Below are positions 1-35,983 of a stretch of 35,983 nt of DNA, one piece after another (position 1 is the first letter of the stretch; every line of letters starts with the position of its first letter). The position numbers were made by a program, and so were the translations under genes. Location of the stretch: positions 1-35,983 of the IMG/VR virus record IMGVR_UViG_3300031974_003661. One strand, 5' to 3'. The DNA comes from a virus. Under the pieces are notes generated by a model. It was given only the letters and a program-made list of their open reading frames with translations. It ran no database searches and had not been told where the DNA came from.

Positions 1-150
1 CATGCGCGTGGCCTCTTCCGCCGTCAGGGGCTCGCCCTTTACGCCCAGCCAGGGCCGGACGACGGTGGTCTCGCTCGCATCATCCCGATTTTTAGGCAGG
101 GGGGGTTCTACGTCTCCCGAACGTCTCCCGCTATGTCTCCCGGCCAGATC
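1..150 (-). other. GC-rich left edge, possible gene fragment
   Basis: The first ~100 bases are much richer in GC than the phage genes that follow. On the minus strand one frame is open from about 150 to the edge and reads a plausible peptide with the core VVRPWLGVKGEPLTAEEA. It has no ATG start, and a TAG lies just upstream at 151-153. I do not recognise the protein. It may be the start of a leftward gene running off the window, a decayed gene, or foreign sequence joined at the contig edge, as suspected for the other end. The rightward 69-codon frame at 2-211 is proline/arginine/serine rich and looks like a shadow. Confidence 0.25.
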
Positions 151-349
151 CTATGTCTCCTGGTCTCCCGCAAGTCTCCGGCGGAAACACCAGCAAACAC
201 TAGGGGTGTAGCGGACCCGGAGACATGGAGACTAGACTCTCAGAAATATTTATATCCTAGTGACTAAAGCTAATTGCTTGATTTCCAGGGGGTGTCGTAT
301 ATTGCCGTAGGACTTTCCGAAACCTATGTCTCCTAGTCTCCCGGTCTCC
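112..349. repeat. Array of eleven GTCTCC boxes
   Basis: GTCTCC occurs at 112, 123, 135, 155, 163, 174, 328, 336 and 344, and as its complement GGAGAC at 219 and 227. Several direct copies extend to GTCTCCCG. The array ends two bases before the first ATG of the HNH gene and lies just ahead of the terminase genes. Such short repeats next to the terminase are candidate packaging (cos/pac) or regulator-binding sites. They could also be remnants of repetitive coding sequence. Function is inferred from position only. Confidence 0.6.
274..304 (+). promoter_or_regulatory. Possible promoter of the late (structural) genes
   Basis: A TTG at 274-276 is followed after 21 bases by TATATTG at 298-304. This resembles the Bacteroidota primary sigma pattern of TTG near -33 and TAnnTTTG near -7, with one position short of consensus. 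It is the only such pair I see between the left edge and the first structural gene at 351. It would give a leader of about 40 bases. Confidence 0.3.
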
Positions 350-350
350 C

Positions 351-737
351 ATGTACATCAGACGACGAATGAAACCCAAGCCTTGGATGGCAAAGAAGAA
401 GGGGCGCTGCAACCCTGCATTCTCAGGCGGCGCGATCTCACATACCAACCCACTGTACAAAACGGCGGAGTGGGAGTCGACCAGGCGTGCCGTGCTAGAG
501 CGATACCCCATCTGCTATTGGTGTGATTACGTGGGGCTGCTGACTGAATCAACAGATGCCGACCACATCCAACCCTCCTCATCTTTGCAGTCACGGTCAG
601 CCTTCTTCGACCAGGAAAACATTGTTGGCAGTTGCCGCAGTTGCAATAGCCGGCGGGCAAGCTACTCAGCGAAGGGTGTTTGGTTTGACACAAAGGAGGA
701 GTGGGCGGCATATCTGAAAATGAAAATGTTCCTGTAA
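351..737 (+). CDS. HNH endonuclease
   Basis: This 128-residue protein has a compact HNH nuclease fold. A zinc-binding CxxC sits at C55/C58, the catalytic DH at D71-H72 (in DADHIQP), and a second CxxC at C95/C98 followed by NSRR. Phage HNH proteins beside the terminase commonly assist DNA cleavage during packaging in cos-type phages; here that role is inferred from position. The start may instead be the ATG at 369, since the first one directly abuts the GTCTCC array. The stop overlaps the next start by one base (TAATG), so the two genes are probably translationally coupled. Confidence 0.85.
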   Translation: MYIRRRMKPKPWMAKKKGRCNPAFSGGAISHTNPLYKTAEWESTRRAVLERYPICYWCDYVGLLTESTDADHIQPSSSLQSRSAFFDQENIVGSCRSCNSRRASYSAKGVWFDTKEEWAAYLKMKMFL

Positions 738-1120
738 TGAGCTTAGTTCTACTCATCCCTGAAGCCCGGAGGATTTTGACCACCTACGGCACTCTGACCA
801 ACCTAGTACCGGCTAGCAAAATCAGCTTCAGCCAAAGGGCTCAGGGCACAACCCTGCCGGGCATCATTCTGAATATGGGTACGGTAGAGTATGAGCCGGT
901 CTTTACCGACGCAGCCATTTCGACCACGTACAGGGTGGACTACCTTACCTATTCTGATTCTGCGGAGAACACGGCACGCATTCACGAAGCGGTAAAGGCA
1001 GCAATCTTGGCCTATAGCTCCCCCTATTTCGCCATCCGCCTTTATGACGAGTCGTATTTTGTGGATGTAGATCTGATTCATCGAAGCACAATTAGTGCTA
1101 CATTTGAGTATAGCGCATAA
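737..1120 (+). CDS. Tail completion/terminator-like protein (DUF3168-like)
   Basis: This 127-residue protein starts MSLVLLIPEAR. It has the length and pattern of DUF3168-type tail completion proteins: an N-terminal helix with a 'tyGtlt.lVpas.I' segment, beta strands, then 'DSAENTARIHEAVKAAI', the helix typical of the family. Such proteins cap the tail end that meets the head connector. The match is by eye and moderate. The gene lies before the terminase genes, whereas relatives usually sit between the gp10-like protein and the tail tube. Start chosen at 737 because it overlaps the HNH stop by one base. Confidence 0.5.
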   Translation: MSLVLLIPEARRILTTYGTLTNLVPASKISFSQRAQGTTLPGIILNMGTVEYEPVFTDAAISTTYRVDYLTYSDSAENTARIHEAVKAAILAYSSPYFAIRLYDESYFVDVDLIHRSTISATFEYSA

Positions 1121-1122
1121 GC

Positions 1123-1608
1123 ATGTCAGAGGAAATTAAGGCAAATATTCTATCCCGCATGAGGGAGGCTGCGCAGTCCACAGTGGACGCCCAGGCCCCT
1201 AACCAAGATGCCGTGGGTGAAAGTAAGGCCTTGACCCCCATCTTCAATCTCGATTCTGACGGCGATAAGCTGTTTACCATGGTCATCGACTACTTGGATG
1301 ACCGGGGCCTTATTGAATCTGTGGACGTAATCACGGTTACGATGCTGGCGAAGAGCCTTGCCCTGTACATCGCTGCGGCTAGGCAAGTCCACGGCATTGA
1401 CGATATGATTCAAGTGTACCCTAACGGCACAAGCAACGTAAGCGGGGCGTTCACGGCATTATCCAAGGCCCAGGATCAGGTCATGAAGCTTTCGGCCAAG
1501 CTTGGACTGTCCCCAATGGACCGAACGCGGATTCTAGGAGCGGTAGTCAATGGCGGTATGGCAGTGGACAAAAGTCAAGAGGGGGATGCCATTGATGACC
1601 TGATGTAA
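1123..1608 (+). CDS. terS: Terminase small subunit (P27-like)
   Basis: This 161-residue protein binds phage DNA and delivers it to the large terminase. The C-terminal half carries the P27-family layout: a proline/asparagine turn (YPNGTSNVSGAFTAL), a helix of AKAQDQVMKLSAKLG, then LSPMDRTRI. It sits directly before the large subunit and overlaps it by one base, the standard arrangement. The N-terminal part, with several acidic residues, is not recognisable. The nearby GTCTCC array upstream is a candidate DNA target. Confidence 0.75.
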   Translation: MSEEIKANILSRMREAAQSTVDAQAPNQDAVGESKALTPIFNLDSDGDKLFTMVIDYLDDRGLIESVDVITVTMLAKSLALYIAAARQVHGIDDMIQVYPNGTSNVSGAFTALSKAQDQVMKLSAKLGLSPMDRTRILGAVVNGGMAVDKSQEGDAIDDLM

Positions 1609-3359
1609 TGGCAAGTGGCGTGGACATCTCCGCGCTTGACAGAATGTGGGATTATGTCGAGGGCGTTACCGAGGGCACGATTGTATCGGGTGAATACATC
1701 AAATTGGCCTGTGACCGGGTCCTCCGGGACCTAGACCGCGACGATTGGGAGTGGACCTTCGACTTTGAACGCGCTGCCCGATACATCAATTTCATTGAGC
1801 GCGTATGCGTACACACCCGTGGTGAGCTAGCCGGAAAGCCCATGCGCCTGGAGCCATGGCAGTGTTTCTTCATCGGCCAAATCTTTGGGTGGGTACACCG
1901 GGAGGACCCCGATCGGCGCCGATTCACGTCCGCGCACCTGTTTGTTGCGCGTAAAAACGGTAAATCACAGCTTGCCGCAAGCATCGCATTGGCTATGGCG
2001 GTGTTGGACAACGACGGTGCTCCGCAGTTGGTTACGGCAGCCACCAAGCGCGACCAGGCCCGCGAAGTCTTCGATGAGGTCTGCCGGTGTGTCAAGAGTC
2101 AACCCATCCTGTCGAAGCGATTCAAGGTGCGAAGGGCTGAAGTTCTATGCCCAAACAACGGAACTATCCGCCCATTGAGCTCCGATGCCAACACTTTGGA
2201 CGGATTGAACCTGAATCTAGCGGTGGTAGATGAATTCCACGCTATGAAGAACGGGGACCTGTACCGGGTGCTTGCTTCGTCCATGGGTAGCCGAAAGAGC
2301 CCCCTGATGCTTGCCATCACCACTGCCGGCTTTGTCCCCGATGGCCCCTGTGCGCAGTTCATCAAGGCGGGAAAGGCGGTCCTAGATGGCAGTAAAAGCA
2401 ACGAAAGGCTGCTGATATTGCCATATGAGGTAGATTCTGATGACGAGTGGGACGATGAATCCGCCTGGGCAAAGGCGAATCCAAATCTTGGTGTTAGTGT
2501 TAGCGAGGCTCACTTGCGGTCTCAATTTGCCAATGCGCAGATGTACGGCGGGCGTAACATCACTGAGTTCATGGTCAAGCACCTGAACGTATTTGTGGGT
2601 ACTGCGGAGGTTTGGGTGGAGGATTCGGTGTTTATGAGCGAAGAAAACTGCCAATCGCCGGATTTGTTCGCAGAGAAAGACGCTGCCACAGGGAAGCCTA
2701 AGGCGTACCTCGGCTTGGACTTGGCAAGCACTGATGACATCACGGCCCTTGCTATTTGCACAGGCGATGAGGAGATGGGCTACGGTATCCGCATGCACTA
2801 CTTCCTTCCGGAGATGGCAATCAAGCGGCGATTAGCAAAGGATGAAACCTCTATTTACAGCGATTTGCGGGACTTGGAGAACGTAACCGTTACCCCTGGC
2901 AATGTAACGGATTACAACACCATACGTAGACTTATAAGCGGTCATTATGTTGTTGATGGCAAGGTCGAATATGATTCGGACAATCTAAGTGAAAAGTATC
3001 GCATCATGGGTGTGGCCTACGACAGGTGGAATAGCCTGAACCTCATCCGCGATTTAGAGGGCGACGGGGTGACTTGCGACCCATATGGCCAGGGTTTCGC
3101 CTCCATGAGCTTCCCATCCAAGGAATTCGCTAAAGCATTGTGGACCAACAAGCTACACCACGGCGGTGATCCTGTGCTGCGTTGGATGATGTCGAATGTG
3201 ATTTTGCGCACAGACCCAAGCGGCAATATTAAGCCCGACAAAGGCAACTCGGGTGACAAGATTGACGGGGTAGTGGCAGCAATTATGTCCATCGGAGAGG
3301 CGCTAACATTTGACCAGGAGGATGGATTCAGTTTTTTCATGGCTGTCGTGGACTTATAA
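1608..3359 (+). CDS. terL: Terminase large subunit (HK97-like)
   Basis: This 583-residue protein is the packaging motor ATPase and nuclease. Near residues 114-120 is the Walker A-like ARKNGKS, and at 206-211 the Walker B VVDEFH. The nuclease half begins near residue 367 with YLGLDLASTDDIT, whose D371 is the expected first metal ligand; later acidic positions occur in YDRWNS and near the C-terminal KIDGVVAAIMS. Length and domain order match full Terminase_1 proteins. It follows the small subunit with a one-base overlap and precedes the portal. Confidence 0.95.
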   Translation: MASGVDISALDRMWDYVEGVTEGTIVSGEYIKLACDRVLRDLDRDDWEWTFDFERAARYINFIERVCVHTRGELAGKPMRLEPWQCFFIGQIFGWVHREDPDRRRFTSAHLFVARKNGKSQLAASIALAMAVLDNDGAPQLVTAATKRDQAREVFDEVCRCVKSQPILSKRFKVRRAEVLCPNNGTIRPLSSDANTLDGLNLNLAVVDEFHAMKNGDLYRVLASSMGSRKSPLMLAITTAGFVPDGPCAQFIKAGKAVLDGSKSNERLLILPYEVDSDDEWDDESAWAKANPNLGVSVSEAHLRSQFANAQMYGGRNITEFMVKHLNVFVGTAEVWVEDSVFMSEENCQSPDLFAEKDAATGKPKAYLGLDLASTDDITALAICTGDEEMGYGIRMHYFLPEMAIKRRLAKDETSIYSDLRDLENVTVTPGNVTDYNTIRRLISGHYVVDGKVEYDSDNLSEKYRIMGVAYDRWNSLNLIRDLEGDGVTCDPYGQGFASMSFPSKEFAKALWTNKLHHGGDPVLRWMMSNVILRTDPSGNIKPDKGNSGDKIDGVVAAIMSIGEALTFDQEDGFSFFMAVVDL

Positions 3360-3389
3360 TCTCACAGAGCACCGCAGACTTTTGCGGTC

Positions 3390-4619
3390 ATGGCATCAGA
3401 GAGCAAGCCAAGTATTTTTAGCAGGGCGCTTCGGGCGCTATTCCCTGAAAAGAGGCAGACTTATGCGGACTATATGCTGGCCCGGGGGCAGAACTACATT
3501 CGGCTCTTTGGAGACGGATTTAGTGGTGGCAGTGGCGCCCTAGAAATCAGCGCGGTCTACGCTTGCACGAGCAAGATTGCCGACACCATTGCTAGTCTAG
3601 AGGCTCACGTCGTACAGTACGAGGGGGATAGCCATGGCGCCCGCGTTATGCGCCACGACCACCCGGCGTACCGCATGATTGCGAAGGAGCCTAACCCATT
3701 CATCGGAGCGTATGAGTTCTGGCAGATGCTTGTCAGCGATGCGCTGCTCTACGGCACAGGATATGCGTTCATCCACAGGTCCCAAGGGGAAATCTATTAC
3801 CTCCCGTCCAGCCGGGTCTTCTATGAGGATGACCCCCTCACCGGCGAGCGTTTCTATAGTTATGAGAATAGCCCTGGGCCGATCCCGTCGTCGGATGTCC
3901 TTGAGATTAAAGCCTTCCGTGGCGTCAATCCTACGCAGCAACAGCTTCAGAACTTTACTACCGCCAAGGCTGTCCAAGATTTTGGGTCTAAGTTCTTCCA
4001 GAACGGAGGAATGATGGGCGGCATCCTCTCCACCAAGGAGCACCTCAGTGTGGAGCAGATGCAGGAGGCGAAGGATATGTGGGAACGTGAGTACTCTGGC
4101 GTTGCCAATGCTCACAAGATGGCTATCCTCGGAGGCGGATTCCAATACCAACCGCTGACGGTTCCGTTGGAGCAGTTGCAGTTCTTGGAGATGCGCAAGT
4201 ATACCACCGAGGAGATTGCCCGGGTGTACGGAGTCCCGCCGGCCATGATTGGTTTGGAAGGTAACACGGCATATAGCAACTACGAGCAGCAGGTGCTGCA
4301 GTTCCAACAGGGGTGTATCCTTCCATGGGTCCGCCGTATCGAGTTGGAGATTGAGCGGAAGCTCCTGCGCGAGGACAAGAACCTTGGGTGCTACTTCGAT
4401 GTATCCACCCTGCTCCGTGGCGACACTGAGACCCGTGCTAAGTATTACCATTCCATGCTCCAGGACGGGGTTTACTCAATCAATGAAATTAGAGAAAAAG
4501 AGGGGTACGGACCCGTTGAGGGAGGCGATGCCCATCACCTCCAAGTCAACATGATACCTTTGGACAAGATGGACGACTTCGCGTCTTCCGTTACTAATAA
4601 TAATAAGATCGATGGCTAG
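3390..4619 (+). CDS. Portal protein (HK97 family)
   Basis: This 409-residue protein forms the dodecameric ring through which DNA enters the head. Family marks include AVYACTSKIADTIASL near the N-terminus, KEPNPFIGAYEFWQMLVSDALLYGTGYAFI, and the C-terminal ARVYGVPPAMIGLEG followed by YSNYEQQVLQFQQGCILPW. It comes right after the terminase, as in HK97-like phages. The stop is TAG, so amber is used as an ordinary stop in this genome, which matters for the tail readthrough candidate. It overlaps the next start by eight bases. Confidence 0.95.
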   Translation: MASESKPSIFSRALRALFPEKRQTYADYMLARGQNYIRLFGDGFSGGSGALEISAVYACTSKIADTIASLEAHVVQYEGDSHGARVMRHDHPAYRMIAKEPNPFIGAYEFWQMLVSDALLYGTGYAFIHRSQGEIYYLPSSRVFYEDDPLTGERFYSYENSPGPIPSSDVLEIKAFRGVNPTQQQLQNFTTAKAVQDFGSKFFQNGGMMGGILSTKEHLSVEQMQEAKDMWEREYSGVANAHKMAILGGGFQYQPLTVPLEQLQFLEMRKYTTEEIARVYGVPPAMIGLEGNTAYSNYEQQVLQFQQGCILPWVRRIELEIERKLLREDKNLGCYFDVSTLLRGDTETRAKYYHSMLQDGVYSINEIREKEGYGPVEGGDAHHLQVNMIPLDKMDDFASSVTNNNKIDG

Positions 4620-5055
4620 AGTTGGATATTTCATTAAGAACGTCCGGGAGAACGACAACACCCACGCTGTGAATACCGCTACGGTTTTGGACGAGGACGC
4701 CGCAGGCACTCCTGACTTTGGTGGTGACACTTACGATATGTTCTATCAGTGGCCTTCTAGCCTGAGCGCCGCCTCTGCTACGGGGGCTTCGCAAGGTGCG
4801 CTTGCCTACGCCACCCTTATCGTAAATTACCCAAACATTGCAAAGGCTATTGGAGATGAGCCGGCTACCGGTTTTGACGCGGCTCATGTCATTGGTGAAT
4901 TGAGCCAGGTTTACGATACCACGACCGTAAACAATGCCACCTCCGGCGACGACTTCCGGCTGCGTGTTGGCAAGCGCATCTACATCTTTGGATACGCATA
5001 TAGCTCGGGCGGCGTCATTGATCCGGATACGGCGACCATCAACTGGAAAGACTGA
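4612..5055 (+). CDS. Unrecognised protein in the head module
   Basis: This 147-residue protein is not one I recognise. It starts inside the end of the portal gene (eight-base overlap) and ends one base into the next gene. The sequence is rich in alanine, threonine and aspartate with no membrane segment, and ends in the beta-prone RVGKRIYIFGYAYSSGG stretch. Position between portal and capsid genes suggests a head component such as a decoration or minor structural protein, but nothing in the sequence proves it. Confidence 0.7.
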   Translation: MARVGYFIKNVRENDNTHAVNTATVLDEDAAGTPDFGGDTYDMFYQWPSSLSAASATGASQGALAYATLIVNYPNIAKAIGDEPATGFDAAHVIGELSQVYDTTTVNNATSGDDFRLRVGKRIYIFGYAYSSGGVIDPDTATINWKD

Positions 5056-5669
5056 TGGCTGAAACCTACGGGGGATATCCGGCTTCGGCTAAGGCTGCCG
5101 CTCGTAAGGCGCTGCGTCACAAGGAGAAGAACGGTTCTTCTTGCGGGACGAATGTGGGCTGGGAGAGAGCTAATCAGATCGCGTCCGGCGAAAAGCTTTC
5201 ATTGTCAACAATAAAAAGGACCTTCAGCTTCCTTAGCCGTAGCGCCACCTACAACACTGGTGCCTTCTTTGACAAGGACGGCAAGGAGATTTGTGGTAGC
5301 GTTATGTACGCCGCTTGGGGCGGTGGCTCTATGAAGAGCTGGTGCAGTGGCGTTATCAATAAGGTAGAGGGCCGCAAGTCGGAGATTACCGGTGAGGTCA
5401 AGAAGGGCTTGGAGAAGAAAGTCAAGGATCACAACGAAAAGGACCCCAAGCACAAAGCCACGTACTCAATGTTGGCAGAGTGCTTCCGCCGTGGGGTGGG
5501 CGCATACAAGACCAACCCGGGGTCTGTACGTCCGAGCGTAAAGTCCCCTGAGCAGTGGGCCTATGCGCGGGTAAACTCCCTGCTTTACTGCCTCCGAAAC
5601 GAAAAATTCCGTAGCGGCAAGCACGACCAGGATTTGCTTCCGTCCGCACACCCTTTAAGTTCTAAGTAA
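5055..5669 (+). CDS. Conserved phage head-module protein, DUF5824-like C-terminus
   Basis: This 204-residue lysine-rich protein shows two parts I recall from many phage head modules. The N-terminus (about 8-75) has 'AKAAARKALRHKEKNG' and 'GWERANQIASGEKLSLSTIKR'. The C-terminus (about 140-200) has 'YSMLAECFRRGVGAYKTN' and 'SPEQWAYARVNSLLYCL', ending in a DLLPSAHP-like tail. The C-terminal motif resembles DUF5824. Its role is not established. The position between portal and prohead protease suggests capsid assembly. Confidence 0.7.
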   Translation: MAETYGGYPASAKAAARKALRHKEKNGSSCGTNVGWERANQIASGEKLSLSTIKRTFSFLSRSATYNTGAFFDKDGKEICGSVMYAAWGGGSMKSWCSGVINKVEGRKSEITGEVKKGLEKKVKDHNEKDPKHKATYSMLAECFRRGVGAYKTNPGSVRPSVKSPEQWAYARVNSLLYCLRNEKFRSGKHDQDLLPSAHPLSSK

Positions 5670-5670
5670 A

Positions 5671-7590
5671 ATGGATAAGAAAGAAATCCGTACACTGACA
5701 GGGTCTGTCGAAGTCCGCGAGGGCTCCGATAAGAATCCTGTTATTGAGGGCTATGCTGCCGTATTTAACGATGAGACGGTCATCGGAGGGCAGTTCGCCG
5801 AACGCGTTGCTCCTGGTGCCTTTGAGGGTGCCCGGATGGACAACACTGTTGCACTGTTCAACCACGACATCAATCAGCCCCTGGCCCGGGTAGGGCGAGG
5901 CTTGGAGATTAGTGTTGATGAGCGTGGGCTCAAGTATCGTTTCGAGGTTGGAAACCAATCCTACGCGAAAGACCTCGTAGAGAATATTCGCATGGGTAAT
6001 GTCAGTACAAGTTCCTTCGGATTCACCGTGCGTGATGACGAGTGGGAGCGCCGGGACGACGGTCTTAATTTGCGCACGATTAAAGAAGTAGATCTCTTGT
6101 TCGACGTTTCTCCAACAACTCAGGGTGCCTACCCGACCACTGAAGTAGGCCTACGCAGCATGGCGACTGCACTCGCTAATCAGGCAATGGCACTGATTGA
6201 GGATGAGGAGATTCGCGCTGAAGAAGAAGAGGAAGAGGAGAAGGAAGAGAAGGCGTATGGCGCCAAGGACGAGGACGAAGAGATGGAGGAGAAGGCAGAA
6301 GACGAAGACGAGGAGAAAGAGGAGAAGATGATGGAGGATGAGGAAGAAGAAGAGGAGAAGGAGGAAGAAGAGGAAGACGAGGCTGAAGAGCGCGTTGACC
6401 AGCTTGTTGACACCTCCATCCTTCCGCATCCTTACGCACTTGAAGAAACAACCCCTGAGCCGGAGGCTCGCAATTCTAATAATTCAAACTCCAATACCAT
6501 GGAAAACGAAAAGAATGCCCCGGCAATCTTGCAAAGCCGGGGTGACAACCAAGCAAATGTCCAACAGCGTTACAGCTTTGGAAAGGCCCTTCGTGAGGCC
6601 GCATCAGGCAAACTCTCTGGCCTGGAAGCAGAGATGAACCAAGAGGCCCGCAGTGAGTTTACCGACGCAAAGGTGAACGTTGCTGGCGGCATCAGCGTCC
6701 CGAGCTTCCTCACGGAGAATCGTGCTGCTCTTGCCGTCTCCGGAACGGACACTAACGCTACCGCCTTCGGTGGTACGATTGGTAAGATCGACCAGGGCTT
6801 CTCCGGTTTCCTGCACCCGAACGACATCGCCACCCAAATGGGTGTCCGCGCTGTGACCGGTGTTAGCGGAAACGTTGTTTTCCAAGTGCCGAAGGGCCCT
6901 CCGGGAACGTCTGACTCTACTAATGAAGCCGCATCCTTCGCGGCTAGCAACATGGCGTTTACTGCCGTTGATATGGGTCCCAAGCGCCTGTCCGCTCACG
7001 TTCAGGTGACCGAGCAGCTCTTGGCTCAGACCTCTGACGACCTCGGTGCTTTCGTTGCCGGTGAGATTCGCAAGGCTGTGGACGCGAAGTTCAACGACAC
7101 TGTTGTTGCTGCCATTGACGCAGCCGCTGATAACCGCGCCGGTGGTACGATTGCTCAGTACGCCGTTGCTACCATGAACGCCCTGCACCTTGAGGAGGAC
7201 CTGATGGAAGACAACGTGGATAGCGCAAACATCCGCGTCCTTGCTAGCCCGACGGCTTACCGTCAGAACCGTCAGCTCTCTCTCGATGCTGGTTCCGGTC
7301 TGCTGTTCGCCTCTTCCCCGGCTGACCGCCGCGAGGTTTTGGGTTACAACACGGTCATCAGCAGCAGTGTTGATTCCGGTCACCTGTACATGATGGACGC
7401 TACCCGCGCCGTCCAGTGCCGGTGGGGTGGTTTGAACCTGATTATCGACCCGTACACCGATGCTGACAAGGGCGTCGTCCGTATTATCGCCAACGTGTAC
7501 CGGCAGTTCGCCTGCCTGACGAACACGACTAACCGTGGCGCAGCCCCTAACGCCTTCGGTGGTTACGGCTTCACCGGTTACCGCGACTAA
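5671..7590 (+). CDS. Fused prohead protease and major capsid protein
   Basis: One 639-residue frame joins two normally separate proteins. Residues 1-165 are an HK97-type (S78) prohead protease, with catalytic H65 in FNHD and the serine in STSSFGF at 112-118. Residues about 177-243 are an extremely acidic E/D/K linker. Residues about 285-639 are an HK97-fold major capsid protein with KALREAASG, NEAASFAASNM and PKRLSAHVQVTEQLL. The acidic part may act like the capsid's scaffolding delta domain and be cut away by the protease. An ATG at 6499 (residue 277) could also start a capsid-only product. Confidence 0.9.
   Translation: MDKKEIRTLTGSVEVREGSDKNPVIEGYAAVFNDETVIGGQFAERVAPGAFEGARMDNTVALFNHDINQPLARVGRGLEISVDERGLKYRFEVGNQSYAKDLVENIRMGNVSTSSFGFTVRDDEWERRDDGLNLRTIKEVDLLFDVSPTTQGAYPTTEVGLRSMATALANQAMALIEDEEIRAEEEEEEEKEEKAYGAKDEDEEMEEKAEDEDEEKEEKMMEDEEEEEEKEEEEEDEAEERVDQLVDTSILPHPYALEETTPEPEARNSNNSNSNTMENEKNAPAILQSRGDNQANVQQRYSFGKALREAASGKLSGLEAEMNQEARSEFTDAKVNVAGGISVPSFLTENRAALAVSGTDTNATAFGGTIGKIDQGFSGFLHPNDIATQMGVRAVTGVSGNVVFQVPKGPPGTSDSTNEAASFAASNMAFTAVDMGPKRLSAHVQVTEQLLAQTSDDLGAFVAGEIRKAVDAKFNDTVVAAIDAAADNRAGGTIAQYAVATMNALHLEEDLMEDNVDSANIRVLASPTAYRQNRQLSLDAGSGLLFASSPADRREVLGYNTVISSSVDSGHLYMMDATRAVQCRWGGLNLIIDPYTDADKGVVRIIANVYRQFACLTNTTNRGAAPNAFGGYGFTGYRD
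6499..7590 (+). CDS. Possible internal start: major capsid protein alone
   Basis: Met277 of the fused gene lies at the exact boundary between linker and capsid domain (MENEKNAPAIL). It is preceded by an A/T-rich stretch at 6474-6498 that looks like the leaders of other genes here and contains out-of-frame TAATAA. A start here would give a 363-residue capsid protein without protease. Such dual output would solve the stoichiometry problem, since a capsid needs hundreds of shell subunits but few proteases. This is inference; proteolysis of the fusion is the alternative. Confidence 0.35.
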   Translation: MENEKNAPAILQSRGDNQANVQQRYSFGKALREAASGKLSGLEAEMNQEARSEFTDAKVNVAGGISVPSFLTENRAALAVSGTDTNATAFGGTIGKIDQGFSGFLHPNDIATQMGVRAVTGVSGNVVFQVPKGPPGTSDSTNEAASFAASNMAFTAVDMGPKRLSAHVQVTEQLLAQTSDDLGAFVAGEIRKAVDAKFNDTVVAAIDAAADNRAGGTIAQYAVATMNALHLEEDLMEDNVDSANIRVLASPTAYRQNRQLSLDAGSGLLFASSPADRREVLGYNTVISSSVDSGHLYMMDATRAVQCRWGGLNLIIDPYTDADKGVVRIIANVYRQFACLTNTTNRGAAPNAFGGYGFTGYRD

Positions 7591-8522
7591 TGTTCTATGA
7601 GGTCAATCGCACAACGTCACTAGGTGACGACACGTTCGTGAGCTCCGCTACCATGCGGGCTCACGTTCGTGCGATTGATTCTTCCGAGGACAGTCTTCTG
7701 CGCACCTATCGCAACGCTGCGGTAGACTACTTGCAGAACCTGTCCGACCGAGTTCTCGGTCTATCTACTGCGAAGGTGCTCCTGGACTACTATGAGTTCA
7801 GGGCACCTTTTCGCATTCAAAAGCTTCAGGACATCACCTCCATCGATAAGATTGAGTACCTGAAGGACGGTGCCTTCACCGTGTACACCCCGGACATTCC
7901 GGATGATGTTGAGCATGGGCATCACCTGAGTGTCGCTCTCACGTTTACAGGCGGCACTCCTGTCAATCGCGTCATCGAAGTTGATGCCGCAAGCACCACC
8001 ATTGACGCTACCTTAGGCGCTGCTGACACTCATGGTTCAACTATTGCTTATTGGAATCTGTATAAGTACGATTTCTCTAGTGAGGAATACGTGCTTGTTT
8101 CTTCACAGCAAGATAGCGTTCCGGTCAGCGTCAGTCACACTTGGGAGGACCTTGACGTAGGTCTGTATCAGGCTGAATTCAGTTCGCAAAGCAGCCAGGA
8201 TGGTCACTCCCATAGCAGCTACAAGTACTTCGCCATCAGCAACGGCACATTGTTCAAGCAGACGGCCTTGTACGATCAGTACCCGGCTCAGTTTGACTTC
8301 TCGGAGCTTTGTGAACTCGTCGACTGCGATACCGACACCAAGTTCCGCGTGACGATGTCCTGCGGCACCGATTGGGCCAACCTTCCGATGCAGTACACCC
8401 AGGCTGCCCTGCTACTCATCGGTCACTACTACAATATGCGCGAAGCCGAAGCCATCGGTGGTATCACCACTGAGGTCAAGGAAGGCGTTCGTCGCTTGGT
8501 CATGAGTGTAAGGCAGTACTGA
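7590..8522 (+). CDS. Head-tail connector (gp6-like)
   Basis: This 310-residue protein has an N-terminal helical part, 'MRAHVRAIDSSEDSLLRTYRNAAVDYLQNLSDR', typical of HK97 gp6-type DNA-entry connectors. The C-terminal 'QYTQAALLLIGHYYNMREA' is the helix that ends these proteins. Between them, about residues 100-215 form a beta-rich insert with many His/Ser/Thr, making the protein longer than the usual 100-200 residues. It follows the capsid gene with a one-base overlap and precedes the head-closure gene. Confidence 0.8.
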   Translation: MFYEVNRTTSLGDDTFVSSATMRAHVRAIDSSEDSLLRTYRNAAVDYLQNLSDRVLGLSTAKVLLDYYEFRAPFRIQKLQDITSIDKIEYLKDGAFTVYTPDIPDDVEHGHHLSVALTFTGGTPVNRVIEVDAASTTIDATLGAADTHGSTIAYWNLYKYDFSSEEYVLVSSQQDSVPVSVSHTWEDLDVGLYQAEFSSQSSQDGHSHSSYKYFAISNGTLFKQTALYDQYPAQFDFSELCELVDCDTDTKFRVTMSCGTDWANLPMQYTQAALLLIGHYYNMREAEAIGGITTEVKEGVRRLVMSVRQY

Positions 8523-8881
8523 TGCGGGCCGGCGACCTTCACGATAAGTTTGATATTTATGCCGTCACGCAAACGGTCAATGTTTGGGGCGATTTTGTTT
8601 CGGCGGAGACCATTCGCTTCTCGGGTGTTCGGTGTTCCATTCTCCACATGGGCACACCTAGCGCTGGTGCTAGTGAGTTTACTGATGATGACCAGCGGGT
8701 TGGTGAGATGAAGATTGAGTTCAAGTGCCGTTACCTCAGCGGTGTCGAATTCAGCGATGTCATCTACTACAACGGCGGCAGGTTCAACGTCTATAGCATC
8801 CTGCCTATTGGAAAGCGTGAGGGCATGCGTATCCGCGCCCGCCGCCGCGACAACACCAACGACTCCAACCCTGCTGACTAA
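8522..8881 (+). CDS. Head closure / head-tail adaptor protein
   Basis: This 119-residue protein has the hallmarks of SPP1 gp16-like head-tail adaptors. It starts MRAGDLHDKFDIY, then has a small beta barrel with 'KIEFKCRYLSGVEFSDVIYYNGGRFNVYSI' and ends in a basic 'KREGMRIRARRRD'. It would close the connector and prevent DNA leakage. It overlaps both neighbours by one base. Confidence 0.85.
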   Translation: MRAGDLHDKFDIYAVTQTVNVWGDFVSAETIRFSGVRCSILHMGTPSAGASEFTDDDQRVGEMKIEFKCRYLSGVEFSDVIYYNGGRFNVYSILPIGKREGMRIRARRRDNTNDSNPAD

Positions 8882-9342
8882 TGGCTCAACAGGGGCGTCA
8901 GACAGTCACGTTTATCATCAAGGGTACGGACCGCAAGGACCCCCTGCCTAGGAAGCTTCGGGCCATCATGAGCTTGAGCAAGCGTCGCAAGCTGCTCTAC
9001 AATATCGTCAGGGACTCGGGTAAGCCAATGCGCGATATGATGCGGGCGGGGTCACCTGTTCGCACTGGCGTTCTCAAGAAGTCTTTCCATGTGCGTCAGG
9101 CCAAGAAGAAGAAGTTTACTCAAGTTTCTGTCTTCGTTGGCGGAATCAAGGGGACGTTTGCGGGCATGGATGGTCCGCAGAAATATGCCGGTTGGAGGGC
9201 GCACTGGGCCGAGCTTGGTACTGTTAATCACCCAGGTAATTATTTCTTGCAACCAGCTATCCGCATAGGCACTATCCGTGCAGTCGGAATCATACGCGCA
9301 CGGATGCGTAAATTAGTCCGGAATTTAGGGAAGTTAAAGTAA
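8881..9342 (+). CDS. HK97 gp10-like tail completion protein
   Basis: This 153-residue basic protein matches the HK97 gp10 family. It has 'KPMRDMMRAGSPVRTGVLKKSF' in the middle, a Lys-rich beta hairpin, then 'YAGWRAHWAELGTVNHPGNYFLQPAI'. Such proteins join tail to connector. It overlaps the head-closure gene by one base and is followed after ten bases by the first tail tube gene, the usual order. Confidence 0.85.
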   Translation: MAQQGRQTVTFIIKGTDRKDPLPRKLRAIMSLSKRRKLLYNIVRDSGKPMRDMMRAGSPVRTGVLKKSFHVRQAKKKKFTQVSVFVGGIKGTFAGMDGPQKYAGWRAHWAELGTVNHPGNYFLQPAIRIGTIRAVGIIRARMRKLVRNLGKLK

Positions 9343-9352
9343 GCAGAACGAC

Positions 9353-9955
9353 ATGGCTATTATCAAATCAAAAGTTTTGGGTCTGTATGTGCTCGACCAG
9401 GCCGACGCTCAGACCGATCCCTATATCGTCGGTAACGGCGCAGATGTGAACGCCGCAGCAGCCAACGCCTTTGCTAACGGCGCTGTTGCTAATGACAAGG
9501 TTCTGCTGACTAACGGAACCGCCTTCCTTGGTATGTACACTCTTGGTGGAACTCAAGGTTCCCCTACAACCACCGAAATCACCGACTTCCGCCTTGCCTT
9601 GGCCGCCACGAGCACGACCATGGATATCAGCAACTCGGTGAACGAAATCGTTGCCCGCGATGGACAGGGGGGTAGCGAAACCTACATCGTTAGTGGAGCT
9701 CAAACCTGGAGCCTTAGCGGTGACGGATTCCTTACCGATTCTACTAATGACATGAGCCACAACATCTGGCTTTCTAGCTCCGGCAGTAAGTATGTCATCT
9801 GCAAGTTCGATACCGATGTGACTGACAACACAAGTCAGAACTACGTCGGCCAGGGCTTGATTGAAAGCTTCTCTTTGTCTGGTGGCTTTGACGACAATGT
9901 CACCTACTCCTTCACCGTGAATGGTTACGGTAAGATTTACACCTACGCAGGATAA
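9353..9955 (+). CDS. Major tail tube protein, first copy
   Basis: This 200-residue protein fits a phage major tail protein by position and by its Ser/Thr/Gly-rich beta composition. The central motif 'LAATSTTMDISNSVNEIVARD' and the end 'VTYSFTVNGYGKIYT' recur in modified form in the next gene, showing the two are paralogues. The tube is a stack of hexameric rings built around the tape measure. Which copy forms the bulk of the tube cannot be told from sequence. Confidence 0.75.
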   Translation: MAIIKSKVLGLYVLDQADAQTDPYIVGNGADVNAAAANAFANGAVANDKVLLTNGTAFLGMYTLGGTQGSPTTTEITDFRLALAATSTTMDISNSVNEIVARDGQGGSETYIVSGAQTWSLSGDGFLTDSTNDMSHNIWLSSSGSKYVICKFDTDVTDNTSQNYVGQGLIESFSLSGGFDDNVTYSFTVNGYGKIYTYAG

Positions 9956-9957
9956 TC

Positions 9958-10554
9958 ATGGCTAGTATTCTTAACGCAAACAACCTCGCGGTTTATCACA
10001 TCGACACCGATAGCGGTGATAAGCCCTTCGTTTTCCAGGCTGGTTCAGCAATCACTTGGGCTAGCTCGAGTGATGACGCTAACATCAAGACCGCCTTGCT
10101 TGCCGCAGGTGTAGCCGCAGGGTTCTACCTCATCAAGCAGAACGACGGAACCTTTATTACTGCCGGTTCCTATGATGACACCACGAGCTCTGAGACCTTT
10201 ACAACCTCTGCCTTCTCTATTCTTGCCGCCGCTACGAGCAGCACGTTGGACATCTCTAATGAGATTAACGACGTTGCCCGCGATGCTGGTCAGGGGGGTG
10301 TGATTCAGGAGAAGGACAACAGCTTTACTGTTAGCGCAGAGGGTTTGATTGAAGCGATCGGCACCGACACGGGCCGGACCCTGGTTGATATTGCCAATGC
10401 CGGCGATTACATTGTTGTTCGATTCTACTTGGACTCTAGCGACGCCTACGTCGGAATCGCTCTGATTGACTCTATCAGCCTGACAGGTACTGTTGACGAA
10501 ACGGCCACGTACAGTGTTACGTTCGCCGGCGTCGATAGCCTTATCAAAGATTAG
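9958..10554 (+). CDS. Major tail tube protein, second copy, ending at a TAG
   Basis: This 198-residue paralogue of the preceding tail protein carries 'LAAATSSTLDISNEINDVARD' and ends 'TATYSVTFAGVDSLIKD'. It ends at a TAG at 10552-10554 that is followed in the same frame by 323 more open codons. It most likely makes two products: a short tube subunit and a readthrough form of 522 residues. Lambda and other phages carry extra C-terminal beta domains on tail tube subunits, which is the expected role of the extension. Confidence 0.8.
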   Translation: MASILNANNLAVYHIDTDSGDKPFVFQAGSAITWASSSDDANIKTALLAAGVAAGFYLIKQNDGTFITAGSYDDTTSSETFTTSAFSILAAATSSTLDISNEINDVARDAGQGGVIQEKDNSFTVSAEGLIEAIGTDTGRTLVDIANAGDYIVVRFYLDSSDAYVGIALIDSISLTGTVDETATYSVTFAGVDSLIKD

Positions 10555-10586
10555 CTGATCTACTCCGGATCGGGAGGGTCCGGGGG
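10552..10586 (+). promoter_or_regulatory. Candidate stop-codon readthrough signal
   Basis: The amber codon at 10552-10554 is followed by CTG, then after eight bases by a 7-bp stem (CTCCGGA at 10563-10569 with TCCGGGG at 10579-10585, one U-G pair) enclosing a nine-base loop. A stem about eight bases after the stop is the classic position for a readthrough stimulator in viruses. The frame stays open across it into a Gly/Ser linker. Efficiency is unknown. Confidence 0.5.
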
Positions 10587-11526
10587 CGATAGCGGAGGTG
10601 GCGGCGGAAGCACTGCTACTAATACGTTCCCGATTGCGTCGGCGACGAGCGTTCTTACGCACTCTATTTCGTCTCTGTCTACGGAGAACTCAGAAACCGT
10701 AGAAGATTCGAGTGGTCTAGCATACACCATGCCTGACCCTGACGCAACTCCTCAGGGGTCTATGTTCTCGGTTACTGTTAGTGGAAGCCACGTAGTAAAC
10801 GGGAACACCGTGGTGATGAAGCTGTACCGTTATTCGGCGCTTCAGGCTGTTGTTTTTGTGGCTCAGAGGTCTTTCACCTTAACTAGCGTATCTAACAACA
10901 GTCAGACTTTGACCTGGTCCGCCGGGTTCTCTGCTGCTGATGCCGATGGCCGTCATCTGATTTTTAGGGACTCGGTTTCAATTGACGACAACGGAGCGCA
11001 AGACTGCTACATGGAGACCATTATTACCGATGGCTCAAATGAAACGAGTGTCGCGTCGTTCTTCGGTTATTCGTTTGCCAACTTCGCACAGGATAGCTCT
11101 ACTGGTCTGTCACCAAACCTTGACTTTGCTAGCGCAACCACGACCGGCTTGGCTTTGATGACGCATCGCACCCTGTCCATTGACGACGATACCAATACCG
11201 CACTTGACCTAGCGTCGAGCACCCCACACACGGCAAACTGGGGCGATGTTTTTGACATTACCCTGAGCAACCAGGACAACGATGGTGGTTCGCAAAACCT
11301 GATTGATTACTACATCGAATCTGGCGGTACCAAGACTTACCTAGAGTTCAGCTTTAATCAAACCGTTTGGGGTCAAGACTTGCCCGGTAGCGGGGTGCAG
11401 GTCGGTTTTATTAGGCTGCCCGCCTCTGGAACAAATGGTACGTATTCATTTGGATACCGAGTGAAACATGCCGATAGTACCGCAGAGGTCAGCCGCAACT
11501 ACACCTTGCAATTTAGTATCTCTTAA
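10555..11526 (+). CDS. C-terminal extension of tail tube protein, made by amber readthrough
   Basis: These 323 codons continue the frame of the second tail tube gene past its TAG. The first 58 codons contain no ATG, GTG or TTG start and encode a flexible linker (GSGGSGGDSGGGGGS), then Thr/Ser-rich sequence. Two beta-rich domains follow, around 'MFSVTVSGSHVVNGNTVVMK' and 'TYSFGYRVKHADS', resembling Ig-like or carbohydrate-binding decoration modules. A start at the ATG at 10729 would cut into the first beta domain, so a separate gene is less likely. The product would project from the tail surface. Confidence 0.65.
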   Translation: MIYSGSGGSGGDSGGGGGSTATNTFPIASATSVLTHSISSLSTENSETVEDSSGLAYTMPDPDATPQGSMFSVTVSGSHVVNGNTVVMKLYRYSALQAVVFVAQRSFTLTSVSNNSQTLTWSAGFSAADADGRHLIFRDSVSIDDNGAQDCYMETIITDGSNETSVASFFGYSFANFAQDSSTGLSPNLDFASATTTGLALMTHRTLSIDDDTNTALDLASSTPHTANWGDVFDITLSNQDNDGGSQNLIDYYIESGGTKTYLEFSFNQTVWGQDLPGSGVQVGFIRLPASGTNGTYSFGYRVKHADSTAEVSRNYTLQFSIS

Positions 11527-11529
11527 TAT

Positions 11530-11898
11530 ATGCAGAATTCTTTCCGGGGTCAGTACGACTTCAAGGTTGACGGCGTCAACTATTTTTGCTTGATCAACAT
11601 GAATGCGCTGCGCATCATGTGTAAGTCTGAGGATATTTCATTTTCAAAGCTCGATGAGTACCTCGGAGAAAACCCTTTCGAGTCGGTTCCAAAGCTAATT
11701 TATTACGGCGTCAAGAATCACCTTATTCGTCAAGGTCAATCCGTGGACGACATGATTGATTTTGAGCAGTTCTGCGCACAAGCTTTGGATGAGCCTGGAC
11801 TGTTTGAGCAGATGACATCCTGGGTCACCGAGTCCTTGGGTGGTGATGCAGAAAAAAAAACACGGGCAGCCCGTCGGAAGGCTCCGGCGAAGAAGTAA
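11530..11898 (+). CDS. Tail assembly chaperone, short form (gpG-like)
   Basis: This 122-residue protein sits between the tail tube and tape measure genes, the fixed place for tail chaperones. It is helical after a short beta start, and ends in a basic tail (KKTRAARRKAPAKK). It coats the tape measure protein before the tube polymerises. Near its end, nine consecutive A residues allow slippage into the next frame, giving the longer product. Confidence 0.8.
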   Translation: MQNSFRGQYDFKVDGVNYFCLINMNALRIMCKSEDISFSKLDEYLGENPFESVPKLIYYGVKNHLIRQGQSVDDMIDFEQFCAQALDEPGLFEQMTSWVTESLGGDAEKKTRAARRKAPAKK

Positions 11899-12194
11899 CG
11901 CTTCGCTCCCTCTATGAGGGGTCTTTTGTATTTGGTATTAAGCCCCATGAGTTTTGGGACTTGACGCTAGCTGAATACATTGCTATTCAGAAGGCGTATG
12001 AGTTCAATCTTGCCCGGCAGTGGGACATGACCTCTGCCGCCATGGCCCTGTTTGCCAACGCCAATAGCTCCAAGAGCAAACGCTTTACGCCCAAGGACTT
12101 CCACCCGCTACTCGATGTATCTTCACGGCGTGATAGTGGCATAACTACGCTTGAAGAGCGCGAAGCGTTGTTTGCCAAGCTAAAGAAGTTCTAA
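11530..12194 (+). CDS. Tail assembly chaperone, frameshifted long form (gpGT-like)
   Basis: A -1 slip on the A run at 11852-11860 joins the first chaperone frame to the frame ending at 12194, giving about 221 residues. The -1 frame is open across the junction (EKKNTGSPSEGSGEEVTLRSLYEG...), and the T part reads 'FWDLTLAEYIAIQKAYEF', a helix typical of such extensions. The only ATG in the T frame is at 11961, inside this conserved part, which argues against independent translation. The same G/GT strategy is known in lambda and most long-tailed phages. Confidence 0.8.
11852..11889 (+). promoter_or_regulatory. Programmed -1 frameshift site
   Basis: The run of nine A at 11852-11860 contains the in-frame heptamer A-AAA-AAA (11853-11859). 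Two hairpins compete downstream: ACGGG/CCCGT at 11862-11874, and CGTCGGA/TCCGGCG at 11872-11889 (one U-G pair), the second at a more usual distance. The zero frame stops at 11896-11898. Confidence 0.75.
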
Positions 12195-14899
12195 TGGCAA
12201 GCATAACAGAGTTTTCAAGGCTGAGTGCCATCTTGACGATGGACATTACGGGGTTCCTGAAGAACACCGAAATTGCCAATCAGAAGCTTGTCGCGTTTGG
12301 TCAGAAGGCATCCAAGATTGGAGCCAATATTTCTCGCGGCCTTGGTCTTGCCTTTGGCCTTGTTGGCGGCGCGGCAGTCAGCACCGCTGCGGAGTTCAAC
12401 AAGGTTAGCGTTCAGCTTCGTTCCTTGGTCGGAACCGGGTCGTTTAAGGAACTGAGTGATCAGTCGCGTCTTCTTGGTGAAAGTACCATCTTCACGCGCA
12501 TCCAAATCGTCGAGGCCCAAAAGGAGCTCGCTAAATTGGGCACGGCGGGTGGCGACATCAAGAAGATTGTCCCCCCGATTGCGGCGTTGGCCGGCGCCCT
12601 AGATGAGGATTTGGTCGGCGCTGCTTCTGGTGTGAAGGAGGCTCTCAATATTTACACCCTGAACGCTGACCAAGCCGGGCGAGTTACGGACCTGTACGCT
12701 CAGGCCGTTAAGAGTAGTGCGCTCACCATTCCTCAGCTCCGTGAAGGCCTGAAGAACATCGGTCCTATCCTCGCCCAGCAGAACTACAGCATTGAGGATA
12801 CGGTCGCGCTCTTGGCGCTCCTGTCTAACTCTGCCATCAAGGGCTCCACGGCAGGAACGAAGCTTCGCTCTACGTTTAACCGCCTTGCCAGTCAGGGCTT
12901 CGATGATGCAAACCAGAGTATCGCAAAGCTTACCGAGGGTACGTTTAGCTACTCTGAGATTTTGGAGCTGCTGAATAGCCGGGCCGCAGTCGTTGGCGCT
13001 ATCGTCACTGACCAGGCAGATTCGTTGAAGGACTTGCAGGTCAAAATGGAGACCGCAACCGGGACCTCAGAGGGGCTTGCGGAGGCATTTGAGGGCGAGC
13101 TCTTCTTTACCGTAGAGCAGCTCAAGAACGCTATCCAAAATCTTGGTATTGAGATTGGGGCCGGTCTTGTTCCCGTGGTGGAGGGTTTGCGTAACGTGGC
13201 GGTAGACCTCGCTAGGTTCTTCTCGTCTCTCGATGACTCAAGCAAGAAGGTGATTGGAACCTTTGTGGCTATGATTCCCGTTGTCGGTGGATTGGTCTTT
13301 GTAATCGGTCAGTTGGTTACTCTGATGGGCCTCTTGGCTACGACTACGGGCGCTATTGTGGCAATTGGATCTGCCGTCGCTGTTGCTTTTGGTGCCATAG
13401 CCCTTGCTGCGGCTGGTTCGAAGTCAGAAGTCGATGACTTCCGCGATACGCTAAAAGAGACTCAGGATGTCGCCGAGACAACCTTTAAGAGCGATGAGGC
13501 CTCGGAGGGGCTTCGGAAGACATCAAGCGCCTTTATCCAAGGGTCGGTCAACGCTGATAAGTTGGCCCAAAAAATTGCGGCGCTTTCGGGTGAAATCAAC
13601 ACCCTGGAAGCGTCAGGTGGGACTGAATCATTTGCTGCCGTAAAATTTGAAAGCGGCGGTGCCTTGCGAAACTTGCTTGATCAGCGTGCCGCGTACCAAG
13701 ATCTCTACGATGCTCAAGTGGAGACGAACGAGGCCAATCAAGCCGAAATAACTTCTCTAGAAAAGGTTGTTGAGGCTCGCAAAACCCTGAATCAGATTTT
13801 TGCCGATGGACTTGAGCTTAGGCAGCGGGAAGAAGAGTCTATTAAGGCAAACGAGGAGCGCAATAAGACTCTGACTAAGGTTCTGCAACAGGCCAACCGT
13901 CAGCTTGACAAAGCTCGTATCGATACCCTTCCGGATTATCAGCAGAAAGTGGCTGAAATCAACCGTAAGTTTGCCGAGCTCCGGCAGAAACTTTTGGATG
14001 CCGGCGCAAGCACCTCTGAGCTAGAAAGGATTCGCAAGGAGCTTGTTCGCCTGGCTGAGGCCGATGTGGTGAGTAACCGAGAGAGCTTCCTTGAAAGCCT
14101 GAGGGATCAGCTCGCGACTTCTGGGGGTTCTGAGATTGAAAATAGCCTAGCTAGCCTTGCTATTGCCATGCGTGATTTGCGTCGCGAAGCAGAAGACCTT
14201 GGTGTTGCGGGCCCTGAACTAGAGCGGCTGCTTAACCTCCTTGAAACTAGGCGGAGTGCCGCGTTGTTTGAGGATGAGACCGACCGTCAGCGCAAGGAGG
14301 AGCAGGACGCCCTCAAGGCCTACTCTAATTTCTTCCTGAGCGACCTTGACCTGCAAATTCAGGCCAAGAAAGATGCCGTAAAGGACATCCTGAGTGCCGC
14401 CGATTTCAGCGCCGAGCAGGAAAGAGAGATTTACGAGAAGCTTACCGACGATATCCGGAAGATGCGTGAGGACGCGGCCAAGGATGTCGAAGAGACTCAG
14501 ACCGACCTGCTTCGGCCCGTCCAGCAGTTCGCCAATCAGATTGGAAACGCCTTTGCACGCGCTATGAGGCAGGGAACTAGCTTCTTTGAGGCCTTGAAGG
14601 ACTCGTTCCTCAACTTTTTCCAGGCCATCATTGGTAAGCTGGTTGCTTTGATTACACTGTACGGCATCCTCGCCCTGCTCAGTGGCGGGGCCACGGCGGC
14701 ACCTCAGTCCGGCATTGGAGCCGCCGCCTCTGGCATCTTAGACGGTCAAAACCTCGGGCAGTTTATCGGTAGCGGACTTGGGTTCCGCTCCGCACAGGGT
14801 GGCGGAGGTATGAGTGGCTTTGGCAGCCGCATTGATGGGGGTGATATTGTGGTGAGCAACCAAGTTAGCGGTCGTCAAATGACTAGAATCGGAGGATAA
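12194..14899 (+). CDS. Tape measure protein (TP901-like)
   Basis: This 901-residue protein sets tail length and is ejected with the DNA. Residues about 60-250 match the TP901 core (AAEFNKVSVQLRSLVGTG, LGESTIFT, LLSNSAIKGSTAGTKLRSTF). A strongly hydrophobic stretch around 350-405 and another near 810-840 are the membrane segments usual in tape measures. A long Lys/Glu-rich coiled-coil region lies between. At roughly 0.15 nm per residue the tail would be about 130 nm. It starts inside the stop of the chaperone frame and overlaps the next gene by one base. Confidence 0.92.
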   Translation: MASITEFSRLSAILTMDITGFLKNTEIANQKLVAFGQKASKIGANISRGLGLAFGLVGGAAVSTAAEFNKVSVQLRSLVGTGSFKELSDQSRLLGESTIFTRIQIVEAQKELAKLGTAGGDIKKIVPPIAALAGALDEDLVGAASGVKEALNIYTLNADQAGRVTDLYAQAVKSSALTIPQLREGLKNIGPILAQQNYSIEDTVALLALLSNSAIKGSTAGTKLRSTFNRLASQGFDDANQSIAKLTEGTFSYSEILELLNSRAAVVGAIVTDQADSLKDLQVKMETATGTSEGLAEAFEGELFFTVEQLKNAIQNLGIEIGAGLVPVVEGLRNVAVDLARFFSSLDDSSKKVIGTFVAMIPVVGGLVFVIGQLVTLMGLLATTTGAIVAIGSAVAVAFGAIALAAAGSKSEVDDFRDTLKETQDVAETTFKSDEASEGLRKTSSAFIQGSVNADKLAQKIAALSGEINTLEASGGTESFAAVKFESGGALRNLLDQRAAYQDLYDAQVETNEANQAEITSLEKVVEARKTLNQIFADGLELRQREEESIKANEERNKTLTKVLQQANRQLDKARIDTLPDYQQKVAEINRKFAELRQKLLDAGASTSELERIRKELVRLAEADVVSNRESFLESLRDQLATSGGSEIENSLASLAIAMRDLRREAEDLGVAGPELERLLNLLETRRSAALFEDETDRQRKEEQDALKAYSNFFLSDLDLQIQAKKDAVKDILSAADFSAEQEREIYEKLTDDIRKMREDAAKDVEETQTDLLRPVQQFANQIGNAFARAMRQGTSFFEALKDSFLNFFQAIIGKLVALITLYGILALLSGGATAAPQSGIGAAASGILDGQNLGQFIGSGLGFRSAQGGGGMSGFGSRIDGGDIVVSNQVSGRQMTRIGG

Positions 14900-17800
14900 T
14901 GACGGAGAGGTATTACGCAGATTGGGAGGTGCCAGGCCAGGCCGCCCGTAGCTACATCAAGATTTATGACTTTGAGAACACACCCTTTGGGTGGGGCTTT
15001 TCGTCTAGTGACCCTCAGCAGCTTACAATCGCGGCTGATGGCATCAAGATTATCTACTCTGGCCGGGAAGACAACGTCTTTGAACCTATCAAATTCAGCA
15101 CCCTTGAGCTTGAGCTTATCATCCAAAACGAAGACCAGGCCAGACTCATTGATGCCGCTCGCTTGACCAAGGAGTTCAACCTAGGTATTGAGTTTGGGTA
15201 TTACATATCGGGTACGGACGCAACTTCACCTCAGTGGTACGGTGTGCTCGCCCCGCAGTCCGTCAAGGTAGACTACGGCATCGACCCTTATGGCGCCTCC
15301 CTGACTTTTACTGACGGCCTCCAGTTGCTTTCGGAAGTCAGTTACCGGGCTCCCAACGGTGACGCCTACGAGAGCCATGACCCGCTGCTTCTGCACCTGA
15401 AGCGATGCTTTCAGTACCTGCCTACTCTTCCTATGTTTCCCACCAATGGAGGGGTGCTAGAGTATGTCACCAACATTTACCACGAAAATCACGATTGGAA
15501 CCCTGCCGATCCTGGGCCCGATGTGGACGTGCTGTACCGTACTGCGTGCAACGGCCAGAGCTTTTACACCGAAGCCCCCCGTGACAACTACTTCAACAAT
15601 CTCTTCCTTGTGCAAAGGAGGACCCTGAGCTGTCTTGACGTCATCAAGGAAATTATGACGGTCATGCAATTGACCCTTAGCGTTAGGAAGGGCTATTACA
15701 TGGCTTGCTCTCACTTCCCGTACTTGACCGACACGACGTTCTACGCCAAGTATCGCTACCGCGTTTACAAGAACGAAATTCTTCCCACGCCGACGCACGC
15801 CCCGGGCACGGCTATAACCTTTAGCGATAACAATTGGGTTGTCGAAGAGGACACTTACGACGTCATGGTGGGAAGCAAGGAGGGCATTCTACCTCCCGCC
15901 GGCTCTGTCAGCTACGTTCACCGTGGGGGCGGCAGTAGTAGTGTATTTCCGCGTGGCGGAACTCACATCATTGATGTTGATTTTAGCAACACACTCAACT
16001 TTGTTGGCCCGCGCCCCAATTTGGGAGACTTTCAGTCGAATCAATCGGGCCCTTTGCTCAGTGAGTTCCCCAAAATAGACGATGAGGTTGATGTGCCCTC
16101 CGGCACGGGCTTCCGTTTGCGTGGGCGACTCCGTCTGCGGGTCCGCAACCCCCGCAACGATTTCTTGAACGACCCGACTGACCCGGTGACTCGTGCGGAC
16201 GAAATGATTGGTGCGAAAATCATTGTCAGCATGAAAATCCGTGTTGGCAACTACTATTTGCGGCAATCTGTGACTCAGCTAGGGGCAGATGACTTCACTG
16301 ATGAGAACGATTGGGGCCAAATCATCATCCAAACGGGCGCTCCTGGGGCTAGCTCGGCTGCGCCGTCATATTACTATCCCATTGAACATGGCGATGCGGA
16401 GTGGACCCAAAATTCTGCCGACAGGTTTGAGTTCATGGCTTTGCACCCGGACTTTACGCAGCCGACAGTAGAAACGCTACAATACGACGATGAGAACGGT
16501 ATAGTAACAGAATATCCGGTTGGATTGTGGCTAAAAAGGCAGACTGACACCGTCAATAAGGCCCGATATAGCACCGCATCATACCAGGAGTGGCTAGGTG
16601 AATCTGGCGTCAACAATTTTATTGAGTGGCTAGACAACGTCACCGGGTTGGGCAACAACTCACAGTACACCAACCCCGTTGTCGAATCTGACATTGATTT
16701 GCAGTTGCCATCCCTTCCGGACAGTGCCGGAGATCAAACAGGCATTGAAATCGACTGCTCAATAAGGGGTTACACCGCAGAGGGGTTCACTCTGTACGAC
16801 TCTACGGTAGCCAACATCCCTAGCCCGTCCACCAACTTCAGCTGGCTTGGCAACGTGCTCGTTGGCACACCTGCGTGGTTGGACTTTGAGTTCTTTGTTG
16901 GCGACGCGAGCCGCTCCCATGACCCAATGTATAGCGCTGAGGACGACAGTCCTGAAGGCAATGAGAGTCTGCTCCTTGGCACCACTATCTTGGGCTCTCG
17001 GTACGATAGCAACCTTGGCTCCCTTGGGTACCTGACGACAGCTGTTCTTGATGAGAATGGCGGCTACGAGGGCTATGGGTCTTGGGGGCTAGGGTGGACC
17101 TCCGTGAGCTTACCACAGGGCGCGAACAGGGGCATCTTGCAGGTTTGTGCTAACATTGGCATGGACTACTATGGTGCTGCTAAAAAGCAGTATAACCTCA
17201 TCCTTCAGCCACGGCTTAGCAATTCGCAGCAGTTTACGCCTACCGGGACATCGGCTTCGCTGATTAGCCCTGGTCAGCTATTCTACTTTGCTCGTGAGGG
17301 CTTGACCCTGCTCGTACAGAGGGTCACTAACGACCTGCACCGTGGCGTTATAGACATGCTTGCCGTCAAGCTCGACCACGACCCCCGTGTCATTACGGAG
17401 TATGACACCGGAAAGATTCGTGGCTTTATTGGTGGCGGTATGGCCCCGGTTCCGGGTGGGCAACTGTTTAGTCACCGATCCTTTGTCGAGGGCCGGAAGA
17501 AGGGGCGCTCCATGAAGCCGGCCCAAGTAGACAAGTTGAGCTTCATCAACCTCAACGCTAGTGGTACGGGGGTAGATACCATTACCGGATTTACTGCGGC
17601 CCTGACCCAGGCCCAGCTTGATAAACTGGCTGCCATCACCATCAACTCGAATGGTCAGATTACAGGACTGAATGCTTACGGGCTGTACGTCTTGGATGCG
17701 GACAACATCAATGACACAAGCACTAGCCACAAGTTCGCCTCGCAGTCTCAGCTCAATCAGATTCAAAGCAATGCCAACACCCTAACCGAAATCTACTCGG

Positions 17801-19380
17801 TGTTCAAGGAGTCGGCGGCCTCAACGGGTGGTGGCGGATTGTTCGTGAACACTTCGTCGACGAGCGAGAGCTTTGTCAAGGTGGAAGCCACTGAGAGTAA
17901 AATCCAGGCAGGCTCTAACACCGCCGTCACTATGACGGAGAGCAGCCCGGGTGAGATTGAATTTAGTGTCCAAACCGGAGCTACGGGAAGCGAGTTCCAA
18001 GCCACTCCAATGACCATTGCTGGGCGCACAAGCCCGACCGTCCCGCTTATTACTGTGAACGGCGAGATGAGCATTGGAAGGAACGTGACGTTCTCTAACG
18101 TCGGGGCGACCATCACCTTTACGGCGGGCACTTCCGGGATTCAGTACGCCGACCTCAGCGGAGCGCCTACGCTCGCAACTGTAGCAACGACTGGGAGCTA
18201 CACGGATTTAAGCAACACCCCGGCCCTAGCCACTGTGGCCACAACGGGTAGCTTCTCTGACCTGACCAACAAGCCCGCCAAGTATCATGGCATTCTGCTT
18301 GATGGTGCTAACGGCGGCGACCTGGTGGGTACAGGAAGCATCTCTTTTGCTGTCAATGACACCCTCTCTCATACGGGGTCAAACCTTGAGGGTATTTGGC
18401 AGTGCAATACTGCGGTCACCCTGAACAGGGGGACAAGTGAATCACAGGCTGCCGCAAACTTCTTGGCGGACATTAGCAAATTCACCAAGATTGGGGCTAA
18501 GGGGGACTTGACTCTTGCGGACCTCGACCCATCGTCTGCGGCGGACGCTTTCTCGGACACGCTCTCCGCGTTTTCAATTACGACTACCGGTAGCCTGTCA
18601 TTACAGGGTGGTGCGGCACTGATCCTGATTGGAACGGTGACCAATATTGGTTCATTGAGTAGTACAGGCACCGTCACAGGCGCAAACCTCACCACCACGG
18701 GAACCCTTACCGCGTCCGGACTGACATACCCAACTAGCGATGGAACCAATGGGCAGGTGCTGCAAACGGACGGATCTGGCAACCTGAGCTTTGCGACCGT
18801 CAGTGGCGGTGGCGGTGGCGGTGGCGGCATGACCCAAACCCCGTTCTTCAGTGTTTCAGGACGGGTGCAGTGGTCGAGTAGCTATGCGGGCAAGCGCATG
18901 ACCTTGGGTAATACCTCGTATGGTCCATTCAACTGGTATCTGCACTCTCAATTGGTGAATGGAGGGGCGCAGAACTACAACGCCGCTGACGCGGTGGATA
19001 CGACCACTAAAACGATGGCAAACTACTACATCTACAATGCGGGTGCCGCCATGCCGAGCGATAGTAAGAAGGTGCGAGTCAAGTTTGCCGGGCGATTCAA
19101 CAACGCCATTGCCAACGGATCGGGCACGGTTGGATTCAGCGTTTGGCACTGCGCCAATATGAGCAGTGGAAGCTACGCGACCGGGGACACCATCCGCCTC
19201 ATTGCCAAGAGCGCAGACATCACCCCCACGACGAGCAGCCTGGTCGTATGGGAGGAGGAGTTCGTTGGCTCCACCGCGTACTCCGGCGGGCGCATCATGC
19301 TTTTCTGCGAGCACCGCAGCGGAACCCTTTCAGCAACTGCCTATTGCTACGGCAACTGGCAAGTATTCCTTGAGTCCTAA
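14899..19380 (+). CDS. Giant tail tip / fibre protein
   Basis: At 1493 residues this is the longest gene here. The N-terminal third is an unrecognised beta-rich tail-tip or hub part that includes a PPAGSVSYVHRGGGSSS stretch. Residues about 1080-1125 carry tandem fibre motifs (YADLSGAPTLATVATTGS, YTDLSNTPALATVATTGS, FSDLTNKP). A polyglycine hinge lies near 1303-1310, followed by a terminal ~180-residue beta domain (YAGKRMTLGNTSYGPFNWY), probably the receptor-binding head. It seems to combine several tail-tip functions in one chain. It overlaps neighbours by one base each side. Confidence 0.8.
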   Translation: MTERYYADWEVPGQAARSYIKIYDFENTPFGWGFSSSDPQQLTIAADGIKIIYSGREDNVFEPIKFSTLELELIIQNEDQARLIDAARLTKEFNLGIEFGYYISGTDATSPQWYGVLAPQSVKVDYGIDPYGASLTFTDGLQLLSEVSYRAPNGDAYESHDPLLLHLKRCFQYLPTLPMFPTNGGVLEYVTNIYHENHDWNPADPGPDVDVLYRTACNGQSFYTEAPRDNYFNNLFLVQRRTLSCLDVIKEIMTVMQLTLSVRKGYYMACSHFPYLTDTTFYAKYRYRVYKNEILPTPTHAPGTAITFSDNNWVVEEDTYDVMVGSKEGILPPAGSVSYVHRGGGSSSVFPRGGTHIIDVDFSNTLNFVGPRPNLGDFQSNQSGPLLSEFPKIDDEVDVPSGTGFRLRGRLRLRVRNPRNDFLNDPTDPVTRADEMIGAKIIVSMKIRVGNYYLRQSVTQLGADDFTDENDWGQIIIQTGAPGASSAAPSYYYPIEHGDAEWTQNSADRFEFMALHPDFTQPTVETLQYDDENGIVTEYPVGLWLKRQTDTVNKARYSTASYQEWLGESGVNNFIEWLDNVTGLGNNSQYTNPVVESDIDLQLPSLPDSAGDQTGIEIDCSIRGYTAEGFTLYDSTVANIPSPSTNFSWLGNVLVGTPAWLDFEFFVGDASRSHDPMYSAEDDSPEGNESLLLGTTILGSRYDSNLGSLGYLTTAVLDENGGYEGYGSWGLGWTSVSLPQGANRGILQVCANIGMDYYGAAKKQYNLILQPRLSNSQQFTPTGTSASLISPGQLFYFAREGLTLLVQRVTNDLHRGVIDMLAVKLDHDPRVITEYDTGKIRGFIGGGMAPVPGGQLFSHRSFVEGRKKGRSMKPAQVDKLSFINLNASGTGVDTITGFTAALTQAQLDKLAAITINSNGQITGLNAYGLYVLDADNINDTSTSHKFASQSQLNQIQSNANTLTEIYSVFKESAASTGGGGLFVNTSSTSESFVKVEATESKIQAGSNTAVTMTESSPGEIEFSVQTGATGSEFQATPMTIAGRTSPTVPLITVNGEMSIGRNVTFSNVGATITFTAGTSGIQYADLSGAPTLATVATTGSYTDLSNTPALATVATTGSFSDLTNKPAKYHGILLDGANGGDLVGTGSISFAVNDTLSHTGSNLEGIWQCNTAVTLNRGTSESQAAANFLADISKFTKIGAKGDLTLADLDPSSAADAFSDTLSAFSITTTGSLSLQGGAALILIGTVTNIGSLSSTGTVTGANLTTTGTLTASGLTYPTSDGTNGQVLQTDGSGNLSFATVSGGGGGGGGMTQTPFFSVSGRVQWSSSYAGKRMTLGNTSYGPFNWYLHSQLVNGGAQNYNAADAVDTTTKTMANYYIYNAGAAMPSDSKKVRVKFAGRFNNAIANGSGTVGFSVWHCANMSSGSYATGDTIRLIAKSADITPTTSSLVVWEEEFVGSTAYSGGRIMLFCEHRSGTLSATAYCYGNWQVFLES

Positions 19381-19511
19381 TGTCACACAATCACGACCCC
19401 ATTCAGCCCCTAGATACAGGCGCAGATTTGCGCACTGTCATCACCAAGCTTAACGAGATTATCGAGCACCTCAATTGGATGTGGTGGCCCGAAGATGACT
19501 CACAGCCGTGA
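19380..19511 (+). CDS. Small unrecognised protein
   Basis: This 43-residue frame starts on the last base of the fibre gene's stop (TAATG), as most neighbours do, and reads MSHNHDPIQPLDTG then 'LRTVITKLNEIIEHLNWMWW'. The helix plus Trp-rich end is reminiscent of small proteins between fibre and lysis genes. No function can be assigned. Confidence 0.5.
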   Translation: MSHNHDPIQPLDTGADLRTVITKLNEIIEHLNWMWWPEDDSQP

Positions 19512-19526
19512 CTATAAATTTACAAG

Positions 19527-19706
19527 ATGTGGGAAGCGATGAAATGCCGGCTACTCAATGTAGCGAACGTGGGGTGGCTGACTCTTGCCACCCAGGATGT
19601 GGTCAGTTTTGGACTGGAGGTAGCTGGTGTGTGTACACTGATTTGGTTCAATGTCGAGCGGGCCATGCGCGAAAGGAAAAGCAGACAAGCCAATGAGGAG
19701 AATTGA
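19527..19706 (+). CDS. Small membrane protein, holin candidate
   Basis: This 59-residue protein has one hydrophobic segment (about 24-42, VVSFGLEVAGVCTLIWF) followed by a basic, highly charged tail (ERAMRERKSRQANEEN). It ends 14 bases inside the endolysin gene, the standard holin position, and has an A/T-rich leader (ACTATAAATTTACAAG). Single-segment small proteins of this type can act as holins or holin partners. Topology and role are inferred from size and place. Confidence 0.55.
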   Translation: MWEAMKCRLLNVANVGWLTLATQDVVSFGLEVAGVCTLIWFNVERAMRERKSRQANEEN

Positions 19707-20109
19707 TTACGTCGTGCTGCACTGCGCAGACACGATGCCATCAATGGACATCGGGGTTGAAGAGATTCGCCGGTGGCATACCATGTACAATCAGTGGTCG
19801 GACGTTGGATACCACTTCGTCATCCGGCGCGACGGCACGATTGAAGAGGGCCGAGACATCACCCGCATCGGAGCGCACGTCAAGGGCTTCAATAACCACT
19901 CCATCGGAATCTGCTGGGTGGGCGGTGCCAACGAGGAAACCAAGGAGCCCGAAGACAACCGCACAGACGCACAAAAGAAGGCTATGAGGCTGCTTGTAGA
20001 CCGGATGCTCGGCGCATTCCCCGATGCAGTCTTGATGGGCCATAATGATTTCCCTAACGTCAAGAAGGACTGCCCCTGCTTCGACGTATGCAAATGGTAC
20101 TATGGCTAA
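19693..20109 (+). CDS. N-acetylmuramoyl-L-alanine amidase (T7 lysozyme-like endolysin)
   Basis: This 138-residue enzyme cleaves the bond between MurNAc and the peptide stem. It is close in pattern to T7 lysozyme: 'DYVVLHCADT' with the first zinc His, 'VGVEEIRRWH'-like IGVEEIRRWH, 'DVGYHFVIRRDGTIEEGRD', 'GAHVKGFNNHSIGICWVGG', then 'LMGHNDF' and 'KKDCPCFDV' supplying the second His and the Cys ligand. There is no signal peptide, so release probably needs the membrane protein encoded just upstream. A start 42 bases earlier is possible, but family alignment favours 19693. Confidence 0.93.
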   Translation: MRRIDYVVLHCADTMPSMDIGVEEIRRWHTMYNQWSDVGYHFVIRRDGTIEEGRDITRIGAHVKGFNNHSIGICWVGGANEETKEPEDNRTDAQKKAMRLLVDRMLGAFPDAVLMGHNDFPNVKKDCPCFDVCKWYYG

Positions 20110-20491
20110 TGGGTCGTTTCAGCTTACGCCGTCTAAGACAGGCCGCAAAAACAAAAGTCCGGAGCACGATATTCAAGTGGCTCTTACTCGCTATCTTGAA
20201 GCGCATAAAGAAAGCCCTCTCTTCTCGGCAACAGTCGGAGGAGTAAGGCTTGCGATGCACACCGCCAAGAAGATGAAACAGGCGGGCTACAAGAAAGGCA
20301 TTCCAGATCTGCTCATCTTTGAGCCCCGTGGTATGTACACCGGTCTCGCTATCGAGGTCAAGACCAAGACAGGCAGACCTAGCGCCCACCAGAAGGAGTG
20401 GATTAAGAGGCTAAATAGCAATGGCTGGCGGGCAGAGATTTGCTATGGCCTAGCAGAATGCCTAGCCGTGATAGACGAATACTTCCAGTAA
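20102..20491 (+). CDS. VRR-NUC domain nuclease
   Basis: This 129-residue protein is a small PD-(D/E)XK nuclease of the VRR-NUC type. It has a helix with EHDIQVALTRYLE, then 'MKQAGYKKGIPDLLIFEPRG', 'GLAIEVKTKTGRPSAHQKEWIKRL' and 'WRAEICYGLAECLAVIDEYF'. D in IPDLL and the E-x-K in IEVKT are the catalytic residues. Phage members act on branched or recombination DNA. It overlaps the amidase by eight bases and is the last rightward gene. Confidence 0.9.
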   Translation: MANGSFQLTPSKTGRKNKSPEHDIQVALTRYLEAHKESPLFSATVGGVRLAMHTAKKMKQAGYKKGIPDLLIFEPRGMYTGLAIEVKTKTGRPSAHQKEWIKRLNSNGWRAEICYGLAECLAVIDEYFQ

Positions 20492-20537
20492 GAGGGACGG
20501 TGTTTCACAAGGGAGCCACGATGACGCGTTAACCCGT

Positions 20538-20606
20538 TGCAGGATCTCCCTGCACACCATGCCGCCCCTCCACCTGAAAGAAAGCCCCCGGACTTCTCCA
20601 GGGGCT
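20538..20606. terminator. Two hairpins at the convergent junction
   Basis: Between the last rightward gene and the end of the leftward operon lie two hairpins: TGCAGG/CCTGCA at 20538-20554 with a five-base loop, and AGCCCC/GGGGCT at 20583-20606 with an inner GGA/TCC stem. Neither has a clear U tract, but position and strength suggest bidirectional transcription termination. Nothing else is seen in 20492-20664. Confidence 0.6.
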
Positions 20607-20664
20607 CCCACCTATCTAAACCAATACAATGAGCGATACTACTCAAGTGCAAAGCTAATTTACA

Positions 20665-21369
20665 TCAGAAGATGTGAGTGTCAACGCTTGATTTTCCACT
20701 TTTATTCACACTGACCACCGCGCATCCGTGCTGCCAATCATTCCTTGGCATGTATGCAGGGCTCTCTTTGCCGAGGTGCCCAAGCACGTGACAGTGAAGC
20801 ATGTTACCCGCCCCGTCCCGTGTGTAGTAGCTATCAGGGCGGTGCAGGTGCCCGCAAATCGCGCTTCTTTTCATCTTGCCGAAGAGCTTCCGCGCCGGGT
20901 CCATTCCGCTAATCCTAAACTCGTGGCCGTGCAGGAAGCTGATGTCACCGCAGTGGATGAATCCCGGCACATACTTGACCCCGATTTCATCTAGCTTCAG
21001 CAGATTCTCTAACCGAAGCTCTTCGAGTACACCTAGGCTTGGCGCATTGTCCGCGATGTAGGCATCGAGCCTGTCTTCGTGATTGCCGGGTATGTACCAC
21101 ACGTTGCTGAACTCCAACTTCAAGACGCGTAGCCAGTGCCGGGCAAACTTCAGCTCCTGCCGGATATCCTTGGCATCGGCATCGTGCCTGTACCTGCTTA
21201 CCTTGTGAAAGTCGACTAGGTCCCCTAGGATAACTACCCCCTGGCACTTGGCCTTCTTCCCAATCCCAATGGCTTTGTTTACTGCGCTGCTCTTTTGATA
21301 CGGTATGTGTAGATCAGCTATAGCGAGCAACGTGATTCCGGCCTTAATCCGAAGGTCGTGTTTATGCAT
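20665..21369 (-). CDS. Metallophosphoesterase
   Basis: This 234-residue protein has the complete calcineurin-like metal-binding set: D19-x-H21 (IADLHIPY), GDLVD at 49-53, GNHED at 95-99, and C-terminal HGHEF and GHLHRP. Phage members may hydrolyse nucleotides or act on DNA repair intermediates; the substrate cannot be read. The start at MHKHD (21369) is chosen because a longer frame upstream is low-complexity and the gene then overlaps its upstream neighbour by eight bases. It is the last gene of the leftward unit. Confidence 0.9.
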   Translation of the reverse strand: MHKHDLRIKAGITLLAIADLHIPYQKSSAVNKAIGIGKKAKCQGVVILGDLVDFHKVSRYRHDADAKDIRQELKFARHWLRVLKLEFSNVWYIPGNHEDRLDAYIADNAPSLGVLEELRLENLLKLDEIGVKYVPGFIHCGDISFLHGHEFRISGMDPARKLFGKMKRSAICGHLHRPDSYYTRDGAGNMLHCHVLGHLGKESPAYMPRNDWQHGCAVVSVNKSGKSSVDTHIF

Positions 21370-21892
21370 TACGGGTAATGGTGTATTTGTCGCAGAGGTC
21401 GTAAACCACCTCCTCAGTAGAGTCAACGCAGAGGTACTCCAAGACGTCCGACCACAAATCGTGCTGGTTGTCCGATGCCATTGCGTTGTCTTCATATCTT
21501 CCGGTAATCTTCTGTGACTGCCACAACAGGTAGTCAATCTCCAAGAAATCAGTCAAGGCGCCAAGCTCGACATTCTTGACGCCGTAGTTTTCCCTACAGT
21601 AATCATCAAACGCCTCGATGTGGTGCTGGTAATCCGGGTTCATGGTCACCGGAGTCCTGGTCTCATCGGCCACCGTCGTCATGCGCTCAATAGTCTGCTT
21701 CACATGCCAAGGCTTTCGCCCAAACACTTCAGCCACTACGGCATACGGCAGGTACAGGAAGTTGCGCAAGTAGTACTGCACCGCCGCCCCGTGCTGCCCC
21801 CCTAATTCAAATCTCCCCGTTTGGTAGTCCTTGACTAGGCACTTCACCTGTTCTACGTCAAGGAACACACAGTCTTTGATACGTTGTCTCAT
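21362..21892 (-). CDS. Unrecognised protein, possible helix-turn-helix
   Basis: This 176-residue protein is unrecognised. Residues about 40-72 (YYLRNFLYLPYAVVAEVFGRKPWHVKQTIERM) look like a helix-turn-helix, with 'AVVAEVFGRKPWHVKQ' as the likely turn and recognition helix. The C-terminal half is acidic. It starts three bases after the helicase stop, so it is probably co-translated and could assist replication or regulate it. Confidence 0.6.
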   Translation of the reverse strand: MRQRIKDCVFLDVEQVKCLVKDYQTGRFELGGQHGAAVQYYLRNFLYLPYAVVAEVFGRKPWHVKQTIERMTTVADETRTPVTMNPDYQHHIEAFDDYCRENYGVKNVELGALTDFLEIDYLLWQSQKITGRYEDNAMASDNQHDLWSDVLEYLCVDSTEEVVYDLCDKYTITRNA

Positions 21893-21895
21893 CCT

Positions 21896-23377
21896 CTAAT
21901 TTACGTGGGCATGAGCGAACGGATCTATTAGCATTGCTTGCTTAGCCGCGTTCACATCCTCCAACCCAAACTCATAATCATGCGTCTTGCCTCGGCGCCC
22001 ATGAGCCTTGACTTTCAGGGCCCGCAGCCTCGCCTTAAACTTGCGCATACTCCACGGGGTGTAGCCTGACCGGACGCAGTAGGTCCGGAAGCTTTCGAGC
22101 GCTTGCGTCTGATGGACCACGACACCACCAGATTCTACCTCAATCCTGATGCCGCTATCATTTAGCCAGCTCATGATTGGGTCACCCTCTATGCGCATTT
22201 GCTCGAGCTCCCGGACCATTGCTTCCGGCCTCGTCAGCCTACCCTTCCCCTTCTGAAGTTCTTTCGTCAGCGCGTCAAGCAGACTGCAACCAATGGCTGC
22301 CTGACACGCCTGGTCGCGCAACCTGTCGATGAGCTGACCGTCCCTTTGGTTCTCCGGCTTGGCGTGCGTGAAGGTCACGATATCAAACCTGCGTTCCACC
22401 CCAGGATCACTCAAGGCGTAGGTGAATCCCGCCTCGTTGCTCGCCACAATCAGGCTTGCCCGAGGAACGACCTCCATGGGCTCACTGTATAGCTTGCGGG
22501 CGATGATGGGCTCCTTCGACACTATCATCTTCAGGGCGTCCTTGTCACCAAGGTTGTCACTCGCGTCAGCCGAGACGCACAGGGTAGCCTGAGCTAGCTT
22601 CATGCGGTGACGACTGTCGTCCTTGGTAATCTGAGCGAGGTTGTCGCTGCGCATGACGTTGTGCCCACCGATGACCGCCGCAATAGCCTCAATCAACGTG
22701 CTCTTTCCGGCACCTGCGGCACCGATGAGGAGCAGAATCTTCTGAGCCCGAACGGGGTCACCAGCAATTGCGTTTGCCATCATCGCTAGGGTGTACCTGC
22801 GCACATCCTCCTGCGGAATGGTCTCCTCAAGGAATACGTTCCATGTCTTGTCCACGAAAGACCGGCTCGACATGCACGGAATGCAGTACGTCGTCAGCCA
22901 CTCCGGCTCGTGACCGGGCTGAAGCTCAGGCTCACCCGAGTCAAATACGACTAGGCCATCCTCGAAGTTGAGACCCCGACGAGGCTGCTGATGCCCAAAA
23001 ACTGTTACCGGACTAGCATAGTTGGCAAACCCCCGGCTAAATTCGCGGTTGAACTCCTGCGTCAACACGGCGGGCTTAAGTAGCCCTGCCGGCTTGGCAA
23101 AAGAGCGCAGTATCCGCGTCTTGTCCTGGTCACCAACAGGATTGAAGTGAGTGCTGCACCAAATAAGAGTGATGCCGCCCATCTCAATAACCGGAATGTT
23201 GACATCCTTCGCACAGGCAGGGATGAACGCCGCGAGCAAAGCAGCACTGCTACGAGCGCTGATTTTTGCGGGGTCATACTCAATGCCAATCGTCGAGATG
23301 ATGAAGTCCGGTGTTACAATCGTTTCTGCCAATTCACACAGTCTTGAGACCTCCTTATCCGTCCGGTGTGCCTTCAC
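21896..23377 (-). CDS. D5/P4-like superfamily 3 helicase
   Basis: This 493-residue protein is a replicative helicase of the poxvirus D5 / phage P4 type. Walker A is GAAGAGKST at 219-227, preceded by the D5_N-like 'LAMMANAIAGDPVRAQKILLL'. It is followed by a SF3 core with 'TLCVSADASDNLGDKDALKMIVS', 'PRASLIVASNE' and the arginine finger region 'GVERRFDIVTF'. The N-terminal ~180 residues lack a recognisable primase active site, so priming may be encoded elsewhere. The stop is TAG. Its start overlaps the upstream gene by 23 bases. Confidence 0.88.
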   Translation of the reverse strand: MKAHRTDKEVSRLCELAETIVTPDFIISTIGIEYDPAKISARSSAALLAAFIPACAKDVNIPVIEMGGITLIWCSTHFNPVGDQDKTRILRSFAKPAGLLKPAVLTQEFNREFSRGFANYASPVTVFGHQQPRRGLNFEDGLVVFDSGEPELQPGHEPEWLTTYCIPCMSSRSFVDKTWNVFLEETIPQEDVRRYTLAMMANAIAGDPVRAQKILLLIGAAGAGKSTLIEAIAAVIGGHNVMRSDNLAQITKDDSRHRMKLAQATLCVSADASDNLGDKDALKMIVSKEPIIARKLYSEPMEVVPRASLIVASNEAGFTYALSDPGVERRFDIVTFTHAKPENQRDGQLIDRLRDQACQAAIGCSLLDALTKELQKGKGRLTRPEAMVRELEQMRIEGDPIMSWLNDSGIRIEVESGGVVVHQTQALESFRTYCVRSGYTPWSMRKFKARLRALKVKAHGRRGKTHDYEFGLEDVNAAKQAMLIDPFAHAHVN

Positions 23378-23738
23378 CTCCGTTTTCGATGTTGTTGATT
23401 CGAGTATTCAGCGCATATACGCAAGCCTCAAGAAGCTCGAGCCTCTTGCTTGTAGAAAGGTTGCCAAAGATGTTTCCATCGATGGCAGAGCCCAAGTCGT
23501 AGGCAAGGTTGAGCCCCTCGCCCTCGACAATGGTGATACCAGGGTCGCTAAGGCTGCTATTCCATTGGAAAGCAGTCCCGTCCTCCGGTATGAACGGAAA
23601 GAAATGTTCGACGTGATCGGCGACAATAATCATCATCGCGTCTGCGTCACTCCTCCCGGTGGAGCTTTCTTTCGCATTGAAGTATACCTCAACCGCGTCC
23701 CGCAACTCCTTATAGAACTTCTTCCGTACCTCTTCCAT
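23355..23738 (-). CDS. Unrecognised acidic protein beside the helicase
   Basis: This 127-residue acidic protein is not recognised. It begins with a helix (MEEVRKKFYKELRDAVEVYF), has a hydrophobic middle (MMIIVADHVEHFFPF) and a C-terminal helix (SKRLELLEACVYALNTRINNI). It lies between the SSB-like gene and the helicase and overlaps the helicase by 23 bases, so a replication accessory role is plausible but unproven. Confidence 0.7.
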   Translation of the reverse strand: MEEVRKKFYKELRDAVEVYFNAKESSTGRSDADAMMIIVADHVEHFFPFIPEDGTAFQWNSSLSDPGITIVEGEGLNLAYDLGSAIDGNIFGNLSTSKRLELLEACVYALNTRINNIENGGEGTPDG

Positions 23739-23739
23739 A

Positions 23740-24087
23740 TCAGAAAGGTAGGTCGTCGTCTCCGGCAGGTTTTTGTGGTTGGGGGGCCTCTGTTTCTTTC
23801 ACTGCCTCTTCGGCAGCCTTCTCTACGCGCCAGGCGTTGAGGTCGACGTAGTAACGTTCGTTGTACTCCCGACCTTTGATGTCAAACTTGACAACCACCT
23901 TGTCGCCGGGCTTGAGACCCTCGAGCTGCTCAGTGCGCTCCTTGAAGGTGGTGAACTTGACATCGGTTGGGTATTCACCCTCGGTACTGACCACAAACTC
24001 ACGCTTGTAGAAGTCGCTGGTCTCCGACCTCCACACGTCCATCACCCGATGCAGGGTGCCTTTCAATTCATAACTCATTGAATGCAA
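23740..24087 (-). CDS. DUF3127-like single-stranded DNA-binding protein
   Basis: This 115-residue protein matches the DUF3127 pattern: MSYELKGTLHRVMDV, 'YKREFVVSTEGEYPTDVKFT', 'LKPGDKVVVKFDIKGREYN', 'YYVDLNAWRVE'. It ends in an acidic tip DDDLPF like that of bacterial SSB proteins, which docks partner enzymes. An OB-fold single-strand-binding role fits this ending and the neighbouring helicase. DUF3127 is, to my knowledge, largely a Bacteroidota family, which supports the host call. The true start may be the ATG at 24078 (MSYELKG). Confidence 0.85.
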   Translation of the reverse strand: MHSMSYELKGTLHRVMDVWRSETSDFYKREFVVSTEGEYPTDVKFTTFKERTEQLEGLKPGDKVVVKFDIKGREYNERYYVDLNAWRVEKAAEEAVKETEAPQPQKPAGDDDLPF

Positions 24088-24376
24088 TTAAACGCAGCCA
24101 TCGAGAAAGTTCACGCTGTGAGTAACTATAATTATCAACGACCCTTAGTTGATTAAGTCGAAGCATTATCAGTAGTTCGTCCCACTCGAAATCATCCATG
24201 TCCCGATAACGGTCGACTAGCTCTACCTCCATGCGGTCATCAGCCCGAAAAGGACTGTTACCCAGAAGATATAGAGCATAATCAAGACGTTGCTCCGCAC
24301 GAGACGAATCGTCCTGCGTATCAAGGAGCTCATCGAGCCAGTCATCACTCAAGCTCGTCCTCTCCGTAGATGCCAA
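24068..24376 (-). CDS. Unrecognised small acidic protein
   Basis: This 102-residue helical protein is rich in Asp, Glu, Arg and Leu (DDWLDELLDTQDDSSRAEQR, DDFEWDELLIMLRL). I do not recognise it. It overlaps the SSB-like gene by 20 bases and the upstream gene by 32 bases; the long overlap with coherent helical composition in both frames suggests a real gene. Confidence 0.55.
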   Translation of the reverse strand: MASTERTSLSDDWLDELLDTQDDSSRAEQRLDYALYLLGNSPFRADDRMEVELVDRYRDMDDFEWDELLIMLRLNQLRVVDNYSYSQRELSRWLRLIAFNEL

Positions 24377-24737
24377 GCTCGTAAAGGTCGGCAGCCTTCA
24401 AGACCACCCGGGACAGGGCCCGCTTCTCAGCCATGGCGATGGGGTACCCGATACGGCAGTTCTTGGGGCTCACCTCGCCGTAGCTCTCCACCATGGGGAT
24501 GATGCCGTCCTCCTGCTCGAATCCGGCAGTAGCCTTGATGCAGTAGTGCCCGCTTTCAATGTGCGTGAACTCGGGGACCACCTCGTAATGCACCATGATC
24601 TTGAGGCACCGCTGAATCTTCTCGATGCCGGTGCGCGTGATGCACACGAAACCCTGGCGGGCTTTGTGGAAGTCGTCTTTGGTCAGGCCGTAGAGGTCAC
24701 GGAACTCGTACCACTTCTCCTTCTGCTCGTCTGTCAT
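24345..24737 (-). CDS. Conserved phage protein, possible DNA annealing function
   Basis: This 130-residue protein carries 'MVESYGEVSPKNCRIGYPIAM' and 'AEKRALSRVVLKAADLYELG', ending in an EDELE tail. I recall this AEKRALSRxVLK arrangement from hypothetical proteins of Bacteroidota phages. It faintly resembles the end of Rad52/ERF-like annealing proteins, and its place beside an SSB-like gene is where phages put recombination functions. That link is a guess; the family has no function I can state. Confidence 0.65.
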   Translation of the reverse strand: MTDEQKEKWYEFRDLYGLTKDDFHKARQGFVCITRTGIEKIQRCLKIMVHYEVVPEFTHIESGHYCIKATAGFEQEDGIIPMVESYGEVSPKNCRIGYPIAMAEKRALSRVVLKAADLYELGIYGEDELE

Positions 24738-25003
24738 ATGATTGTTTCGATTAACTGGTCTATCCTGCGCTTCGCATTCTTCAGCTCGAGCTCCCGATTG
24801 TGAAGCTCTCCGGCTAGCAGTTCCACCCTGCGCTGCAGTTGGTACAGGGCATAGTCGGCCTCACCGAGCAACTCAGAGATACGTTTCATGTTCTCCAAGC
24901 GCTCGGCAGGAAGCTTGTCCCCATCCATCATGAGGAACAAGTCGATTTCGGCACGACGAATACCTAACCGGCTGATGAGGTCGAGGTATTGCGGAAAGGT
25001 CAC
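24734..25003 (-). CDS. Small coiled-coil protein
   Basis: This 89-residue protein is almost wholly helical. Its C-terminal half (about 45-88) has a heptad pattern (YALYQLQRRVELLAGELHNR and onward) expected of a coiled coil. No enzyme motif is visible. It overlaps both neighbours by four bases (ATGA type). Confidence 0.6.
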   Translation of the reverse strand: MTFPQYLDLISRLGIRRAEIDLFLMMDGDKLPAERLENMKRISELLGEADYALYQLQRRVELLAGELHNRELELKNAKRRIDQLIETII

Positions 25004-25164
25004 TCTCCTTTCTTGCGGCGGTCACCCACGAGGGTGGTAATGATTACATCGAGGTACCCAAATACCATGTTGTCCTTCTCCGTCGGAGTCAAGTTCACGA
25101 CGACCTTCGCGAAGGCCATGAGGGCGATGCAGAGTTCTGCAAGGTTATCAAGAATAAAATCCAT
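25000..25164 (-). CDS. Small hydrophobic protein
   Basis: This 54-residue protein starts MDFILDNLAELCIALMAF and continues 'KVVVNLTPTEKDNMVFGYLD', ending in a basic tail. I recall the same LTPTxKDNxVFG layout in short phage proteins of unknown role. One amphipathic or membrane helix is likely. The longer upstream frame is not used, because 25164 fits the four-base overlap downstream and the five-base gap upstream. Confidence 0.6.
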   Translation of the reverse strand: MDFILDNLAELCIALMAFAKVVVNLTPTEKDNMVFGYLDVIITTLVGDRRKKGE

Positions 25165-25168
25165 AGTG

Positions 25169-25492
25169 TTACTGATAAAGGTCTCCGTTAGAATCAAAGA
25201 GCACAGCCTGGTCACACTTCACTACTCCGTCATCGAGGACGAGGCGTACCACCCACATAGGCCGAGGGCTATGATACACAAAGGTACGCTCGAGAGCGGC
25301 TGACATGCTGTGGGTCTCACGCATCTCGTAGTCCATCGGAATGTGCCCGGCTAGTTCGTTCGGTATGGAACCCATGTTGACGAGGTCTACCGCGAGACGC
25401 AGGTGGTCCGGAGGCTCACGCTGCATAAGGCGGTGGTTGTGCAGGACAATGATAAGGGATGTGGCGAGGCACAGGATTCCAAAGATGTACAT
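25169..25492 (-). CDS. Unrecognised protein with N-terminal membrane anchor
   Basis: This 107-residue protein opens with a hydrophobic segment (MYIFGILCLATSLIIVLHNH), probably a membrane anchor, followed by a soluble domain without known motifs (LERTFVYHSPRPMWVVRLVL). It is separated by one base from the upstream gene. Role unknown. Confidence 0.6.
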   Translation of the reverse strand: MYIFGILCLATSLIIVLHNHRLMQREPPDHLRLAVDLVNMGSIPNELAGHIPMDYEMRETHSMSAALERTFVYHSPRPMWVVRLVLDDGVVKCDQAVLFDSNGDLYQ

Positions 25493-25493
25493 G

Positions 25494-25847
25494 TTATGCT
25501 TTTTGTGCTATGGAAATCTTGACTTGAGTAGTGTGGGCGTACTGCTCAATAAAGTTGAGAAGCCGAGCCGCCTCAGTGATGTTGAAGTCGGCACCGGCCT
25601 GGAGAGCCATGGCAACGTAGCGATAGATTCGGTTGCGCACAATGGCTAGCATGATGAGCGACGTGTTGTGGTCGTCGAGGCTAGCGTGGTTACGGAAGAG
25701 CCGCACCGAGTGGTGGATGTAGCGACGCTCGTCAGCAAGCTGCTCTTGGAACCCAGGATCGGTGTCGTCAGTGTGGTAATTGACGTGGTCAATGTAGGTG
25801 CGGATGTCGTTGGTCAGGTCGACATAGCTGATGTCTTGATAGGTCAT
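25494..25847 (-). CDS. Unrecognised small protein
   Basis: This 117-residue protein is polar and helical, with His- and Tyr-rich segments (YIDHVNYHTDDTDPG, RRYIHHSVRLFRNHASL). No family is recognised. It overlaps the upstream gene by four bases, supporting the start. Confidence 0.55.
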   Translation of the reverse strand: MTYQDISYVDLTNDIRTYIDHVNYHTDDTDPGFQEQLADERRYIHHSVRLFRNHASLDDHNTSLIMLAIVRNRIYRYVAMALQAGADFNITEAARLLNFIEQYAHTTQVKISIAQKA

Positions 25848-26110
25848 TGCTTCTGGTGGGTTTGTGAATTAATGATGTGCATGATTTTACCCTTGGCCTC
25901 AAGGGGAACCTCATCCCACAGGATGTGACGCCCGAAGCGCCCGCCGATGAGACCATGCTCGCCCTTAGGCCACATGCTGCCTAGCTCGACACAGTGGGCG
26001 TCAGGGTTGGGCTTGGTAAAACTGTTGAGCTCGTACACTCGGTCGTGCTGGAACACGACGTAGAACATGCCGGCTCGTGGGTGGTCGAAGATGTCAACTG
26101 ATAGGCTCAT
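25844..26110 (-). CDS. Unrecognised small protein
   Basis: This 88-residue protein has a beta-rich start (GMFYVVFQHDRVYELNSF) and a Gly-rich middle (PKGEHGLIGGRFGRHI). No family is recognised. It shares one base with the upstream gene's stop and four with the downstream gene's start. Confidence 0.55.
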   Translation of the reverse strand: MSLSVDIFDHPRAGMFYVVFQHDRVYELNSFTKPNPDAHCVELGSMWPKGEHGLIGGRFGRHILWDEVPLEAKGKIMHIINSQTHQKQ

Positions 26111-26478
26111 TACTCATATAGTTGTCCGTTCTTGTATACGGGGATTGTGATGTACTTATCGGCAACCTTGGAGGCGTGCTCCTTGAAGCCGATGACGAGG
26201 GCGTAGACATGCTCGCCGTTGCTACGGTCGTGGTAAGGCTCGGCCCGACAGGCAATCCTGCCTTGCACAGCCTTGTAGTGCTCCACGTAGCCAGACACCT
26301 TGGTCTTGAGGATTAGGTCGATATGCTTGGGGACCTTGCCCTTGGCGATGCGCTCCGACATCTGGTCGAGGCGCTTCGGAATCTTGGGGCGACCGTAGTA
26401 GTAGTTGATTGCGTTGAGCAGCACACTGAGTGCCGCGATAGCAAACACGTAGGGGAGGATGATATAGAAGATGTTCAT
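26110..26478 (-). CDS. Membrane-anchored small protein
   Basis: This 122-residue protein has a clear N-terminal hydrophobic segment (about 3-25, FYIILPYVFAIAALSVLLNA), then a basic soluble domain with 'VSGYVEHYKAVQGRIACR' and 'ITIPVYKNGQLYE'. Unrecognised; probably inner-membrane bound with the domain facing the cytoplasm, as the flanking residues are basic. Confidence 0.6.
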   Translation of the reverse strand: MNIFYIILPYVFAIAALSVLLNAINYYYGRPKIPKRLDQMSERIAKGKVPKHIDLILKTKVSGYVEHYKAVQGRIACRAEPYHDRSNGEHVYALVIGFKEHASKVADKYITIPVYKNGQLYE

Positions 26479-26693
26479 TACAGTCCGTTACGCAGCTCTT
26501 TGAGACGCTTGTACTTTTTGCTTGCGGGCCACGGTCCGGGAGGGAGGCCGAGCTTGCGGCGGCGGTAGTACAGGGTGACCTCGGTACGTCCGAGCTTCTC
26601 GGCGATGACCCAGGGGGCGTAGCCTTCTTTGACCATGCGGATGATGGTCTCGTCCTCCTCAGGGAGGTAGTGTTGGAACTTGTTGTTAGCCAT
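26478..26693 (-). CDS. Small helix-turn-helix DNA-binding protein
   Basis: This 71-residue basic protein reads like a compact homeodomain/Myb-type or resolvase-type helix-turn-helix: 'YLPEEDETIIRMVKEGYAPW' then 'VIAEKLGRTEVTLYYRRRKL'. Small proteins of this form often regulate phage genes. It overlaps the methyltransferase end by eight bases, so it may be made from the same message. Confidence 0.75.
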   Translation of the reverse strand: MANNKFQHYLPEEDETIIRMVKEGYAPWVIAEKLGRTEVTLYYRRRKLGLPPGPWPASKKYKRLKELRNGL

Positions 26694-27696
26694 GGTATTG
26701 AATTGATTTGAAGATTTGATATGCGACTTGCGGTACGATTGCGTTTCCTAAACTTGTTACTGATTCTTTTCTCCATCGAGGAAAGGTGATGCCGTCCAGC
26801 CCACGGGGAAGCCCATCATCTCCTCCACAAAGCGGGGGTTCAGTTGGGAAGGTTTCCCAGCATCCTGGGCCACGAGATGGTTGAGCTCCGAGCGTCGGGT
26901 CGGTTGCCCCTCCGGGCGCTCCTTCTCCGTGCCCGTGTTCCAACATCGAGCCGTTGGGGTCGGCAGGATTCCCGCCTTGGCTAGGTCCTTCAGCGTCGCC
27001 GAGTCCTTGCCGCTTTTCAGACGGCCCGTCTGCGGGTCTACTGGTCGTGCTCCACCACCGTTCCCATCCCAAGCTCGAGGGGTCGGTAGGAAGTCCCCGT
27101 AGACGACTTGACTCAACAGAGAAGACCATCTCGTGCCATTCCGGTAGCCGGCCTTCCGGCTGCGCTCCCACATCTTGTCGGGGTGCTCGGCTCGTTCTGT
27201 TGCCGTGGGCGTAAGCAATAATCCAGATCCGGTCTCGCTTGTGCGGCGCGTTGTGGACGCCAGCAGCTGGAAGAACGGTCGGGAAGACTTCGTAGCCTTC
27301 ACTGTCCAACGCAGAGCACACCTCGTCGAGTACCAGCCCGCCTGACCAACTAAGAAGCCCGCGAACATTCTCTGCCACGACCCATGTGGGGCGAATCTCT
27401 GTGATAACTCGGAGCATTTCCGGCCAGAGATGTCTATCGTCGGCCTTCCCTTTACGTTTTCCTGCACTCGAATATGGTTGGCAAGGAAATCCGCCAGTGA
27501 GTACGTCGACGTGACCGGCCCAGGGGAATCCGGAGAACTCTTTGATGTCTTCATATGATTGTGATTCGGGGAAATGGTGTTGCAAAACTTGGCGGCAGAA
27601 GTCGTTACGCTCGACGTGCAGGACGTTGTTCCATCCCATCCATCGAGCGGCGAGGTCGAAGCCTCCGATGCCGCTGAATAGACTAGCGTGATTCAT
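26686..27696 (-). CDS. dcm: DNA cytosine-5 methyltransferase
   Basis: This 336-residue enzyme methylates cytosine in DNA, probably to shield phage DNA from restriction. Motif I is SLFSGIGGFDLAARW at 5-19, motif IV GGFPCQPYS with catalytic Cys72, motif VI ENVRG at 109-113, and motif X LGNAIVPQVAYQIF near the end. The start at 27696 is fixed by an ATGA overlap with the gene upstream. The region after about residue 170 is Gly/Pro-rich and of low complexity, probably because a second protein is encoded in another frame of the same DNA. Target sequence cannot be read. Confidence 0.95.
   Translation of the reverse strand: MNHASLFSGIGGFDLAARWMGWNNVLHVERNDFCRQVLQHHFPESQSYEDIKEFSGFPWAGHVDVLTGGFPCQPYSSAGKRKGKADDRHLWPEMLRVITEIRPTWVVAENVRGLLSWSGGLVLDEVCSALDSEGYEVFPTVLPAAGVHNAPHKRDRIWIIAYAHGNRTSRAPRQDVGAQPEGRLPEWHEMVFSVESSRLRGLPTDPSSLGWERWWSTTSRPADGPSEKRQGLGDAEGPSQGGNPADPNGSMLEHGHGEGAPGGATDPTLGAQPSRGPGCWETFPTEPPLCGGDDGLPRGLDGITFPRWRKESVTSLGNAIVPQVAYQIFKSIQYHG
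26757..27554 (-). CDS. Second protein encoded inside the methyltransferase gene, other frame
   Basis: A 265-residue frame lies wholly within the methyltransferase gene, same strand, different phase. It does not look like a shadow. It has 'GSWQRMFAGFLVGQAGWYST', 'CALRWTVKATKSSRPFFQLL', three repeats of a (L/I)LxTP motif (LLLTPTA, FLPTPRA, ILPTPTA) and the ending 'LNPRFVEEMMGFPVGWT', which resembles the C-terminal recognition end of cytosine methylases. I recall this LPTPTA protein type from other phages, often overlapping a cytosine methylase. It may be a partner subunit or target-recognition protein. Confidence 0.6.
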   Translation of the reverse strand: MKTSKSSPDSPGPVTSTYSLADFLANHIRVQENVKGRPTIDISGRKCSELSQRFAPHGSWQRMFAGFLVGQAGWYSTRCALRWTVKATKSSRPFFQLLASTTRRTSETGSGLLLTPTATERAEHPDKMWERSRKAGYRNGTRWSSLLSQVVYGDFLPTPRAWDGNGGGARPVDPQTGRLKSGKDSATLKDLAKAGILPTPTARCWNTGTEKERPEGQPTRRSELNHLVAQDAGKPSQLNPRFVEEMMGFPVGWTASPFLDGEKNQ

Positions 27697-27845
27697 TGTT
27701 CCATGTGCTTGAAGAACTCCGCGCTCTCGGGGTATATGCGCAGCGTGTACTCTCGACCCATCGTGCGGTCGGCAATCTGCCATATCGAGACGTTCTGGAT
27801 GCCCCACTTGACGAGGGCTTCACCCATTGGGCTTTCTTTACTCAT
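27693..27845 (-). CDS. Small unrecognised protein upstream of the methyltransferase
   Basis: This 50-residue protein reads MSKESPMGEALVKWGIQN, then 'VSIWQIADRTMGREYTLRIY', and ends in a charged helix. It ends in an ATGA overlap with the methyltransferase start and begins eight bases inside the upstream gene, exactly the spacing used across this operon. No family is recognised. Confidence 0.6.
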   Translation of the reverse strand: MSKESPMGEALVKWGIQNVSIWQIADRTMGREYTLRIYPESAEFFKHMEQ

Positions 27846-27972
27846 TATCTATGTAGTCATTTACGATTTTCATCATGCGTTGCGCATCGAGGCTGCCGAG
27901 GCCCCTGTCCTCGCGCCAATCGGCGAGTTCTGCGAGCATACGATTAATTTCGTGGAGGTCTTCATGCTTCAT
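27838..27972 (-). CDS. Small helical protein
   Basis: This 44-residue protein starts MKHEDLHEINRMLAELADW and ends 'LDAQRMMKIVNDYIDNE'. It is fully helical and charged. Its start is set by an ATGA overlap with the upstream stop at 27969, and its stop by an eight-base overlap downstream. A longer frame starting at 28029 is possible but lacks this coupling. Confidence 0.5.
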   Translation of the reverse strand: MKHEDLHEINRMLAELADWREDRGLGSLDAQRMMKIVNDYIDNE

Positions 27973-28211
27973 TTCGGAGGGTTGAGTTGGTGAGGGGAAT
28001 CGGGTGCGTTGTCGCGGGCTTCGAGCCACCGGGTAAGGAGATCGGTGAGGTCTTCGAGCGCCATGGAGTAGTAGCTCTCGGCGTCATACGTCAGATGCTC
28101 ATCACCGCTTGAGTCGGTGTAGAAGCAGTCGATACCATACTTGGCGACCACAATCTTCATGGCGAGCTCGTCGAGGAGCTCGAGGTCTAGGTTGTTCTTG
28201 TCGAGGTTCAT
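27969..28211 (-). CDS. Unrecognised small acidic protein
   Basis: This 80-residue acidic protein begins MNLDKNNLDLELLDELAMKI and has 'DCFYTDSSGDEHLTYDAESY' in the middle. The start follows an A/T-rich leader (TTAACAACCCTCAACA) typical of this genome. No family is recognised; acidic miniproteins of this kind in phages sometimes inhibit host enzymes. Confidence 0.55.
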   Translation of the reverse strand: MNLDKNNLDLELLDELAMKIVVAKYGIDCFYTDSSGDEHLTYDAESYYSMALEDLTDLLTRWLEARDNAPDSPHQLNPPK

Positions 28212-28235
28212 TGTTGAGGGTTGTTAATAGGTGAA

Positions 28236-28631
28236 TCATACTCGGTTCATTGCATCGATGAGGGCGCACGTCCACTCCTCGCAGATGCGAGCGTCGTGGT
28301 CGTCCTGGTCTGTCGGGTCGGTGCTATCGACGAGACCGAACTGCTCGAGCAGCCGCAGGGTCTCGGCACGGATAGCTTGCTCGCGAGAGGCTTGCTTCCA
28401 ATGCCCGTCGTAGAGTTCCCATATCAGGTCCCACGACATGGTCTCGTGGTTGCTCATCGCCAATCGGTTGTCGACGAGAAGCTGCAGGGTCTCTGTACTT
28501 GGGACGTGGCGTGGGTTCCATATGATTTCGGTCGGGTCGTCATCGATATGGAAGTGGTAGGGAGAGTAGGCCAGCTCCCGAAGGAACTGGTCTACCTCGT
28601 GGTGGGCGGAGCGGGTGGTTAGTTTACGCAT
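28236..28631 (-). CDS. Unrecognised acidic protein
   Basis: This 131-residue protein is helical and acidic (IDDDPTEIIWNPRHVP, MSWDLIWELYDGHWKQ, DSTDPTDQDDHDAR). Two Trp-rich helices suggest a folded protein-binding surface. No family is recognised. It shares one base with the upstream stop. Confidence 0.55.
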   Translation of the reverse strand: MRKLTTRSAHHEVDQFLRELAYSPYHFHIDDDPTEIIWNPRHVPSTETLQLLVDNRLAMSNHETMSWDLIWELYDGHWKQASREQAIRAETLRLLEQFGLVDSTDPTDQDDHDARICEEWTCALIDAMNRV

Positions 28632-28822
28632 TATTCTTGGTCTTCGAGTTCAGGGGTGAAGTAGTCGGCCTCATCCACAAAGGATTGGCACAGGTCGAGC
28701 AGACGGCGGTAGCCCCTCAGCTCCGAAGAGCTGGGGATGCTACGGCCTTCCTCGATGTGGGCGAGACACTTCGCCATGTCGATGGCGGTGTTCTCAAACT
28801 TGCAGTAGTCCATACTAGGCAT
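28631..28822 (-). CDS. Unrecognised small acidic protein
   Basis: This 63-residue protein starts MPSMDYCKFENTAIDMAKCL and ends in an acidic tail (FTPELEDQE). It is mostly helical with three Cys. Start at 28822 is favoured by the one-base overlap with the upstream stop. Function unknown. Confidence 0.5.
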   Translation of the reverse strand: MPSMDYCKFENTAIDMAKCLAHIEEGRSIPSSSELRGYRRLLDLCQSFVDEADYFTPELEDQE

Positions 28823-29232
28823 TACGCGGTGGGGGTTTCAGGGTTAGTGGTTTCGGTGGGCGTGGGGTCTTGGGCGTCGAGCCCGATGCCCCGCAGGATT
28901 TTGGCGACGTCCTTCTTGGAAATCTTCTCGACGTACTTCTCATTCTTGACCTCGACACTGTCGTCCCATTGGCCGACGTACTGCATGAATGACTTGTACA
29001 CGTCGAACTGGACGTGACAGCTACCGTACTCCTCGGAGCCGTCCTCGGGCGAGATGGTCCAAGAGATTTCCTTGGACTCGCTGTCTGCACGAATCAGGTC
29101 GTCAAGTACGTAGTGGACGCCCGCGAAGAAGGCGTTGAAGAGGTCCTCGCTAGAAGCGGAGGTCGAAGGGGTGGCTGCCTCGAGGGCAGTGGTGAGACCC
29201 TTGAGAGTCTCGAGCAATTGCTCTTTGTTCAT
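28822..29232 (-). CDS. Unrecognised acidic protein
   Basis: This 136-residue protein has an N-terminal helix (MNKEQLLETLKGLTTALEAA), then a beta-like part (KEISWTISPEDGSEEYGSCH) and a Pro/Thr-rich C-terminal tail (PTPTETTNPETPTA), which looks disordered. No family is recognised. It starts after a short leader with no upstream overlap, so a new translation entry is likely here. Confidence 0.55.
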   Translation of the reverse strand: MNKEQLLETLKGLTTALEAATPSTSASSEDLFNAFFAGVHYVLDDLIRADSESKEISWTISPEDGSEEYGSCHVQFDVYKSFMQYVGQWDDSVEVKNEKYVEKISKKDVAKILRGIGLDAQDPTPTETTNPETPTA

Positions 29233-29309
29233 GGTGGATAGGGTTTAGTGGTCGTAAACATATAGATTCCAAACGGTTTGACCAAAGCCGTTGAGAAGTT
29301 GTTGATAGG

Positions 29310-29564
29310 TTAGTCGTCGCATTCCTGACTTGCGGTCTCGATGCCGACCTCGAAGTCGGCGGTGTCGAGCCCGAGCACTTTGGTACAGGCGTGGGTCAGG
29401 GCTTCCTTTACCTCGAGGGTTATCTCACACAAGGCATCGGGGTTGACGCGGGTGAAGTCGATGATAAGTGAGGCCTCGATGTAAGTGCGCATCTTGATGT
29501 CGCTCTCGTCGGGGCCGGAGGTCTTCCAGGCGTCGTAGCCGGGGATGTGATTGGGGTCAGGCAT
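29310..29564 (-). CDS. Unrecognised small protein
   Basis: This 84-residue protein starts MPDPNHIPGYDAWKTSG and contains 'YIEASLIIDFTRVNPDALCE' and 'ALTHACTKVLGLDTADFEVG', an alternating beta/helix pattern. It overlaps the upstream gene by eight bases, which sets its start at 29564 rather than at the longer frame. No family is recognised. The 76 bases after its stop (29233-29309) hold nothing I can name. Confidence 0.5.
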   Translation of the reverse strand: MPDPNHIPGYDAWKTSGPDESDIKMRTYIEASLIIDFTRVNPDALCEITLEVKEALTHACTKVLGLDTADFEVGIETASQECDD

Positions 29565-29781
29565 TGTCTGTGTATTTGTTGGGGTCTTCGTCGTAACGGT
29601 CGGCACCGTAGTCTATGTCGTCCTCGTGGATACGCAGCGGGCCGAAGTCAGTGTTGATGTAGAGAGCGTAGGACTCACCACCCATGAGGGGGCCGTCAAC
29701 TTCGAACTCCTTGACTTGGTCGTCCTGTATCCATTCGGAACAGTAGTTGTAGTAGGCGCAAGCCTTGTCGTATTTAGTCAT
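29557..29781 (-). CDS. Unrecognised small acidic protein
   Basis: This 74-residue protein starts MTKYDKACAYYNYCSEW and is very acidic and Tyr-rich (DDIDYGADRYDEDPNKYTD). A Gly-containing beta segment (GGESYALYINTDFGPLRI) sits in the middle. Such a negative miniprotein could mimic nucleic acid, but that is only a possibility. It overlaps neighbours by eight bases each side. Confidence 0.5.
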   Translation of the reverse strand: MTKYDKACAYYNYCSEWIQDDQVKEFEVDGPLMGGESYALYINTDFGPLRIHEDDIDYGADRYDEDPNKYTDNA

Positions 29782-30172
29782 CGTTTGAGGTAAAGGTGAT
29801 TTGTGCATAGAGGGTACGGACGTGGTTGCTACGCACGTCGAGGCGCCCCATGTCCTCGGGGTCTTCACCCTGCCATTGGATGAGTCCGTTGGCAGACAGA
29901 CCCCACGGCTTGAAGAACCGCTTGATGATGAGCTCGAGCCAATCCTTGAAGTGGTAGTTCTTGCCGTCGATAGCGTACATGACGACCGATCCGTCGTTGC
30001 ACTGGACGATGCGCCAATCGCACCACAGAGACGGCGCGTAGGCAAGGCGCTCGTTGCTATCGTCACCACGGCAGTGGCGCATATTGGTGAAGGACTCGAG
30101 CTCTTGGAGTTGCTCGGGAGTGATGGCACCTGCGATTTGCAGGTCGCCGGAGAAGTTGGTGATGTAACCCAT
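29774..30172 (-). CDS. Small protein with MGYITxFSGxL start (DUF6205-like)
   Basis: This 132-residue protein begins MGYITNFSGDLQIAGAITPE. That opening resembles the DUF6205 proteins I know from actinobacteria and their phages, which also start MGYxxxFxGxL and then have a proline-initiated helix. The rest (VVMYAIDGKNYHFKDWLELI, NHVRTLYAQITF) is compatible with the same alpha/beta fold. The role of that family is unknown. Similarity is by eye and modest. Confidence 0.55.
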   Translation of the reverse strand: MGYITNFSGDLQIAGAITPEQLQELESFTNMRHCRGDDSNERLAYAPSLWCDWRIVQCNDGSVVMYAIDGKNYHFKDWLELIIKRFFKPWGLSANGLIQWQGEDPEDMGRLDVRSNHVRTLYAQITFTSNDD

Positions 30173-30174
30173 GA

Positions 30175-30807
30175 TTAGTGATTGATGAGACCCGAGCGGT
30201 GGTTGTCCGGGCTGATGAAGTGTGTAGTGTAGAGGTCGTGCTTACTACAGTCGACGTACCCGGCCTCTAAAAGGTCGTCAACTGTGTCGAAGATGCGGGA
30301 GTGGCGCTCGGTGTCGAAGTCGATGGTGTCGTCGAGCGTACCGCCCAGGCTGAAGGTGATACTGAAGTTGTCAGGCAGGTCGATATCCCGGAAGAACGGA
30401 AGCGACTTGGTGTAGGCATAGAACTTCTTGTCGTCGCAGACCCGCATGACCTCGAGCCACTTGTCTCTGTACTCGGGAGAGTAGAAGTCACCGGCGTCGT
30501 GGATGCGGACTACGTCGAGCTTGCGCTTGCGGCGGATGGCTGAGACCATCTCGTCCACGAAGTCGTCCGTCTTGGTCAGCTCGTACTTGCGAGCCGACGC
30601 AGCCTTCGAGGCGTCGAAGCTATAGCCGTATCGGGTCTCCCAATTGGCGTAGCAGAAGGACTTGCAAGCCCCGGCGAAAGGACAGGTCGTGCGCCCCGTC
30701 TCGGGGTCGCGGTGTGCAGGGATGGTGAAGTTGTACACCCCGAGACCGAAGTACTCGGAGGTCTTTTTCATCTTACTGTTCTGGGTGAGGAGGTTGAGTT
30801 TAGTCAT
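30175..30807 (-). CDS. Gp88-like cysteine-motif protein
   Basis: This 210-residue protein fits the mycobacteriophage gene-88 type family. After 'LLTQNSKMKKTSEYFGLG' comes 'FTIPAHRD' and a cysteine cluster 'CPFAGACKSFCYANW', then 'RKLDVVRIHDAGDFYSPEY' and 'KKFYAYTKSLPFF'. The three spaced Cys with CYA, followed by a beta/alpha barrel-like pattern (VRIHDAGDF), suggest a metal or iron-sulfur cluster. No activity is established to my knowledge. It stands out as the only enzyme-like gene among small unknowns. Confidence 0.75.
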   Translation of the reverse strand: MTKLNLLTQNSKMKKTSEYFGLGVYNFTIPAHRDPETGRTTCPFAGACKSFCYANWETRYGYSFDASKAASARKYELTKTDDFVDEMVSAIRRKRKLDVVRIHDAGDFYSPEYRDKWLEVMRVCDDKKFYAYTKSLPFFRDIDLPDNFSITFSLGGTLDDTIDFDTERHSRIFDTVDDLLEAGYVDCSKHDLYTTHFISPDNHRSGLINH

Positions 30808-31051
30808 CGTCTTTGTCTTTGAGGGTGTCGAGGCTGACGGCAGATTGCATGGCATCGGGGATGTCCCAAGCTTGAGGTGCGCTCCACCCTTCGTTACGCA
30901 GGGCGTTGAGCTCGATAGCGATGCGCTTGCAGGTCATGCGCGTGATGCCCGGCAGCTTGTTGTCGGCAAAGTGGCGGGTGCATTCGTCGATGATTTCGTC
31001 GAGGATATCCTGACGGTGGCGACGGAAGTCGGCAGGTGTGTACTTAATCAT
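30800..31051 (-). CDS. Unrecognised small helical protein
   Basis: This 83-residue protein is helical and charged, starting MIKYTPADFRRHRQDILDEI and including 'GITRMTCKRIAIELNALRNE'. The end is Asp/Lys-rich. No family is recognised. It overlaps the Gp88-like gene by eight bases and its upstream neighbour by four. Confidence 0.5.
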   Translation of the reverse strand: MIKYTPADFRRHRQDILDEIIDECTRHFADNKLPGITRMTCKRIAIELNALRNEGWSAPQAWDIPDAMQSAVSLDTLKDKDDD

Positions 31052-31389
31052 TTGGGCATACCATTGGAGTTACGAAACACGAGGAGGCTGAGGCGCTCGA
31101 TGCACCGTTGCATCTCAGGACGCCGGGTGTTGGGCCCGTACTTGTAGTGGCAAACTCGACCACCGTAACTGTACAGGGCGTTGCATAGAGTGTCGTAGTC
31201 GTGACCGGCGTCGAACTTGGGGTCGTCGAGACCGGCGATGATGTCGTCGAGCAGACGCTTGACCATGTACTCGGTAGTCGTGGTGACCTTGCCCAGGCAA
31301 AAGCGGGCGGTCTCGGCAGTCTCGCGGAACTCTTTGACAAGGGCCGGCTTGGCCTTGAGGTGCTCGATGAAGAAGAGAGGGTGTAGCAT
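31048..31389 (-). CDS. Unrecognised small protein
   Basis: This 113-residue protein starts MLHPLFFIEHLKAKPALVKE and has 'ARFCLGKVTTTTEYMVKRLL' and a basic end (NTRRPEMQRCIERLSLLVFR). It is all-helical with several Cys. The start at 31389 is chosen over a longer, proline/arginine-rich upstream frame that is the shadow of the next gene. No family is recognised. Confidence 0.5.
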   Translation of the reverse strand: MLHPLFFIEHLKAKPALVKEFRETAETARFCLGKVTTTTEYMVKRLLDDIIAGLDDPKFDAGHDYDTLCNALYSYGGRVCHYKYGPNTRRPEMQRCIERLSLLVFRNSNGMPK

Positions 31390-31394
31390 GGGAA

Positions 31395-31799
31395 TTACTG
31401 TTGGTAGTCGTAAGATTGGATGAAGGGGCGCAGGGCTTGCTCCCAATTGTTCATGTCGTCCTCGGTGTCGGTGTCGATATGCGGGGCGAACTTGAGAAGG
31501 GCGACGAGCGGTCGGATGCTTTGGAACGTGTACATGCCACGTCCCGTGCTCCACTTGTCCCACGCAAGGGAGAAGGTGTTGAAGAGCTCCTCCGACTCGT
31601 CGTAGATAGACGAGTTGGGGATGTGGAAGCAGTGACCGGAGTCGGGGTGGTGGAGGTACTTGCAGACGTCGTTGCCGCCCGTCCAACACTCGAAGTCAAG
31701 ACCTTGAGACTCGAGGACTTGCACGACGAAGGTCTCGTGGTCGTTGTAGATGAAGTCGGACTCAAGCCGCATGGGGTCGAAGTGGGGTGGGAATTTCAT
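31395..31799 (-). CDS. Unrecognised acidic protein
   Basis: This 134-residue protein starts MKFPPHFDPMRLESDFIY, has a Cys/His-containing middle (CWTGGNDVCKYLHHPDSGHC) that could bind a metal, and an acidic end (DTDTEDDMNNWEQALRPF). No family is recognised. It overlaps the upstream gene by four bases. Confidence 0.5.
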   Translation of the reverse strand: MKFPPHFDPMRLESDFIYNDHETFVVQVLESQGLDFECWTGGNDVCKYLHHPDSGHCFHIPNSSIYDESEELFNTFSLAWDKWSTGRGMYTFQSIRPLVALLKFAPHIDTDTEDDMNNWEQALRPFIQSYDYQQ

Positions 31800-32062
31800 G
31801 AGATGCGTTGGAGTTTAGAGTTGAGATAGGCGTAACACCGGACGCGTACCGCCATGCAGTACTGACCACTGATGTCACACCGGGTGAAGGACTTGTTGAG
31901 GTCTTCGCCGTTGTACAGGAGCTCGACATCGTCGATGTGGAGCTCGCCCAGGAAGGTGTCGATTTGCTCGGCTTCGTCGTTGACGAGGTCGGTGTCGTCG
32001 GCGTTGAAGATGTACGGGAGGTACGCTTCGTTGATTACGAAGTCGTAGTCGTCGTTACTCAT
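31796..32062 (-). CDS. Unrecognised small acidic protein
   Basis: This 88-residue protein is strongly acidic in the first half (MSNDDYDFVINEAYLPYI, NADDTDLVNDEAEQID), with a more basic Cys-bearing end (CMAVRVRCYAYLNSKLQRIS). No family is recognised. It follows the upstream gene by 18 bases with an A/T-rich leader. Confidence 0.5.
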   Translation of the reverse strand: MSNDDYDFVINEAYLPYIFNADDTDLVNDEAEQIDTFLGELHIDDVELLYNGEDLNKSFTRCDISGQYCMAVRVRCYAYLNSKLQRIS

Positions 32063-32080
32063 TGTGTTGGGGTTTAGGGG

Positions 32081-32422
32081 TTATCCGTGCTTGAAGAGTT
32101 TCTCGAGGTCGTGACGACGGGTAGTCTGCTCGTCGACTACTGCGTCGCGCTTGATGGCGAACCACTCGTTGATGCAGTCCTCTTGCTTCGAGGTCTCGGC
32201 GCCCCACGAGGCGACGACCTGCCCCTCGAGAAGGACGCTGAAGATGGTGTACACCGGTCGGGTGCTGCCGAGGACGCTCGAGCGCTTCACGTAACGCGTG
32301 ACCTTGCAGGGGATGTCGCGCCACCATCCGGTGACAGAGTCGTGCGGCCACTCTTGCGTCATATCGAGACGGAAGGAGCGGTCGAGGTGGTCGATGAGGG
32401 AGGTAAGGTTGGTGTAGTTCAT
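32081..32422 (-). CDS. Unrecognised protein
   Basis: This 113-residue protein starts MNYTNLTSLIDHLDRSF and reads as alternating beta strands with Trp (GWWRDIPCKVTRYVKRSS, PVYTIFSVLLEGQVVASWG), then a charged helix. It may be a small beta-barrel-like fold. No family is recognised. Confidence 0.5.
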   Translation of the reverse strand: MNYTNLTSLIDHLDRSFRLDMTQEWPHDSVTGWWRDIPCKVTRYVKRSSVLGSTRPVYTIFSVLLEGQVVASWGAETSKQEDCINEWFAIKRDAVVDEQTTRRHDLEKLFKHG

Positions 32423-32428
32423 GATGGG

Positions 32429-32635
32429 TTAGATGAAGGTGGTGTTGTACATGTTGAGCCATGGGAAGGCGGAGGCGAGGCGCTCGCGGTTGGCGCGAGT
32501 CATCACGAAGAAGGCTTCGATGAGCAGGTATTCGTCATGCTCACGGAACGTGTTAGGGTCGTGTTGCTCGATGGCGCGTTGGTATCGACGCAGCCGGAGG
32601 AAGTTGAGCGAGGTGTGGAGGAATTCAGGATTCAT
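32429..32635 (-). CDS. Unrecognised small helical protein
   Basis: This 68-residue protein starts MNPEFLHTSLNFLRLRRY and continues 'YLLIEAFFVMTRANRERLAS'. It is helical with mixed charge. The four-base overlap with the upstream gene (ATGA) sets its start at 32635 rather than at the longer frame upstream. No family is recognised. Confidence 0.5.
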   Translation of the reverse strand: MNPEFLHTSLNFLRLRRYQRAIEQHDPNTFREHDEYLLIEAFFVMTRANRERLASAFPWLNMYNTTFI

Positions 32636-32898
32636 CGTTGCTTGATGTTGAGGGCGTTGCAAAGCGCCGTGATGGTTGAGAGATGGTCGCGAAGCACGTA
32701 GTACGTGATGGTGCCTCCGTGACAGTAGTCGATGTCTACTTGTACCGTGTCGAGATTGGGGAATCGGTCGTCGATGTACTTGTAGTTCATAACCCGGTAT
32801 ATCGAGGGGTAATCCGGGTCGCGGTCGAGGATGGTGTCGACACACCTCAACGCCATGCGGCAGAGGTATGACTTTTGATTGCGCTCTTGGGAGGTCAT
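32632..32898 (-). CDS. Unrecognised small protein
   Basis: This 88-residue protein starts MTSQERNQKSYLCRMALRC and has 'RVMNYKYIDDRFPNLDTVQV' and a C-terminal helix (LRDHLSTITALCNALNIKQR). Cys-containing, mixed alpha/beta. No family is recognised. ATGA overlaps on both sides. Confidence 0.5.
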   Translation of the reverse strand: MTSQERNQKSYLCRMALRCVDTILDRDPDYPSIYRVMNYKYIDDRFPNLDTVQVDIDYCHGGTITYYVLRDHLSTITALCNALNIKQR

Positions 32899-33032
32899 GC
32901 TTGTGAGAGTTTGCGCATCTCGAGGCCGATGCGGAAGGCCTTCACCTCGTGGCGGGTGAGTTGCTTGTACGCCTCGTTGAGGCGCTTGTCGACGTCACTG
33001 CGTCGCTTGATACGTGGGCGTTTTGCTTTCAT
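32895..33032 (-). CDS. Small basic protein
   Basis: This 45-residue protein is very basic at its start (MKAKRPRIKRRSDVDKRL), followed by one charged helix (NEAYKQLTRHEVKAFRIGLE). It resembles a small nucleic-acid-binding peptide. Reality is supported by four-base overlaps at both ends (with the gene below at 32898 and the gene above at 33029). Confidence 0.55.
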   Translation of the reverse strand: MKAKRPRIKRRSDVDKRLNEAYKQLTRHEVKAFRIGLEMRKLSQA

Positions 33033-33244
33033 GCTTCACCGAGTGAGATTACCCCGAACACGATTGCGCCCAGGAAGGATGAGCCGAGACCGGCGACGTA
33101 GGAGTCGAAGACAACGGCGGGCAGGTCGTCGGCGAAGGCTCCGAGGAACGGGAGCAGACAGAACAGGATGGCACAAACGAGGGCGCTACAGATTGCGACG
33201 AGCTCGCAGAAGTCGTGCCATACGGGAGTAGTGGACTTATGCAT
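33029..33244 (-). CDS. Small membrane protein, two segments
   Basis: This 71-residue protein has two hydrophobic segments, about 14-36 (FCELVAICSALVCAILFCLL) and 48-68 (VAGLGSSFLGAIVFGVISLG), linked by an acidic loop (GAFADDLPAV). It may be a superinfection-exclusion or membrane-altering factor, judged only from type and place in an early operon. Confidence 0.55.
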   Translation of the reverse strand: MHKSTTPVWHDFCELVAICSALVCAILFCLLPFLGAFADDLPAVVFDSYVAGLGSSFLGAIVFGVISLGEA

Positions 33245-33308
33245 CTTTCAGGAATTGGATGGTGAACGTGATGACCGCGATGAGCGGGAAGATGAGTGCG
33301 TAAAGCAT
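33237..33308 (-). CDS. 23-residue hydrophobic peptide
   Basis: The frame MLYALIFPLIAVITFTIQF plus four more residues is one membrane-spanning helix. It is very short, but it overlaps the next gene's start by eight bases, the same spacing seen throughout the operon, and has an A/T-rich leader (CTAAATCTAAATAC). It is therefore likely translated and coupled to the two-segment membrane protein. Confidence 0.45.
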   Translation of the reverse strand: MLYALIFPLIAVITFTIQFLKDA

Positions 33309-33331
33309 GTATTTAGATTTAGGGGGTTGAG

Positions 33332-33383
33332 ACGGCAGGGGGGAGTCGAGCCCCCCGACACTTGCGTGCCCTCCAAGTACCGT
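33332..33383 (-). ncRNA. tRNA-like minihelix A
   Basis: On the minus strand a 52-base element folds into an outer 6-bp stem (ACGGTA with TGCCGT, one wobble) directly stacked on a 6-bp GC stem (GGGGGG/CCCCCC). The 7-base loop CTCGACT has T-loop character. A third small arm (ACTTG/CAAGT) fills the inside. The 12-bp acceptor-plus-T-arm geometry equals that of tRNA, but D and anticodon arms are missing. It could be a processing or termination signal between genes. Confidence 0.35.
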
Positions 33384-33391
33384 GGTGTGAA

Positions 33392-33802
33392 TCAGTCCTC
33401 GAGCAGGGCCTCGAGACCTGCAATCAGGTCGTCAACGTCGACGGTCTCGTTGAGACGGTCGGGAGTCTCGAGCATGAACTTGACACACTTGAAGACACGG
33501 GACGCGTAGCGAATCCGACCCTTCGCATTGTACGAGGGCTTGAGCTTCATGACGAGCTCGTCGTCGAGTTGCCCGAGGTCGAGAGACACGCCCTTGTGTC
33601 GGAACGTGATGAGGAGCGGGGCGCTACAGGTGCAGTACCGTGACCCGACTTCCTTGTAGAAGTCCATACGGTGGAACACCTCGGAAAGTAGCGTACCGAC
33701 CTGACGCTTGAGGGATTTGGTGGACGTACCGAACTTGATTTCGGTGGCTTGCTCGATGGACATGTCGCCATCGATGGACTGTTGGTAAATGCGAACTTGC
33801 AT
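33392..33802 (-). CDS. Unrecognised protein, first gene of the leftward unit
   Basis: This 136-residue protein starts MQVRIYQQSIDGDMSIEQAT after the leader ATATAAACCCAATACA, the clearest non-Shine-Dalgarno start in the window. The middle has 'VGSRYCTCSAPLLITFRHKG' and the end is helical and acidic (VDVDDLIAGLEALLED). No family is recognised. It lies between two tRNA-like minihelices and is the nearest gene to the structured RNA region, so it may be its functional partner. Confidence 0.6.
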   Translation of the reverse strand: MQVRIYQQSIDGDMSIEQATEIKFGTSTKSLKRQVGTLLSEVFHRMDFYKEVGSRYCTCSAPLLITFRHKGVSLDLGQLDDELVMKLKPSYNAKGRIRYASRVFKCVKFMLETPDRLNETVDVDDLIAGLEALLED

Positions 33803-33839
33803 TGTATTGGGTTTATATGATGGGACGGAGTTGTCCCGT

Positions 33840-34620
33840 CGCGGCCCCAGGAGGGATTGCACCTCCTCGAAGCAACTATGCGGGGCCTTGTCAACAGGGA
33901 GTCCGGATACTGACTCAATCCCGGGGTGGCCCGTATCCTGTTGACGTACTTAGATAATTTCCGCGCGGTGCAGGCCTGCTTATCGTGACAGAACGCCCCC
34001 GGGGGGACTTGTGGAAACTCCGGGAATTACATCGACTTTTCGAGTCTGCAACCCGCACCTGTTACGCGTCAGTGGCAACCCGTCACGGCAATCCATGCGG
34101 ATTCCGTCTCCCGGTTACATGACACCTGCACCTTTGGTCTTTACACCCGACCTCGGGTCAACGCACCGGCACCCTACTTTGTTAGCGTATTTTTTGCCCC
34201 ATTGGCTTTCCCTGTAGTTGCACCCCCACTACCTCAAATCTCATTGAGGGGTCAACCCGCACCCCCTCCCGGATTCCCGGACTTTAAAGGGGGTAACCTT
34301 TGCACCCACTTTCGTGGGTATCGCTCCGGGGGTTATGTACCTCCGGGGCTACTTCATAACGCTTAAGCTTTGCGCCTACGTTGTCGTCAGTACGTCAATG
34401 AACGTGCGACCTGTTGACGGTTGATGTGCGGTAACACATCCGGAGGAACCCTTCCTTCTTCAACCCCTCACCCTTGCGGGTGACCTTTCAACGGGAACCC
34501 TTGCGGGTCGTGGTTGCCTATCGTCTCACCGGTGGTCTGTTTTCCCGGCTTGTCATCCGAGGGGCGTTCCCTCCCGTTTGACGATGTCAAAGGAAGTGCA
34601 CAGGTTCCATACTCACAAAT
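33840..34620 (-). ncRNA. Candidate large structured noncoding RNA
   Basis: This ~780-base region has no credible gene, but hairpins follow each other almost without a gap. Read on the minus strand, three close with GNRA tetraloops: TCACCC-GCAA-GGGTGA (34468-34483), ACCC-GCAA-GGGT (34497-34508) and ACCCAC-GAAA-GTGGGT (34304-34319). Other stems lie at 34577-34591, 34423-34440, 34393-34419, 34332-34360, 34261-34294, 34232-34249, 34085-34107 and 33890-33946. GNRA loops appear only in minus orientation, fixing the transcribed strand. Size and phage setting recall the large ornate GOLLD and ROOL RNAs, but I cannot match either. Confidence 0.7.
33843..33887 (-). ncRNA. tRNA-like minihelix B
   Basis: On the minus strand GGCCCC pairs with GGGGCC, and stacked on it AGGAGG pairs with CCTCCT around the 7-base loop TGCAATC, which has T-loop form except for one base. 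The 3' strands of both stems are adjacent, as in the acceptor and T arms of tRNA; only 16 bases replace the D and anticodon arms. It sits 41 bases before the first leftward gene and may be the 3' end or a terminator of the large RNA. Confidence 0.4.
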
Positions 34621-34627
34621 CGACCTA

Positions 34628-34881
34628 TCTGCCTGGTTTTCAGTGAGTTACGCGGTTTCATTTAGGCGTAACTTATTGATTCTCAGGCATTTGCATTTTT
34701 CAAAGTAGGTAAATGTTAAAATTGTGTTAAAGGGGTCTAACTTGCTGAATATCAATGAGTTACAAGGTCATTTTTTTTTAGGTCATCTGTAACTGCCTGA
34801 CTTTCAGTGAGTTATGGGCATATGACGTATCTGCCTGGTTTTCAGTGAGTTAGGCCTAAGTGTCTGAATATCAATGAGTTA
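34628..34881. repeat. Iteron-like repeats, six copies
   Basis: Six copies of an 18-23 bp element share the core TCARTGAGTTA. Direct copies lie at 34628-34650, 34745-34762, 34793-34814, 34831-34852 and 34862-34881, and one inverted copy at 34669-34689. Two subtypes exist: CTGCCTGGTTTTCAGTGAG and CTGAATATCAATGAG. Regularly repeated elements of this size in AT-rich DNA are typical initiator-binding iterons or operator sites. They lie just upstream of the large RNA. Confidence 0.8.
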
Positions 34882-34885
34882 GCTA

Positions 34886-35315
34886 ATACCCGCGATAAGT
34901 AGGTATACCCGCGTATGCACAAAAAAAATGACATACGCCAGGAAAAGTGAAATTTTAACATATCACCGACATAAATCATTCGTCGACAGATTCGGGAGAT
35001 TCGTCGAGACGGAAAAATGATTATACGTCCCATATTTTTTTGGTCGACGAAATATGGCAATTCGTCTATGGAATTAGGGTGAAAAAAGTGAATTTCAACG
35101 TTATACGCCTACCCCATAGTGCACCCCCATTGAGGGGCGAAAGTGGCTTAATGACCCCTTAAAATGGCCCTGATGGAATCCTGGATTTTCCAAATATTCG
35201 TGCAACTTTTTTTTCTAAATAGTTTTCCACAATTGTCGAACGTATTCTTTTTTTTCGTATACGCACACCACCGTGGACGGCTATAGTGTATTTCCAGGAC
35301 ATATGCAAATTTTCA
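34886..35315. other. AT-rich intergenic DNA
   Basis: No convincing gene is present in this stretch; the longest frame (34842-35060, minus) spans the iterons and has poor composition. It holds homopolymer T and A runs near 34920, 35035 and 35210. Scattered TTCGTCGA-type boxes occur at about 34979-35007 and 35041-35070, related to those in the repeats near the right end. A pair of 8-bp inverted repeats is listed separately. Confidence 0.6.
35030..35057. repeat. Inverted repeat around a GTCGAC core
   Basis: CCATATTT at 35030-35037 is matched by its complement AAATATGG at 35050-35057, with a 12-base centre that holds GGTCGACG. It may be a protein-binding site or a cruciform in the control region. 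Confidence 0.5.
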
Positions 35316-35351
35316 GCTCCTATTTATTTGTAGGAATAGTCTGATGAATAG

Positions 35352-35436
35352 GTAGGATATATCCTACAGTGTGTAAGATAACTCCTACAATAATATGTAA
35401 GAATAGTCCTACAATCTCATGTAGGAATACTCCTAC
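35352..35436. promoter_or_regulatory. Array of four 16-bp operator palindromes
   Basis: Four hyphenated palindromes of the form GTARGAnnnnTCCTAC lie at 35352-35367, 35373-35388, 35397-35412 and 35421-35436. Starts are 21, 24 and 24 bases apart, about two helical turns, so bound dimers would sit on one face of the DNA. They lie just downstream of the leftward promoter candidate, where bound protein would block transcription. A related but reversed pair (TCCTA/TAGGA) lies at 35317-35334. Confidence 0.8.
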
Positions 35437-35457
35437 ATAACACATTATAAAAGATTG

Positions 35458-35485
35458 CAAAGATACAACATATCAATCAATCCAA
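35458..35485 (-). promoter_or_regulatory. Leftward Bacteroidota-type promoter
   Basis: On the minus strand TATCTTTG (35465-35458) is a perfect match to the TAnnTTTG -7 element of the Bacteroidota primary sigma factor. A TTG at 35485-35483 lies 17 bases upstream, slightly closer than usual. Transcription would start near 35450 and run left across the operator array towards the iterons, the structured RNA and the leftward genes. Confidence 0.6.
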
Positions 35486-35486
35486 T

Positions 35487-35530
35487 GTTAAGCTAACGTT
35501 AAGGTATTGTTAAGGAATTGTTAAGGATTA
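35487..35530. repeat. Four tandem 11-bp repeats
   Basis: GTTAAG begins at 35487, 35498, 35509 and 35520, exactly 11 bases apart, and three copies read GTTAAGG. One repeat per helical turn in AT-rich DNA next to iterons suits a DNA unwinding element or stacked protein sites beside the leftward promoter. Confidence 0.75.
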
Positions 35531-35547
35531 AGTGAAAACACGTTATT

Positions 35548-35843
35548 ACATATAATCATTTGCATATGTTTCGTCGACGACAGGTAGAAGTTCATCGAAC
35601 AATAATGACCGTTCGTCGTGCAATTATATGTTATCACATATTTTTAACATTTGACCGATGTGTTTTCACATATAATTATTTGGATATGTTTCATCGATGA
35701 CAGGTCAATGTTCATCGGGGTTATCACCGGGTTCGTCGAATTATATGTGTGTTGCAACACAATAAATGTATAATCACTTGCATATGTTTTGTCGATGACA
35801 GGTGCCGGTTCGTCGTGGATTATAGGGGGTTCGTCGAATTATA
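35548..35843. repeat. Three ~100-120-bp tandem repeats with palindromic core
   Basis: Repeats begin at 35548, 35668 and 35766. Each starts with ATATAATNATTTGNATATG-like sequence, then a palindromic box (TCGTCGACGA, TCATCGATGA, or TGTCGATGACA), then GACAGG. Further boxes of the form TTCGTCG or TTCATCG follow in each copy. The last copy stops abruptly at 35843 where GC-rich DNA begins. The region looks like a replication origin or a partition/regulator-binding cluster. Confidence 0.75.
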
Positions 35844-35983
35844 CGGCGCGCAGGCGGGGCGCGGCGGCGGGGCGGGGTCGAGCGGGTGGGCGGGGAAAAG
35901 CTGTTGAACCGGGCGGGGACGACGTTTCGCAAACTGCCCGATGCGGACAAGGCGGGCCTGGATGCCGGCAAGGCGGTGGCGCT
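35844..35983 (+). pseudogene. Fragment of ArsC/YffB-like protein, probably foreign DNA
   Basis: From 35844 GC content jumps to roughly three quarters. In one rightward frame the end reads VERVGGEKLLNRAGTTF followed by RKLPDADKAGLDAGKAVAL. This is the central part of ArsC-family (YffB/Spx-like) reductases, which contain GWxxLLNRxGTTWRKL. The codon use fits high-GC proteobacteria rather than this phage. Two positions where Trp is expected read GGG. It is best explained as a chimeric contig end. Confidence 0.6.

Follow-up and report, generated by a model that had tools for sequence, protein, structure and literature searches.

The window, meaning the whole stretch of DNA analysed here, comprises the 35,983 bases of one IMG/VR record. 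Genes for terminase, portal, tape measure, amidase, primase-helicase and DNA methyltransferase mark it as the genome of a tailed phage; no integrase was recognised among the scanned genes. The genes of this phage are without Shine-Dalgarno sites, in keeping with a putative Bacteroidota host. The region under study, read on the minus strand, is flanked on the right by the AT-rich control region and on the left by the first gene of a leftward early operon. A preliminary description had reported about 780 bases without a credible gene, differing in composition from the region to the right. Both observations were borne out: no credible gene was found in 33863-34841, and the GC content is about 0.55 in the element compared to 0.31-0.39 beside it. 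Regarding conserved protein coding, all six frames were compared with the homologous stretch of a related phage (G001), and no conserved ORF emerged; matches occurred in several frames of both strands and only where the DNA itself is conserved. The 3' boundary of the element was located at about 33809-33819, directly 5' of the ATG and slightly beyond the limit first described. The following features were assigned:

33392..33803, minus strand: first gene of the early operon, 136 aa, function unknown, 67% identical in G001
33809-34600, minus strand: whole element, putative non-coding structured leader ahead of the first early gene (ATG at 33803)
33809..33968, minus strand: conserved 3' domain of ~160 nt, covariance model R1, 40 pairs kept
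33819..33840, minus strand: terminal hairpin, separated from the ATG by 15 nt, with 2 two-sided changes
33843..33887, minus strand: tRNA-like element (acceptor-like stem, reduced D-like hairpin, T arm)
33890..33945, minus strand: three-way junction of P1 (33945-33937/33898-33890), P2 (33933-33930/33925-33922) and P3 (33916-33912/33903-33899)
33970..34600, minus strand: 5' part, ~630 nt, of low conservation, containing collinear motif islands
34303..34320, minus strand: GAAA-tetraloop hairpin, TACCCAC-GAAA-GTGGGTG
34461..34517, minus strand: probable four-way junction of an outer helix, hairpin 1 (GCAA), the CC-GUUGAAA-GG hairpin and hairpin 2 (GCAA)
35458..35485, minus strand: candidate upstream promoter of the Bacteroidota type, TTG-N17-TATCTTTG, pattern match only

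The product of the first early gene had no match in Pfam and PHROG, and its AlphaFold model (mean pLDDT 56) was too poor for use. The promoter motif TTG-N17-TATCTTTG was not found in G001. On the minus strand, no intrinsic terminator was detected inside the element or between the element and the first early gene. Thus, a leader co-transcribed with the early operon is the simplest reading; to yield a free RNA, such a leader would have to be processed.

Several repeats were observed in the neighbourhood. Directly upstream of the RNA (34622-34884) the window carries five iteron-like repeats in direct orientation, each ~32 nt long (consensus around CTGCCTGGTTTTCAGTGAGTTA), and one inverted copy at 34666-34689; in G001 one partial match was found (7819, inside its RNA). 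Palindromes of the form TGTARGAnnnnTCCTACA with a period of ~24 nt are present in three copies in the window (35372-35443) and in seven copies in G001 (L026 6650-6780, 7355), and in none of the wider relatives; possibly, they are operators or partition sites. The minus strand of the AT-rich control region (34630-35400) folds with a z of -5.8 relative to shuffles, an excess probably due to the palindromes. A 75-nt repeat with TTCGTCGA and CATATGTTTCGTCGACGACAGG motifs occurs three times in 35551-35843. The sequences of the window ends (1-63 and 35844-35983) are absent from close relatives. The left one diverges from L106 at base 64 and the right one changes abruptly to very GC-rich sequence; they are either assembly chimeras or host flanks.

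Homologues of the element were found in two near-identical IMG/VR phages, G001 (IMGVR_UViG_3300025886_000160), reached via the primase-helicase (77% identical protein), and G045 (3300009507_000137), reached via the terminase and motif scans. Both have a 79% identical 3' block at the same place, followed by the same downstream gene (67% identity). Within the element they differ from each other by about a dozen bases, and hence the comparison comprises in effect two independent sequences, the window and one homologue. A scan of IMG/VR with an exact 16-base core motif located the element only in the contigs G001 and G045, and a scan of viral contigs with a degenerate core motif gave the same distribution. 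The covariance model R1 matched three of 39 related records (window, G001 and G045), while the 36 others were without a copy; this absence is weak evidence, since many of the 39 records are fragments without the control region. The element is also absent from the near-complete relatives G003, G008 and G009, whose primases are 53-55% identical. DNA searches of named phages and plasmids and a genome search with the neighbouring protein gave no match. Within these searches the element is narrowly distributed and confined to three phage contigs. The long intergenic gaps of G003, G008 and G009 were considered as analogous RNAs and rejected, as they hold a conserved pair of small ORFs (53 and 58 aa). 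In L055 (18164-18501) and the G003 and G009 homologues these adjacent ORFs belong to the early operon and share 86-97% DNA identity; such a pair is easily overlooked by gene callers using a length cut.

The search for compensatory changes in homologues, proposed with the preliminary description, gave a strong result for the 3' 160 nt. The two sequences were aligned with MAFFT by sequence alone, and a consensus with 40 pairs was obtained. All 40 predicted pairs are kept in the homologue; 11 are changed on both sides, one on one side and none is broken. This outcome was reached by none of 500 shuffles. When the partners were slid by 1-3 columns as a control, 0-1 two-sided changes and 40-54% paired cells resulted. 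In both copies the stability exceeds that of shuffles (z -4.2 and -3.5). Selection on the fold of the 3' domain is therefore strongly supported by the compensatory changes seen in this comparison. From 5' to 3' the domain consists of the three-way junction P1-P3, the tRNA-like element and a hairpin near the ATG. P1 contains three compensatory pairs, and the junction has an invariant core of 39 nt (GATACGGGCCACCCCGGGATTGAGTCAGTATCCGGACTC). GGATAC/GTATCC in the junction, invariant in both sequences, could form a predicted alternative or pseudoknot pairing. The terminal hairpin has no U tract and no terminator-like site.

The tRNA-like element combines an acceptor of 7 bp (GGCCCCG/UGGGGCC), stacked directly on a T-like stem of 5 bp, with a D-like hairpin of 3 bp (GCA-UAGU-UGC), whose first G is common to the acceptor strand GGCCCCG and which is followed by the linker UUCG. 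The T arm reads GGAGG-UGCAAUC-CCUCC, with a 7-nt loop UGCAAUY. The acceptor is followed in both phages by GCGA (33842-33839), at the position of the NCCA of a tRNA. Helices 4-6 contain six two-sided changes and no broken pair. The minimal substrate recognised by RNase P is an acceptor stem with a T arm stacked on it; structurally, the element offers such a stack of ~12 bp with a T loop and compensatory changes. Run alone, the G001 copy matched mascRNA-menRNA (RF01684) best among Rfam families, end to end, with 21.7 bits and E 0.0077 (gathering threshold 42.5). The next matches, at 6.7-9.7 bits and below threshold, were the T arms of the Tymovirus tRNA-like structure and of permuted tmRNA. For the window copy the best match was Plastid-ycf2 on the plus strand, with the same acceptor and T-arm stems and below threshold; the mascRNA model was not among the matches listed for this copy. 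In our reading, the Plastid-ycf2 family may resemble an antisense tRNA. As no family threshold was reached, the element is tRNA-like in architecture and a member of none of these families. It has no anticodon arm, and ARAGORN, run on the window and on stretches of G001 and G045, detected neither a complete tRNA nor a complete tmRNA gene; the nearness to tRNAs, mentioned earlier as frequent for GOLLD and ROOL, thus does not apply here. The element could also be just a junction capped by a T loop.

The 5' part is far less conserved. It has words in common with G001 7590-8133 in the same order, e.g. CCCGTTGAAAGG, TTGACGTA and GCAAAGGTT. The z of its minimum free energy (MFE) relative to shuffles is -2.65 in the window and +0.62 in G001, i.e. 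the stability of the G001 5' part is not above that of shuffles. The region had been described as filled with hairpins, the count of which is at chance level (13 vs 12.9 in dinucleotide shuffles). It had further been stated that three stems carry GNRA tetraloops only on the minus strand. The GCAA, GCAA and GAAA hairpins of the minus strand do exist: GACCC-GCAA-GGGTT (34509-34496), TCACCC-GCAA-GGGTGA (34483-34468) and TACCCAC-GAAA-GTGGGTG (34320-34303). Two other, weaker GNRA-closed stems are present on the plus strand. In 1000 dinucleotide shuffles three GNRA hairpins compare with 0.66 expected (p=0.027), and two with stems of at least 6 gave p=0.006. At a place comparable to that of the GAAA hairpin, matched by order only, G001 has the hairpin GCG-GAAA-CGC and G045 instead GCA-GATGA-TGC. 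The four-way junction showed the same topology in separate single-sequence MFE folds of the window and G001, and it is built around the invariant CCCGUUGAAAGG of its CC-GUUGAAA-GG hairpin (34495-34484). In hairpin 2, aligned by sequence only, four of six pairs are changed on both sides and none is broken, a result reached by 32 of 500 shuffles in this two-sequence test; these compensatory changes are suggestive evidence. From the comparison of the two sequences, the four-way junction is probably real. A Sankoff-type alignment of the whole 5' part was also tried, and its score exceeded that of shuffles (31985 vs 27090 +/- 1318). Its 62 compensatory pairs are within the shuffle range of 50-96, and the structure-driven alignment was hence discarded as evidence. 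Our claim is limited to the 3' domain, which is well supported, and the probable 5' junction; an ornate fold of 800 nt is not claimed.

The preliminary description was confirmed in its observation of a real, non-coding structured region. The total folding energy of the element is above chance, with a z of about -3 to -3.7 on the minus strand and -2.2 to -3.5 on the plus strand, and the reverse-complement consensus of the 3' domain is equally good (41 pairs, 11 two-sided). Owing to the weaker plus-strand stems, the GNRA loops alone do not settle the strand either. Evidence for the minus strand comes from the operon direction, the GNRA loops and the T-loop/mascRNA match, and not from folding energy. 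The interpretation as a large structured RNA is partly supported, namely for the selected structure of the 3' 160 nt and one 5' junction, and unsupported as regards membership in GOLLD, ROOL, OLE or HEARO. With the Rfam covariance models these families were absent at gathering thresholds and at E<=10, both in the window and the homologue, and no other Rfam family reached its threshold in either. The sequence comparisons thus point to a previously unclassified phage RNA element, without a match to a known RNA family.

As the likeliest mechanism, with slightly less than even chances, we consider a leader that is co-transcribed with the early operon and cut by RNase P at the tRNA-like element, whereby the upstream RNA is freed. 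The 3' fold is seen in the covariation; what we say of processing and function is inference. Transcription would begin in the AT-rich control region and run leftward through a long structured leader into the early operon. Host RNase P would recognise the 12-bp acceptor/T-arm stack and cut 5' of 33887. This cut would split the early mRNA, with the tRNA-like element as its new 5' end, from the upstream RNA (about 34600-33888), whose 3' end would be stably capped by the three-way junction; the protected mRNA end may set early-gene expression, and the freed upstream RNA would be the active product. The logic would be that of MALAT1/mascRNA, in which a long non-coding RNA receives its 3' end through an RNase P cut at a tRNA-like element. 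The bacterial enzyme processes OLE RNA, pre-tmRNA and phage-induced regulatory RNAs, and the MALAT1 3' end is formed at a tRNA-like structure (PMC4919922). The processing reading is supported by the 40 of 40 kept pairs, the likeness to mascRNA and T arms, the lack of a terminator, the same gene position, the 5' junction and the RNase P precedents. It is weakened by GCGA in place of NCCA, the sub-threshold Rfam scores, the negative ARAGORN result and the restriction to two independent sequences, and furthermore by the 5' z of +0.62 in G001, the shuffle-like 5' compensatory counts and the strand-neutral folding energy.

Ranking after RNase P processing, a purely cis-acting element is a possible, less probable explanation. 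The 3' domain would then control translation of the first early gene or transcript stability, uncut and with no free RNA arising. The best-conserved domain lies directly against the start codon, covariation is seen in the terminal hairpin, the downstream gene is the same in both lineages and a terminator is lacking. A structural initiation signal is conceivable because the genes have no Shine-Dalgarno sites. However, a local translational element would not need some 630 nt of RNA upstream, with a conserved junction of their own. As a further explanation, the RNA could accumulate during lysis as a free, possibly oligomeric particle of the GOLLD or ROOL kind. The similar length (about 780 nt), the phage setting, the GNRA hairpins and a conserved 3' next to a less conserved 5' region, as in GOLLD (PMC12286853), are in line with this, but the lack of an Rfam match to GOLLD or ROOL in both the window and the homologue, also at E<=10, the absence of tRNA genes nearby, the position in an early operon instead of a separate gene and the single 5' sub-domain shown to be structured make it improbable.

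Even less credit is given to an immunity or antisense RNA in the style of P4 CI or P1 c4, processed from the early leader and stopping early transcription. The only match to C4 antisense RNA (RF01695) is on the plus strand, with 17.8 bits against a threshold of 45; no integrase was recognised in the scanned genes and the minus strand has no internal terminator. These points stand against the position of the leader at the head of the early operon, the phage-induced regulatory RNAs among the RNase P products (PMC4919922), the complementarity to leaders known in P1, P7, N15 and P4 (PMC7567579) and a long-range self-complementarity of GAACGCCCC (34569-34561) and GGGGCGUUC (33999-33991) within repeat I1. 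A DNA element, i.e. an origin or packaging site with hairpins that function as cruciform or single-stranded DNA instead of RNA, is very improbable. Iteron-like repeats and palindrome arrays lie directly to the right and the plus strand folds equally well, but the iterons are not kept in G001, and the tRNA-like T loop and the mascRNA similarity are on the minus strand. Moreover, conserved joining strands and multi-way junctions, as present here, are typical of RNA.

Returning to RNase P processing, the element may represent a large phage RNA of a new class, in which a cut by RNase P at an internal tRNA mimic generates the 3' end and releases an ornate RNA from the early transcript, as a phage counterpart of MALAT1 processing; this proposal is tentative and we hold it to be less probable than not. 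To our knowledge, large structured RNAs recur in phages, few classes are known and the function is settled for none of them. A covariation-backed 3' module with a tRNA mimic provides a simple biochemical test with RNase P, which neither GOLLD nor ROOL offers. If true, narrowly distributed phage leaders outside Rfam would be recognisable from two homologues.

Among known systems, mascRNA/menRNA of MALAT1/MEN-beta (RF01684) resembles the element in acceptor and T arm, the reduced middle and the 3'-terminal place in a long non-coding RNA. In contrast, the score here is below the gathering threshold of 42.5, GCGA replaces NCCA and a coding message follows; common descent is not implied. With the Tymovirus tRNA-like structure (RF00233) and tmRNA a T arm of the GGGUGCAAYUCCC type is common, but only the T arm matches and the element is without acceptor pseudoknot or message-like domain. 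The P4 CI and P1 c4 leader RNAs are likewise positioned in early operons and processed by host enzymes including RNase P; they are much shorter, and no C4 match was found here on the minus strand. GOLLD exceeds 800 nt in many members and has a conserved 3' and a variable 5' region, sometimes with tRNAs in the linker (PMC12286853). The present element is also a large phage RNA, with a 79% identical 3' domain and a far less conserved 5' part. It differs by the lack of a covariance-model match and of a true tRNA nearby and by its place directly ahead of an early operon without a terminator. By analogy with ICP1, which has a non-coding transcript of ~800 nt in a phage without tRNAs (PMC7567579), a large phage RNA outside the usual setting would not be unprecedented.
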